Shown piece after piece: positions 1 to 64,000 of a DNA stretch of 64,000 nt. Within the stretch, counting starts at the first letter, position 1. Every line of letters starts with the position of its first letter. The stretch comes from Filosporella fistucella. Its lineage: Eukaryota; Ascomycota; Leotiomycetes; Helotiales. Below the pieces are notes generated by a model. It had not been told where the DNA came from. It saw nothing but the letters and a program-made list of their open reading frames with translations, and ran no database searches. Location of the stretch: NCBI GenBank assembly GCA_030077755.1, contig JAQJZZ010000011.1, positions 1,550,001 to 1,614,000 of the forward strand, read 5' to 3'. The position numbers were made by a program, and so were the translations under genes.

Positions 1-245
1 AGGTCAGACTGCTCAACCATAGCAAGAATATGGTTTCGAGCCTCTAGCCAACGAATATTCCCATATAATATGTTACCCTGTCGGAAGATCTCATTCAGCC
101 TGTCGACATTCTTCCGACTGAGCTCTCTCGGCTCGTTCCAAAGGAATTGAAGTGCTTCGAGCCGAACACGCGCGGTGCCTCTGTACTTGACGAATCGCTC
201 TGCTTCAAGTCTCAGCTCTTGCTCAGAGAACCGAGATCGATGCAT
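1..245 (-). CDS. DUF3723 family protein, N-terminal part (copy A), cut by the window edge
   Basis: The reverse strand is open from an ATG at 245 to the left edge, about 81 residues. It reads as the N-terminus of a DUF3723 protein. The stretch with FRGTARVRLEAL, then NEPRELSRKNVDRL, then EARNHI lines up with FRGSARISLDVL ... EVRNHI in the copy that starts at 43174. DUF3723 proteins are frequent cargo of Starship giant transposons and have no established biochemical function. The HGQHR motif would fall beyond the edge. The gene is head-to-head with the pseudokinase gene that starts at 577, the same arrangement seen at the two other DUF3723 genes here. Whether the full gene is intact cannot be seen. 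Confidence 0.8.
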   Translation of the reverse strand, partial: MHRSRFSEQELRLEAERFVKYRGTARVRLEALQFLWNEPRELSRKNVDRLNEIFRQGNILYGNIRWLEARNHILAMVEQSD

Positions 246-576
246 CTTAGGAGTGTGTATTTCAGCTACGCCTGAATCTCACTGTGTCCTGGGACGGATG
301 GAAGGTATTTGTAGGGAGGGAGGGAGGGAAGGGGGATGGGGGGATTATCGGTTCGAGAGGGTGCCAAATTCTGCTGCCCTCATCTCTAATTCATTCAAAG
401 TCTTAATCTAGCAATCTCGACTTGCATGAGTCTTCGAGTACCTTCCAAACCACACACAACAAGAGTGCGCGACGTACTTCTCATCTAATCTTTTGCTCGA
501 CCTCTCCTCTTCCACGACCTCCTCATCGCACATACGCACCGGCTTCCCAACCTCATCACCCACCCACGCGCCCAAG
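246..576. promoter_or_regulatory. Shared divergent spacer between DUF3723 copy A and its pseudokinase
   Basis: This 331-bp stretch separates two start codons that face away from each other, so it must hold both promoters. It contains a purine-rich run near 318-340 made of GGGA units, and a pyrimidine-rich stretch before 577, as is common just upstream of fungal start codons. I see no conserved operator-like motif by eye. The role is inferred from position only. Confidence 0.45.
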
Positions 577-1588
577 ATGGGTCGCTCCGATAATCGACTT
601 ACACAGATCGATATGTCCGCATTGGCAGAAGCCAGACCGCCAACCAAGGTTACGGAGCATGCGGTCTTGTACGACTCACTTAGCTCGACCCCCAAGAGTG
701 ATGCCTCGAGCAAGACCGGAGCCCGCTCCGTAGCAAACACATCGGGTACTATAGCAGGGACCGAAAAGGCGCAGTCGAGGATTGTCAAATCTGCGACGAA
801 TAACCCCCTCCAACTCAGAGCAGCGTTGGAATCCCTATGGGAGAAGTACCAAAGGTCTACAAGATTGAACTCGGTGGCCAAGTGGAAGTGGCTATTCGGA
901 AAGCCCCTCCAGTTGAGCCCGTCCATGTGCGAGCATTCTCGACCGAAGCAGCCGCGAAGACCCCGCAGTTGTTCCGACAACTTCAACATCGAAATATTGT
1001 CGCTGCCCTTGAAGCTTTCACAACCGATCACGGCCTATATCTGATTCTCGAGTACATGCCTCTCTCTCTCTCGCAAGTCGTAAGATCGCCAGCTTACCCT
1101 GATGAGCGACAACTCGCGGCTATCCTCGGACAGGTAGGCTTCCGTAAGTCATTCAAAATACGCACTAATTACAGTAGATGGTGACTGGCGTGGCGTACCT
1201 CACAAAAGGAAGGATTCGAACACGGGTCTCTCACTTGCTCGAACATCCTCCTGAACACGGACGGCAATGTCAAGATTGGTGAGTAGCCCTCCTATACGTG
1301 CAATACATGAATTGATCCGGCCCCGCAGCAAATCAAGAATGTTGTCACATAATATCAAAGCCAAAAGGTAAACCTCGCGATATCATGTCCCTCTCATTAA
1401 TCACGATGGAACTGATGCAGAAGTATGTTAAAGAGAGTGGGGCTATCGGTATCGACGATGTGCATCGCTGGCGTTCAAGTCCAGACACTGTTAGATTCCT
1501 TTCCGCAACGATATCTGCAATGTCGACGGCGGAGCTGCTCAAGGTATATCATCTCCTTCCTGTTACCCTTTTAGAAGTTGTGAGTTAG
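577..1588 (+). pseudogene. Pseudokinase gene of module A, broken by two frameshifts
   Basis: The frame opens at ATG 577 with NRLTQIDM, close to NRHTQIDM in the pseudokinase at 41740-42865. Kinase-like sequence continues through VYKIELGGQVEVAIRK, LQHRNIVAALEAF and LILEYMPLSLSQV. An intron follows near 1133-1183, then an exon with GVAYL and, in another frame, FEHGSLTCSNILLN. The last exon carries IMSLSLITMELMQKYV and VHRWRSS. The frame must change near 848 and again near 1212 (an extra G), so one protein cannot be made without errors. The catalytic-loop equivalent HGSLTCSN has no catalytic Asp and no DFG motif is present, so even an intact ancestor would be a pseudokinase. The C-terminal HPLL exon found in copy C is missing. 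Confidence 0.75.
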
Positions 1589-2180
1589 GAATAGAGGTTG
1601 TATTTGAATCTACAAATGTAGAGCGTTATACTTTCGTTGAAATATAGAATATTGTAGACGTGATTCCCATTCCACCTTACCTTCTGCCACCGTCCAACTG
1701 CTCCCGACGGCTCAGAGATGCTCGCCCAAGCAATGAGGTTCAAGTCCAGGACGGAGCCAAGAGCGCCGTCCCAACGCAGAAAGCAGGCTAGGGCAGTCTT
1801 CCTGTGACTTTGGGAATCACAGACTTGTAAGAGTGCTGGATGACTCGTCCTAGATATAGATTAGTCCTGGCTAAGATATTCTAGCTTGAAATGTCATTTG
1901 GGATTTTCAATCTGGCCCCTGGACGGTCTCAGGATTCTCTTAATCACAGGAAGGAATCTGCCATAGGACATTAATGATAGAGCAGCGCAGGTAGGACGCA
2001 GGTCCTGTGATAGGCGCCGTCCTACGTAGCTATCTGACCTGGATAGTCTGTCCCAGATGGCCATCTGTCCCAGTGAATTTGCTCCAGGACAGATCCTCGG
2101 CCAGGACTACCCACCCAGCACCCTCAGCACACCAGGACTCTCCGAGCCATAGCACCGTAGTCCCAGGGAACTAGGTCGAG

Positions 2181-2390
2181 TATGTCACGTGCAAATATTC
2201 CGTTTTGGAATTTGGTGATGCTAGCACGATATTTGGGCTGATCTTACGTATTGGGTTTGCATATACCATCTATGGGCTTGAGTCAAAGTATGCGTTAATT
2301 CTTAATACAGACATAGCGCCAGGATAAGGATTCCCCGCGATTTTACATTACTAAACCAGATCACATGATGTTGAAGTCTTGGTCCCGTGC
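2181..2390. repeat. Dispersed repeat, left copy
   Basis: From about 2269 this matches 47165-47310 in the same orientation. It shares CTATGGG(C/T)TTGAGTC, then AAAGTATGCGTTAATTCT, then TAGCGCCAGGATAAGGATT, then GCGATTTTA. Weaker similarity (CACGTG, GCTAGCACG, CGATATT) extends the match leftward to about 2185. No reading frame is conserved, so this is probably a MITE-like or LTR-derived non-coding element. Confidence 0.6.
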
Positions 2391-2554
2391 CTTGTCATGA
2401 CCTTCGAGCTTCTGTCCTTTAGTGTTCAAGTACCTGTCATGGTGGTTAAGGTAGATATTTTTATTTTACGACGGGGTCGCCTGAGACCTGTAACGCAGCG
2501 CTCGGTACCCTTTGGCTTAACAATCTCTATCGATCGGAGAAGCATGTTGGAATG

Positions 2555-2622
2555 AGCATACGCCAAATAAGCATACACCAAATAAGCATACACCAAATAA
2601 GCATACGCCAAAATAAGCATAA
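2555..2622. repeat. Minisatellite, about 17-bp unit, four copies
   Basis: The unit ATAAGCATACACCAA is repeated four times with minor changes (acg/aca). It has no coding role that I can see. Confidence 0.7.
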
Positions 2623-3612
2623 GTTTAGCGACAAACTAGGGATGCACACTTGCCGACGATGAAAAGGCTGTGAATAGGATTATAAGCTTTTCGATGGTCT
2701 ACTATAGTGGAGCAACACCTTAAGATTCTGGGTTTTATAAAGCGTTTTTGTTATTTAGCAACTACTTAGCTGAGACGTTCGACGTTTGCAGCACCGCATC
2801 AAGCCGGGACTGATCATTGATCGTCGTCTTGTCGTGAATTACCGCAACATTTCGCTGTCCCGGCCTCTATTTAACCCACTGTGACGGAATATTCATGACT
2901 GACGCGTAACTGAGACGTGTGACTCACCCTCATAGAACATTCTAGACTCTGTCTTGATCCTTTTCATCCTCTTCAAGCTTTGAGTGACGTAGTTTGAGCT
3001 TCGCCAAGCGTGCGTCCCCTGCTAGTGTACCCGACTGCCTATCTTAATCTCTATGTAACCTCGATTGCCAGATTGGGATTTGAGACAAATACAGTAGGGT
3101 GCGAAAATAGTGTTCTAATGGACACTCTATGATTTTATTTCTGGACCCATATTTACCCGCCTTAGTACCATTATGGACTAGTCAAGGTCAGACCCTGTAT
3201 CCATAGTACTGTGGGGGTCAGCGCCAAAAGTGGACTGCTGCCTAAGGACAGGACGCCAGCCAAATCAGCAAGTTTCGAAGCACAAAAGATGACATTCCTA
3301 ATTATGATGACTACAGTAAAGCAACCGTAACAATTAGATAGCTGGATTCAGGCCCTGTTGATTACACGATGAAATTGGATGTGGTAATTAGAGCATCTCA
3401 CTGATAGCTACAAGGGAAAGGCCGTAGAATTCCTTCACAAGAGGCGCACCATTGAGTTTCTACGTGAAATCTTACAATGCTATACGAATACTGTATTCTT
3501 TCCGAACTAGTGAAGGCTGCGATTCATTGCCGCCGCCTTCTGTATAGATAAAGAGCGGAACCATCACGCATCAACGTCACGGGCCGCTTGTTGTGTGTGA
3601 CGAAGCGTGTCC

Positions 3613-4899
3613 CTAGCTTAACTGGAACGGCTGCCATCTCTTCCTCCTCAGACCTTGTCTAGCTTGCGACTTTGGTTCTTGTACCTTGCCTTTCGAATTT
3701 GTACATACTTCTTCAATCGTATGTCGCATCTTCGGATTCCTCGAATCCCTCCATGACAATTGTGCGGCGCTCTCCAGAGGATGTGGTGATATACGACCGA
3801 TGAGCTTTGGGAATAGCTCGACTGGGGGGCTTCCAGAAGACATTTCTGCTTCAGTGCTCTCAACCGCTAGAAGGCTTTCCGTGATCTTCTTCACTTTTGA
3901 GGGATCCCATCCGCTGAATGACGGTTGCTGTTCTCGTAATGACCGTGAAGATTCGAGCGCTGGGAACACCCTATCGTCAAGCAAACTTTCGCATACAGTG
4001 GTGAGGAAATCTTCTTCTCCGCTAGGTAGCTGCTCCTTCCATGGAAGACTTGAACTAGCTAGCATTGGGGACAAAACATAGTCGGCATCAGAGCTGACTT
4101 CCACCGACCAGCGGCGGCCAATATTGATGAAACAACCCCTCTGAGGAATCAAGCTCTTATGTTCTTGAAATATGTCTCGCACCTGCAATTCGGGATGCTG
4201 TAGGCCAAGGCGATATGCCTTCGCATCTCTAACGGACCCAAATTCTAGGAGGAGCATAACTAGTTCTAGCGTGCCACTCCGGATGGTGTCGTTCGACTTG
4301 TCCGAAGCTTCTGGCTTAAGAGCGAGGTGCAGTGGTGTGTTACCTTTCGATGTCCTAGCATGAATATTTGCGCCAGACTCCAAGAACACACGCGCAGACT
4401 TTGCCAGTTTTCGGAAACAAGCTGCGTGCAAAGAAGTATAACCGGCTTCGTCTGCAATCTGGCTGTTAGGGTCACTCAGTTTACTAAAGAGAAAGATAGC
4501 GATCTCCTCATGGCCTGCCAATAGCGCTAGAAGGAGAGGCTTCCACCCCTTAGCTCCACACACCTCGGGACTCCCTCCCTTCTTGAGGAGAAGCTCAATC
4601 ATGCCAAAATGTCCCGCCGCAGCTGCAGCATGTAAAGGTGTCCCACGGCGTACAGGCATTCCCCGAGTATTCACTTCCGCACCAAGCCGAAGGAGTCGCC
4701 GAACCAAATTCCTGCGATCCATTTTTGCAGCCCATATCAAAGCACTCCCATCATAGTATCGAACGTTTAATCGCAGCAAAAACTTCCGAAGGAGGTAGTA
4801 TAAGCGTCGGCAGGATCGGACGAGAGTATAGACTTGTCCCTGCGTTAATAGTCCCACTATAGAGAAGAGAAGTTCGTTTGGGAGGAGGAGTAGTGACAT
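3613..4899 (-). CDS. F-box-like and ankyrin-repeat protein
   Basis: A single-exon 428-aa protein. Residues 4-40 (LLLPNELLFSIVGLL ... SCRRLYYLL) look like an F-box, the motif that docks a protein on SKP1 in SCF ubiquitin ligases. Residues about 50-230 hold five ankyrin repeats (ALIWAAKMDRRNLVRRLL, TPLHAAAAAGHFGMIELLL, LALLAGHEEIAIFL, TSLHAACFRKLAKSARVFL, TPLHLAL), usually a binding surface for the target. The C-terminal 190 residues are low in recognisable features and rich in Ser, Glu and Lys. Fungal genomes carry large lineage-specific sets of such genes, so the substrate cannot be guessed. The start is the first ATG of the frame and is followed directly by the F-box. Confidence 0.85.
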   Translation of the reverse strand: MSLLLLPNELLFSIVGLLTQGQVYTLVRSCRRLYYLLRKFLLRLNVRYYDGSALIWAAKMDRRNLVRRLLRLGAEVNTRGMPVRRGTPLHAAAAAGHFGMIELLLKKGGSPEVCGAKGWKPLLLALLAGHEEIAIFLFSKLSDPNSQIADEAGYTSLHAACFRKLAKSARVFLESGANIHARTSKGNTPLHLALKPEASDKSNDTIRSGTLELVMLLLEFGSVRDAKAYRLGLQHPELQVRDIFQEHKSLIPQRGCFINIGRRWSVEVSSDADYVLSPMLASSSLPWKEQLPSGEEDFLTTVCESLLDDRVFPALESSRSLREQQPSFSGWDPSKVKKITESLLAVESTEAEMSSGSPPVELFPKLIGRISPHPLESAAQLSWRDSRNPKMRHTIEEVCTNSKGKVQEPKSQARQGLRRKRWQPFQLS

Positions 4900-5596
4900 A
4901 TTGAGTGACGGAACAACGAGGTGATTAGTGGGATATTAATGTGGTATTCTCTGTATGATAGTGAGGTTCCAAGGCCCGGGTAAGATTCTTTCTGAGTGTT
5001 CTGAGTGTGAGGGCTCGCTGGTGGGAGCTGTGGAGGGTCTTCCTACTTCGCGATGAGGACCACGGCGTCACTAGTACAGTAGTTCAGGAGAAGGGTCGTA
5101 GTAGTTAACTTACACAAGACCACAATAAAAAGCGACACTGTGAGGGCAGCTGAGTACAGTACAATACTGTGTTGATACTTACATCTGCGGTTCCCGAGAA
5201 TCCTAGTCCAGTTTAGAATTCAACATCACGTGTAACTCATGCCTTGGGATCTAGGCTTCAAGATGCTAGAACATTCCGCTACTGTGAAGTTTTTGAACTA
5301 CATCTCTCCTCATTACTCTTCCCGTAGCAACAACGAATTTGGTACAGTACTGAAGAACATACTCCCTATACTGGCGTATAAACATTGACAAGATATCCTC
5401 CACCACAGGTGGGAGCCGAGCTACATACATGCTACAGGCTTACAAGGCGCTGACGTAACCCATTATTCAACATACAGTCCAGCTGTTGTGAAGTCACGTG
5501 ATATAAGTACACAGTGTCCTCAAAATCCGCTGTTTTGCTCAAACATTAGGCGTATCTTCCTCCAAATTGCACCATGAACGCTGCATCCACCGGACC
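4900..5596. other. Intergenic spacer with a TCACGTGATATA site
   Basis: No gene is evident. TCACGTGATATA lies at 5494-5505, about 90 bp before the next start codon. The same 12-mer is found at 8228 and 50262. ACAGTA words recur at 5080-5170. The stretch presumably holds the promoters of the flanking divergent genes. Confidence 0.35.
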
Positions 5597-6024
5597 ATGG
5601 ATGCAGATGATTATGTGAATGAATGGTCCAGTGACAACGAGAGTGATCGTCAATCCAATGATGGTTCGAGTCTAAATATTCAGCCTGTGCGTGGCGCACA
5701 GCTGCCGCAGCAGAGCCTGCCACTAGAACATTGTCATTTGTGCCATATGCGGACTGGGACCCTGACCAAGCCTACGATGATCTACCCCCCTCTTGCATGC
5801 ACTACTTTATAGAATGGAAGTTGACAGTGAATAGAAGGATAATAGCGAAACAAACCGAGAATGACCTTGTCGTAGCACCGGGCGACTTCTGGAAAGAAGA
5901 ACTCCTTTCTAAGATTGCAGACATTGTAAAGTCCACTGGTAAATCTTGTGAGGCTGATGCTACAACAAAATGCCCTGAACAGCCAACCGGAAATCATCAT
6001 CATGATGCATTGAAAATCATGTGA
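5597..6024 (+). CDS. Small accessory protein with an IEWK motif, possibly two exons
   Basis: The N-terminal frame starts at ATG 5597 (MDADDYVNEW, acidic and Ser-rich). The conserved core lies in another frame: FVPYADWDPDQAYDD, then HYFIEWKLTVN, then DLVVAPGDFW. A 53-nt intron from the GTCAAT near 5652 to the CAG at about 5704 would join the two in phase (..DNESD, then PAAAEPATRTLSF). Its donor is weak, so a frameshift mutation is the alternative. Proteins with this DWD ... IEWK ... DLVLAP pattern recur in leotiomycete accessory regions; that is from memory. The E-x-K spacing could suggest a PD-(D/E)XK nuclease-like fold, but this is speculative. The reading ends 100 nt after the core. Confidence 0.5.
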
Positions 6025-6377
6025 TCTAGGGTCCTACTGTATGATTGGTGCCCGAGAATCTTATGGTCCGCCAACCCACTCTCCCCAGTAAAGGCTCAAC
6101 AGCTTGAGTTAAGCAAAAAACAACGCCTTGTACATCTGTAGGAGTGACTGTTCTAAGTAGTGTGAGGTTTTTAAGTTCACAAGATATCATTTCAGTATTA
6201 GAAAGTGTGATGTTTAAGAAATGAGTGAGAGTCAATTTAGCATAGTCTAGAGGCAAAGTGCAACTATTGTTTCTCATCCTAAGTTTCTGGCAAGACAAAT
6301 ACATAAATACAAGAGATGAAGCAGTAGAATGGATCATATGGCGTAAATAGCTGAAGAATCCTGCTTTGTAGAGATAT

Positions 6378-6602
6378 TTATTTTTCAGTGAGGCCTACAG
6401 GGGTCACGCTTCGGTCTGCAGGGATTTTCGCTTGGCAGGGACGTCTCTTAAAGAGTTTTCCGTTCCTCCGTCCCAAAACGTAAATGTCACAGCCAAACTC
6501 GCTCCTTAGCTCATCTGCCTTTTCCATAAAGGTGATTTTCCTTCTCCGAAAATTATCTGTCACGCCTTTGGCCGAGCGCTGTTCAGATCGCACCTTTTCC
6601 AT
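6378..6602 (-). CDS. Small MADS-like protein (74 aa), probably decayed
   Basis: The 74-residue frame holds TDNFRRRKITFMEKADELR, then FGCDIYVLGRRNGKLF. This is the pattern of the first half of a MADS/SRF DNA-binding domain: a basic RRK stretch, a helix with KADEL, then a strand with an I-Y-V-L-x-R-x-N-G-K turn. Full MADS proteins are longer and continue into a dimerisation strand; here the frame ends soon after. A frameshifted relative lies at 7887-8040 and a third at 34040-34327. The gene may be a remnant or a short DNA-binding protein. Confidence 0.5.
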   Translation of the reverse strand: MEKVRSEQRSAKGVTDNFRRRKITFMEKADELRSEFGCDIYVLGRRNGKLFKRRPCQAKIPADRSVTPVGLTEK

Positions 6603-6853
6603 GCTTCAAAGAGACTTCGAATATTCCTCCCAAGGTGTTGTAAGCTGTTCAATGCAATAATTCTCGAGCTCCCTTTGTGGTGGCCTCCGATAATCTGATA
6701 AAGAATATTTCCACATCCTGCGTACATTTTACCTCTTCTTGACATATTATATCGAATCTGCAGAGTTTTGCCTTCGAGTCCATCTTCTTAATTTCGGTCA
6801 GCGTTCAACTGCGGGAGAGAAGAACGAAATCTCACTAATACGATGTCACAGCT

Positions 6854-6974
6854 GACATCAATGGTTACAGACTGAAGATGACTGAATCTTTTTGCCATTT
6901 TTAGGGGAGTGCTGACGCTGTGACATCAAATGGTTACAGACTGAAGATGACTGAATCTTCTTGCCATTTTCTAG
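6854..6974. repeat. Tandem duplication, 68-bp period, two copies
   Basis: GACATCA, GGTTACAGACTGAAGATGAC and TGAATCTT followed by TTGCCATTTT occur at 6854 and again at 6922. Both copies lie in the spacer between two MADS-like sequences, and no coding role is seen. Confidence 0.75.
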
Positions 6975-7886
6975 GGCAGAGCTGATTGCGAAAGCAAATC
7001 AAGAGCGGAGATTCGCAGATGGTTGGAAGCTTGTACATTCGATACCAGGGTTGTGGTTCAATGAAAATCGTGCTTGTTCTACTAGCTAGCGGCCATAGCT
7101 GAAACAGGACGAGAACCCCATTTCAAAGATAGAATTGCAGAATCTTTGAATACTGTAGTAATCTTAGTTGGCTGTTTCAATCGCTTAATCTCTTCAGCCA
7201 CCAATACGAATTACGAACTCACACAGAAATGAGGACTTTTGGAGTAGCTTCAGCATTTTCATCTCTCCAGTGCTGTCAACCATCCAGCCTTGTCATCTCT
7301 CCAGCAGGCTCCTTAGGCATTAATATTACGCGCTTCAAAAGATCCTGCCCTACGCCTTTACGTAGTATAGGATGAAACCCATTTTGGCCCTCTCGAATAA
7401 TCCGTTCTGCCGGAGAGATATGCAACTGACCAGCCTTGGATCACGTGGACGTCAACTGAGGCGCGTATATTTAAAACCCCGCTCCCCGCAATCCGAAGCC
7501 GCTTACTGAATCCTCCCCTGTGAGGCTGTTATTTCGTTTTCCAAATTAATGATTAGTTCTAGTTTTTTTATACTTGTAAAATCAAAATTATCCTTTCGTA
7601 GTTAGCTCGGCTTAAAAAAATGGCAGGAAAGATCCGGTCATCCTGTAACTCAGCCGTAACATCTCATTGCGGAAGATATTGATCGTTTTTCTTTTTCGCA
7701 ATTAAATGCTAACCAAATAAACTCGAAAACTAACCAATGCGGTTTTAATATATCGAGAAGATATTAAATGCTCGCGAGTAATAGAAGTATTTTTGATCGG
7801 TTGATTGAAGACTTTGAGGTGGACGCTTTTATATACTCTATAGGGATTAGCCGAAGCCACTTTGAGAACTCGCGATCGCCACGACA

Positions 7887-8040
7887 CTCAAGAAAAAAAG
7901 GAAAGTAACAGATAACTTCCGAAAAGAAAAAACACTCTTGTAGAAAAGGCAAATGAGTTGTGGACCGAGTTCGACTGTAATGTTTATATTTTGTTGTGGC
8001 GGAATGGGAAACCCCTTCCTGGCCACTCAGCTCAACAGAA
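7887..8040 (+). pseudogene. MADS-like domain remnant with a frameshift
   Basis: One forward frame reads KKRKVTDNFRKEKTLL and stops at TAG. The next frame continues with EKANELWTEFDCNVYILLWRNGKP. Together they parallel the MADS-like frame at 6378-6602 (VTDNFRRRK, EKADELRSEFGC, YVLGRRNGKLF). One base has been gained or lost where TTGTAGAAAAGG joins them. There is no start codon in frame nearby. I read it as a dead copy in the opposite orientation to its neighbour. Confidence 0.6.
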
Positions 8041-8342
8041 GTCATAAAGTTACGTAGCTATATAGCTTAATGTGAATCATGTTGGTCAGAGAGTCAACCA
8101 AGTCTCTACTTGTCAATAGTATTATAATTGCGGGAAAACTGATCTATAAAGTGACTCTAATTATAACCTATGAAAGATACGCCACCAAGTACAACGATGT
8201 AGTCTGCCAGACAGGCGATCCAGAAGATCACGTGATATAAGCTTTCGATTTGACTGACGCCAGTGATTCCAGCTCTTGCGACAAACCGAGCTTCGAAGTC
8301 ACGAATCATAACCAGAATTCTTGGCCACTCTCACCTCCAAAG

Positions 8343-10568
8343 TTAAGTCTTCAACGTTGTCACCAAGGCACTTTTTAGAAAGCCCTTCTTCGCGTATTGC
8401 AATGCCTGGTGTAGGAGGTACTGTTCTTCTCGAGGAGCGGCACGGACAAGTGGTTCAAAGGGCATGATAGGCTTACTAGCTATGACCAAGACCCTCCAGA
8501 ATTCACAAGGGCCTTTTTCAACCTGCTCATTGACAGCCTCCCAGCACAGTTGGACATTCGCGTCATCGTCAGACTTTGAAACCTGCATCTGGTTAAGGGT
8601 CCCAGTGACCTGTGAGTAGTCTAACCACAGCTTTGCTGTAGGTCTGGGTCCGGGGATAGCATGTGAAAGACTGGCTTTCTCTGAGAATCGAACGGCTCCA
8701 GAGTAGATGCCTAAGAAATCCCCTGGAAATACTGGGATAATAGGATAAACAGTGAGGCGCTCGTCGCCGTCTGGCAAAAGATATATAAAGATCGACTTGT
8801 TCCAACACGATTCTGTATCTGCCGAGTTGCAGAATAGTTCCGAAGTTGTTGTAGACGAAGCCGCTCTGAATTGAGTTTCAAGCTTGAAGGCATTTTCTTC
8901 ATTAGCAGAGTACCAGTCATTCGAAGCATTGTTCCACGAAGACTCCGATATGTTTAGTCTCTCGGCGATATGCTTTTGCTGCAGAAGAGACCTCCCAGAA
9001 AAATCTCCGGCCCGCTGCTCAACTACCCGCAACTCTAGCTGGTCTATTTGAGGTCCGTATACCTTCTCCCATGACAAGATGGTGGCAAGGAGCGTCGGTT
9101 CTTGAGTCTGTCGGTATTTCTTGCAATATGTGTCGAACGTAGGCGTTCGATAGCACAACATAGATCCCACGCCTGCCTGCTGTAATTCGAACAAGGCTTT
9201 CCAATAGTGACGGAACTGTCTCTGACTTTCATCGCTGATGGGATAATTAGCTCTAACCATAAATTGGTAGGTCATTCTCTTCTCAGCAACGCTGAAGTCG
9301 TCAGATGGTCCTTTAGCGGATGGCAATGTGGTGGGATCGAGCGTTCTGGCAGCTTTGGAGATGATATCCCAATACCAAGTTTCGTCAGACTGATTCTGGA
9401 TATCATTACCTACACCAAACGCCCTTCTCAATGCAACTCTATCTGTTGCGCCGTCAAAATCGCGAGAAGCAAGATCCCTCGAAACCTCACAGATTTTCCT
9501 GGTGTCTGTGAAGACACACATGTTTGACTGTCCGCGACCAAACTTTCCTGCTTTCTGACGCTGTGCGGCGCAATATAATAAGACAGATGTCATAACTCTG
9601 ATGGCATCGTTTGGATTTAACATCTCTGAGATGAATGACCGCACACGTTGGAACGTCTGTCCTGTCTGTTCCCCTGGTTGGAGGATCTCCATATTGTCAG
9701 ATAGGGACTCAGGCTGACTTACAATCGCTGGCACCACCTCTCCACCTACACCATGGCTTGCGAAGCCTGTGTTGTTGTCTGCTGCAGGGATGATGGTTGG
9801 CAATGTCTTTCGAGCCACGCTGGCACTTTGCTCCTCGACGTGTGCTTGGGGGATACCGTCTGACAAAGTGTTCGGAGCGGCATCTCTCCCAATGTTTGTG
9901 CCTGTCGAAGAGGCGTTGTTCAGCAAAGTCTCCGGAGTGCCGTCGGAACCAGGCTCTTCCACCGCTGCCGATGGGATACCGGTCGGTAAAGTCTCCCGAG
10001 CCTCATCTAATCTGGTGTCGGCGGTGCCTGCTGAACGTATCTTGCTCGGCAGAGTCTCCAGAGAAGCGGAGGGGCCACTCTCCTGGACCTTTGCCGACCT
10101 GCCGTTGGCTGATCTTTCCAGATCGGCACTAGCACCAGGCTTTTTGGTAGAACTGTCGGTTCCCTTAGACGATTTACGTCTCCTCTTAGGCGCACTTGCC
10201 ATGCCAACGTATGATTGTCTTTTCGTATGTCGACATTCTTGGCAGCCGCCATGAGTTGAATCGTTGTTTGTGGATGAAGGTGTAGTGGGAGGCGTCGCGG
10301 GAGACGCTGTCGAAGCATCAGCGTTGGTGGGCATCGGAAAGGAGGGCGGATCTTTGTCTATTCCTATCTCGACCCGACGTTCATGGACTGTAGTAATGTC
10401 AACTTGACGTACAGCGAAAATGCTGGTTAATAGCTCACCTGCACGGGAGATGTGAAGAATCTGCTCGTTGAACAGTCCACTGATGCCGTCAGGGAGTCCA
10501 TAGATTGACAGCACTTCACGAAACTTCTGCTGCAACGAGGCTTGGATTGCTTCCATGATGATTTCCAT
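8343..10568 (-). CDS. 741-aa accessory protein with a SET-like C-terminal region
   Basis: One long exon. Residues 1-60 form a conserved-looking N-terminal helix region. Residues 80-290 are a low-complexity Ser/Thr/Pro linker with a basic KRRRKSSKG nuclear-localisation-type stretch and about five degenerate copies of an ETLPxxIPSA unit. Residues 300-480 hold a folded block (VRSFISEMLNP, LLYCAAQRQKAGKFGRG). The C-terminal 160 residues contain FPGDFLGIYSG, then LWLDYSQVTGTLNQM, then DANVQLCWE, then IMPFEPLVRAA. This order recalls SET domains (G-x-F-I-G-x-Y-x-G, an NHxxxxN-like strand, then an I-x-x-F/G-E-L strand). The NHS cysteine/histidine signature is absent, so methyltransferase activity is doubtful. 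A TCACGTGATATA site lies just past the 3' end. I do not know a function. Confidence 0.7.
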   Translation of the reverse strand: MEIIMEAIQASLQQKFREVLSIYGLPDGISGLFNEQILHISRAGELLTSIFAVRQVDITTVHERRVEIGIDKDPPSFPMPTNADASTASPATPPTTPSSTNNDSTHGGCQECRHTKRQSYVGMASAPKRRRKSSKGTDSSTKKPGASADLERSANGRSAKVQESGPSASLETLPSKIRSAGTADTRLDEARETLPTGIPSAAVEEPGSDGTPETLLNNASSTGTNIGRDAAPNTLSDGIPQAHVEEQSASVARKTLPTIIPAADNNTGFASHGVGGEVVPAIVSQPESLSDNMEILQPGEQTGQTFQRVRSFISEMLNPNDAIRVMTSVLLYCAAQRQKAGKFGRGQSNMCVFTDTRKICEVSRDLASRDFDGATDRVALRRAFGVGNDIQNQSDETWYWDIISKAARTLDPTTLPSAKGPSDDFSVAEKRMTYQFMVRANYPISDESQRQFRHYWKALFELQQAGVGSMLCYRTPTFDTYCKKYRQTQEPTLLATILSWEKVYGPQIDQLELRVVEQRAGDFSGRSLLQQKHIAERLNISESSWNNASNDWYSANEENAFKLETQFRAASSTTTSELFCNSADTESCWNKSIFIYLLPDGDERLTVYPIIPVFPGDFLGIYSGAVRFSEKASLSHAIPGPRPTAKLWLDYSQVTGTLNQMQVSKSDDDANVQLCWEAVNEQVEKGPCEFWRVLVIASKPIMPFEPLVRAAPREEQYLLHQALQYAKKGFLKSALVTTLKT

Positions 10569-10949
10569 ACACCTTCATTGAACGTAATTTTCAAAGGACA
10601 CCTCTGAGATAACAGAAAATAGTAGTGACTCATGAGATTGAAGAATGAGAGAACCAGATGGAAAATCCTTCGAGAACCTTCTCCGATCCACTTACTTAAG
10701 CCGCAAGACCAGGTGCAAGCGGCCCCATGGCGAGCTAGGCAGGAATTCGTAGATGTTATTTAATAGAAAAGAAATCCTCACTACCTATTCCAGCTAGGAA
10801 ATTGTGCCATGAATCAAGCTGCGGTTGCGATTAAATTCAGTTGAGTCCCTGCGTCGCGAGGCAGCCACAAAACTGAAGGCAGCCATACTTCCCTGCCAAA
10901 TTTGCGTTAGCGGCATTCAAACTCGCTTAGCACTGCCGCTAACACATAT

Positions 10950-11564
10950 GTGGAAGGAAGACTGTGGACCCAGTCTTTAGAAGCGGAGGGCAGAACCTAC
11001 CGACCAATCGATGTCGAGGCATTGCGGTCCCTGGAAGAGGCACTCAGTAGGCCGGCTCTGACCAAAGCCCTGCCTATCACTGCCCGGGATCAAGTTTGGC
11101 AGTGGATAGAGAAAAGAGTGGGCATGATAATTAATCTGGAGCACCCTGGAGCTCGCAAAAGGCTTACCGTTAAAGTTGAACTTCCGGGCCCAGGTTCTCG
11201 AGATCAGCCGTTGCTACGTGCTCCAGTTTTGGCTACCAATGCGCTCCATGATTCTTACGAGAGCTCTTACGGATATATGGGCGAGTGGAATTCCTTGCAC
11301 AAACGTCGAAAATGTTCCAGAGAGGCGGATGAGACCGAGCAAGAAGCATTTCAAGGATCAGTCCAGGACTCTCAAGTCACCACCAGATCGATGAGGCATC
11401 GGCGCACCGCCGTTCAAGGACACGAGAGCTTCAGGTTAACACCTGACATGCAGACAAGGGCTAAGAATGAAATAGCTAGGCATGTGCGACCTTTGGCAGG
11501 GCACCTTCAGCCTTCGACACCCTCCGTAACTGGCTCCAAGTGCCAAGTGCTGGAAATACGCTAG
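10950..11564 (+). pseudogene. 3' fragment of a 480-aa HEPN-like family gene
   Basis: The frame SLEAEGRTYRPIDVEAL, then LEEALSRPALTK, then VWQWIEKRVGMI matches the C-terminus of the 480-aa protein encoded at 35007-36449 (SLEAEGRTHQPIDIEAL, LEEALRRPALTK, VWEWM). Only this tail is present here, without an ATG at its beginning, followed by about 130 residues with no relative in the window (CSREADETEQEAFQGS, then RSMRHRRTAV). It looks like a truncated duplicate fused to unrelated sequence. Confidence 0.6.
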
Positions 11565-11986
11565 TACTCCGGGGACTTTCGCTTCGCAAATCGGCTAAAA
11601 CTCGCCGGGTCCGATTCTGATCAAAAATTAATACACGTGATAACGGCACCTCGCTCTGGCGCTAAGGTTAGACGCTGCCCACCAGAAATGCTCTCCTCCT
11701 CCAACATCACCAATATAGGTTTCCCATGCTATGCATCGTTGACTCCCAACCACACATTACTTCATCTACACTAGTACCTGCCATATCAGCTTCGCATCTC
11801 TGTCAATCGAGCATCTCATCATCCACGAACTATAAGGTCTTACTATCCTCTACGAGTTGACCATCGCGCAAATGAAATTCAAAATGTTATTAAGTCAGGA
11901 TAAGATGATATGAAACAGGAAAAAGCTCCAGCTTGAGGGTTCGCAAAGATGAAAGCAAGGATGAGAAATCGAAGCCTGTCATGAGC
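11565..11986. other. Spacer, no gene seen
   Basis: I find no supported coding sequence. An ACACGTGATAA word occurs near 11634. The stretch separates a fragment on the plus strand from a decayed frame on the minus strand. Confidence 0.3.
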
Positions 11987-12259
11987 TTATAGCACGTTTG
12001 GTTGGTTGTATCTATCTTGCTGATCACGATTCCAGAGCATGGCGAAAAATTGAGCGTCAAGTTCAAGCAACACCCCATCAATTGAACTCTCGCCAATCCA
12101 CTTGAATCCTTCCGGAATACTGGCTACGACAGCATGCGCATACCATGTCCTAGCGGCGTGCCTTTTCGTGCAATCTGCACTGGAAGGACGCCGAAGCCTC
12201 AGTTGAGGGTTCGACTCCGCTATTACAAGGTGCCTTAGCCATCTTCCAAGGACTTGTGC
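11987..12259 (-). pseudogene. Remnant of an unrecognised gene (90 open codons, no ATG at its start)
   Basis: The reverse frame is open between stop codons and reads like real protein: VLGRWLRHLVIAE, RLRRPSSADCTK, ARTWYAHAVVASIPEGFKW, LLELDAQFFAMLWNRDQQDR. Codon use looks coding, and the Trp- and Arg-rich pattern is not typical of chance frames. No start codon precedes it in frame. A neighbouring frame upstream (MAEEVGCVVVDALYMVRNLP, from about 12330) may be an earlier part separated by a frameshift. I do not recognise the family. Confidence 0.4.
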
Positions 12260-12811
12260 TCAATTCAAGGCAGATTACGCACCATGTACAACGCATCAAC
12301 AACGACACAGCCCACTTCCTCAGCCATAAGTGATACCTCCGTATAGATGGAATGGGAAGCTAGGAAGTCTGGTCAAGAAGGAAGCCTGTGGACCTATTCG
12401 ACAACATCCACTCCTGAATGAAATGGAAACAAGAGTCATAAGCTCGTAAGACTTGGTGATCGCAGAACGACGGTACGTGAGCTTCAATGGGTGCGCTGCA
12501 GGGAAACAGTCCTCGTCTGAGTGCCACTTCTTCCTGAATGCTTATCACCTGGCAAGAGGATTCCTGATTGAGAAATCGACGGCCCAGGCATTGCCCGTTC
12601 TCCAACAAATCAACGCCTCCGGCCTGAAGGCATCGCATGAAAGTGCCCATGCAACTGTGTGAGTGGGATGGATCCTAGAGGTTTTGCAGCTGCGCCATCC
12701 GACCCTCCGTTCAAGTATAAGAAGGCAGCAACCTCCCTCCTCCAAACTACTTCCTCCCAGCCTCCTTTCCATTTTTCCAAACACCCTTACCCACTCAATC
12801 TCATCGCGAAG

Positions 12812-14005
12812 ATGGCATCTGCAGAATCCGACTTGGTGAGATGCTACGACAATGGACGCGCACTCCATGCCAATATTGGTTTGAAAAGGACTCAGAAGAT
12901 GTGTGGCAATATGATCCCAGGCTCCAAGTCAGTGAAGAGGCAGGCATCCCCACCGGAGGGTTCTCGAGGTAGGAGGTCCAGATGCAGTATCATGAAGCCT
13001 TGCTAATCGTGGAATAGACCGGCCAATTGTGATTGACGATGATGTGGATTCGCCCAAACAGACGGCTTCCACTCAGGGACCAATCAACGAGAAGCACCGA
13101 ATCAGAAAAAGAGCCCCAAAAATGAGAGGATCACTTCAGACTATTAGCGAACCCCTAGATGTCCTTGGCCGATTGAGGGAGCTCGTGCGATCGAGTGAAA
13201 AGATTGTCGTCATTAGCGGGGCCGGCATCTCTGTCAGTGCAGGTTGTGAGTTGAAGCCCATTTGTAAATCCCTTCATCGATACTGATTTACCTAGTTCCC
13301 ACCTTTGAGGATATGCGGAAATCCAAACAGACCTCGTTCGACCGCTCTCTCTACTCCTCTTCCGACGAGATGACCAGCTTCCACTCCACAATCCGTGATA
13401 TGTGTGAACGCCTGCATTCGGATTCGACCGAGCCTTCACCTTTCCACAAGGTTATGGATGAGCTTGCGCGGACTCGCTCTCATTTTCGGCATTATACACA
13501 GAATATTGATTGCGTCGAGCGCTTGTTACCTGATCTCGACGCCAAGACGATACACCTCCATGGTCGAGTTGATCAAGCCCGATGCGGGATATGCAACTGG
13601 GTGTGTGAGTATAAGCCACATCTGTTCCAAGGGTCCGATTCGCTGTATTGTCAAAGGTGCTTGCAAAGAAGCCAGGCCCGGATATTAAAGGGCAAGCGTT
13701 CATTGAAAATTGGCAGGCTGAGACCCAATGTACTTTTATACGGCGAGCCTCACCCAGACGACAAAGAGATTCTAGAAACTGCTAAGCATGATTTGAGAAT
13801 ATGCCCGGAGCTGGTGTTGATTGTTGGCACGAAGCTAGCGATTCCTGGCGCTCGGTCGATAGCCGCAGACTTTTGCGACGCTGCCCGGAGCGTGGGTGGG
13901 GCAAGTTTTTGGATCAGCAAGGAGGAGCCAATGTGGAGTGTGAAGTCCCTGTGTGACTATGTTCTCATAGGAGATTGCGATAAGGTTATTCCCCTAGATA
14001 TTTGA
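12812..14005 (+). CDS. Sirtuin (SIR2-family NAD-dependent protein deacylase)
   Basis: Three exons (12812-12968, 13018-13245, 13296-14005) give a 364-aa protein; all junctions keep phase and use GT-AG. The Rossmann core starts with GAGISVSAGFPTF, where the second junction restores the expected GFP step. TQNID and HLHGRV follow, the latter holding the catalytic His. A zinc site CGIC ... YCQRC comes next, then RPNVLLYGE and LVLIVGTKLAIPGA. All residues expected for NAD binding and zinc are present, so the enzyme is probably active. Members of this type deacetylate histones or other proteins and release nicotinamide. The N-terminal 110 residues are basic and Ser-rich. Closest class by motif is the fungal nuclear Hst3/Hst4-like group, which is a guess. 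It is convergent with ferric reductase 1. Confidence 0.9.
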
Positions 14006-14294
14006 AACTGTCTAATTAACGCACGTTTATATCACTACAAGCCATTCTCAACTTCACTGTCGTATATACACCATCTACGAGGAACTTGAACGCAATTGAA
14101 TGCGAGCATTACATGCAGAAGCCATTACCACAATTTAAGCATCTGGATGAAAATCATAGGTGTGCAATACGACCTCCTCTCTCCCAGCTTTCTCCACCTC
14201 AAGCCTACTCGCATAAGCTGACCGGACCATATCAGTCATCTCACGATTGGCACAGACTACGCTCAGTTAGCATATTTCTTGTCCGATTGCAGAA

Positions 14295-15878
14295 CTACCC
14301 ACCAGAGATCAAAGTACGTGTGAGACGCTGACCCTGAACTTCTACGTTGGTCAGTTCCTGTGTGAGCGTACTAGTGGCGTTCAAAGCCCCAAATTTCCAG
14401 CGTTGACGACCCCTCATCGATTCGCTGGATTTCTCAGGCCAGTCAAGCCCGTGGTGTCGAACGAACATGGTGTATTGAAAGACCTAGTCCGCAAGAGTTA
14501 GCTGTGTGTGCTATGGCACTAGTCAATAGAGCTCACAAATCGACTCCTTGCATTTTTCCAATCAGGCGTCTCCCTGTCGCATCGGTCTGCATCTTGATCA
14601 AGTAGCTTATGCACCATCTTGATAGCCGCGTCCCACGGCTCAATCTCGTCGACCTCCCACAGGAGACTTATCACTTGGGTCCTAGTGGGCCCTTGATCTC
14701 GGTCGTTGAGCAATTGCTTAATACATCCTAAATGAGCCGCAATGCCAATCCCCGATGCGAAGAGGATAACATTACCGTAATCCTCAGCCAAGGGTGACTC
14801 CCCGTATGGGCCTTCGAGGAAGGCTCTCACCGCCGTGGGTTGCGCCTGGAGGAGTCGAGTGAATCCCCTCCGCCGTTGGATGAGGGCAGTGATGTTCCTG
14901 GTCCGGTTATCTTTGTCCTGATCCCATGATGCTATGAAAAAAGGATGTGATTCATTGATGGAGAGTGCCGATGTAGAAGGAATTCGCAAGAAGACGTATT
15001 GGCCCGCGCGAACTTGACGAGGCTTGGCGAGGGTGATGTCAGCTTTTAGCAATCCATTTTCTTCGAAAATCCTGACTTCTGCTCTATTCCATAAAGAGAT
15101 TCCTATTCGAACTGTAATAAGTATGGCGCATAGCGAGCCTGCGATAATAAGGAGGATGATTGATGGTTGTGAAAAATCAAAGGGGGCGAGATGTAAGAAT
15201 ATCGCAACGATTATAGTGACGGTCAAGGCTATGTGGGTGTTTAAAAACAATTCATACGCATGACGTCGAACGAACGGCAATGAAAATATGCTCAAGACAG
15301 CTATGCTAGTAGCAGCCTGGAGCAAGTTTTCAGCATGGGAACTTTTGGCCAGACTTAATTTGACTTACAGTAAGACCTGCTACGCTTGATGCAGATGTGA
15401 AAGGACGCGTGCCAGAGCGCATCGGACTCAAAGCAGCTGTTAAGTGAACAGCACATTCGACTATAGCAACGATGCCAAGCCATCTGTGAAAGAAATTCTT
15501 AAACTGCGGTGATATGTGGATGCGTTCAGAGAACACGTTGGGTCTGCCACAAACTAAGAGCAAAATCAGATTAATCAAAATAGCTTCGCCGGATCGTTTT
15601 ATCAACACTGCTCGGTCGTTAGAGATGGCGATGACTGTGACATTAGTTGCTATTATAGAGAGAAGACCAATTAGATAGAGCGGTGTAGTAATGCCCATGC
15701 TTCTAAGGTATCGATGGAGTGGACGATCGAAGGCATATTTGCGAGCGAAGAACTTGAGGTAACGGGAGTTGATATAAGGGAGGGAGTTGTTTCGTAGGTG
15801 GTATTGTAAAAAGGCTAAGAATATGATCCCGAGGAGTGCACCTCCAGGGATAATCAGAGCGGCGGTTATGATATCCAT
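14295..15878 (-). CDS. Ferric reductase 1 (FRE-type transmembrane oxidoreductase)
   Basis: Three exons (15878-15369, 15316-14537, 14483-14295) give 492 aa. FRE proteins pass electrons from NADPH through FAD and two haems across the membrane to reduce Fe3+ or Cu2+. The N-terminal half has several hydrophobic helices, with FFHRWLGIVAIVECAVHL and RRHAYELFLNTHIAL carrying the paired haem-binding His residues. The cytosolic half has an HPFF motif for FAD, then GPYGES and FASGIGIA for NADPH. Exon 2 runs into a stop at 14519 if not spliced. A GTGAGC donor just before that stop and a CTAAC-branch/CTAG acceptor extend the protein by 62 residues. Ferric reductases are recurrent Starship cargo. The second one in the window is at 51624-53455. 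Confidence 0.85.
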
Positions 15879-16154
15879 TGTGTCTTACCCAGGAGAGGTA
15901 GTCCTGTGGCGTTTGAAGATATATAAAAACATACATGCAAAGCCTCACGGAAATTTATTCTTAGAAGCAACAACATTTGTACACAAATACTGTACGTCCA
16001 AAATTTACCAAGTTTATTTCAGGCAATTTGCCTTAACATAGAGCTAACAGGATCGATGGAGACATTAGATTACCTAAGTTAGCTTTAATTGGATAATCAC
16101 AAGTAACTTTGAGATGACAGGTCAGACCGCTAATTGATCTGTGTTGTTGTCTCT

Positions 16155-16268
16155 GTCTGAGGGGCTTGTTTTTAACATGTCATCCCGACCCACGGATTGT
16201 ATTGATGACCTCTTTGTCTGAGGGGCTTGTTTTTAACATGTCATCCCGATCCACGGATTGTATTGATG
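16155..16268. repeat. Tandem duplication, 61-bp period, two copies
   Basis: GTCTGAGGGGCTTGTTTTTA followed by ACATGTCATCCCGA and CCACGGATTGTATTGATG occurs at 16155 and 16216, nearly identical. It lies upstream of the gene that starts at 16398. Confidence 0.8.
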
Positions 16269-16397
16269 CTGGCTTTCCCTAGAATAGCATGTCATCTGAG
16301 CATTCTGCTACTACTTTACACACATGAATAACTACTGGCCACATAAGATTAAAGGTAGTGGTACTATTGTAGCAGAATTCCCTCAGAAAACTGCGAT

Positions 16398-17432
16398 ATG
16401 GCACGTGTTTACTATGAGGATCCGGCCATCGTATGGGCATATGCGATTGACCCTGTGAAATTAGGAAGTCACCTTGAGACTTACAGTGCATGCAAACCAC
16501 TATTCCAAACGCTGCGACTATGCCACAAGTATGGGAAATCAGCACCTATAACAGGCTTGCCCGTAGAAGTCCTCAAGAAGATCGAAGACGAGATCTTTGA
16601 AGCGCACGTGGCCGAGTCAATGCCTCGATGGGAGCAGGAATATTCTTGCTTCCAAGAACAATGTCTGCCAGTTGACCATTATACATTGGATGAGATCGCC
16701 GAATTCTCAACAATAATCAAGCTTAATCCTCACAAACAACTCATCAATGCCATAGCCGACTCGAGAACTCATGAATCTAGACATAACGACTTCCGGTATA
16801 ACTGGAGATGCAAACTAGACCCTCGTGGTGGTCCGCCACCTCAAAAGAATTACATCGGCAGTACCAAAACTGTGAGAAACCTCGTTCATTATTGTTCACC
16901 ACCGTTCTCCTTAAGCTTCTTCGGATGAGTATAACTTCGTGGATTACACTGTCATACTGTCTTTTGGATACTTATTCTGCAATGTAGCTGCTCAAAAAGG
17001 ACTTTGGCCTCGATGTATTAGCTGGCCATTATGAATTCTTTAACTTCAAGAAGACCATCAGCTACTTGACGCTACCGATGTCGCTCCTAGAGCATGGCGA
17101 GCTATTTATGAGCGAGCTGTCAAATGGGTGGAGGTCCTATGTGGCTTACGATATAAATCCAACATGGGAACCGCTCAGTGAAGGCACGTTCCGCACGGCG
17201 TTAAAGGCCTTGCGTCTGGAAGCTAATGATGCCAAAGGTCCAAACCCTCATTAAAGCTTCGTATATTGCAATTAGCTTACTTTAGATAGCAGGTTCTCAA
17301 CTTTGTCGATTTATAAAGCCTGTTCTCGTTCACCCAAGAGGACTTGAGATTGTAGGGGACGAGGAAGATTTGGATCTACCTTTGGAGCGTGAGGAGGATA
17401 GAGATTTTTATCAAGAGGCACTTGATGCATAA
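16398..17432 (+). CDS. Unrecognised 288-aa protein, three exons
   Basis: Exons 16398-16871, 16988-17237 and 17290-17432 join in phase. The protein starts MARVYYEDPAIVWAYAIDPV and holds GLPVEVLKKIEDEIFEAHVA, which resembles the LPxEVLxxI helix of F-box-like segments. Later come LLKKDFGLDVLAGHYEFFNF, TLPMSLLEHGELFMSEL and an acidic tail (EEDLDLPLEREEDRDF). The second intron uses a non-typical GTCCAA donor, so the last exon is less certain. Fungal accessory regions often carry multi-copy families of this appearance. I assign no function. Confidence 0.65.
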
Positions 17433-17601
17433 TCGGAATATAAATCATTTTATTGCATAGTCAAACCCGGATGGGGAAATTGTTCACAATAGAAGATGAA
17501 GGCTTTCATTCAAGAGCTGTTTCCTGTGCTCAGCTGTTCACTTTTTGACCTCATCCCTTAACCACCATTGCAAATACCTGGACTCTGAGACTACTGCAGT
17601 A

Positions 17602-18802
17602 TCATGGTATGCATATGCATTTATTGTTGTCGGCCCATCTTCCACTTTTAATGCATACGAGACAAAGGCCTTGGATATTTTTTGGGATTTGGTGTGCGAG
17701 AACGCTTAATAGTTGCAGCTGTTGGAGTAAGGGGCACTTCACCCCAGCGGCACAGGTATGCTTGATATCCGCATTGGCGCAAGTGATTCTAAGAACCAGA
17801 TCTGAAATTGCACACTCGTTAAAAGGCTTCACAGACGGCCAGAGTTCTTCCCTCTCCAAGATTGCAATAAACTCCGCTATCCTATAGCTCGCCGTACAGT
17901 ACTTTGGGTACAACACTGAATTGTTGCATGGATGGCACTTTTTTGCTTCTGTTGGGGGGGTCCTCCCACAGTAGACACAATCTTGAAGTGCCATTTCGTA
18001 TCCCCTTTTATCTTGGCTTAGCACCGAAATAACAGATTGGACTTGTCCATGAAGGCGACTCAATGATCCCTGGATTTTGCTGGTGAGAGCATCTACAAAA
18101 GCTTAGCTTCGTTTGGAGAGTTTGACAGCTTTCATAGTGATATACCTGCAGCCATCTCCGGGAAATGATCCAGCCTCTCATGACCGTCCCAAGTCATGAG
18201 AACCTCGAGTGGCATATACTTTACAGCCATTGCTGAAACGTTTGCAAATTGTCTAGGCTCGTCAAACCTGTACGCTGCCACCAGAAGCAGAGTCAGCTCC
18301 GCTGGAGACCTTTGTCCTGTCTCTAGATCCCTAAACCAGTAGTAGGTCCACGGGCGTATTGCGGTTCTACAATCATACTTGTCGCAATGGATTGCAAGAC
18401 AAGCTAATTCTCTAGCATTCTTGTTAGGATCGATTTCGGCCGGATGCTGGTGATGAAGGATTTCCAAGATAGTTTTCATGGCGTGGGCGTTGTCATCCAT
18501 AAGTTTGACAACCACACGCCCCTCATTGCGCAGATTTTCTCCCTCTCTAAAATTTGAACCGAACATTCTAGCGAAGACGGGAGATGAAAGACGTAGAACA
18601 TTTGTAGAGACAAGAAATCTGAGAGTCTCTGGGCTATCGATGTCGTCAACCTCGAGTATAGCATCTCCATCATGGTCGAGTGATACAAGCTTCTGTTTAA
18701 TCTCACCACAAGAGAGCTCAGAACGCTGTTCGGATTCCTACTTAGTGTCAGCTTCGAAATTTCTCGTGTCTTTTAACTTACCATAACCGTCTGGGAGTCC
18801 AT
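17602..18802 (-). CDS. BTB/POZ-domain protein
   Basis: Three exons (18802-18782, 18737-18146, 18092-17602) join in phase. The first exon is tiny (MDSQTVM), which makes this start easy to miss. The BTB fold covers about residues 15-140: AILEVDDIDSPETLRFLVST, LRLSSPVFARMFGSNF, then MKTILEILHHQHP. BTB domains mediate dimerisation and often serve as CUL3 adaptors. The C-terminal third has Cys pairs (CVYCGRTPP, KKCHPC, CLVCIK) that could bind zinc. Fungal BTB proteins of this type form large families of unknown targets. A broken relative lies at 36700-37164. Confidence 0.8.
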
Positions 18803-19268
18803 CGCAAGCCAGGATTGACAATACTTCTCAAATAACTTCGCAGTACCTTTGTAGCTCAGCGATTATACGTCAAGACCAAAAGAGACCTATATATAAGTGC
18901 AAATAACAGAGCCCATGAGGCTTTTTTGGTAAGTAGAATGTGCTCTCTATATTAAAAGTGCGGGGTAAAAAGAGGAGGGAGCACGTGCCAAGCGTTCTTA
19001 AGGTGTCTTTCAATTGATTGGATAGCCCGAGGTTGAAAACACTGGCTTGAATAGACACTAACTTCATTCGGTCTAGTGCTCATAAAGCGTGGTGCACATA
19101 AAACCTAGGAGAGAATCGACGTCCACTGTACTAGACATAGCGTGTACCTTATATAGATTGCAATATTCCATTTCTAACGCTCTTACTAAATAATTCTAGA
19201 CCCAAGCTATCTAATGAAATCAAGACCTATGCAGCAACCCTACGCAATACCTGATATGACAGAGATGG
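18803..19268. other. Spacer, no gene seen
   Basis: No supported gene. A GAGCACGTGCCAAG stretch near 18979 may belong to the promoter of the BTB gene. Otherwise AT-rich without visible repeats. Confidence 0.3.
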
Positions 19269-20256
19269 TTACCATTGGAAGGTATTTCGTTGCCTCTGGC
19301 TGACTAAGTAAGCGATTCCGCGAAGTCTGTCATTCTGAGAGATCATTTCATACTCTCCGCTACTTTTTGGCCAGTGTTCAAAGAGCAGTCGAGGCAGTAC
19401 GTCACGATACGCGTTGAAAGCTATCTCCTTCATCACAACAGTGTAGAAACTGAGCCACTCTACGTTGTCCGGGACACGGCTCTTCCCAATCAAGACATCT
19501 CTTAATATTTGTCCAACCGACCGAAGATCTCGTACACTAGTATTGGCCCTCACAGCTTCACAGAGATGGATATTTGCTAGATTATTCTCAGTATAATCCC
19601 AAGCGGCGATTTCCTAGGACTCACCAAGTTTAAATCCTTCTCCAGTGACTAGGACATGCTCAGTGGTGAAATCGCCACGAGACAGGTTGTGATCAGCCAG
19701 AAACTTGAGTGCGTTCAAGATCTCTACAAGTCAGCACAAGATATCACACAGCCTCTTTGATTTAACTTACATCTTTGCACATCCTGTGTGTATCTAAGAT
19801 AGACCATGGATATTGGGCTGCCGCAGCTGCAATGGTGACAGGTAATGGAGGTTTCGAGATATATAGCTCACACTGTCCTTTGGGATCATCCTCGTGGTCA
19901 TCGGCGTTGGTAGGTAGCCAATGGCTGATACTGGGGTTGCCATCATCGAAGCCGACAATATTGATATGTTTGAGTGTACGTAATGTGTTCCATTCGCTTA
20001 TGGTCTTCGAGACATTGATCTGAATGATGCCCGGTATTGACTTGTATGTTACGAGCCTTACTCGGATGCCCCCGAACTCGAAGCTACCATCAACATGATC
20101 GTAGTTGAAAGCAGGATCTGAGGCACTAGTTGGTTCCTTGGTGGCTAATGACTCCTTTCCGACATTTTGGTTTTGGTCTGTACCTGTCAAGCGCCATATA
20201 CCCGTGGCTCGCCTAGATATCCCTTCTGAGGTGGGCATCATCTTGTTGCCTTCCAT
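19269..20256 (-). CDS. Pseudokinase of module B
   Basis: Exons 20256-19771, 19721-19625 and 19576-19269 join in phase to give 296 aa. Kinase-fold landmarks are EWNTLRTLKHINIVGF (helix C to strand 4), YISKPPLPVTI (hinge), YPWSILDTHRMCKDILNALKFL (helix E), NLSRGDFTTEHVLV (catalytic loop) and FKLA where DFG should be. The loop keeps an Asp but the metal-binding Asn is replaced by His and the DFG Asp is gone, so phosphotransfer is unlikely. A possible extra 5' exon lies between 20290 and 20517 (acceptor TTCTACAG at 20275-20282). It is transcribed away from the DUF3723 gene at 21204 and shares only fold-level similarity with the pseudokinases of modules A and C. Confidence 0.7.
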
Positions 20257-20517
20257 TTGGCTAACGAGGCAGCGCCGGGTTCTGTAGAATCATAGTCTAT
20301 TTGAAGTATACCATAGAGTCAGCGCATATTTCAGATCGCCTACGGGTTCGTGGCAAATTGATGACAGCTGACTCTTCGTCATCAAAACTTTGAGAGGACG
20401 GTGCTCGCTCCGATTAAACTGCACGATTCGCTGTCTGTGCGCTGATTTGCTGAAAAGCACCCGCTTATCACGGGCCGATCCGCTAACCTTAATTAATCCT
20501 AGCCAACCCTGCTTCAC

Positions 20518-21203
20518 TCAAGACAGTGCCTGTTTGGTCCACCACTTTGCCGACAGTCTGAGCAACAAACATGAAGAAGTAATTACGAATTATTGATAAG
20601 TAAACTAAGGGCTTAATCTACTATCATATCTCGTGGAAGTTTGCACGGTGGGAAAGACAAGAGCTGTGGACATTAGATTGCACGTGACCCAATCCCGATT
20701 AGCGACATATTATGGTTTGAATATTCTACTGGCGAAATACTGAGAACTGGATGACATTTGGGTGAAAGATTCTCTGCCAGAATATTTTGTCTTGCAAACT
20801 ATTCTACTGGCGAAATGCTCTAGCAGCCTGAATATTCCAGCCCACAAACTATTCCTCTTGGCGAAATACTCTGAGATCTGGATGACATTTGGGTGAAAGA
20901 TTCTCTGCCAGAATATTTTGTCTTGCAAACTATTCTACTGGCGAAATGCTCTAGCAGCCTGAATATTCCAGCCCACAAACTATTCCTCTTGGCGAAAAAT
21001 ATGAGATTTGGCTGACATTGGGCACAACATTTTGCTGGCAGAAAATTCGCTCTATTAAAGTAGCGGATGGCAAACATTATTATAGTCCAGAAATAGATTC
21101 TAGTCTTGGGGGAAGATACAAATGCAAACAAGTTATAACAGCCACTAAATCCACATGTTGAAACTATGACCTACCTACCTCTGTCTACGAGTAAGTATAT
21201 GAA
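20518..21203. promoter_or_regulatory. Divergent spacer of module B
   Basis: This stretch lies between the outward-facing pseudokinase and DUF3723 genes of module B and must contain both promoters. Its centre is filled by two copies of a 131-bp repeat, so upstream elements may be duplicated. A TTGCACGTGACCC word sits near 20679. The promoter role is inferred from gene orientation. Confidence 0.45.
20747..20996. repeat. Tandem duplication, 131-bp period, two copies, in the module B spacer
   Basis: GATGACATTTGGGTGAAAG, TTCTCTGCCAGAATATTTTG, CTCTAGCAGCCTGAATATTC and CACAAACTATTCCTCTTGGC appear at about 20750 and again at 20881, almost without change. Half-units (ATTCTACTGGCGAAAT, AACATTTTGCTGGCAGAAAA) flank the pair, so the array was longer or is still growing. 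Confidence 0.85.
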
Positions 21204-24200
21204 ATGTCTAGCCGGACAGCGTTACCTAGTGATGATGCGGAATACATGGACCTCTCCCGCGAGACGGCGCACCTCGGCGTGGCCCTGGTCAGGCTAGAGA
21301 ACCTATCATATCAACCTCCTGAAGGAAGGCCTCGAATTCTCCTTCAGCCAAGAAAGACCGAGTACTGGCTAAGAGAATTCAGGCTTCGAGGATGCTTTCC
21401 GAATTTGGGCGGAAACCGTATCAAGGCCGAAATTTCTCAGCCGGTTCTTGCTGCCGCCCTTGCTTGGTCCGAATTGACAATTAGTGATCTTCAAGACGCG
21501 GGGCACATCAAACGTCTTCACTTTCCGGAAGGTGTTCTTTTGACACATTATCATGGACAGCATCGATTAGAAGCTGCAAAGCAGCACATTTATCCGCACA
21601 ACGAGTGGTGGGCGGTGGAGCTCTATGATAAAGGTATGTAGAAGCCTTCAAAACTGATATAATTGAATCTCATAGCAATATAGAGAGATGGGACAACAAG
21701 TGTCGTGTGCAAGAGCAAGACCGTAATATCGAGTCGATTCCACATGACGATGGGACCGTTTTCCGATTCCTAGATGCGGAGCCTGACTGGAGGACGGCGT
21801 GGCGGTCGAAGGACGCGGAGAATGACCTCAAAGCCATCGAGAAGAGACCAGCTTTGTATAAAGGCTTCACATCTCTAAGACCATTTGTCGGTCTCTGGGC
21901 ATCTTTTCAGAAAGGCACCTTGCACCGGTATAAATCGCTCAGATGTGACATAGTAAGCATATATCTCTAAGCGTGTGCGACGCTAACATGCCACCTCAGG
22001 AACTGATACGATATTTAGATCGCATTAAGCACGTTTGGACTGCTATACTTGACGGCGACGAAGAGCTTATGTATAACCTAGATCCTGAAACCGTGGAGCT
22101 GTTTGAAGGGAGGGCCCCCAAAACTTCATCAGCCGACAGAGACTTCATCACCCGAGCTATCGAGAGCAGAAGTGCATTTCCTTTATTGTGTGATGATGTC
22201 AAAAGATTGCGACTGCGACAGAATGTCGTCGCTGTTGATGGGATGATCCCTTCGATTAAGACGCTCGCCAAGGATTCCTTGTACCTCGAAGACTGTGCAA
22301 AAGCGATGCGGACACTCATCGACCCAACAGAGTGTCATATGAGAGAGGCAATTCAACACATGTGGCGTGGATATGGTGGAGACTACATAGTGTTGGAGAG
22401 TGCTGATGGGGTCGCCCAATATAGCGATATACAGACGGGCGACGAAGAGAGGTTTGAGATAGCATACGTCCAATTATGGATGTTCTCTATGCGCAATTTC
22501 TATCTACTTACGAACCTCGTCCCGAAGTCGGACAACAAAAAAAAGGTGGCTAGTACTGGCCCAGATCCTCAATGCCTTCTTGAATTTGCCAGGCTCGCAA
22601 ACGCCCTTGGATTCAGGTCCGATGCAATCACCAGCATTCTCAAAGCTGACGCGGATCGGGAGCATGCCAGAAATATGCTCACAATAGCTAGGCCGCTGGG
22701 CAGGTACGATTATGATCTCGAATCAGAAATCACTGGCCACTACCAGCTTCTAATCCGCATCCGCGCTAGGCAGCAAGAACTCCTGGGGCCGCCTGTTTGG
22801 ACAACCACGCTCTCGAATGTCAAGGTGAAACAACGGTATGGGAGGCCGCATAACCAGGCGCTCAAAGATTGCGCTCCTTATTTCTTTGTGCGTAATATGT
22901 GTGAAATACCAGAGAGTGGTAAGTACGTCACAGATTTATTTGTCAAGCGAGGTATTGCGCTTTCTTTCTTTCGCATCCCACCACTACCTCCTGAGGCTAC
23001 TCGTCGTGGCAACAAGATGGAAGGGGTAGCTGTGGATGGTCGTGGTACATCGCAACAGCAAAATCAAGCGAGTCGAGCCCATACGAGCACGTCAGTCAGG
23101 GATGTAGCTCAAGATGCCGCATTCACACCACGCCTAGAAGAGTGTGAACGACAGGTCGTGGAACAACAAAGAGAGATCTCTCATTACAAGGTAAAGTTGT
23201 CAGAGGCTCAAGCGAATTTTGAACGACTACTTGGCGAGGTTCAGCCAGGCCGGAACAGGATTGAAGAATTAGAGGCTATCAACCTTGACCAGTCACGCAA
23301 AAATTCGCAAGGACATCTCGAGTTGGCTGAGAAGCTGCGTCAGAGCCAACAGAAGATAGAGGTTCTTGAAAGGACAATTGCAGGTCACGAATCTGCTCGT
23401 GAAATGCAAGTCGTACAAGCAAGGCAGCACCAAGATCAACAAGAGATGGCGGTTGAATTGGAGAAATGTCGCTTGATGATCGCGGAATTCGAGCGTAGGA
23501 CCTCGGAGTATAAGTCTGAGAGTGACAGGCAAGCATCAGCGGCAGAGACATTGCGACAGCAGCTTGCCGCACATTCGCAACAAGCAACAACAGAAATAGA
23601 AGCACTGCGGTCGAGAGTTGCTCATTGGGAGAGGGGTGACTTACGAAGGCCGGAAGATATCAACGCCGGGGCAATGTCTCAAGGCTTCCAAGAAAGAGTT
23701 GCCGAGTTAGAACTCGTTAGTCAACGGCAGGCCGAAGACCTAAGGAGCTCCAAAGAGGTGGCCACTATCAAGGGCAGGACCCTGGATATGATACTTGCAA
23801 AGATCAAGGAGACTAGAGTAGGAGTGGAGAAGATGAGTACAGCCTTCATAGGACGACTCCAGCTTGATCAGAACTATGAAGACGGTGATTGCGAGACTAT
23901 CCACTCAGATGAACTTCAATTTGAAGATCTTCCTGCGGCGAGAGCGCAGTCTGATGAGATTGAAGACCTAAAAAGGTCGATCGCCAAGTTCATTGCTCTC
24001 TATAGCCAGAATAACCTAGCGTATGACGAAAATACTCGCGTGAAGATTCTCGAATGGCAGAAGCTGGTTCCGGGTGACCGGCTCGCCATCGCAGAGGGAA
24101 CAGGAACAAGCGTCGAAAAAGAGACCCCTGATCTCAAGCAAATGCTGGCAGTCGTAAGCAAACGGGCTGGAGTCTTAGAACAAGAAGATCAGGCTGTCCA

Positions 24201-25425
24201 TGACCTCCAAGCAGAACTGGATATGGCGAGGGCAGCCGCCGAGAGCCAACGGCAAAAGGCAGAACGTGTCAAATGGCTCGAGGAGGAGCTGGTAGAGGTG
24301 AAGAAGCAGTTGCAGCAAGAACAATTGGCTACTAGGGAACTCGGAGAAAGCTTGAAGACAGCACACGCCCTTAAAGGAGAACTAGACACAGCCAAGGCAG
24401 AGAACGGAGTGCTACTCCAGCAAGGGAAGGCAGCTATTGCAGAGCTCACAGCAGAATTGAATACGGTCAAGGCAGAGGCTGAAACCTTGCGGAAAGAGGC
24501 AGAACGAGTTCGTGGGCTGGTGACAGAATTGAATGATTTAAGAACAGCATTGCAAGCGACAGGCAGCGTGCAAGCGGAACTGGAGAAGACGAGACAGGAC
24601 TTGGAAGACTTGAGGCAGGTATCAAGCTCGTATATTAAGGATCTGAAATCAGCCAAGGCCGAAGTTGATAAGAGGTCAGAGAGCTCGAAGAGTCAAGTGA
24701 CCGGCCTGGAAAACGACTTAGAAGCAGCGCGGAAATCTATCAAGGAGAGGGAAAGAGAGTTAGCAAGCCTGAAGCTTGAGATCGATGATGAAGACGAGCG
24801 CATAAAATCATTGAAGGCACAGCTATTTGAGACGAACCGCCTGATACAGCTAGAGAGAGAGGAAGAGAAACTCGACGCCGAGCAGAAGGAGATCCAAGCT
24901 GCGCTAGCTGCGGCAAGAGCTTCTAGTAGCCAGGATCTTGGGGAACTCCTGCAGCGGGAAGCGCTTGTCGATGCCAGTCTCTCACAAGTTGAAGAAAAAA
25001 TGGTTGAAGCGGGATTAGATGTTATGAGATATGCAAAGTATAAAGTACGCTTTGAAAGTTCCAAAACAGGCCGCCAAACAGGCGTTGACTATGTGCTTGT
25101 GGAAGACCTAGAGAAGAGATTTGAGGAATTGCGTGATCAGGTGGTTTATTGTTTCGTAAACGATATTATGACGGTGGTAGAGCTCGAAAAATACAAAGAC
25201 TTCTTAGCAAATCGGAAACATCTCGCCGACCACAGGGAATTCTTTTACTGTGGCTACAATCCACCTCGGAAGAGACATCGCGGTCTGGATGATGCGGCAG
25301 AGGATTCGAAGAGTATGGCAGGACCCAGAACTCGAGAACTAGCAAGACTTCGCGCCAAGTCCAAGCTATCTTCATTTTCATCTCCCTCTGTATTTGATTC
25401 GAGGCAGGAGGGGGATAGGTCGTAG
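21204..25425 (+). CDS. DUF3723 protein with a long coiled-coil tail (copy B)
   Basis: Exons 21204-21633, 21684-21952 and 22000-25425 give a 1374-aa protein. The N-terminal domain (residues about 1-150) has LLQPRKTEYWLREF, then LHFPEGVLLTHYHGQHRLEAA, then WWAVELYDK, the core DUF3723 motif series. A conserved block follows (TVFRFLDAEPDWRTAW, LYKGFTSLRPFVGLWASF, LIRYLDRIKHVWTAIL). From about residue 600 to 1200 nearly everything is heptad-rich coiled coil (Glu, Lys, Gln, Ala, Leu). The last 60 residues carry a basic RKRHR. The second intron sits at the same place as the GC-AG intron of copy C. Function is not established for the family. It starts head-to-head with a pseudokinase gene. Confidence 0.85.
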
Positions 25426-25815
25426 CAAAAGAGATGTTGCCGTTGAAGTTGCGTTTTTATGGTGTTCAACACGTAACTTATGTTCGGTCTTTGTTTCGAA
25501 GGATCTGTTAATAGAACAGTCTTCTCGTGCGGGGATGGCGGAAGAGTTCTGCGAGATAGACAGCGTGTAATACAGATGTGAACTGGCCACTGGCCCTTTG
25601 AAGATCGTTTACAAAGGCAGTTGCTGATCTGACAATATTCTTCAGCATCATTCACGTAGCAGCCTGAGGAACAAGGAATAAAATATTACCTAAGCCACGA
25701 CAGGTTTCAGCCGCCTGTTGCTCCAGGGACGAAACCGCTGCACATACCCGAAAATCAGACGGATTCCAGCATCAATAATGTAGCACAAATATTCACCCTC
25801 ATCGCCGGCCAAGCA

Positions 25816-27085
25816 ATGAATAATAAGAAGGGCTCCCCAGCGTCGACGCCTATCCCTGAATCTGCTCATGGTACACCCCCAGATAAGCAAATCCTATCAC
25901 CATTAACCCCTCCACCGACCGATGAGGGGCATTCAACATCCAATCCTCAGTCTCCGGTATCTGTGGTACTGGACTTGATCGAACAACACCAACGTCACGA
26001 ATTAGCAGGCAAGTCGCAACAATTGAAGCTGCAACAACCGGAATTTCAGAATCTTTTAACGAGACTTGAAGAGAATCCTCAATTGAATAGCTTCGTGAAC
26101 AACAAACTTAGGTATGTTACTCGATGGATTGCCATCTTACCATCGAACTCCACCTAATTAAGACAGATGGGAATACAATCCTCTAGCAGGGGTTTATTGC
26201 CAACGTATGCCGACGCCAATCCATGAAAGCTTTTCAGCAAAGGTATCTCAAGAAACCATGGCTCAGCTGGGCAGCATCGGGAAGGGCAATGGCGAAGCTG
26301 CAGAATTTGCAAGCAGAATATCTAGCGTACGATCTGGAAGCATACGGCTACGAGAGATTGACTCGGACGACGATATCGAAACATCCGGCCAATCCTATAT
26401 TCTACGCCAGCCGGACGACCAATTTGAGCACGAGGAAGCCGAATATCCAGGAGTGGTATATGAGATAGCGTGGTCGCAAGATGGCAGAGAACTAGACAAG
26501 GCGGCATGGACCTACATCCCATACTCAAATGGGAATATCAAGGCAGTTGTAGGGTTCGAGTTGGGTTACGGCAAGAGCAAAGAAGCCCGATTATCGATGT
26601 GGCAACCACGTTATCTGAAAGAGGGCGAGGAAGTTGTCCCAACTCTGGATGTTGCAACAGTGATTAACCATGATGTACGTATTTATTCCGTATCTCAGAA
26701 TCACGCTTATATCTGCAGCCTTTCCGATCACCAGACGGGTCTGCAATCAACGCCACCAAGACTTTGCATCTTCCTCTCGATTGCTTCGCTACGTACGTCT
26801 AAGGTAGCAAATTTTCACAGTGAGGAACTGCCAGGCGTTACAATATCATACACAAAGCTTGCTCAGTTTTTAAACGAAGCAGAAAAGCTTCAACGAAAGA
26901 GACAACCAGCGCTAGGGGAGGAAAGTGGTGGAAAGAAGTCAACTCTGCGAACGAAGAAAAGGAAGTGTCCTCTCACTCCAACAGAAGAACTCTCTTCCGA
27001 CAGAGAGAGGGGATTTCGAGATGCAGAAAACAAAGTAGAACACCGGGCATTTGTTGAAGACACAGATTTTTCCATATCAGATTAG
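25816..27085 (+). CDS. Accessory protein of a fungal family with a possible nuclease-like core
   Basis: The ATG at 25816 opens a Pro/Ser-rich N-terminus (STPIPESAHGTPPDKQ). After an intron near 26112-26166 the core follows: WEYNPLAGVYCQRMPTPIHE, then DDQFEHEEAEYPGVVYEIAW, then KAVVGFELGYG and EARLSMWQPRY. A second intron (GTACGT ... CTGCAG, 44 nt, from about 26674) joins to PFRSPDGSAINATKTLHLPL. A third, only 28 nt if spliced at GTACGT ... TTTCACAG, restores TEELPGVTISYTKLAQFL. The joined reading fits this fungal family better than the unspliced one. The VVYEIAW strand next to a conserved Asp recalls PD-(D/E)XK-type folds, which I hold as speculation. The tail is basic (KKSTLRTKKRKCPLTP). Confidence 0.6.
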
Positions 27086-27199
27086 CGCCAATATAGGTGA
27101 ACAAGCCTCAGAGCATGAGGTAATTTCTTTGCTATGTTATATACTCTATTTTAAGGTTTAATAATAATTGAATGGTAGGCTTCGTTTCCGCTCCCTAAG

Positions 27200-27643
27200 A
27201 TGTTTCTGCTGCAAGATAGAGAAGACAAAGATGAAGGAATGCAGCCCAGATCGGAGTTCACACAGCTCTTGCACAAAGCAAGGGAACATCTTCAACTCGC
27301 ACACGAAATATGTGATGAATATCCCGGCCAAACTGCAGGCATGAGGAGCGAGGTTGAGGAAGTTGAGAGGATGCTGCGAGATTCGACATTTTATATGCCA
27401 GTGAGCAACGAGGGAAAAGCAGCTGTGTACGCGGCCATGACACATGACTTTAGAGGCACTGGGCATTGTTGGTAATACTGTGAGAATGGCCACCCATTTA
27501 CAATTGGAGAGTGTGGTATGCCGATGGAAACCTCTCAATGTCCACAATGTGGTTCTCCGGTTGGTGGTCATGATCATCAAGCTATTGGCGGTGTCAGACC
27601 TGCGACGGACTTAGAGCGTCAATTCGGCGGATTTAGAATTTGA
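27200..27643 (+). pseudogene. C-terminal remnant of an NFX1-type (ZNFX1-like) helicase with an RZ-type zinc finger
   Basis: The frame holds EVEEVERMLRDSTFYMPVS, then AAVYAAMTHDFRGTGHCW, an in-frame TAA, and then YCENGHPFTIGECGMPM, TSQCPQCGSPVGGHDHQA and DLERQFGGFRI. The Cys/His spacing is that of the RZ zinc finger found at the end of ZNFX1-like superfamily 1 RNA helicases, proteins linked to RNA silencing and innate immunity. The helicase part is absent upstream. The stop falls inside the conserved GHW-Y-C step, so even the finger cannot be made whole. It appears to be a leftover of a deleted or transposed helicase gene. Confidence 0.75.
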
Positions 27644-28464
27644 TATTAGTGATATGGAGAAGAGCGATGGGAATAATTGAAGACAATCACGGGAACGTTG
27701 TGGAGACTGGAATTTGGCTACTTCAATGTTGCACATTATTTTTTTGACGAAGGCAATTGGAGATTTTTTGCATTAATACAAATAGCCCGTAACCTGCCTA
27801 CTGTAATATCATGACACTCTGATAACTTGTTATTGTGCTTCCTAGTGAAAACAGCCCCTCAGACTCGAAGACTTGCAATGAACACAAAATGGTGATATTC
27901 CCTTTGACGCCGTGGGGAAGTGTTGCAAGTCCTTTGATACTGTGACAGTTGAGCAAGAGCGTCATCCTCTCGCTCTGCTGTTTATCGCTTGATGACCAGG
28001 TATAGCTAAAGTCAGCATTAAGCATCAAATATAAAGCTGCTGAGGTTAAGCTGACAGCTTTCAAGCATCTGACGCATATCAGCCCACGACAATTCTGAAC
28101 AGTATTATAGCAGTCATCTTTGATCTATAGCTGACTTGGTTCCTTGTGACACTGGATTGACGCTATCAAGTTCTTGAGCTACTGCATCACCATCTCTGGT
28201 ACGTCAAAGCTACTTCTAAAAGTAGATTTTTCAGAAATAGCTATGCTCCCTAACGTACGCTGATTTGCGTCTAAAATAGTAATTGAAGAGCGCTCAAATC
28301 TGAGGTAAGAGAGTCAGGATAGAGATATAAAACTCTCAGAGCAACCTTCTTGGATAAGAGAATCAGCAAACCAAGATTGACTACTGAGCACCATTAACCT
28401 CTGAGCATCATTGACTTCTGAGCACCATTATCTCACCTTACCACCAAAAAGCTTGTCTCAAAAC
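27644..28464. other. Spacer, no gene seen
   Basis: No supported coding sequence. Just before the next gene the phrase TGAGCACCATTA or TGAGCATCATTG occurs three times in tandem (28384-28434), in a position fit for a 5' untranslated region. Confidence 0.35.
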
Positions 28465-30554
28465 ATGATTATGGTGGACATCGCACCCAACAGGACCAAT
28501 GCCACCGCGACGGCTCAGATGGGCAAGGGTGGAGGGACCATTCAATCTAATGGCCTTGCGACCCCAGAGCCGACCCCTGGCCCAGATGCAGAGCGGATCG
28601 CTGCCGATCAACTGCGACAGAGTATAGAAATTTCGGAGCTTGAGAAAGTTCTCGGTATTCAAATAGACTGTCGTCTTGATCAGGCGGAGGAGATCAAGAA
28701 GATCTACCTGGCAAAGGCCCCAATCGCTGCAAAGAATGAAGGTGATTGGTCAGGTAAGTAAATCTCCTTAAATAACGTAGACTACTTGGTTTAATTCATA
28801 TGTTAGCACTGATAACAGCTTGTGTGGCAACGGGTATTAGCAAAGAGTGGATAGATGAAACAAACCAACAGCTCAAATTGATCCCTAATCAGACAAATCC
28901 CAGCCATACTTCAACACTGCCTAGAGGAGCGCAATATGAAAAAGCTATGTCTCTAGAGGAGATTGAGCAGATTATTGGTATAAAGAATATTCCTGGGGTT
29001 GATCAGCTCGAGGAGATCAAGCAGATCTATGCGACCAAGGCTCCACAGATTTCTCGAGATAAGGAGGCTTGGCAAAGTGAGTCCAGATCTTTGTCGATTG
29101 CCGTTTGTTAACTGAGAGTGCCAGAACTACAAGCTGCGGTCGAGGCATCTGGAATTACTAGAGGCTGGATAGAAGCAACAAATCACGAGCTAAAGCTGAT
29201 CCATGACGAGAAAGCAGACGACGATATGGAAGATGAAGAAGCCACAGCCTTCATCCAAGAAGTCTATAGGCGCGTTACACCTACTATGGAAAAGATCTTA
29301 AGCGGTGATGACGACAATAAGCTTCATATGGAAATTCTAGATGCAAACAATGCTATAGCAAGCTGGCAACAGAGCCATCCCGATAAAGAGGATATGGTTG
29401 ACTTAATCGATATAAAGAGAATTGAGGATATTGTGGTCAAGGCCCATTTCCAGGCTGCAAAATTTGAGAAAGATCCCACCAACGCAAGAGCGAAAGCACA
29501 GTTTCTTAGTAGAGTACAGGAACTTGCTGAGCTGGTCGAGGCGAGCTCTTATCCCAGTACTTGGGTATTGAAGCCACTGCCTGAAGCGCCAAAGCCCCCA
29601 CCATCTGGAGGAAATGGCACTGAACCTACGGGTACTACTGGCACTGCTGCTACAGGTGCCACTCCTACAGGTACTGCTCCTTCGAGTACTCCTCCCGCCA
29701 GTGTTATAGTTAGTGGTATTACAGATAACGGCACAGGCAGAACCAACATTGGTACGGACCCTTATGAATTAAACAAATTAAACGCAGGAAAACCGGGCTT
29801 TACCGAAGATGGAGAGATGATCATGGGACATAAATTCAAGTATTTTAGAAAGGGCAATAAAGAAGGCCAGGTATGCAGCGGGCAACTCTTTGTCGCAATC
29901 GGACCGCAAGCTTGTCCTCATCTTAAGGTCCTTCCCCGCAAAGACTTTACTAAGAATACAGTTGATGCATATCTGAACTGCCCTCATGCGATGGAGGTTG
30001 GCGGAAGGACCAAGAAAGATGAGTTCGTCAAGATCCTTTGCACCGCAGTCGAATCCTGTGGACCGGAGCCACTGAAAGAACCCGCCATCTACGCCTTATG
30101 CGAGCGAAAAGAAGGAAATCCTATCTGGACCTGGCGTACGGACCTTCAAGATTGGGTAGAAAGTAAAAGAGCCGCAGACACTTTGCTTCGGAAATGCATG
30201 GAACGAGAAACGAGTGAGAGGGCCCAGTTCTATGCAGCCCATGGTATCAAGGAAGAACCAGAAAGTCGGGATCGAGTTGAGAATAAGCGCGCTCGCGTCT
30301 ATGGAAAAAGCGCCAATTCAACTCTGACCGAAGATAGGACCTTTCCATTTGTTGGCATGTCAGTTTCACGATCAATCAAGGCCGAAGCGCAACCTGCAAA
30401 GGTAGGAGCGCAAGAAGGATTTGATCCGACTAGCTTTCTTTCTTTTACTGCTTGGTATGAAAAGAAGCATAATGTGAAGTTAGGCGCAGATCCTGCAGAG
30501 CTGACAAAGTTGATGGCTGCGTTCAAAACAGTTCAAGACGCACTTAGCCTGTAA
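28465..30554 (+). CDS. Unrecognised 664-aa protein with a tandemly duplicated N-terminal module
   Basis: Exons 28465-28753, 28807-29076 and 29119-30554 join in phase. The N-terminal module occurs twice. Copy 1 has LEKVLGIQI, LDQAEEIKKIYLAKAP, an intron, then ATGISKEWIDETNQQLKLI. Copy 2 has IEQIIGIKN, VDQLEEIKQIYATKAP, an intron at the same place, then ASGITRGWIEATNHELKLI. The middle has an acidic region, then a Thr/Gly/Ala-rich linker (residues about 345-390). The C-terminal region has a conserved-looking Cys-containing block (GQVCSGQLFVAIGPQACPHL, then AYLNCPHAM, ILCTAVESCG) that could bind metal, and a tail ending SFTAWYEKKHNVKLG. I do not recognise the family. Confidence 0.75.
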
Positions 30555-31870
30555 CCGTTGTTCTTTTCTTCGGTTAGGTTTCTTTGCGATCCCTACTTCA
30601 TATACGGCCCTTAGGACTTGCTTGGTATCCACTTTTATTGAATTTTTCTTTCTATCTGCGTTTGTTTCGAATTGTTGTTTCGTATTTATGCGGTATTGTA
30701 AAGCATTTTAGACTTAGACCAATGGCACTGATTCTGATCCTGTCTTTTCCCGTATAACACGTATGATTGGCTTCATTATAAAAGAGGTACTGTCTGGATG
30801 AGAACCAATGTAGGAAGTCAAAGACTTACTTTAACGCTAATATTGTACTTTAATGTCGAGGTAATCTAAGGAGCTCAGTTAGCAGATGAATGATTGGATT
30901 TCTAGACACCTTACTATCATGACTTTCGCATAATCCAACCTTCTCGGCACCCCATCGAGGACGAGTACCATATGACCGCGCCCTTTCTCTGGGAGAACAC
31001 GAGTAGGTATGCCCAAATCCAAGCATTCTGAAATGCTCTTAAATTCGTAAACCCTGCCTTCGAAATCGCTTATCAGTTCCAATTTGTTTATGGTAAGAGT
31101 CTAAGCGCTGTCATGTTGATGGGAAAAAGGAAAACAGTAGGATCGATGTTGGGCTTTAGAGGAGCATAATTACGATACTCTCGGGATGATAGAGGAACTT
31201 CATGGTCTCAGAAGCCATTTGATTTGTCGTGCTATCAAGGCTGGTCTACTGACATCCATCCTAACATGTGATACACGGATCGGCCAATAAGAGTTGCATC
31301 ACGGATTTGGGACACCTCACTGTGCATACTGTAATCACATGGCTGTTCATCGAAAGAAGTTATAAGCTATCAATTGATCGAATGCTAAGCCTCTTGTTTA
31401 GTCTTGAAGCTCTGACTACTTCGATATTGGAGGTCCCATAGAAGACACATCTCTCATGTAAGCCCCGCACATTCTTCTTCTCACAGTAATGCTGCTCACA
31501 TAAGTCCCTCCTTAGCATTCAGCCATGTGTAGCATCCTCGTTAATACAAAAACGTTCCGTGGTTGTCCCAGCTCATGTGATAGCGTGACAAGGGTTACCA
31601 ACCTATGTCCTGAAGCTCGAGCTTCGGGCTCGCAGTGCCCTAACCCAAAGGAAGTTCCTCAGGGGTCGAGCACCAGCCGTGATCAGTGCCCAAATCATAG
31701 AGATGAAGGCTATTCACGCTGAAGCTTGCCGCTCATGTATAACTGTTATATGCCGCCGGATGGGTTTTGGAAGAGAATCGGTATAGGGTTCGTGAAAAGG
31801 GTTCGCGTTGGTTCGTGGCTGTTTGTAGTTGTTTTGTGGTGATTCGTGTGTCGTAGTAGTACAATTTATG
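30555..31870. other. Spacer with one possible decayed frame
   Basis: Mostly non-coding. On the minus strand at 30879-31082 a 67-residue frame reads LISDFEGRVYEFKSISECL, LGIPTRVLPEKGRGHMVLVL and GVPRRLDYAKVM. This looks protein-like but is unsupported by neighbours, so it may be a relic. On the plus strand 31525-31722 a Cys-rich frame exists, but its composition gives no family hint and I do not call it a gene. Confidence 0.3.
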
Positions 31871-32728
31871 CTAAGTTATGCTTCGTATAAAGTTATAGAT
31901 TTCCTGAGCAGAGGTAATCTGCAATGTCCAGCACCATTTGATACATTGTCCACAGATTATCCTTGAGACGTCGGGAAATCTGTGGTTCCTATAGTTTTCT
32001 TCAACCTCAGCATCAGAGAGGCCAGGGAATGGGAGCTGGCACGTCATTATAAAATAAATTGTAGTGCCGAGCGCGAACAGATCGTCTTGCACCGTTGCTG
32101 GATCTCGCCAAGATCTGTTCGGCAACGTGAAGCGTTTTCCACTGCATGCTGACGGTTTGGATCCTGCAAGAGATGAGCCTCCAAAATCTGCAATCTTGAG
32201 ACCGAGGTGTTCATCAAGCAGATAGTTCTTGGGATTGATATCGCAATGAACAACATCTGCGTCGTGTAGTAGCTGAACGCCTTCAGCCGCCTCTTGGATC
32301 CATCGAAGTCGTTGGCTTTCAGTCACCGAATCGTTCATATCGAGGAGAAAGGCTTCCAAGTTACCATTTGGCATGTATTCCATGGTGAGGACGCAATCCT
32401 GAGGATCCCAACCAATGATTCTGACTAGGCGAGGGTGTTGGCCAACCTTCCTGTATATCTCGTTCTCAGTTGCTATCTCTCTGCGACTGTCCTCTCCAGC
32501 TTGACCAGGCCATGGCGATTTCATCACATCGCCGCAAGGCAAGATCTCCAAAATACCGGAAGCACCGCTGTCAAGGAATTGACCTTTTGCGTAGCGTACA
32601 TAGTCCTTGATTGCCGGCATCAATGAATGCGGTGCTTGTGTGCCCATGACGGTGATGGTGTTCGAGATAAAAGACAGGTGAGATAACAAAATCAAAGCGC
32701 ATCGATCTCGGTCCTCGGTAAAATACAT
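31871..32728 (-). CDS. Protein kinase with intact catalytic motifs
   Basis: Single exon of up to 285 aa; a start at 32647 (MGTQAPHSLM) is equally possible and gives 258 aa. The kinase fold is complete in outline: a strand with VMKSPW (ATP-anchoring Lys), EIATENEIYRKVGQHPRLV (helix C Glu), VLTMEYMPNGNLEAFL (hinge), VVHCDINPKNYLLDEHLGLK (catalytic loop with Asp and Asn), then IADFGGSS (metal-binding Asp). An activation-loop SWRDPATVQDDLFALG step follows. The C-terminus ends in a short fungal-type tail. Substrate is unknown. Unlike the three pseudokinases it has no DUF3723 partner. Many fungal genomes hold expanded families of such small kinases. Confidence 0.8.
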   Translation of the reverse strand: MYFTEDRDRCALILLSHLSFISNTITVMGTQAPHSLMPAIKDYVRYAKGQFLDSGASGILEILPCGDVMKSPWPGQAGEDSRREIATENEIYRKVGQHPRLVRIIGWDPQDCVLTMEYMPNGNLEAFLLDMNDSVTESQRLRWIQEAAEGVQLLHDADVVHCDINPKNYLLDEHLGLKIADFGGSSLAGSKPSACSGKRFTLPNRSWRDPATVQDDLFALGTTIYFIMTCQLPFPGLSDAEVEENYRNHRFPDVSRIICGQCIKWCWTLQITSAQEIYNFIRSIT

Positions 32729-32856
32729 ACCCGGTCAGCGTTCGATGGTGAAGGGTTCTGAGACTGTGGGGCATTGATCATCTCCATTTATCGTGTTGCT
32801 TCAACCTCAGCAACAACAATACAAACACCGTGCGCGAGAGAAATCAGGGATTGGAG

Positions 32857-33664
32857 TCACAGAAGATCAAAATAGCGGCATCGAAAGCAATTTCGATTGA
32901 ATTGTGATACTGTATGGGAACTCTGGCAGGCGGTGATGCACCCTTCTTTGCGCCATAATGCAAAAACTGCCTCTAAGTCTGTAGCCGGTCGGGCAAGGCT
33001 GACGCAAGCGTAATGAAAGCCCACCTTAAACTCTGTCCCTCCAGCGATCCAGTTCTCCGCGATTTGCGCTTCAATACATATGTGCCTCTGGTGCTCTCCA
33101 TATTCCTGATGCTGCAATCGTCTGTGCCACTCCTGGATCTTGCTCCGATTCTGGATCATCCGCGGTTGTACAGCACTCTTACGTTTCCGACCCCGTTTCT
33201 TTCTGCCCGTTATGGTATCTTTCGCTGCATGCGCCATTTCTGGCTCTGCATCTGCTTTTGGCTCATCCGCCTCCAATGCAGGCCTTTTCCGCTTCCGACC
33301 GCGTTTATCTTTGCCCTTCATGGCATCTTTCCCACCACGTGCCTCCTCAATGTCTTCCGAACTCATAATCTTCGCCTTTCCCTTCCCTAAGTTAGTACTA
33401 AGTTACAGACTTCGTTGATCGGCGAGTTTTGGCTTCGTTGTTCATTCTCATTAAGATTGATTTTTGTTGCTCGAGCGGGGCACAATAGGAAATAGATATT
33501 TGGCCGGCATGGGCAAGCGTCTGTATATGCCTCCGTATGCGTGGTGTTCTTGTCTCATTTATGGTACACGTATTCTGCTTAATCAGGTCATGTAGCGACA
33601 TAATAGCGCCTGCTGTTATTGGCGTTATAGACGTTTGTGGCATTTCATCTTGTTGCCACAAACC
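32857..33664 (-). pseudogene. 3' remnant of a Fot1/pogo-type DNA transposase
   Basis: Reverse frames read ISLHDLIK-like sequence (AIMSLHDLIKQNT), TRTPRIRRHIQTLAHA, MNNEAKTRRSTKS, then after a stop MSSEDIEEARGGKDAMKGK and two copies of a KRGRKRK unit with acidic spacers. This order is typical of the C-terminal tail that follows the DDE domain in fungal Fot1/pogo transposases; the assignment is from memory of the family. The DDE domain itself and terminal repeats are not visible, and the two parts lie in different frames. It is a dead end-fragment. Confidence 0.55.
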
Positions 33665-34039
33665 CACCTCTAAGTTATATTATCAGGCCTTGAGACGGTC
33701 TAAACAGGGAGGGGCTTCGGTGTTTTCCTCCGCATTCTGTCTGGATTGAAGGAAACAAACCCACAAATTGCCCATGCGGACGTGATTTTTCTCTTGTTCC
33801 TAACACCGGACACTGCTGCAAGCAAGCTACGCTTCACTGTTTAAATAACTTAGAGACAAAATATAAGCAATTTCTCAAGAGCTGTTCTCTACTCATACAT
33901 GACTTCCATTCCCATCCAAATCCTTCTCTTTACTCTCTGGTTTTGTCAATTCTAATTGAGACTTCTTTGTAGAATGTTGTTGGATCTGAGCTTCTACGTC
34001 TTGAGGGAGTAAAATTTTAGGGACAGGATATAAACACAT

Positions 34040-34327
34040 CTAAGACAGGATTAATTTGGTTTTTTCTATCGGAAATCTACTTACTAGCTGCTTCTTTGGT
34101 GGGGGGAAATCGTCGGCGGACTGATAAGTAGTATACTGTCCATTCTGACGGATAGTAAATGCTACATCTATACCAGGGATTTTTCCAAGTTTATGAATGT
34201 TCTTAATTAACGTCTTTTTCCTCCTACTTATAGCCTCATTTTGCCTTTTTCGAGTTTTATTTTGCATATTTAGCCGGGTGGATGCTATAGCTCTGGCTGA
34301 GGAATCGAAAGCTTCTAACTTAGGCAT
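34040..34327 (-). CDS. Small MADS-like protein (95 aa)
   Basis: The ATG at 34327 opens a frame with NKTRKRQNEAISRRKKTLI, then NIHKLGKIPGIDVAFTIRQ, then NGQYTTYQSADDF. A basic helix start with RRKKTL, a helix with KL, a hydrophobic strand and an NGxY turn follow the order of a MADS/SRF DNA-binding domain. It is more complete than the two MADS-like sequences at 6378 and 7887. The open frame continues upstream of the ATG as a low-complexity Pro/Arg stretch opposite a G-rich tract, which I do not count as coding. Expression is not assured. Confidence 0.5.
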   Translation of the reverse strand: MPKLEAFDSSARAIASTRLNMQNKTRKRQNEAISRRKKTLIKNIHKLGKIPGIDVAFTIRQNGQYTTYQSADDFPPPKKQLVSRFPIEKTKLILS

Positions 34328-34423
34328 GAAAGAAATAAAGGGCCTAGAAGGAAGCATCAATAGAAGTCGTTTTAAATCACTTGCGCAGGTATGGAATGGA
34401 GGTCCCCAACGACTACTAAGCCA

Positions 34424-34494
34424 CCGGCGGCGGGGGCCAAAAAGGGGGGGGGGACCAAAAAGGCTGGGGAGGAGGAGAAAGGAGGAACTACTCT
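34424..34494 (+). other. G-rich tract with a run of ten G
   Basis: The plus strand has GGCGGCGGGGGCC, a run of about ten G, then GGCTGGGGAGGAGGAG, all within 70 bases. This could fold as a G-quadruplex. It stands out in an AT-rich setting next to the MADS-like gene and may be hard to sequence correctly. Confidence 0.5.
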
Positions 34495-35006
34495 TGCTAT
34501 ATTTAGAACCCAACGGGAGCCTTTTCGAGATCTATGCCAATACCACAGCGAAATAGGTTGGGTGGGGTCGCGTTTTATTTCGGCAGGAGGTTCCCTACAA
34601 GACAGTATTCTATTGTCGAGAATTGGAAAATCTGCAAACGGCCCTATTACTCTCATACTGAGGCTATAGTACGACAAAAGATATGCGCATTTTCATTTCT
34701 CCAGCATGGTCATCTCTTTAGTGCTGTGAGATCAGTCCTGCTGACGACTACAGATGATGGATGGAAGGCTCGAATGTGAGGGTCAGCATAGACAAACCAT
34801 GCCGCTGTAAGGAGTTTTCAATTCAATCCAGCGATAATTGGTAATTTTTGCTCAAGTCCTGCTGCCAGCCTTGCTGACTGCGTTTCCTCACACTTGTGGC
34901 CGTGATGATGACTTGCCATGATACTCTTTGCCACTAGGGATAAGTGCTCACTCGAGGGTGAGTGTTCACTTGGTGGAATAATAATACATCCTGAATCAAT
35001 AATCCC

Positions 35007-36449
35007 TTAGGAATATATTGATATTCCTTGTGGAAAAGTACGGCTTGCAGTGCGCTTGAGAATGGTTATTATGCCCAAACTGCTCCTCATCCACTCCCAA
35101 ACTTTGTCCTGGGCAATGACAGATCGAGTTTTGGTGAGAGCTGGCCTTCTAAGGGCCTCTTCCAGGCGCCGCAAGGCCTCGATATCAATTGGTTGGTGAG
35201 TTCTGCCCTCTGCTTCTAAAGACTGGGCCAACTGGCTTGCCCGTAGCTCTAATTCAGCCAGCTTCTCCTCTGTTTCAACCTTTGCGTTCTGTATGTTCCA
35301 GAGCTCAGCTTCTGCCACCTCCCTCTGCGAGTTTGTTCTTAATTGTAGGTATTCGGAGAGGCTTTCCAATTCCTTGCACCATTGCAGGAGCCGCGGAGCG
35401 CGCAAATTGTCTTGCAGTGCTTGAGAAAGCAACCAGGCGTCTCGAATCATCTCTTCAACTTTGTTGACAGGAATCTGTGGGCGGCGATGAACAGCACAGT
35501 GCCGGATAGATATAGCGCGCCTGAACAGTACTGCCAGCGACTGACCCTGACTTAATGTAATAGCTATCGGAGGGATATCACACTTCGAGAGGGCTTTCCA
35601 CCACTTGCTGAGTTCGACCGCCTCGGGCGCATCCCAGCCTTTGGTCTCCAACATAGACGGAAACCACTTTTCAGCAAACGTATAGCAGCATTCTTCTAGG
35701 AGTCGTTGAGTCTGGGTAAGGATCAAATGCTGAAGACTAGAAGGGAGATATGTAGGATTTGTCGGTGTAATGTCGGAATCGTGTTCATACTTCAGGACTT
35801 TTTGGTCCTTCACTGTAAAGATAGTCGTAATTAGCGTAATACTCCGAGAAGCATTGTAAGGAAGACCGAATTCTTTACCTCCGAGGAAGGCTTCCATTGG
35901 CATAGTCTTTCCCACTTGAAGTATAGCTCCTGGAGGGTTTGTCGTGCCTCGAGCAAGCTTTCTCACACGCCCCGATTTTCTGTCAATGCGACGCTGTCTA
36001 ACCTGCGGAGCATTTTCTAGGGAGGCGCCTTCTGGCGCATGGATATCGGGATAACGAAGGATACCTAGGGAAGGAAGGGCGTCGGGGTTTTTTCCGATTC
36101 TCTGTTCACATTCGGGATTGAAACCGTCGTAGACGCACTTCACAATCAGCGCTGTGTCGTTTCCCGACTCTCGAGGGGAGAAGAGTTTTGGAAAAGTAGC
36201 CTCAGCTACCGACTCTGATTCAAATAGTCGTGCCGCTAGAAGATCTCCCAAAATCCTGCAGATTTTCTCCGAGTCTATTGAATCGGTGAGTTGCTTATGG
36301 TGGAGGTGACCTTTGTGTTTCTCCACCACATTCCGTACCTTACTCCGTTTTCTTAGTTTTGCGAGTTGATCTTTGAAAATATCGCGATAGGCAAGATACA
36401 CCATCTTCTTTTCAAGGTCTAAATCTAATATAGTGGTATCTGAGGGCAT
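35007..36449 (-). CDS. 480-aa protein with a HEPN-like RHxxxH motif and coiled-coil tail
   Basis: One exon. The N-terminal half (residues 1-230) contains LYCxx-free, basic and helical sequence with QRRIDRKSGRVRKLARG. Residues about 280-345 hold SKWWKALSKCDIPPIAI, LAVLFRRAISIRHCAVHRRP and VEEMIRDAWLLSQALQD. The R-H-C-A-V-H step fits the RX4-6H signature of HEPN domains, which in many immunity and toxin systems are metal-independent RNases. The flanking helices have the right kind of spacing. The HEPN call is my inference. The C-terminal 110 residues are coiled coil (AEAELWNIQNAKVETEEKL) ending in PIDIEALRRLEEALRR. A truncated copy of the tail occurs at 10950-11564. Confidence 0.65.
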   Translation of the reverse strand: MPSDTTILDLDLEKKMVYLAYRDIFKDQLAKLRKRSKVRNVVEKHKGHLHHKQLTDSIDSEKICRILGDLLAARLFESESVAEATFPKLFSPRESGNDTALIVKCVYDGFNPECEQRIGKNPDALPSLGILRYPDIHAPEGASLENAPQVRQRRIDRKSGRVRKLARGTTNPPGAILQVGKTMPMEAFLGGKEFGLPYNASRSITLITTIFTVKDQKVLKYEHDSDITPTNPTYLPSSLQHLILTQTQRLLEECCYTFAEKWFPSMLETKGWDAPEAVELSKWWKALSKCDIPPIAITLSQGQSLAVLFRRAISIRHCAVHRRPQIPVNKVEEMIRDAWLLSQALQDNLRAPRLLQWCKELESLSEYLQLRTNSQREVAEAELWNIQNAKVETEEKLAELELRASQLAQSLEAEGRTHQPIDIEALRRLEEALRRPALTKTRSVIAQDKVWEWMRSSLGIITILKRTASRTFPQGISIYS

Positions 36450-36699
36450 AATGAAAGCATCTGGACGAAATCACTGTTGGCGGAGTTGTTCTGGTGAAGC
36501 TCTATATCCTATGATCGTGCACGGACCACATTTTTGAAGCTCGACACCCGCGATTTTGACACCTACCAGATATCTGCCGTACTGATTGCATTTCTTAGTC
36601 AACAAATATTTGACGCCCCAAGCACAAATTGTCGTGGATACTATTACATGGTGTGCTCACTTTGTGCAGAAACTAGCCGTGGCTGACTTGAGACAGGTG

Positions 36700-37164
36700 T
36701 TTCGACAATAATACTTCCGATCTGACCGTTAAATGTCGCCATAGATCTTGGAAAGTTCACCGCGTCATTGTTTGCTCCCAATCAAACGATTTGCATGTAG
36801 CATGCATGGCAGGCTTCAAGGTCAGTATTTTGAGAGTGATCATTATCCGGCTCCAAATCTTACTCTTTTAGAAGCACATACAGGTGTCATTGATCTAGAT
36901 GAAGATGATCTGGTCTCGGTTGAAATAATGTTAAAATACTTGTATTCCGGCAAATACGACGAACCGATTACAGGCCCAAGATATAACATACAACTTAGCT
37001 GATAAATAGAAGATACCGATTTTGATGGGCTTGCAGAGAAGAGGTTCAGATCTACGCTTGACCAAGGGCCTACATCAGAAGAATACCTATCTGTGGTGTC
37101 CGATGTCTACACTTTTCCTACACCAACCAACGATTTACGGGCCACGCTGTCGAGTATGCTATAA
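36700..37164 (+). pseudogene. BTB/POZ pseudogene
   Basis: A BTB domain can be followed across frames. SDLTVKCRHRSWKVHRVIV and AGFK come first, then an intron GTCAGT ... TTTTAG near 36819-36870. EAHTGVIDLDEDDLVSVEIM and LKYLYSGKYDE follow, then LADK, an in-frame TAG where a Tyr codon is expected, and IPILMGL. One base is then missing before AEKRFRSTLD. No intact start is found. The nonsense codon and the deletion mark it as dead. It is distinct from the intact BTB gene at 17602-18802. Confidence 0.65.
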
Positions 37165-37543
37165 TCAATTTCGAGACATGATGGGCAGCACCGATGTACC
37201 AAATTTTATGTTCGTTCGATAACGCCTCACTGAGAGGTCGTTGTTTCTCCTGTGGTCCAAACCAGAATTTCGAAGCACCTCCAGGCGCGCTATCTCATCT
37301 GCGGCAGAGGAGGGATTTCCCTGACACATTGATGAGACCTGGTTGAGCTTTTTAGCAGATGAAGGCAAGATCCAGGTTCTCCGTTGTCAATACAGGTTTT
37401 TGAGATGGGTGGAGCAGATGGACTGCGCCTATAATATAGCACCCATGATCTTTCCCGTTATTGCTTCAAGCCGGCTGTATCTCATTACTCAATCCCGAAC
37501 CAAATATAACACCAAGCAATATGGTAGTCTCATTAATGCGGAG

Positions 37544-39378
37544 TTATAGCAGGAGCCTATTAACTACGATAATAGTGTCTTCTGTAGAGCTTGAACGCTG
37601 CCTCTTCCTTTCCTTTGCCTGTTTTTGTGATGTCTTCTCTCTGATTTCACGCACCTGATTGGTATCCTCCATACCTTTTGGCAGCCTTTGTAAATTTCTT
37701 GGAGGGTTGAGCCTCTTCAAATCACCATGTGAGACGAGGTCTTTGGGCCAGTGGAAGAGCTGGCCACTATGTAGCGTTGCTATATTGAAATGTTTCCCGT
37801 GCGGATCTGTGTAATCCAATTGGCCCCCAGGGATAGGTGTCATGCGCTCTCTTTTGTCAAGTTCCCGGAAGATTAAGAGCATATGAGCATGTGGAACTTC
37901 TTGATTATGAAACTCGAGGCTCCCATCTGGTATTTCAGCTTGGGCAATCGGTCGTCCAGGGGCAAAATACTTTGGTTGAATCGGTGGTGGCTTGGCCAGA
38001 ATAGTCACTAATTCGGGACCCTGATCTACCAGGGAGGAGTTTGGATACAGAGGCTCAATTGAAGATGATGGCTTGCTTACATGTTCAAGAGGCTCTTGCC
38101 GAATTTTTGGAACCGGACAAGTCGCTTTTGACGGCGATCCGAGGACATGTTTGGAACTGTCCTCTGATGGCCTTTGACGTAGTTGGGTTGCTTGAGCCAA
38201 TGCATCGAAATCGGCAGTTACAGGGACCACTACACCCAGATCCTTCATCCAACTAAGGGCCTCAAGAACCTTCTCGTCGTTCTCTTCTTGTAGTTCCTTT
38301 GAGAGAGTAGCCTCCGTGAGAATTTCCCCATTTTCACATTCCACACCTTCCACAACTCCCCTCTCTTGACATGTGAGCCATCGGTTAGGCATGTTTTGTC
38401 GCAAAGCCAGATCGAATACTCCGGGCTTAGTGGTCGAATGTAGTTGGGAGTTCATCTGCACGGTGATCTCAGCTAAGCCCAAATGCCAAAGTGGAGACCC
38501 ATAGTCTGCTTTCCACCTTGCTAGCCTATCCTCAAGGGCGCAATTGGCCTGGTCGGCTTGGGCTTGGGCTTGAGGGGTACGCGGAGATCCAAGAAGAACT
38601 TTGAACCCATAGCGGCGAAGGAGGACAAGAAGTGCACCTAGAATATAGTTAGCCTCGAACGAGAGATGGCCAGGTCCCGTGGCATACCTTTAAACTCCTT
38701 TCCATTATTACACTGCAGAATCGTCATGGGGAAGAAGGCCATGATGAACTGGGCTATACACTCTGCAATTGATTGGGCATGCTTGTTACGGAGAGCATAT
38801 AGCTGGGTGTACTTGCTGTGATGATCCTCAATATGCAAGACCCAGGAGTATTCTCCAGAAGGTTGGTGGCTCATGTCGATTAAGTCGACCTGTACCCTCT
38901 CAAATGTTTGGTGGACACGCGCCGTTGGAGCTTGGGCCTTATGGGCAGAGTTGAGGATACAAGTCAAGCAATGCGCCTTGACCCAATGGCACTCCTCTCT
39001 CTTGATGCCATAATATTCTTGGTCGATGGCTTGAAATAGCAGGTTCCGGCCGGGATGTCCAAGTTTGAGATGCTTGCTAGCAATAATATCAAAAGCTTGA
39101 TCCTGAGGAACAACATATCGAGGGTTTGGGTGTGTCTTGTCATGCTGGCGGTGGAGCCTCTTGTTGAGCAATTCGTAAGAGTGTCGAGCCTCGAATTTGA
39201 TCTTGGAGTCAATCTTGTCCGTAGGTTTAAGGTTCGGGTTATCTAAGAACGCTGAATATCTTATGATTTTGGCCGGAGAAACACGCTCTCGATTAACGTA
39301 TCCATCAGCAGTAATATAATCAAGAAAATCCTCTTTAACCTTAGGAGGAAAGAAAGTTTCCAGTTGCTCGTCAGACAT
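37544..39378 (-). CDS. Integrase (rve-fold) protein of a DNA-transposon or domesticated type, with altered catalytic residues
   Basis: Exons 39378-38688 and 38637-37544 join in phase to give 594 aa. An H2C2-type zinc-binding segment (KHLKLGHPGRNLLFQAI ... HCLTC) precedes an integrase core with FERVQVDLID and TILQCNNGKEF, then after the intron GSPRTPQAQAQADQANCALE. The usual D-D-E triad would be read D, D (in CDNGKEF) and E (in xEQAN). Here the second is Asn and the third is Asp. The gene stands alone, without reverse transcriptase, as in Ginger-like elements. The C-terminal 250 residues hold FRELDKRERMTPIPGGQLDY, of unknown role. Loss of two catalytic residues argues for an inactive or repurposed enzyme. 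Confidence 0.75.
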
Positions 39379-41739
39379 AATTGGAATGATGCACAATGAG
39401 GATTAGCGGGTAAGGTTTTGATCCTATACTCAAGCTGGACTCACATTCAATATATACTCCCGACTGGCGTAGTCTGTTCATGATTCGGCATCTATTCCTA
39501 ATTTGTGACCTTAAATTCATGAATGAGAATGAAAACTCAGAAAGAGCTTAATAATTCCTTCTTCACTTGATGACCTACCTATGATCTGTTGCTGCCACCG
39601 AACCTTGCAACTACTCGATAGGGATTTCGGCGTGATGACACGCATGCTTGCATTGTTCTTGAAATTGGTTTGGGGGGCTTTAGTGATGGCCTGGCACCAT
39701 CACGAGTAAAAGTGGACTTCTCATTGATGACATGCTTGCGGTAGTTCTCCTGAAGAAGAGTGGACTCTGCGCCATCACAAGGAAAATTAGACATAGCTGG
39801 GAGGAAGGGATGTGGGAGATAGCAGTTTGATGTGAAGAAAGTTAGATTCATGAATGGCGGAGCCGATCTATAAACCTGAGTATATGCCTTGGGTCGGGAA
39901 TAAAACGGCTCATGAATAGCATAGCCGATTGATGAACCTGAGTATTCGTGCCCTACTCCAGAACAAAGCTGGAGCCAAGACTGCGATTCATAAATGGCAT
40001 AGCCCCTTCATGACCCTGAGTGGAGTATTTGTGCTTTTCTCCGGAAGAAGATGGCCGCGAAAACTGGAATTCATGAATGGCATAGCCAACTCACGGATCT
40101 AAGTGCTTGCGGGGTATTGGATTCCCAGCTCTACTCAAAAAAGCGGAGAATCACACGAGTATGGCTTCTGATGACACACTCGCATACATAGTACTTCGTA
40201 AGTTACATCGCGGGCTGACATAATTCGCTCACCACTTGGAAAAAAGCCCTGCAATCACATGCCAACAAATGAGATCTCAAAAACTTTCCATGAGAGATTT
40301 CAAGAATCGCTTCTACGATCAAGCTGGGTGTAATTTTTGATCTGCATGGGACCTTATGTTGTAAAGTCATTGAAGGATTAAATTTTAAAAGTGGCTGCGA
40401 ATTCTGCCCCCTCACCCCCCCTCGTGGTACTCGTACAGTACCGAGTGAACATGATGACCTTAAGTGAATACTCACTCATTGTCCGGACATGATGGCATGA
40501 TGACATGATTTCATTGAGTCGAACTTCAATTGTTATGCGGACATGATGACCTTAAGTGAATACTCAATTGTTTTGCGGACCTGAAGACATGATGGTCTTA
40601 CCCTTGGCTGCGCTATCACATGGGAGCGAATGAATATTGATTTAATCAAGTTGCTGGAATTCATGAATATTAAATATGCCTTTCACGAATAGCTTGCCCA
40701 ACCATGAACATTCTTTAAAGGAATTGACCACCATTTATGAATATCCTATGCCAGCCAGGAATCGTTAAATTAATCAACAGCAAGTTGCCACATAACTCGC
40801 TCGGTCATTCATGAATAAGTGGATGATTCTCAGTTTCGCAAGGTGTTTAACTATAAGTACTCCTGCCATAGTCCGGCCCCTGGAAATATCTGCTCTAGAA
40901 TTTAAGAGCTAATATCCAGTTGCAGTCTGATGATAACTGAATCATCCCTACAGTACCATCTTTTCAAGCAGAGCTGACGGCGAAGGAATAATTCCGATCC
41001 TGCAGGGGTAAAAATGCTGACTGAGATTCAATTGTCGACTTTGGGTCCAACAGGATATAGTAGGTAGTCATACAGTAGTTGAACTGGTTTGGACAGATTG
41101 ACGGGGAACGTAGCGATTACACGGGGAAATATTTCGGCGAGCGTTTTGGGCTCGTGCAGGCGCGGTTAAAATTGCGAGGCCTCCTGCATGTGCGATGTGC
41201 AACAAAACTGCCACCTCAGTTGATGCCATTGTGATACAAGGTTGACTCTTTCTCAACTCCTGCTGGATGATTCGACTTCGAGAACAAGACGAAATGGGAA
41301 GCCATTGCAGATGGAGTCTTCCCCGACAATGTGATAACCAGAAAGAAAATATCCACTTCTACTAGCTGAATCCGCTTTCACGAGTCCCAAAACATGGGTA
41401 TGTCATCATTGCTGCAGAATTATAGAGGGGTCAATCCCGTGAATGCCCTCGCACCGGCTCACCAGGCTTGTCATTGTCCGGGGTCATTATTACGGACGTG
41501 TACATGAGTTAGTCAAAACATAATTCTCATGCTTCGTACTGTATTAAGGTAACAGTTCCAATGTCACGAAGATCTACCTGAAAAGGAACAATCCCGGATT
41601 CATTAATTGGCTTCTCCTTCTAGCGTTGAATTTGCTAAAGTGGCATTTGGAACTGTTTGGCTGGAGGGGCAACTACGAAGTCTGTGACTCGTGGGGTGAC
41701 TTGTGGAAACAAAACACAAGGCGTGAGCCTCATCATTTT
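39379..41739. other. AT-rich repeat-bearing spacer without genes
   Basis: I see no gene in this 2.3-kb stretch. It contains a four-copy degenerate repeat (39845-40140) and a second repeated phrase, ACATGATGACCTTAAGTGAA followed by TACTCA, at about 40450 and 40540. The words TCATGAAT and ATTCATGAA recur throughout 39480-40830, giving many small palindromes. Confidence 0.4.
39845..40140. repeat. Degenerate tandem repeat, four copies of about 63-83 bp
   Basis: Units beginning ATTCATGAATGGC(A/G)(T/G)AGCC occur at 39845, 39908, 39986 and 40069. Each is followed by TGA(A/C)CCTGAGTAT-like sequence and a less conserved spacer. The head of each unit contains the palindrome TTCATGAA. Confidence 0.6.
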
Positions 41740-42865
41740 TTAACCCTGCTTAAATCGCCAGCCTCGGTGAGTAGTGACTGCCGACAGTGCCACTATCCAT
41801 TTAAGATCCTCGTCCCTCCAGTCGCAATCTAGAAGTGGGTGCTATTGATGTTAGCATGGCGCATTGTTTAAAAGGTAGGACCCGCTCACAGACAAGAGCT
41901 GTTCAAGCGACGTCGCCGACGTGGTCATCGCCAGAAAGCCAACAGCATTACCATCGGAAGGCCAGTGGTCGAAGTCCTCTAGGCCAATCGACCCGCTACT
42001 ATTGGGATATTTTTGCATGAGCTCCATAGCTACATACCCTAAGGCCTTCATGTCTCGTGTGGGGGACGTGAGCTTTCTGCACGATCCATGACTTGCTATT
42101 TAATGCGTAAGCACATATTCGGAGCATCAACATACAACTCACTAAGTTTGACTGTACCCTCAGCGTCAAGAAGGATATTGGAGCATTTGAAGGGGCCCGG
42201 TTCTAAACCGTTTGTCGCAAGATACGCAAGACCATCAAGGATCTTTATCAGTCAGCAACTGGGAATTACAGGTCCAGAATACTCACCTGTCCCACTATTG
42301 CCGCCAGCTGAATCTCGGTGAGGAATGGAGGAGAGCATGCAATGTGTGCTAGGGAGACCGGGTCATACCCAAAAATCACAAAGTAGGAGTCTTGGAAGCC
42401 GAAACATTCCAGCATCTTATGTAGGTTTCTGTGGCTAAGTGATTGTAGCATGCGGAGCTCGCCAGCACCCTGGACGTGCTTCATAATGAAAAGGTCGTGG
42501 GGAGTGTCCCGTTCAGAAACAACAATGACGAAGCCACCCAGACTCAGCTCGTAGACTTGCTGGTAATGATCCCATGGGCACGCCCATACTGTATCGGGTA
42601 CGTCAACAGCAGCCTTATCATTCAGTACCAGTGCCTGACTGTGCGGTACAGGTTTGGCTATAACGGCAGAACTTGGGGTTCGACCCTCAGAGTATCCCGC
42701 AACAGGGTACGTTTTCATCGGAGATGCCTTCCTCCTCTTAGAGCTTGGTATTACCTCGTGGATGGGTAACGAGCGCTTTGACGTTTGGGTTTGTGGTATG
42801 GATTCGATTGTAGGCACAAGATCCATATCGATCTGCGTGTGGCGATTTGGGACGGTGGAGGTCAT
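41740..42865 (-). CDS. Pseudokinase of module C
   Basis: Exons 42865-42287, 42242-42143, 42095-41890 and 41841-41740 join in phase to give 328 aa. The N-terminus (NRHTQIDMDLV, basic KRRKAS) matches that of module A. Kinase-fold parts are LFIMKHVQGAGELRML, LSHRNLHKMLECFGF, IFGYDPVSLAHI, then ILDGLAYLATNGLEPGPFKC with SNILLDAEGTVKLT, then MKALGYVAMELMQKYP and HPLLDCDW. The catalytic-loop equivalent GPFKCSN has no Asp and KLT replaces DFG, so it should not transfer phosphate. It could act as a scaffold or regulator. It is divergent from the DUF3723 gene at 43174 across 308 bp and appears intact, unlike module A. Confidence 0.8.
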
Positions 42866-43173
42866 GACGACCAGTGTAAAGAGACAAGAAAGTGTAAGGA
42901 AGAAAATCGAAAGAAGACGGAAAGATCTGATTGATGAAGCGTATGCGACCTTGAGATTTTGTGGGAGATGTCTTGAAGAGTTGGCAGTCAACTTAGTAGC
43001 AAGATGGCGCAAAACCACCGAGGGCCATGTAGATGATCCCTTTTGGAACCCGTCGATTTTGGAGCATCCATTTTAGGATCCCACTCAGTAATGGCCAGGT
43101 TGGCGTACAAGTACGCGTCCCAGTTCTAGAAGAAAGTGCACTCCTCTAGCCTGCAGAGTATGACTGTGAAACC
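42866..43173. promoter_or_regulatory. Shared divergent spacer of module C
   Basis: Only 308 bp separate the start codons of the pseudokinase and DUF3723 genes, so the two promoters overlap or are shared. No obvious repeat is present, unlike module B. The role is inferred from gene positions. Confidence 0.5.
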
Positions 43174-45857
43174 ATGAAACATTCTCAAGCTTCATTGGAA
43201 GACTCAAGACTTGAGGCGGAGAGACGGCGGACATTCAGAGGATCCGCACGCATCAGCCTAGATGTGCTCCATTTCGAGCAGCATAAGCACAGGAGTCTCG
43301 ATACGAAGCATGTCGAGTATCTGAAGGGCTGTTTTCGGAGAGATCGATGTCGCCGGTTGGAAGTGCGAAATCATATCGAGGCAGATATCGATCAACAGAG
43401 TCTTGATGTTGCTCTTCGTAACTCGGACGTCACGGCGCACGAGCTCCTCACTAATCAGCCGAACGGATATCCGCGGTTGGTGTTTCCGCAAGGTTTCGAA
43501 CTCGAGTGCCTTCATGGACAACACAGAATCCAAGCTGCCCGAGAGTTCCTCCTCCCCACTGACAAGTGGTGGACGGTCGACCTCTATACCTCTGGTGAGT
43601 CCAATTCCTCTTTGCCTAGATTCAAAGCTAATTCCCTCCGCCAGATCTCAACGAGGACCTTAAAACATGCCTCAACGAGCAGCATTCCAACGAGGACCGA
43701 CCGACCGATGGCGAGGCCTATTGCAAGATACGGTACTACCATTTCCAACGCGACACGAAGGCGGAGATGCGATGGAAGGCCTGCCTGCGGGGTTGTAGGC
43801 TGAAGAACTTGAAGGAACTTCTCGAAGACGAGGAGCTGACGGCTGCGTTTGACGCCTTATTGGACATTCCAGGCGTCTGGGACGGCATGAGGCTGACGAC
43901 TCTACAAAAGATGATGGCCATGGGCTGCAAAGACGCGAGCAAACCCTCTCTCTCTCTCTCTACAGCATGTACTAACCCTCGTTCTATACAGGAATGCCTG
44001 AATTACCTTCGCCGAATCAAGGAGGTCTTTTCCGGTCTAGTCGGGGAAGCCGCCCTAGGGAAAATTGATACAGCGACAGTAAAGGCCCTAGAACAGAGGG
44101 CACCAGGCGCATCAACATATGATTTCAATGAACTTCGAGGCGGGAAAATATTCAATGCATTCAGCGACCGCGAACGCGACAAGATCTGGGAAAGATTGCG
44201 GATGGTCGATGGCCTTGTGCCATCTCTCTTTACCTTTTTCAGGGATATCCAATATCTCAAGCTCTGCATCGATTGCTTGAAGCGTTTGGTCATTGTCCCC
44301 AAACGTGAGAGTGTCTGCGAGACTCTTGCACGCCATTACTCGGGGAAGAACCAAAGGGAAGGCCATGTTAAAATCCAAATCACAGAGGACTCCTTCCTGG
44401 ACCGAGCTGGAACCCCCGCAGACCGCACAGACCTGGGGATCCGACAGCTCGTTGCCCTGGCCATGCGCTACTACCCCGATATGCCGGCAGATCCGGTCCG
44501 AGGAGATCCAGTACGGAAAGCAATTACGAAGGCAGATCCTGCCGTGCTGCGGAACCTCGCCGATCTTGCATACGATTTAGGATTCGATACCCCTCAAATA
44601 CGTTCCTTGAAGCGGTATCTGGGCTTGACTAAGCGACATGACAGCTCGTCATCACTCCCTCTCCTTGTCACATCTGGACCCGGTGTGGCAATGTCTCACA
44701 GGTCTGGTATTCCCCGCCAAGGGGCATACGAAGAGGATCGGGACTCATTGTTCATCAATCACCTTCACAACGAACAGCAGCATCAAGGTGAGGGCATTAC
44801 GTCCTTCTTTGTCCGCAAATCTGTATATCTTGCCTTCTTTGGTAGACCAACCAGCACAAATGGTGGCTCAGCGCGAGGATCCAGTCCCGACGTGTCTAAT
44901 TTTCCCGAACGGCCGACTAGAGCTGATACTCAAGGAGACCCTGGAGATACGGAGGATATTGACGACATTTTGTCCTCTTATGCTCAACATGGCGATGATC
45001 GGGCACAAAATTCCGCGGATATGATTGCAAAAGAGCAGGGGAGGGAGGAGCGAGAGAGGCAAGAGAGAGAAGGCCAGGAGAGAGAGAGGCGGGAGCAGGA
45101 GAAGGAGAGAGAGAGGCAGGAGCAGGAGAAGGAGAGGCAGGAGCAGGAGGAGAGGTCAGAGCGGGAGAGGGAGGAGGAAAGAGAGAGAATGGAAGAGAGA
45201 AAAAGGTTGGATAGGCAAAGGCGGGAGCAGAGGTTGGCACAGGTGGAAGCTGAACGTAAGAAACAAGAGCAAGAACGTCTGGAAAGAGAGCGGCTGGCGC
45301 AGGAGCGATTGGAGGAGCAGAGATTGGAGGAAGACAGGAGAAGGCTAGAGGAGCAGAGGTTGGATGAAGAGAGGAGGAAGCTAGAGCAGAGGTTGGACGA
45401 AGAGAGGAGGAAGCTAGAGCAGAGGTTGGACGAAGAGAGGAGGAAGCTGGAGGAGCAGAGGTTGGAAGAAGGGAAAATCGGCATCAACTTCTTCATCCGT
45501 GAAAGGGGCTCTTGGAGAAACTTGCCGCCAATAAACGTTAACCTAGGAGATCCATCCGAAATCGAACGAGTTGCAAAAAAATACATGTGGAAAAATATCC
45601 GAACTTTTAATACAAGATTGGAGCTTCTACCCCCTCAGCAATGCTTCCAAGCAGTCCTCGACGATAGGACTCAAACTATTCTACTAGTTCCACAGGATAA
45701 TCTTGGGATCGATGAGGAAATGGTAGAATCCGCCCGAAAACTTCATGCGGAGGCGAGACGAAGGGTTCTTGGGTTGAAGCGCACAGCTACAGATGATATA
45801 TCTCAGACTTACCATATACGGAAGATGCAGGCTCTAAATCCAATAGGGCATAATTAG
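43174..45857 (+). CDS. DUF3723 protein (copy C)
   Basis: Exons 43174-43594, 43645-43934 and 43992-45857 give 858 aa. The N-terminal domain has FRGSARISLDVLHFE, EVRNHIEADIDQQSLDVAL, VTAHELL, LVFPQGFELECLHGQHRIQA, KWWTVDLYTSDLNEDL and CLNEQHSNED. A conserved block follows (EAYCKIRYYHFQRD, MRWKACLRGCRLKNL, LLDIPGVWDGM), then ECLNYLRRIKEVFSGL. The second intron starts GCGAGC rather than GT but has a CTAAC branch site and CAG end. Residues about 585-690 are a Glu/Arg-rich helix with 11-residue repeats. The C-terminal domain (INFFIRERGSW, VAKKYMWKNIRTFNT, LLPPQQCFQAV, TILLVPQ) is a separate conserved unit. The gene looks intact if the GC-AG intron is spliced. Confidence 0.88.
45350..45470 (+). repeat. 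33-bp in-frame tandem repeat inside DUF3723 copy C
   Basis: The unit encoding EQRLDEERRKL (11 residues, 33 bp) is repeated at least three times with near-identical DNA. The purity at DNA level shows recent slippage or unequal exchange, so the length probably varies between strains. It lengthens a predicted single alpha-helix. Confidence 0.8.
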
Positions 45858-46754
45858 TCTCATTGTTGTTAATATGCTTACAAATCTGAAAGCGTTTGTA
45901 ACATTTTTTTATTATCAGCATAGTTTCCATATTACACGTGATCGGCGAGTCTTTTCCCCTACTCTATACTTCTCGAGGTCAAGTTATGGCGAAGTAGTAA
46001 GAAAAAAAAGGTTCGTAGCAACTCCGGAACCCACTCGTAGAAGTAGGATTTAGAATATAGAGTTTCACATCGCTTACGCAGTCCCTATTGTGCTAGGTGG
46101 TCATATATAAATATTAAATTGGGACTTCTTTGAACCACGTGGCTATACGCCGTTAAGCCTAGGATGTGTCACCTAAGAGACTACTATGCGGAGAATATAG
46201 CTTGCAGGAGATGGTAGTACCTTGAAGAAAGCTTCCTTATTTCAACGACGAAAATTCAGGGTCTCAGGCATGCCCGCCGAAATTTTAAATTTCCCAACTT
46301 TTTCCCAAATGAATTTTTCAAGAGGCATACAGGTCATGACTAGGCTGTTAGTATACTAAATGCAAAGAGACCACCGCTCGCCTCCGAGTCAAACATCACT
46401 TCTAAAAATAGTTAGCATTCGATGCAATGCCAATAATTTGAGCATGCCTTCAAAAAGTGAATTTTATCTTGTAAATATATACGATATGAATTTGGGGCCT
46501 GGATCACTAAGAGGGTTATCCTTGGCTCACATTGGTTGCGTTGATAACAGTACACGTTACTTTTGATACATGTGATGTACAGTACATGTAGCACCGAGTT
46601 CCGAGACATGGCTCCCCGACTCATATTACACGTAGCTAGCAGCATGCAGGAGACAGCATCGAGGAGCCAGCCGCTCCTTGATGGAAAACGCTCCTGGGCC
46701 CTTTCTCCGAGTTGTCTCCGGCTCCTCGCTGATAGCTCCTCGATGCTATACGCT

Positions 46755-46925
46755 CCGGCAATGTTGCTCCTAATTACTCCTGTCTCCTAAATCCTCCTGT
46801 CTCCTAAATTCTCCTGTCTCCTAAATTCTCCTGTCTCCTAATTACCCTCGTCTCCTAGTTAATCCCATCTCCTAGTTAATCCCATCTCCTAGTTAATCCC
46901 ATCTCCTAACTACTCCCGTCTCCCA
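46755..46925. repeat. Minisatellite of about 15-17 bp (CTCCTGTCTCCTAAATT type)
   Basis: About ten units of the form (A/G)TCTCCTA(A/G)(T/A)TAATCCC or CTCCTGTCTCCTAAATTC are arrayed in tandem, with older variants (CTCCTCGATG, GCTCCTCG) extending left to about 46650 and right to 47050. Confidence 0.8.
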
Positions 46926-47164
46926 TATGCCATGTTCTCCGACTACAAGTCTCCTAGCTGACACATGCCTATAGCATCGAGGAATAATCAGGCAGGAGCA
47001 CCATACTACACGGAGAAGACAACGAGGAGCTTATCACAACGAGGAGCTATTTTCTCCTTGGAACAAAGTCGTGCATATCACGTGAAAATATGAATTAGTG
47101 TGCCTTTGGATGGTGTGCAAGCTTATTTGTGCTAGCACGCACGATATTAATTTGATGTACACTA

Positions 47165-47310
47165 TCTATGGGTTTGAGTCAAAGTATGCGTTAATTCTAA
47201 AATACAAGATGTAGCGCCAGGATAAGGATTGACAATTCCATGCGATTTTATAAACCTGAAACTAGATTTAATCGAGTTGTGATGTTTGTGCTGCAAAGTT
47301 TGGACCTCGC
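47165..47310. repeat. Dispersed repeat, right copy
   Basis: This is the partner of 2269-2390. It carries CTATGGGTTTGAGTC, AAAGTATGCGTTAATTCT, TAGCGCCAGGATAAGGATT and GCGATTTTA in the same order and strand. Differences are small insertions and transitions, as in a decayed non-coding element. Confidence 0.6.
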
Positions 47311-48622
47311 GAGACATGTCCAGAATGCTTCCCTGGGGACTCTAGGAGTGGGGCGTGTCGACTAAAGAGATGCCGTGGTAGAGCGATATTTACTCATCAT
47401 TAGGGTTGATGGAGTTGCTGCAGTCTCAGCGGGCGCTATCTCCAGAGTTCTCCCCACAAATTGGGGGTTATTTTAGCACCGTTTTGAAGTAGCTTGTGCA
47501 GGAACTGGAGGGGGGTCGAAAATGACTCCGATTGCTTGGTCCGATTCGGGTCCCATCACTCCCAGAACTTATTGCTAAAACCGCCTCCCTCCATCACAAC
47601 CTACCCATTCGTAGTTAACGCTATACCGTTCTATTTAAGAACATAAGCCTTTTTTGCAGAGGCCAATACTAGAAGTCTTCAAACCAAATATAAACCCTCC
47701 CCAAATAGACTTGATATCATTTACAGGCTTTCCTTGGCGGGGCCTTTACTGGCAGCTGTCTTGGGCAACCCCTGCCTCTCACAAGGCAGCTGCAAGAATA
47801 GGCATCTGCAAGTGATAGGCGGAAATAGGCGTCGGTAGAGATGAGGCAGTGAAGGAAGCGGCATAAGCAGAATTAGTCGGCTGCAGAATTACGCGCCTGG
47901 CAATAGTGGGTACTTTGATAGGGGGGATTTTGTGTGAAGAACCCCACTATTACAAGTAATCGTTGGACCGTTTTTGACCTGCCTTTTCATTTCATGTCAT
48001 TCTTTATAAGCTAATCAATGGATATACCAATCATAATTCATTTCTACCACACTACATTTCTATCTCTCGTCTCAATAGCATGTCGTCGATTCCACAAAAG
48101 CAAATAGTACTTGTGGATATATCATAGCCTAGAACCAATGGCGGAACAAAGACGCCGAAGTGCAGATAACACCTTGATTCAAGACCCACATAATAAATGA
48201 AACTTATCGTATCTGGACCGAAATTCTCTAGATTGGGCTTTCAAACAGAGACTCAAATTAGTTCGGGGCGCGAATTATGCACGGCAAACGCTTCATGTTA
48301 CGATATGAGCAGTATCTACCGACCATCCCAAGCCTGCCGAGTTGGAGAGTTAAGGTGTCCGCGATCTATATAAGAAAGATTTCCATTCTATTTATTTTTT
48401 GAATCCCAAAGTCACCAAAAGAAATACACTTGAATATATTGTTGAGCTGTTATTCTTCCTGAAGCAAGTAAATTCATAATCTGCAATTTAGTTGAGACAT
48501 TAACCAGTATAAAGTCTTCCCAGCCAGAGCACAAAACAAGGAACTAAGTAAATGACCATATAGCCACTGTAAGCCATCTTATACCTCTATTCTCTGCTTT
48601 GATAGTAACCTATAAAAGCAAA

Positions 48623-48805
48623 ATGTGTCACGGTAGTTTCATAGCATATTCCCAATGCGGGCATACAGTCTTTGCAGGTATGGCTGTGTGCACGGCTGAA
48701 GGCAGCGCCAAGGGAACGACGTGTCCGTATTATACCTCGAGCACCTCCACCACCCTAGGCGAATGTCCTGAGTGCGTGTATGGAACACCTTCCCCTTCAG
48801 TTTAG
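48623..48805 (+). CDS. Small Cys-rich protein (60 aa)
   Basis: The ATG at 48623 opens a 60-residue frame: MCHGSFIAYSQCGHTVF, then VCTAEGSAKGTTCPYY, then TTLGECPECVYGTP. Six Cys and two His suggest a compact zinc-binding fold rather than a secreted protein, since there is no signal peptide. A short fungal family with the same MCHG ... SQCGH ... LGECPEC order is known to me only as uncharacterised. The gene is isolated and short, so expression evidence would be needed. Confidence 0.55.
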   Translation: MCHGSFIAYSQCGHTVFAGMAVCTAEGSAKGTTCPYYTSSTSTTLGECPECVYGTPSPSV

Positions 48806-49002
48806 GACTTTTCATTGGCGGGGCGGGGAAGGAGTGGGACCGGGATGGAGTGGGGTGAGCATAGTGTCTGACTCCGTGCGTGGGGAAAAGACTTGGCAAC
48901 ACTAGCAAGAGGCTTAAATCAAAGGCGTTTTAATCCACGAAACAACTTGTTCTTCTTTTCATTCATATTCACATTCAAATTTTCAATAACGCACCAACAC
49001 CA

Positions 49003-49580
49003 ATGATGAGCGCACAAATTGCCACACGTATTTTTGTTCAGTGCAAAACCGACAAAATGCCTGGAGAACATGTCAAGAAAATCCCACTCATGGCAAATAC
49101 TGCTTGTCGAAAAGTCTGGAATCGGGACCTTAATGAAAATCATCCAGATCATGATCGACTTACTACTTTTGGTGGATGGTTGAATTCCAAGTGTTTTCTA
49201 CTCATTGATAACGGTCCTGTGGATGAGCCATATACTCTTGTAAAATTTCGCTGGGATGGACAGAAGCTGTTTGTATTGGATACCCTCTCGTTTTGCTCTT
49301 ACTAAACTCTACAAAGCGTAGATGACCTAGGGCCGTTAAACGCGTATATCCGGAAAGAGTTTGAGACAAAATATCAGTTTAACCCTACTAATCGGCCGAA
49401 AGCAGTAGGTTCTATTTTATCAAATCGAGTTGGGGTATTCACTAATTTGTTTAGAATGGACTTACTGATCAAGAACTGAAAGAAGTTCTTAACCCAGAAG
49501 ATTTCGAGACAATTATAAAATCCAAAAACGAGATGACTGCAAGGCATAATGAGAAGATATGCAAGCAGGCCTCCCTATAA
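49003..49580 (+). pseudogene. Unrecognised gene, interrupted by an in-frame stop
   Basis: The frame from ATG 49003 reads IATRIFVQCKTDKMPGEHV, WLNSKCFLLIDNG and YTLVKFRWDGQKLFVLDTLS, then meets TAA at about 49303. The same frame continues without other stops through LQSVDDLGPLNAYIRKEF and TNRPKA. A good intron follows (GTAGGT ... ACTAAT ... TTTAG) leading to NGLTDQELKEVLNPEDF and a stop at 49580. The regular intron and continued frame suggest that the gene was recently broken by one nonsense change. No family is recognised. Confidence 0.5.
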
Positions 49581-50375
49581 ATGACCCTCCAGAATTTTGT
49601 TGGGATGTTGCTTCAGGGAAACTGCAGTGAACTTTGAAATCGCGCAAGATCCAAACTGATTTTGGAGTATCGCTGTGCAAGGACGATGAATGGAAACATC
49701 GGTTGCACCAAAAAGAAGCTGTTCTGTCAGGTTGATTGCTGGAATAAAGGGCATGTAATGTAGAGATTGTTCCTCTTCCAATCAGCTAATCACCTTGAAA
49801 GGGTGCCTATCTTCAACCAGCGTCTTGAGATTGGTGTAGCTCTACGGGTCGAGCCCTCTTCTTTGGCTTTTTAAATGCTTTCCCATCGATCCTCTGAGAC
49901 AGTGAAGTATCAGGGGTAACTTCTAGCGAACTAACACGGCTTGATTGACTGTTAGCTTCTTCTAGTAAAGATGCAGTATTATAACTTGATTAGTCGGAGA
50001 GGTGGTGGCTTTCTAAGTCTTGTGAGAGTCCGGTCTCCCCTGGCTCGGATTGCTCCGAGACCTCAAAATCCGGATCGAGCGGCAAGTCATCAATAACTGA
50101 ACAGATTCTTTTCAAGTGAGTCGGCATCCATTTATCGTAGATATTCTTGGTGAACTTGTACTGTATGCCGTCTATTTCTCTTTGCAGAAATTAGCAGTCG
50201 ACAGAATTAAGAGACACAGGGACCAAAAATGGACAAAAACATATGGAGTGGGGAACACCCATCACGTGATATACAGCTAGTCGTCAAGAAATGCATGTCT
50301 TCTAGGTATAGTCTTGTAGAAGCTAGTTGCGTCAAGCACCTCAGGGATTCTAGAAGAAAGATTCTAGAATAAATA
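49581..50375. other. Spacer with a possible decayed minus-strand frame
   Basis: On the minus strand at about 50000-50200 an open frame reads IQYKFTKNIYDKWMPTHL, CSVIDDLPLDPDFEV and SEPGETGLSQDLESHHL before a stop. It has no start codon and looks like a relic. TCACGTGATATA occurs at 50262-50273. No intact gene is seen. Confidence 0.3.
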
Positions 50376-50420
50376 GTGTTCGAGAAGAGAATTTCAAGAA
50401 TCTTCCTACTTCTCGAACAC
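50376..50420. repeat. Perfect 12-bp inverted repeat (hairpin)
   Basis: GTGTTCGAGAAG at 50376-50387 pairs with CTTCTCGAACAC at 50409-50420 across a 21-base loop. It lies in a longer stretch dominated by TTCTTCT/AGAAGA words (50290-50600) that could be a MITE or snap-back element. Confidence 0.6.
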
Positions 50421-50894
50421 TCATGATTCTTGAATCGTATAGCTTCTTAAATCGTTCTTCTTCTACACACTATACCCTTCTACAAACTTTCTTCTATGTA
50501 TGCTCATCTTCTTGAATTTCTCTTCTGGCAGCCTTCTTCTTCCAGGCATGATATTCTTCGGAAAATCTTCTTCTGGTGAGAGTGCATAGCTAGAAGTTCC
50601 CGTGAGTGCTACCCAGTACCAATCCTTGGAGCAATTGAAGAACGTAAGCTTTCCCGCCCTAGAGAATCGAGGATATTCGGCTAATCAAGAACAAGCACGA
50701 TTTTCTTCCCAAGGAACCACTTGCAAAATGTATGTTTTCTGTGCTATAATCGCAGCAGGTACGCACTGGGATATTTTGTCGCTTCCATAGATTCAATTTT
50801 GATAACAAATGTTCACTTATCTCTTTTACTAGCCAATAGCACCGCCCCAACCTACCCGTGACTCCGACCCAAAATTCTGGAACCACAATATAAA

Positions 50895-51185
50895 TTGGCC
50901 CAGAGTTCAAGTGGTTACAACGGGTTACTGTGCAATAAGTAGTTATAGAACGAGTTATTGTGGAACAAGTAGTTATATAACAGGGCGTTGTGCAACGGGT
51001 TGTTGTATAACAAATGGTTGTGTAACGAGTTATTGTGGAATAAGTAGTTATGTAACAGGGCGTTGTGCAACGGGTTGTTGTACAACAAATGGTTATGCAA
51101 CGGGCTATTGTGCAACAAGTAGTTATAGAACGAGTTATTGTGGAACAAGTAGTTATGTAACAAATAGTTGTGTAACAAGTTATTA
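50895..51185. repeat. 15-bp minisatellite with a 75-bp higher-order unit
   Basis: About 18 units of the form TGTGCAACGGGTTGT or TGTGGAACAAGTAGT follow one another without breaks. A block of five units (75 bp) repeats, for example from TGTGGAACAAGTAGT to TGTGTAACGAGTTAT. Because 15 is divisible by three, several frames stay open on both strands; I do not consider them genes. Confidence 0.85.
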
Positions 51186-51623
51186 TAACCAACGTACTAC
51201 CTCCTAGAGTAATGCCGGGTTATCAAAAGATATTCTACCCAAGCTGCCCCATACGCCATTCCAATATCTAACACAACATCTAACGCTTGAGATGCCTATA
51301 GGGTAGGAAAGAAATATTGAAATAATTCTCCTCCATAGTCCCAACATAGGTCCTGTCATTAGTGCAGTATCCACCACCTGAAGGTCCGATAGGAGGACTC
51401 GAAGGAGTTAGTAATCTATCGTCTTTCGAGTCAAGAATTAACATACCAGTGCATCCTTAGTACCCTTTGCCTTCTTGGCTGCGATTTAGGCTTCCGTGTG
51501 GTGAGCGTCACATAGGTCTCATCTCAAGGCCGCAGGTAGGGTCGAAAGCAGCTATTAGGTCCTCGTTTGAATGGTTTTCTATTTGTCTATCTACTTGTGG
51601 CATAAGTCTACTAATATCCGATT

Positions 51624-53455
51624 CTACTTCGGCTGATAATCCAATTCTACCAAACTGACACCCTCCTCAAGATAGTCTCGCGTTAGATCCCGCATCTGAT
51701 CTCGGATATCATTATAGCCAGATACTTTCAGTTTGTTAGCCCTAGCCCGATCCCAGGATACAAGTGACCTACCTGTAACAAGCATCCTGCCGTCTCTCGC
51801 CGTTGTCGTCAGACTCCTAGACTCAACGTCCTCTACATTGGTCATGAGAATCTCTGGTTCCAATTCCCTTATCCCATGCTGTATGGTATCAACCTCGGGC
51901 TTCCGAATATGCTTTCCCAATACCTCCTCAAGAAAGATCCCCGACAGTGGCGCTACACCTGGATAGATCGTCGCACGTTTGCCGAACGGGAACGTGGGGA
52001 TATCATTGGATTCTAGATAGATCGAGATGGAGAGAATCTGAAATTTTTTAGACTATACCACATCAATGAGGGCCTAGAGACTTACACAGCCATCATCTAA
52101 CTTGTCATCCTCTAAAGCATCATTCAAGAGTGACTGGGCTACTACTGCGTCGGCTGGCCTTGTCAGTAATCAGATGAACGCCGCTTCTGGAAACTTACCT
52201 TTGTGTCGGATCTGCCAGACCAGATGAATCCGGCGAGCCTGAACCCGGCGAGAGTTGTAGCCATAGATTAAACTCTTCAAGTACGGCAATTGCGTCGCGA
52301 TGCCGAAACCGCTCGCTACCATCAGGATACTCTCATACTCGTCCATGGCAACACTTGTTCCATGAGGACCACTAAACAGGACAAGATAATTCGTAGCGTG
52401 TTGTTCCTTCGCATGATATAACAGATCGCGAGTCAGACCTCTCTGGGGCTCGATAAAAAGCTCGATGGTGTGCTGCTCACCAGGCGTCCACGAGATCACT
52501 ACGAATGGATGGCTCTGCAGGAAAGCGCCGAAGCTAACAGCAGGTATCCATAGGTTGATGTAATTACCCGGAGCAATCTCTAGAGGCTTCTGAAGCTGTA
52601 TGCGGACCTTAACTGCACCATTGTCGTGCATAAGTGTCGCGCGAGAAAGATGATAGCGGAAAACTCCATTATAGAATATGACACTGCCAGCTTGCAGGAT
52701 AAGCATAGCCACGTATAGTCCTGCAGAGATGCAGATATAACCGCGCAGGAAGCGTTCGTTGGAGGGTAGATGTTGCCATATCGCATAAGTCAAGAGAATT
52801 GCAAGTGCTTGGTGTGTACGAAGGAATATCTCATAGGAGAGTCTGCGGACAACAGGGAATGAGAGCAGAAGGAGAAGACCAAGCGATGACCCTCCCTGAA
52901 TGATTGTTAGTTCTTGCTGTCGGCTTGAGGATGGATACGTACAATTACAGCAAATATATTTCGCATATCATCCAACGTGAAGGAGACTGTAGATGTCACG
53001 ACAACGAGTACGTGCAGCAAGCAGAGCAGAGACACCGCAGCGCCTGCGGAGCGGTGAATGAGCCGTACTGTTTGCAAAGAAATCCCAAGAAGATCTGCGA
53101 GAAAGGCGTGATGAGCGCCCGCGAGGAGAGGGATAAGTGTAATCAGCGCGAGGGTTCCGGCTCGAGACCCTGCTTCCGCTATTTTGGACCATTCAAGGCT
53201 GAAGGGGAAAATGGAGACAGTGAAGATAATACAAAAGAAATTTATCGAAATGAAGCCAATCTGTAAGGCTACACCTGCTCGGGTCCATGGTCCAATAAGT
53301 CGATGTCGACGAAGGAGGTATGGATATGCGAGATGTTTTGATACGAGGACTGACATGTACCCCGCGAATCGAACAACGTAGGGATGAAGACGGTAGAGAA
53401 GCAAGACACAGACGATGCCGCCTGCAGTGATAGCGCATGCTGGAATAATATCCAT
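51624..53455 (-). CDS. Ferric reductase 2 (FRE-type transmembrane oxidoreductase)
   Basis: Exons 53455-52943, 52895-52199, 52153-52086 and 52037-51624 join in phase to give 563 aa. Helices in the first half carry GAHHAFLADLLG, RLIHRSAGAAVSLLCLLHV and YEIFLRTHQALAI, which supply the paired haem His residues. The FAD site has SHPFVVISW and the NADPH site GPHGTS and MVASGFGIA. The C-terminal part after the third intron (KRATIYPGVAPLSGI ... LVSWDRARANKLKV) is longer than in ferric reductase 1, so the two are paralogues from different subgroups and not a recent duplication. The enzyme would reduce extracellular ferric or cupric ions before uptake. The adjoining deaminase is transcribed in the same direction, beyond a 725-bp gap. 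Confidence 0.87.
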
Positions 53456-54180
53456 GACAGAACAAGAAGGGACTCAAATGAATGTGGTAACTGGGAGCAG
53501 GAGGTGGATGAATAGAAAGCGAGCCGAGGGGAGAAATGGGTGTGAAAAGAGAAGGGAGCCGAAAGAGAGGGAGAGAGGAAGAAGAAGAATGACTCACACA
53601 CTGTGCTCCTATATAGGCCATAAGTTGATGGAAGAACGGAGCAGACGAGGACTTCAGAAGTCTTTAATGTTGGGTGTGCATCAAGACCAAAAAGGGTCCC
53701 CACATCCCCAAATCGGACCCTACATGTAAGGGGTAGCCTGAAGTCTCTGATTCGAGGATTGCCCAGACATGACAGGAAGTGGTGGTTGAAGGTAGGATAC
53801 CCTCAGAAAATGGCTGTGGATGATCTTCGGTCGCTAGTGTGGGGAAAGGTCGCGTGACGGCATCGCTTTTCGGATGGGATGATCCGACTAAAGGTCAAAA
53901 TTGACCACTCTCTGAGTTATCGGCGTAAATAGAAGGAATGAATTACTGCTTCTTGGGGATTCAATAACATAATCGTGATTGCTCTTGCTCCAACTACGTT
54001 AATTCTCTATCTGTGATTCCGATTCCGTCCCATGTTTTTTATCAAGCTATCCTTTTTACCTCATGCGCACGAAGCAATGCGAGTAGGATACATCTTGATT
54101 GATAGATATAGAGAAGATTATATCTATCAATACTCATCTTGTTTCGACAATGACAGTCACGGTACGAGACGTCTCCCCTT
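53456..54180. other. Promoter region of ferric reductase 2
   Basis: No gene is supported. The stretch upstream of 53455 has CT-rich strands typical of fungal promoters. GATA words occur at 54095-54125, but at a frequency that could be chance, so an iron-responsive GATA site cannot be claimed. Confidence 0.3.
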
Positions 54181-56005
54181 TTAACCATCTATTGTGACTT
54201 CCTCCCATACGATCGAGATGCAGATGAGTCTCCTTTGAGCAGTCCGCAACTGGAATATAAGCTCATGTGAGTCATGGGAGCAGACTATTTTGAGGTCCGC
54301 TGTGGTGGGAATACTCTCCACCTCGATAATATTATCGTATTGGTTTAATGCACTACTATGCTCGATCTGTGCAACGGACAGGCGACCCGAGAGAACCCGA
54401 AGAAAATCAAAGGTAAGAGAAAGCGTGCCTAGCTCCAAGTAGAGTGACGGTGTTGTTAGGGAAACCAATCGGCTATATGGCAGATCTTTATCTTTGATAG
54501 TGAGAAGAGAAATCTGATCTGGGATGGGTGCACGCTCTGTTTTTAAATTGCTTTCGTTAACGTGATCACCTTGCGAAGGCGATGTCGGTGGAGTTAGAGG
54601 CTGCGCTCTGTATTGGGACGGACCTTCGATCGGATACTTATCGATCAATCGAGACTGAGATCGAATTGGAGATATGGGAGCTTGGCCTGAGATTTTAGTA
54701 GAAATATTTGAGAACGACCAAGATGCGAGCGGGAGCAAGATGCTCTCATTAGGATAGTGATATCGTTTCTTCCTCTTCGATCTCGATGCCCTTAGGGCCC
54801 TGCCATCTATCACCTCTTTCAGCAGGCTGGAAATGCGTCTGAATTCCCCGGCGCGGTCTTCCGGAAGGTCTATCCAGTCTGGCAAGATCCAACTGGCGTA
54901 GAGCCTGCCGTGAGTCCGGGGCACATAGAAGCCGCCGTGGATGGAGAAGAATAGATTGCATAGGTAGCAAGCACTCTTGCTTGAGCAAATAAACCTTGGG
55001 CGTTTTTGGCTTGGATGCACCTCATAAAAGAAGAGGAGCTGTATCTCTGCGTGGACTCTCCAATGTGACTCTGATAAAGAGGCAGGCATGGGGATCTGAA
55101 ACGGCTCCACGTCAATGCTTTCAAAGACGCGATGAGCCCTATACCTGGCAGCACAGACGAGCTCAGAAGCAGCAGAGTAGTATCGGCCCAACTTCCCAAT
55201 AGCTTCTGGTATGTATGCCTTCAATGTTGGGTCTATCATCGAAGTCTGAAGAGCTAGGCCGAGGTCAGTGGCTAAGGAGAATGCGTGAATCTGCTTCACG
55301 ATCTCCCCTACTACATCTACCACTCCCCCCAGTTCGATGATATCCGCGATAGGATCGGCTATACCCTCAAGCCTAGTAAATAAAGCTCGCAGATCTCGTA
55401 CTCTACACCTGCTTTCCTTGATTTCCTTCGTCGCTCTAATTGATCGATCGTGCATCGCATCATGCAATTGTTCGATGAGGGGTCGTTTTCCAGCAGTCTT
55501 TCTTGTAATTTTCGCATGACGAGATCGTAATCGGGATAGAATTCGGTCAAGATCTAGGCTAACAACCTCTCGAAAGGCTGCTTCAGTATCTTCAGATCTA
55601 GAGCGCACTGAAATGTAAATTAGCAAGTGGTTAGAAGAAGATGAAGACCTAACCTCGCTGTGCGGCATGCTCCAATGCTCTCCCAAGCCTGACGAACCTC
55701 GCCGTAACTGTTGAGAGATCTCCTGTGTTTGCGGCTACCCGAATGGTGAGTCCTTTCCCATTGCAGTGTTCTTCAACGCAAACAGCCATGACTTTGAGGC
55801 TATCGTCCGAGGTAGCAGAGAGGAATGCTAGGTTGCACGCAATCTCCTTCTCGCGCGAAACGCTTAGCTGACGGGTCGAGACAATCTCTGGGCTAATAAA
55901 ATTCTCTCTCGGTATCTCAGGGAGCTCGTCTAGTTGTCGAAGCTTGATGATGGATTGCTGCAATTGCGCGCGGGTGATTTCGCTTCCCCATAACGTTGTC
56001 TCCAT
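54181..56005 (-). CDS. OTT_1508-like nucleic-acid/nucleotide deaminase-fold protein
   Basis: Exons 56005-55654 and 55607-54181, with a 46-nt intron, give about 592 aa. Residues about 310-390 hold the zinc-binding core: RVHAEIQLLFFYE (HAE with the proton-shuttling Glu) and FICSSKSACYLCNLFF (the Cys pair), then HGGFYVPRTHGRLYASWILP. This pattern is that of the OTT_1508-like family of deaminases, a group related to bacterial toxin deaminases and widespread in fungi. The natural substrate is unknown. The N-terminal 250 residues are helical. The C-terminal 200 include a Ser/Pro-rich linker (PLTPPTSPSQGD) and a small domain. All expected catalytic residues are present. Confidence 0.8.
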
Positions 56006-56562
56006 GTTTGCGTTGTCTCTTTCTACTCTTCAGCAGGCCCGCCAGGTACCGTCTGCTTTGCAAAGGGTGGTCAGTCATGATTCCCTGAGAATTCATTCAA
56101 TTGGGTGTTTTTTGGAGGTTGAGTTGTGAAGCCACGCTGAGAAAGGGTGTGGGAGTACAAGACGAAAGATGCTTGGCTGCGGGCGAGCCTGGCCTAGTGG
56201 CCCCACAGTAGCCAGGAGTGCTTGCCTTGCCGGGAAGTTCCACCAGTTCCCATGTGCCGACATCCCCATCCTCCAACTAGAGCTCCACAGTATCTGGGGA
56301 GCCATACTGTAACATGACGAGCCAGCGAAGTCTTGGAAGCCAAACGGAACATGCGCAGACGGCCTTATACTTTGCAATTCCGCAATCCCAAAGTCTGGTC
56401 CCACGAATTCTGAATGAATCCTACCATCAAAACAACGACTTTGAATAACACTAGCTCATACGGTTGTAAAAGCTATCTAGTGCACAAAAAGATATTCAAA
56501 TATGTTTTGGTACTTATAGCCTCTATTTTGCCTTACAGAGATAACTAATTCTTGATAGCGAG

Positions 56563-57528
56563 ATGATGCCACCGATAGGCGCGTCTATACGTCGACTTAC
56601 TATAGACCGCTGGATGTTAGGGTCCTCGAAAGTCTGCGAACGAGTCACTACTCCTCCCCCTTCGAATGCGATCACGAGCTGGGAAGACAATAAAGCTATC
56701 TTTTATCTGCGCGAATTAGTGGATGAAGACCTTTTATATATCGAAGACGGGCTGGTTACGGACTTAGTACACGAGGGTGGCACGTCTGCAGCTGTTTGGA
56801 ACATTGGACCTAATATATTCTGCAAGGTGAAGGCATGGTGTGAAGGGTTAGAATCCGAGGGGGATGCTATTCGATTCGTCGGAAAGAAGGCCCCATCTAT
56901 TCCACTTCCGCAGATTATATACTCCTGGATCGACTACAAGTGGAATAGGTCTTTTCTGATTTTACAGCGCGTCGCCGGGCAGACATTGCGAGACGGTTGG
57001 CCTCGACTCTCTTTATCTCAAAAGTCACAGATCGCAAGTCAGATTGCGGGGTACTGTTCTGAGCTTGCTAAAATCACATCGCATGCCTTTGAGAGTGCAA
57101 CTCACTGTGGTGTGCTCGAGCCATTCTTGACACCTCGCGACCCTTCGCATCCCTCTTGGAAACCTAGGCCTTTAGGACCTCTTTCTCTTGCAGATTTTAC
57201 TTATCTTCTTTCTCAAAACCCAACTACAGGTTGTCCTGATATTGGACCCTTCTTTCACTATTATCATGCCGATCTTGGACCAGGCAATATCATAATTTCA
57301 GAGAAGGGAGATGTGGAGGGAATCCTTGATTGGGAGTCGGCAGGATTCTACCCAAGATTCTGGATCGCAACAAAACCAGCTATTAGTGCTGGTTTCTACG
57401 TCAACCCTACAGAAGGAACAAAAAGGGAAGCATGGCGTGATCTCCTAGGAAGTATGCTAAAAGAGGAAGGCTTTGAGCCGGCTAGCTTCACAGTAAAAGG
57501 AGGACTAACTTTGCACAAAATTCAATAG
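56563..57528 (+). CDS. APH-like (aminoglycoside phosphotransferase fold) small-molecule kinase
   Basis: One exon of 321 aa. The fold is marked by FCKVKAW (ATP-anchoring Lys), FLILQRVAGQTLRDGW (hinge), YYHADLGPGNIIISEKGDV (catalytic loop with Asp and Asn) and GILDWESAGFYPRFW (metal-binding Asp). This is the order of APH/choline-kinase-like enzymes, which phosphorylate small molecules or occasionally proteins. Fungi carry many uncharacterised members, and a role in antibiotic resistance should not be assumed. All catalytic residues are present. It is divergent from the deaminase gene. Confidence 0.85.
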   Translation: MMPPIGASIRRLTIDRWMLGSSKVCERVTTPPPSNAITSWEDNKAIFYLRELVDEDLLYIEDGLVTDLVHEGGTSAAVWNIGPNIFCKVKAWCEGLESEGDAIRFVGKKAPSIPLPQIIYSWIDYKWNRSFLILQRVAGQTLRDGWPRLSLSQKSQIASQIAGYCSELAKITSHAFESATHCGVLEPFLTPRDPSHPSWKPRPLGPLSLADFTYLLSQNPTTGCPDIGPFFHYYHADLGPGNIIISEKGDVEGILDWESAGFYPRFWIATKPAISAGFYVNPTEGTKREAWRDLLGSMLKEEGFEPASFTVKGGLTLHKIQ

Positions 57529-57655
57529 ATAACTAGCATAATCAACACTTAGTGCATCCACCAAATATAGTCTTCGTTCCTATGACTTATGTCTCAAAGT
57601 TACTTTTCCAAGTAAAATGGTCACAATGTCCTGATATTTTAGCACTCGATGAGAG

Positions 57656-57808
57656 CTAAAAGTACGTGAAAACTAACCGCTGTGTTCCCCCAGTAAGAGC
57701 AGTGCCACATTTCTCGCATTCTGTAGCTCCCGAGATGTTGCTGAATTTACACGAGGCATTTGGGCACGTCTCGTGGTTGACTGGGTGTGTTCCTGCAGAT
57801 TGACCCAT
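57656..57808 (-). CDS. Small zinc-ribbon-like protein (50 aa)
   Basis: The ATG at 57808 opens a frame with HETCPNASCKFSNISGATE and CEKCGTAL. The CPxxxC ... CxxC spacing resembles a RanBP2-type or ribbon zinc finger. A GTTAGT donor shortly before the stop may lead to another exon that I cannot place. Short and without neighbours in an operon-like arrangement, so moderate confidence only. Confidence 0.45.
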   Translation of the reverse strand: MGQSAGTHPVNHETCPNASCKFSNISGATECEKCGTALTGGTQRLVFTYF

Positions 57809-58637
57809 GATAAAGTTTGTTGTCTGAGGTGGGTATAGCTAAGTGGACAGTCAGAAAATTCTAATTTAGATACCTTGGACTTACGTTGACTTCGTATTTA
57901 GGTTTCTGTGAAGCAGTACAGTTTTGTTACAGCTCGTAAGACACAATTCAAGTCGAGGACTTTGTTCGTAAAATGTGAGAGAGTTTTGAGTCGATAGTTA
58001 CGGTGATCGAGAGGGGGACCCATCTATTTATGTCGCTTGGACAATTCCCAGCTTGCTTCACGAGTGACTGTGTTGCTACGCAGCTGGCATCCTGCGGCAA
58101 ATTTTCCTTGCGAACCATGGATTGATAACTGATAGATGTCACGCTTCCCTTCGGCTTGATAGTTGTGGCGCACCCACCGTCGAGGGACATTCGGCCAAAG
58201 GGACGGTAGCTCATGACATGGTTCCACTTATGCTTTCAATCGGACACCCTCTCACTATGATAATGGACGTCAAGGTTGGGATGATTGGCGATTTGCATAT
58301 GTCGTGTAATTGGGGGCAGTCCAGCCCGTGAAGCACACCGAAAGCTACTACGCCACGCACGTGATGGTCATTACTAAGCATAGGAACAACTGGCAACAGC
58401 TGGCAACAGCTGGCATCAGGTAACTGTCTTGCCGCGCTCCCGAGCGCCGTTGTGGCTTGACAAGGGCAAACAGCATCAACTTGAAATCCGAATATTAGCC
58501 GACGCTACTAAGCAAGCACAAAGCGAGTTGGCGCACCAAACACAGACACTTGATTTAGCGTTTGAGGTGATATACTATCAAGCTCATAACTATTCTCTCT
58601 GAGCTTGTTCTGAATCTGTAGCCTATTACGCGCTGCG
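57809..58637. other. Spacer, no gene seen
   Basis: I find no supported coding sequence. AACAGCTGGCAACAGCTGGC forms a short tandem repeat at about 58386-58415. Confidence 0.35.
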
Positions 58638-59175
58638 ATGGCTAGCAGCAGCTTTCTCATCCAGTCAACAAGCTCCATTCCGTTGGAACTTATTACCGCC
58701 GCCTCCACGGAGGTCGAGCTTGGAGCTCAGAAATCTGTCAAGTCATACCTGGAGTTGGCATGGTCCCCGTCCTGCCAGGCCATATTAGAAGTATATGTCA
58801 AGGAGCATTACAACAAGGTCTACTATACTGCTCCAATACCATACCCGGAGACTGACAGTGAGATAGATCAGTGCTGATTCTCCCGAATTCGAAATTCTCA
58901 AGCGCCCCGAGGTCAAGAAAACTGGTGGGAGGGTGTTCAAGCTTCTGGGAGGGCAGGAATATGCGTTACCCGGAGACTCATGGTCGTACGTTGCGATACC
59001 TTTGGCATCAACTGGACATCCTACTGTCGAGGTGACAGATCCGAACCAGGACCCTACGCCGATTTCGTGGAACCAAGGGTCGCTGGTGTATCTGAGGGGC
59101 ACCTCCGGGCTGAAATGCTGTGGACATGGAACGGTGGTGTGCATAATGCTGGGGATGGCGTATGAAATACAGTAA
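58638..59175 (+). CDS. Unrecognised small protein, structure uncertain
   Basis: The first frame (ATG 58638) reads SSSFLIQSTSSIPLELITA, VKSYLELAWSPSCQAILEVY and YYTAPIPYPETDSE. A second frame continues with DSPEFEILKRPEVKKTGGRV, FKLLGGQEYALPGDSW and TPISWNQGSLVYLRG. They lie in different frames, and I could not find an intron that joins them in phase, so either an unusual splice or a frameshift exists near 58865. Toward the end a third frame (EMLWTWNGGVH) looks better. It may be a decaying gene. No family is recognised. Confidence 0.4.
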
Positions 59176-59194
59176 TACCAGGTTGCGCCTCCCT

Positions 59195-61316
59195 CTACAT
59201 ATGTTGTTGAAGGGCGAAGTTATTGTCCCACTCCAAATTGAAGTCAAGTACGCTTGGTCCTGAAAAGCTCAAGTCAGTGCTTGAAGTTGAATTTCTCGTC
59301 AAATTTACCTGAAATATCCAACAAAGCGCTTGTCTCATCTGTCGCCCAGGTGCCTAATTCTACGTTAAATGCCCACGCTCCCAAATTTATCTCAAAGATG
59401 CTTACCTCTACATCCGGGGTCAGGCGTTGGAGGCACATCGAACCTGATGTCCCAAGGGTAATCCATCTCAAGGACATGCTGTGTCGAAGAGGTTGGTGTT
59501 ACATTCATTTCCGCATCGATATGCTCGCTCCCCAGCCTGTGGGCATTTTCACACGCTTGAGGGTGACTCAATGATACAGTGGCCTCTGGCCCATGTTCAG
59601 CTTGTTGTGCTGTCGCTCTTACTGTTGATGTATTGCCGGAGTTCAGTCTGGCCAGCGGTGTCATAAGGGTACCATGGTAATCATTTATTCGGGTCAGAAA
59701 ATCGACTGGGGAAGGTACTACCGCGGGGGATTCTAGGCTCTCGGTCAGGGATGAAAGCCCAATTGCATGACATATATCTCTGTGGCTTATCGAGCGATCA
59801 GTTCTAATCAGGATTCAAAAGCTAGATGGCTGGCCAAACCTTCTCTGGGGTAGAAGGCCACGAAGGACCCTCGTTGGTTCGAAAAAAGGCAATCCTTCCA
59901 TATTGCTAGGGACAGAAAAGGGCCCCAAGGCGTCAATGATTGCCGAAGCAAAAGTCCGCCGCCTCGTCTGTGACAAACGGGCTACAGTGCTTAAATACTG
60001 CCCCTTGGCTGCATTGATATCAGTAATTGGGATAAACAATTTGAGCCTGGATCGCGTACCTGCAAAGACGTGGTAGATGAGATAAGCCTTTTTTTTCCAG
60101 GTTGGCAACAATCCGTCTACAATCCAATTGATTATTTCCGCACCGCAACGCCAGTTGTGGATGCTCTTGCTGCAGGCTTCGCCGCACTACGAGACGGTCG
60201 TTAACATGTCTGCTGCCATCGAAAACAACCAGAAACCCACCTGCACTGTTTCCGAGGATAGAGGATAAGTGGTGCCCACAAGTAGTGTACAAGCAGCGAT
60301 GAACCGCAGGGACCAGACGAAGGTTGCTGATGCATTTTCTACTTCCTCTGCACATCTCCATAGATAATCCGCACAAGCCTGGGCACCCTTCTTAGATTGA
60401 GACAGCACAGAATCGGACGGCGTCACAAGGCGGGGAAAACTCAGGGCAGATAAGGTCTGAAGTTCCTCCTTTATCCAACCTAGGGTATTTTGGGCAAGTT
60501 TTGCATCCTCCGTTTCCACGGCAAGGCGCTGCGCGGCTGGATTCCTTGTTCTGTTGACCTTTCTAGCTAGCCCAGTGATACCAAATTTTCGTTTGAAGGA
60601 TGATGACCGCGGTCCATGGATGTCCGGACTATTGAAGGCATTGTGAACAATGCTGATCGTGGTGCCTTGAGAAGGATTGCGTGCTTTCTTAGGGAGAACC
60701 TTGGTCTTGGATGAGCTGTCCTGAGATGTGCTCTCAGTTGGAGTCAGCCGGTCATCAGGGATGCTCGATGATGCAGAGCCTCCTTGATTGAGGCTCTGGG
60801 TGGCGTAGGGATGGGTTTGAGGGCAAACAGCACTCGCATAAGCTTGAAAGATGGACTTGATGGCTGGTATACACTGTTTGACCTCGGTGTTGAAGCTCGG
60901 GTCCAAAGTGCAGCTGTCTCTGGTCAGATGGTTCTTCTGATTAGCGGTCTGTCTTACCACTGGCTTGAGTAGTTCCAGCAGAGTGGCCGATAAAAACTGT
61001 CGATAACCTTCTGGACGGTATCTCTGACAGCATCTAATGCGTCGTCATTGTGTACTTCACAGCAGCACGGCCCATACCGAAGTTGGGACGAAAAGAAGGT
61101 CTGTCCAGGAAATATTTCAAGTAGAAAGGGAGATATCGTGACCTGTACAGCGACCCAATGCGTGAGGATCGGGACAACCATATGGATATATGTGTTGCCA
61201 TTATGGGAGATCCGCCGACGAGCGGTATGACTTTGATTCATGGCTTCTCTTTGTTCATTGAATGAACAATAGGATGTAGGATCAGTGCACATGGATAAAA
61301 AGACTTGGTCTTCCAT
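59195..61316 (-). CDS. Unrecognised multi-exon protein, possibly interrupted by an in-frame TGA
   Basis: Starting at ATG 61316 (MEDQVFLSMC), the exons 61316-60958, 60913-60241, about 60186-60057 and onward join in phase. Recognisable stretches are VVPILTHWVAVQVTISPFLL, CTLDPSFNTEVKQCIPAIK, KFGITGLARKVNRTRN, FVWSLRFIAACTLLVG, WRCGAEIINWIVDG and LSTVARLSQTRRRTFASAI. The frame meets TGA at 59815-59817 but continues, without further stops, as TDRSISHRDICHAIG and FLTRINDYHGTLM. Two more introns near 59400 and 59290 lead to a stop at 59195. A 36-nt in-phase intron (GTTTGG ... GATTAG) would remove the TGA; otherwise it is a nonsense mutation. The middle is basic and may be nuclear. The function is not known. 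Confidence 0.5.
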
Positions 61317-61835
61317 TGTAAAATCCGTCAAAAGTTGAGGTAAGAGGAAGAAAAGCCTCTGGCGCAAGGAAACACCAAATATCAGCAAGGATTGGGAACA
61401 ATCACCCTTGTTTGTTCCCAATCCTTGTCGTTCTCTAAACCCACACGCTAGAGTACTTCCGGTACAAGCCCATTCACTATTTCACGGGGCCTAGCCGGCC
61501 GGCCCAGGCCGAGCCTCAGTGCTAGCATCTCATTGGTTTGTAAGGTGGGCCCACTCAGTCGTCATTCCATTTCTGGTCAGAAATGGAAGCATTATCCATT
61601 TGAGAAAGTACTGTCCATTGATAGATCGGTTGCCTCTGCTTGTACGTCGGGCTCACTTCTATGTATAAGTAGATGCTGTGGAACGAGGCAACCTGCAGAC
61701 GCCCTCCTCATCTTACCGTTACTTTGTTGGTTCGCCTTACCTCATCTTCTCACCGATCATACTGGACTGTTTCTCACGCTGTTCTCGCTGGTAGGGTGAA
61801 AGATTCACCAGCCACCGTATTCCTTTCTATGCACA

Positions 61836-62407
61836 ATGACTGGCAGTCTCTGCACTACGATCTCTTCCAAGGGTCAGAATCCAGTCGAATCTACGATCAC
61901 TCATGAGACGACAGTTACTGCTAGCACGGGCGGTAGTATCGAGGTGGTAAGCGTGACCGTATGTTCTGCGACTAGGATTTTCTTGCAATGAGCTGACCGA
62001 TAGGCTAGTACGAATTCAAGATTCTGTCAGAAATATCGCCCGATGTCTTTCGAGTCTCGGGAGATAACCAAGCTACAGACATCAACTTGGACCAACTTAA
62101 GACTTGTTTGTCTGGGGTTTTGCTCCTTGTGGAGTATGATGGCCAATTCAGGAGGCTATGGACCTGGTTGTGGAAGTATGGGTTGAGCCGAGATATATTT
62201 GGTTCCATCCATCTAGCAGGGGATTACCCAGTACTGTCCGGACTCGGGCGTGGCTATATTCTTCGTGGTTCTGCCCGTGAGATGTATGTCGGTGAGAAGG
62301 TCTTAGACAGGAAATGGGCAGGGAGGCTTTTGATTCAACAATACTACAAGCGGTCATTAGTTTTCAGATATATTTGGCAAGATATTCATGCGGCACTTGC
62401 ACATTAG
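61836..62407 (+). CDS. Unrecognised two-exon protein (169 aa)
   Basis: Exon 1 from ATG 61836 gives MTGSLCTTISSKGQNPVEST and a Thr-rich stretch. The intron GTAAGC ... GGCTAG leads in phase to exon 2 at 62009: YEFKILSEISPDVFRVSGD, LSGVLLLVEYDGQFRRLW, LWKYGLSRDIFGSIHLAGDY and LSGLGRGYILRGSA. The exon 2 reading is continuous and looks protein-like. No signal peptide or known domain is seen. Further exons after 62407 are possible. Confidence 0.5.
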
Positions 62408-62808
62408 GTAGACTGGATCCTCAAATCAATGCGATTTGGGGAACGCTAAACCTGCATTTGTTCAACATATCAGGCCCAGGTGAAGCGCTCAGCACTCGGA
62501 AATCTGGTCATGGATGTTACACAGAGGGATTTGCATGAGAAAACACGGTTGGTCTGTGTTCTAATTTTCAAGCGCTACAAGATCCGCAGCTGACAGTCCA
62601 CTATATAAAATGACCTGGCAAACTCAAGTGACTAGCATTCATCCAATTTGATCACAGAAAATTACATTCTTGACGAGTCAGCGGAAGACACAGCACCTGT
62701 AGATTTGGGAAAACTCATTCAATTGTGTCTCCATCTTTGCTTTACTGGGACGACATATATTTCTTAACCTAATCTCCAACCACCAAGACGACATCAGCAA
62801 CGGTCACG

Positions 62809-63247
62809 ATGAATAACTCATCTTTGACTGACCAGTTAGTATATCACACATAATTTGATCGGTCTTACTAACCTGACAAGATATGTACCGCGTACTCAAG
62901 GAATATTGATCGGTAGTTGCCAAAATCCTGATCAACCTGACAAGCATTTGGTGTTTGGCCATTTGGATGAACTAGGGCGGCTCCTCCTTATCGCTCGCAG
63001 GACTACGGATTCGGAGTGGTGGGAAGTGGTTGGCTTACATTGTGTTAGCTGTGAACCGCACTTACAACGTCTGAAGCATGACGCTGAAGCAATCGCGGAG
63101 TACTGCCGGATCTGCTTAGCGAGTCTCAATCATACACCGATGTACAAGCATACGGCTGCTCTTCACGCAGAAAGGGCCATGAAGGCAGAGAGAATCAATC
63201 CTATTGCTGTGACACAGGGGTGGATCCATTCACCTAAGGAGACATGA
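62809..63247 (+). CDS. Unrecognised small Cys/His-containing protein (130 aa)
   Basis: A 26-nt first exon (MNNSSLTD) and an intron with a TTACTAAC branch site lead to exon 2 at 62881. It reads YVPRTQGILIGSC, KHLVFGHLDELGRLLLIARR, EWWEVVGLHCVSCEPHLQRL, IAEYCRICLASLNHTP and KHTAALHAERAMKAE. Cys pairs (CVSC, CRIC) and following His residues could bind zinc. I know no family. Confidence 0.5.
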
Positions 63248-63467
63248 AACCCAGCTGGGTGTATTTTTGAAGTGGCGAGTCGATATTAAATGAGAGCTAT
63301 TATAGTAGAGGCAGGCACAAAATAAATTTGACCCCATTTGTTCTTCTGTTTGATGTCTCAAGGATTAAACAAAATCTGCCCTTCTCCTCATAGATAATCT
63401 CTTCATTGTCCCTTGCCTCCAACATCTTGACTTAGCGGTCTCAGGAGAAAGTATCTACCCAGGCAAT

Positions 63468-64000
63468 ATGGCTCTGCTACCTGAATTTGAGAGTACGGAT
63501 CAATATACAGATTTGTCCAACCATTTGAGGGACGTCGATGGAGATGTAAGTTGTCCTCTTAGAGATCCAATCTTGGTGAGACTGATTCATCCAGAATTCT
63601 GACTCGGATTCCGCTGTTGCTTTGGACCGCAGGTACGTTGCAAACTACGTGTATAGTCGCCCATCGATTAAGCCATTCAGATGTTCAACAGAGACATTAT
63701 CATCAGAGATGTTCGAGCCCATCAGAATGCATGGCCGTGAATACCACAGTTTTCATAAAGGGAGTGGGTAGAAAGACTCCACCAGGTTAGAATCAATCTC
63801 TGACAATCCCGTTAGAATATCTTATGCCCAATGACGGTCAGGAGCAAGAGAGACTTGGTGAGTACATTCGGTTCGCCTTCACTCACTTATCTAACACTAC
63901 AGCCTTACAACACCATCTCTTTCTGGCAACAACAGGCGGACAATTACACTTGGCCTCGCTGTCACGATGTTATCGAGTTCTTGATATAGGGACTGGGACT
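63468..64000 (+). CDS. LaeA-like SAM-dependent methyltransferase, N-terminal part, cut by the window edge
   Basis: Five short exons are visible. The protein starts MALLPEFESTDQYTDLSNHL, has an acidic NSDSDSAV step, then MHGREYHSFHKG, then YLMPNDGQEQERLALQHHLF, and at the edge YRVLDIGTGT. The YxxxKxGxYxxPNDxxExxRLxLxHHxF motif followed by a VLDIGTGTG SAM-binding loop is the signature of the LaeA/UMTA-like group. These are fungal methyltransferases, the best known of which regulate secondary metabolism and development. Most members of the group are uncharacterised, so LaeA function itself should not be assumed. The catalytic remainder lies outside the window. Confidence 0.8.

What the first reader, a model, noticed from the sequence alone, without database searches (positions are those of the whole stretch)
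19269..25425. A recurring head-to-head module: pseudokinase plus DUF3723 protein, present three times
At 1-1588, 19269-25425 and 41740-45857 a DUF3723 gene is transcribed away from a kinase-fold gene that lacks catalytic residues. The orientation is divergent each time and the spacers are about 331 bp, 0.7-0.95 kb and 308 bp. Two of the pseudokinases share the NRxTQIDM start. Copies differ in state: C looks intact, B intact with a more diverged kinase, A kinase broken. Three of three is unlikely by chance in such a gene-poor region. I infer a functional pair, perhaps a regulator or antidote with an effector, spread with mobile cargo.
Basis: partly seen in the sequence, partly recalled or inferred. 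Interest (0 to 1): 0.88.

Follow-up and report, generated by a model that had tools for sequence, protein, structure and literature searches.

The report
ParB-like gene paired with pseudokinase
In a fungal genome, a gene family known as unexplained cargo of giant jumping elements (DUF3723) is predicted to resemble a bacterial DNA-clamp protein, and each copy found there sits back to back with a dead kinase, which suggests a two-gene control device that these elements carry with them.

Summary
The seven DUF3723 loci found in this 45.8 Mb fungal genome (A, B, C in the window; D to G elsewhere) each have a divergent kinase-fold gene upstream: six within 300-947 bp, the seventh (degraded) across about 6.2 kb. 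Seven of 39 database relatives of the kinase have a DUF3723 gene on a contig of the same length (six named Leotiomycetes, one metagenome). A published Aspergillus oryzae table lists kinase and DUF3723 as consecutive genes without comment. The kinases share exon structure and lack HRD and DFG.

The new point is DUF3723 itself. A good model (pLDDT 83) of a relative 87% identical to copy C has an N-terminal ParB/sulfiredoxin-type domain with a conserved GxHR motif. The first 22 Foldseek PDB matches are ParB, Noc, KorB, PadC or sulfiredoxin, each individually weak. The papers I could search do not say this.

Most likely the module is an NTP-gated, ParB-like DNA-binding switch plus a pseudokinase partner, carried by Starship-type giant elements. 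Anatomy and linkage are shown; the clamp role and the pseudokinase's control of it are inferred. Toxin-antidote is not excluded and has no direct support.

The parts
1..245 (-). Copy A: DUF3723 N-terminal remnant (runs left out of the window; about 92 residues match)
   Evidence: tblastn to C exon 1, 39.5% over 86 aa; own-genome hit C10:1549949-1550239; ATG at 245
246..576 (.). Copy A: divergent spacer, 331 bp
577..1555 (+). Copy A: pseudokinase, broken (by eye, frame changes near 850 and near 1215); FEHGSLTCSNILL readable in place of the HRD loop
   Evidence: sequence; tblastn to Botrytis relative P0013, 57%
19269..20256 (-). Copy B: pseudokinase, 296 aa; exons 19771-20256, 19625-19721, 19269-19576
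   Evidence: hand-built model, GT-AG introns, no internal stop; 87% of aligned columns identical to Phialocephala subalpina PAC_18359
20257..21203 (.). Copy B: divergent spacer, 947 bp
20730..21019 (.). Copy B: tandem repeat inside the spacer, 131-bp unit, 2.2 copies
   Evidence: TRF; both exact matches of a 20-bp core in the genome lie here
21204..25425 (+). Copy B: DUF3723 / ParB-like protein, 1374 aa; exons 21204-21633, 21684-21952, 22000-25425; long coiled coil (by sequence appearance)
   Evidence: PF12520; relative P. subalpina PAC_18360, 74% by BLASTP, 86% of aligned columns
41740..42865 (-). Copy C: pseudokinase, 328 aa; exons 42287-42865, 42143-42242, 41890-42095, 41740-41841
   Evidence: Pkinase E = 3.6e-12 for the shorter three-exon model; four-exon model, guided by Xylogone P0002, is open with GT-AG introns
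42866..43173 (.). Copy C: divergent spacer, 308 bp, no repeated 11-mer
43174..45857 (+). Copy C: DUF3723 / ParB-like protein, 858 aa; exons 43174-43594, 43645-43934, 43992-45857 (second intron GC-AG); ParB/Srx-type domain about residues 20-160, then helical region, coiled coil, C-terminal part
   Evidence: PF12520 E = 9.4e-140; splice check; model of the 87%-identical Xylogone relative P0044

Best explanation
A conserved two-gene module carried by Starship-type giant mobile elements. Gene 1 (DUF3723) encodes a ParB/sulfiredoxin-fold protein: an N-terminal domain with a GxHR phosphate-binding-type motif, then a helical region, a coiled coil and a C-terminal part. Gene 2, transcribed divergently from a shared spacer, encodes a catalytically dead kinase. 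Most likely DUF3723 binds a nucleotide through its ParB-like domain, dimerises through its coiled coil and loads on DNA of the element, as the mobile-element ParB relatives KorB, BisD and VirB do. There it controls element genes, silencing or retention; the pseudokinase takes the place of ParA as a dedicated protein partner that sets or reads the switch. Shown: the pairing, its conservation, the loss of kinase motifs, the predicted fold. Inferred: nucleotide binding, DNA binding, dimerisation, physical interaction, and what is controlled.
Confidence: 0.5

Rival explanations
1. Toxin-antidote or meiotic-drive pair: one protein harms cells or spores that lose the element, the other protects, so the element is retained. 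Compact divergent pairs in a mobile element and repeated copies with decay of one copy would fit.
For: Tight pairing, mobile context, broken A copy beside open B and C. Spok spore-killer genes are named among notable Starship genes in PMC12134995 (passage).
Against: No convincing toxin, nuclease or antidote family for DUF3723 in four libraries; kinases scanned against Pfam only. The ParB/Srx fold is not a toxin fold that I know of (recalled). The three kinase pieces found without DUF3723 are decayed, which does not favour a free-standing antidote.
Confidence: 0.13
2. Auxiliary transposition factors: DUF3723 helps the DUF3435 recombinase find or synapse element ends or target sites, and the pseudokinase regulates that step.
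For: DUF3435 genes near D, F and the window's copies. PMC10128009 repeats the idea that DUF3435 and DUF3723 mediate insertion (passage).
Against: Three different modules lie along one stretch. Related DUF3435 regions (86% over 3.5 kb) are accompanied by very different modules D and F (DUF3723 29% identical), so the module does not track the recombinase. Gaeumannomyces Starships lack DUF3723 (passage).
Confidence: 0.15
3. Metabolic or redox enzyme: DUF3723 is a sulfiredoxin- or serine-kinase-like ATP-using enzyme rather than a DNA-binding protein.
For: Sulfiredoxin, SerK and SbnI share the fold and appear in the matches. GxHR resembles sulfiredoxin's GCHR (recalled) more than ParB's GERR (recalled).
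Against: The position of sulfiredoxin's catalytic cysteine (recalled) is Q, L, K, R or W in DUF3723. The long helical and coiled-coil parts are unlike those enzymes. Company of mobile-element genes is unlike a housekeeping enzyme.
Confidence: 0.07
4. Hitch-hiking: the two genes were neighbours in an ancestor and simply duplicated together, with no joint function.
For: Pairs co-vary as linked genes would by descent alone. One apparent partner swap.
Against: Linkage and divergent orientation survive between pairs under 30% identical while flanking sequence is not shared in the stretch compared. Kinases found without DUF3723 in this genome are decayed. Kinase next to DUF3723 also in a second fungal class.
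Confidence: 0.12

Closest known systems
DUF3723 (PF12520), accessory gene of Starship giant transposons
   Same: B to G match the Pfam model over cut-off; DUF3435 and ferric reductase genes are in the neighbourhood
   Different: In the passages I saw it is one gene of unknown function; here it is one half of a divergent pair and has a predicted ParB/Srx-fold domain
Orphan ParB-like regulators of mobile elements: KorB (plasmid RK2), BisD (ICEclc), VirB, and Noc
   Same: Predicted ParB/Srx fold with a GxxR box; mobile-element context; no ParA-binding motif; coiled coil as dimerisation candidate
   Different: Eukaryotic; HTH not shown; nucleotide and DNA binding untested; partner is a divergently encoded pseudokinase, not ParA
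Sulfiredoxin, SerK, SbnI (ATP-using members of the ParB/Srx fold)
   Same: Fold; GxHR-type motif
   Different: DUF3723 lacks the sulfiredoxin cysteine (recalled) and has large extra helical and coiled-coil parts
Protein pseudokinases
   Same: Kinase fold with HRD replaced by HGxL-type or RGD/RGE loops and no DFG
   Different: Short C-lobe (by sequence); found with DUF3723; shared N-terminal RxTx[IV] motif; the named database relatives are uncharacterised fungal proteins, apart from a Botrytis entry labelled FAD-binding

Membership tests
DUF3723 (PF12520) | Pfam model match above gathering score | tested here: met
   C 467 bits against cut-off 22; B, C, D, E, F, G over cut-off in the genome scan; A is an N-terminal remnant not listed there
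Protein kinase-like fold | Pkinase profile match, C, D, E, F | tested here: met
   C, D, E over cut-off; F below it, 25.7 bits against 31.7, E = 8.9e-6
Protein kinase-like fold | Kinase profile match, B | tested here: inconclusive
   E = 0.078; relatives P0025 0.019, P0030 0.27, P0026 and P0017 none; weak model, kinase rows only; profile comparison 3%
Catalytically active protein kinase | HRD aspartate and DFG | tested here: not met
   HRD in 0 of 39 and DFG in 0 of 39 relatives; 19 of the 39 reach the catalytic loop; own loops read
ParB/Srx fold superfamily | ParB-CTPase fold in three dimensions | tested here: met
ParB/Srx fold superfamily | Box II GxxR | tested here: met
   GxHR in 21 of 24 rows that keep most of the N-terminus; at the strand-to-helix turn, residues 115-118 of P0044
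ParB/Srx fold superfamily | Sequence profile PF02195 | tested here: not met
   Not among hits for 8 proteins at E <= 10, HMMER filters on
Canonical ParB (ParABS) | ParA-binding motif | tested here: not met
   0 of 79 DUF3723 hits, many partial; the neighbour is a pseudokinase. Not filed as ParB proper
Canonical ParB (ParABS) | HTH DNA-binding domain after the N-domain | tested here: inconclusive
   Helical region present; alignments across it have rmsd 8-9 A
Canonical ParB (ParABS) | CTP binding and sliding clamp | not testable with these tools
   Needs protein
Starship giant element | DUF3435 recombinase as first gene, pointing into the element | tested here: inconclusive
   DUF3435 matches at C10:1619921-1621075 (-), 6 kb right of the window and pointing into it; zinc-finger-like sequence by eye; element ends not sought
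Starship giant element | Typical accessory genes | tested here: met
   DUF3723 and two ferric reductase-like genes in the window

The most novel reading that the evidence does not exclude
DUF3723 is the first ParB-type NTP-switch DNA clamp of a eukaryotic transposon. Together with its pseudokinase it forms a segregation, retention or element-wide control system of Starships, loading in some elements at repeat arrays in its own divergent promoter (about 33 18-bp units in F, 131-bp units in B) much as plasmid ParB proteins load at centromere-like sites.
Probability: 0.25. Interest if true: 0.93.

Novelty: new variant of a known kind. Interest (0 to 1): 0.8.

Why it matters
DUF3723 is listed as a hallmark Starship gene without a known role in the passages I saw. 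A fold, a nucleotide-type motif and a fixed protein partner turn that into testable biochemistry, and offer a candidate answer to how elements of up to about 700 kb (PMC12134995, abstract) are regulated or kept. It would also place the ParB switch fold inside eukaryotic mobile elements; a 2025 survey (PMC12704722: abstract, passages and section 7 seen) names sulfiredoxin as its most common eukaryotic form and does not mention DUF3723 or fungi (0 occurrences each).

Tried and rejected
Chance pairing: rejected (7 of 7; see observation check). Recent duplication of a larger block: not supported, nucleotide similarity between C and the 9.5 kb around D is confined to the two genes. Fusion of DUF3723 with a kinase in one protein: none listed among the hits, within the tool's length limits; P0001 is two pseudokinases in one predicted protein. 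A shared motif or palindrome in the six spacers: not found, shared 10-mers at the level of letter shuffles. Sequence-profile link of DUF3723 to a solved structure: hits in the coiled-coil part with the full alignment and one unconvincing hit with the N-terminus alone. Viral contigs as a source of further pairs: nothing, one scan with one protein. A fold for the B-type kinase: model too poor to use alone. The E kinase model: its last 90 residues fall in a repeat shared with window 50603-51453, so its end is doubtful. Kinase-family pieces without DUF3723: three, at C9:2236 kb, C10:2421 kb, C11:997 kb, with none found in the 9.5 kb fetched around each. Small DUF3723 scraps at C15:1672690, C9:4287583, C1:1570077 were not counted as loci. 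Four weaker hits (P0040-P0043) were dropped from the 39; two are named as ordinary kinases.

Not in print, as far as searched: DUF3723; Starship+DUF3435+kinase; Starship+pseudokinase; Starship+accessory genes and others; Starship+ParB; ParB+fungi+sulfiredoxin and others, in the open-licence library only. All 11 papers were opened and searched for DUF3723 and kinase by passages. The founding Starship paper (PMC9156397) is not held.
Full report
What is there. The window is G000:C10:1550001-1614000 of a 45.77 Mb, 19-contig fungal genome. Its closest named relatives by protein are Leotiomycetes such as Xylogone, Rhynchosporium, Phialocephala and Pseudogymnoascus (classes). C and B are open on both sides in hand-built gene models. 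A is decayed on both sides: the kinase by frame changes (by eye), the DUF3723 gene with only about 92 residues matching.

PF12520 finds six loci: B, C, D (C15:1.682 Mb), E (C9:2.087 Mb), F (C5:56 kb) and G (C7:2.751 Mb, 13 stops in its best matched span, introns included); A is seen with C's protein as query. Upstream and divergent of D, E and F is a kinase-fold gene, with ATG-to-ATG gaps of 325, 300 and 710 bp. G's partner lies at C7:2744116-2745060 (-), about 6.2 kb from the DUF3723 match, across a low-GC stretch with high TpA/ApT that I take for an inserted, mutated repeat. So 7 of 7 are divergent and 6 of 7 within 1 kb. The reverse test finds three kinase-family pieces without DUF3723, decayed by their stops or size.

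Elsewhere. Of 39 kinase-family proteins in the large database (P0040-P0043 dropped), seven have a DUF3723 hit on a contig of identical length, four of them with consecutive locus tags. For the other 32 linkage is unknown, because the tool gives no context and lists cluster representatives. A table in PMC6237848 (passages) lists Aspergillus oryzae genes g4155 ferric reductase, g4156 protein kinase, g4157 DUF3723 and g4161 DUF3435 on one scaffold; the one DUF3723 gene it lists is next to a kinase gene. Orientation and kinase family there are not given.

The kinase. All five open kinases have introns of the same phase before helix E and after the VK[IL]-type strand, with exon 2 of 97-103 nt; the five DUF3723 genes likewise share phases. 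F's first kinase intron and C's second DUF3723 intron have GC donors. The HRD loop reads LEPGPFKCSN (C), LEHGALSCSN (D), LYHGELSCCT (E), ISLKGLNSSK (F), LSRGDFTTEH (B), FEHGSLTCSN (A). None of 39 relatives has HRD or DFG; 19 reach the loop. The N-terminal R-x-T-x-[IV] motif occurs in C-type, Penicillium and B-type relatives (22 of 39) and may be a docking peptide (inference). Pairwise similarity of B and E to C is very weak, so it is not excluded that some partners were recruited from different kinases.

Mobile context. DUF3435 matches lie about 19 kb from D, 53 kb from F, 24, 44 and 68 kb from C, B and A (pointing into the window), and a weak one 69 kb from E; none was listed near G. The window also holds two ferric reductase-like genes. 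The D-side and F-side DUF3435 regions are 86% identical over 3.5 kb, yet the D and F DUF3723 proteins are only 29% identical: modules appear to be exchanged between related elements. I did not look for element ends, so 'Starship' is a strong inference, not a demonstration.

Mechanism. ParB relatives on mobile elements act as nucleotide-gated DNA clamps that regulate or segregate the element (PMC12704722: abstract, passages and section 7 seen). By analogy DUF3723 would be such a switch, and the pseudokinase its partner in place of ParA. Two spacers hold tandem arrays: F, about 33 copies of an 18-bp unit, with all 19 near-exact genome matches listed in that spacer, and B, a 131-bp unit. These are attractive loading sites, but four of the six spacers have none, so this stays a lead.

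Verdict. The pairing is a conserved module; the predicted ParB-like fold of DUF3723 is the most informative new element; toxin-antidote is possible but unsupported.

Noticed in passing
L006:5571-6155 (G000:C5, spacer of module F): About 33 tandem copies of an 18-bp unit (GTGTACAAACTGAGTAGG) fill most of the divergent spacer; the 19 near-exact genome matches listed are all here.
   Followed up: partly
window:14522-15884 and window:52173-52967 (-): Two ferric reductase-like genes, typical Starship accessory cargo.
   Followed up: no
L011:5468-8313 (G000:C10:1619468-1622313, -): DUF3435 recombinase-like gene 6 kb right of the window, pointing into it, with zinc-finger-like cysteines and histidines near its end (by eye).
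   Followed up: partly
window:50603-51453 and L004:1534-2660: A repeat-rich stretch, 75-87% identical in pieces, follows module E and also lies right of module C; it runs into the E kinase model's end.
   Followed up: partly
window:54184-55734 (-): OTT_1508-like deaminase domain protein (PF14441).
   Followed up: no
window:13268-14002 (+): Sir2-family domain encoded in the element-like region.
   Followed up: no
P0001 (Pseudogymnoascus V493_00088, 556 aa): Two pseudokinase domains of this family in one predicted protein; tandem genes or a true fusion.
   Followed up: no
P0007 and P0071 (Pseudogymnoascus VE00_07894/07893): Apparent partner swap: kinase closest to D, DUF3723 closest to the C type.
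   Followed up: partly
DUF3723 C-terminus, e.g. window:45478-45690 (+): A small conserved C-terminal part after the coiled coil looks like a beta-grasp pattern by eye; not tested.
   Followed up: no
window:61661-62495 and L013:8280-9116: An 89% identical 0.8 kb stretch shared with the D-side region on C15, probably a repeat.
   Followed up: no
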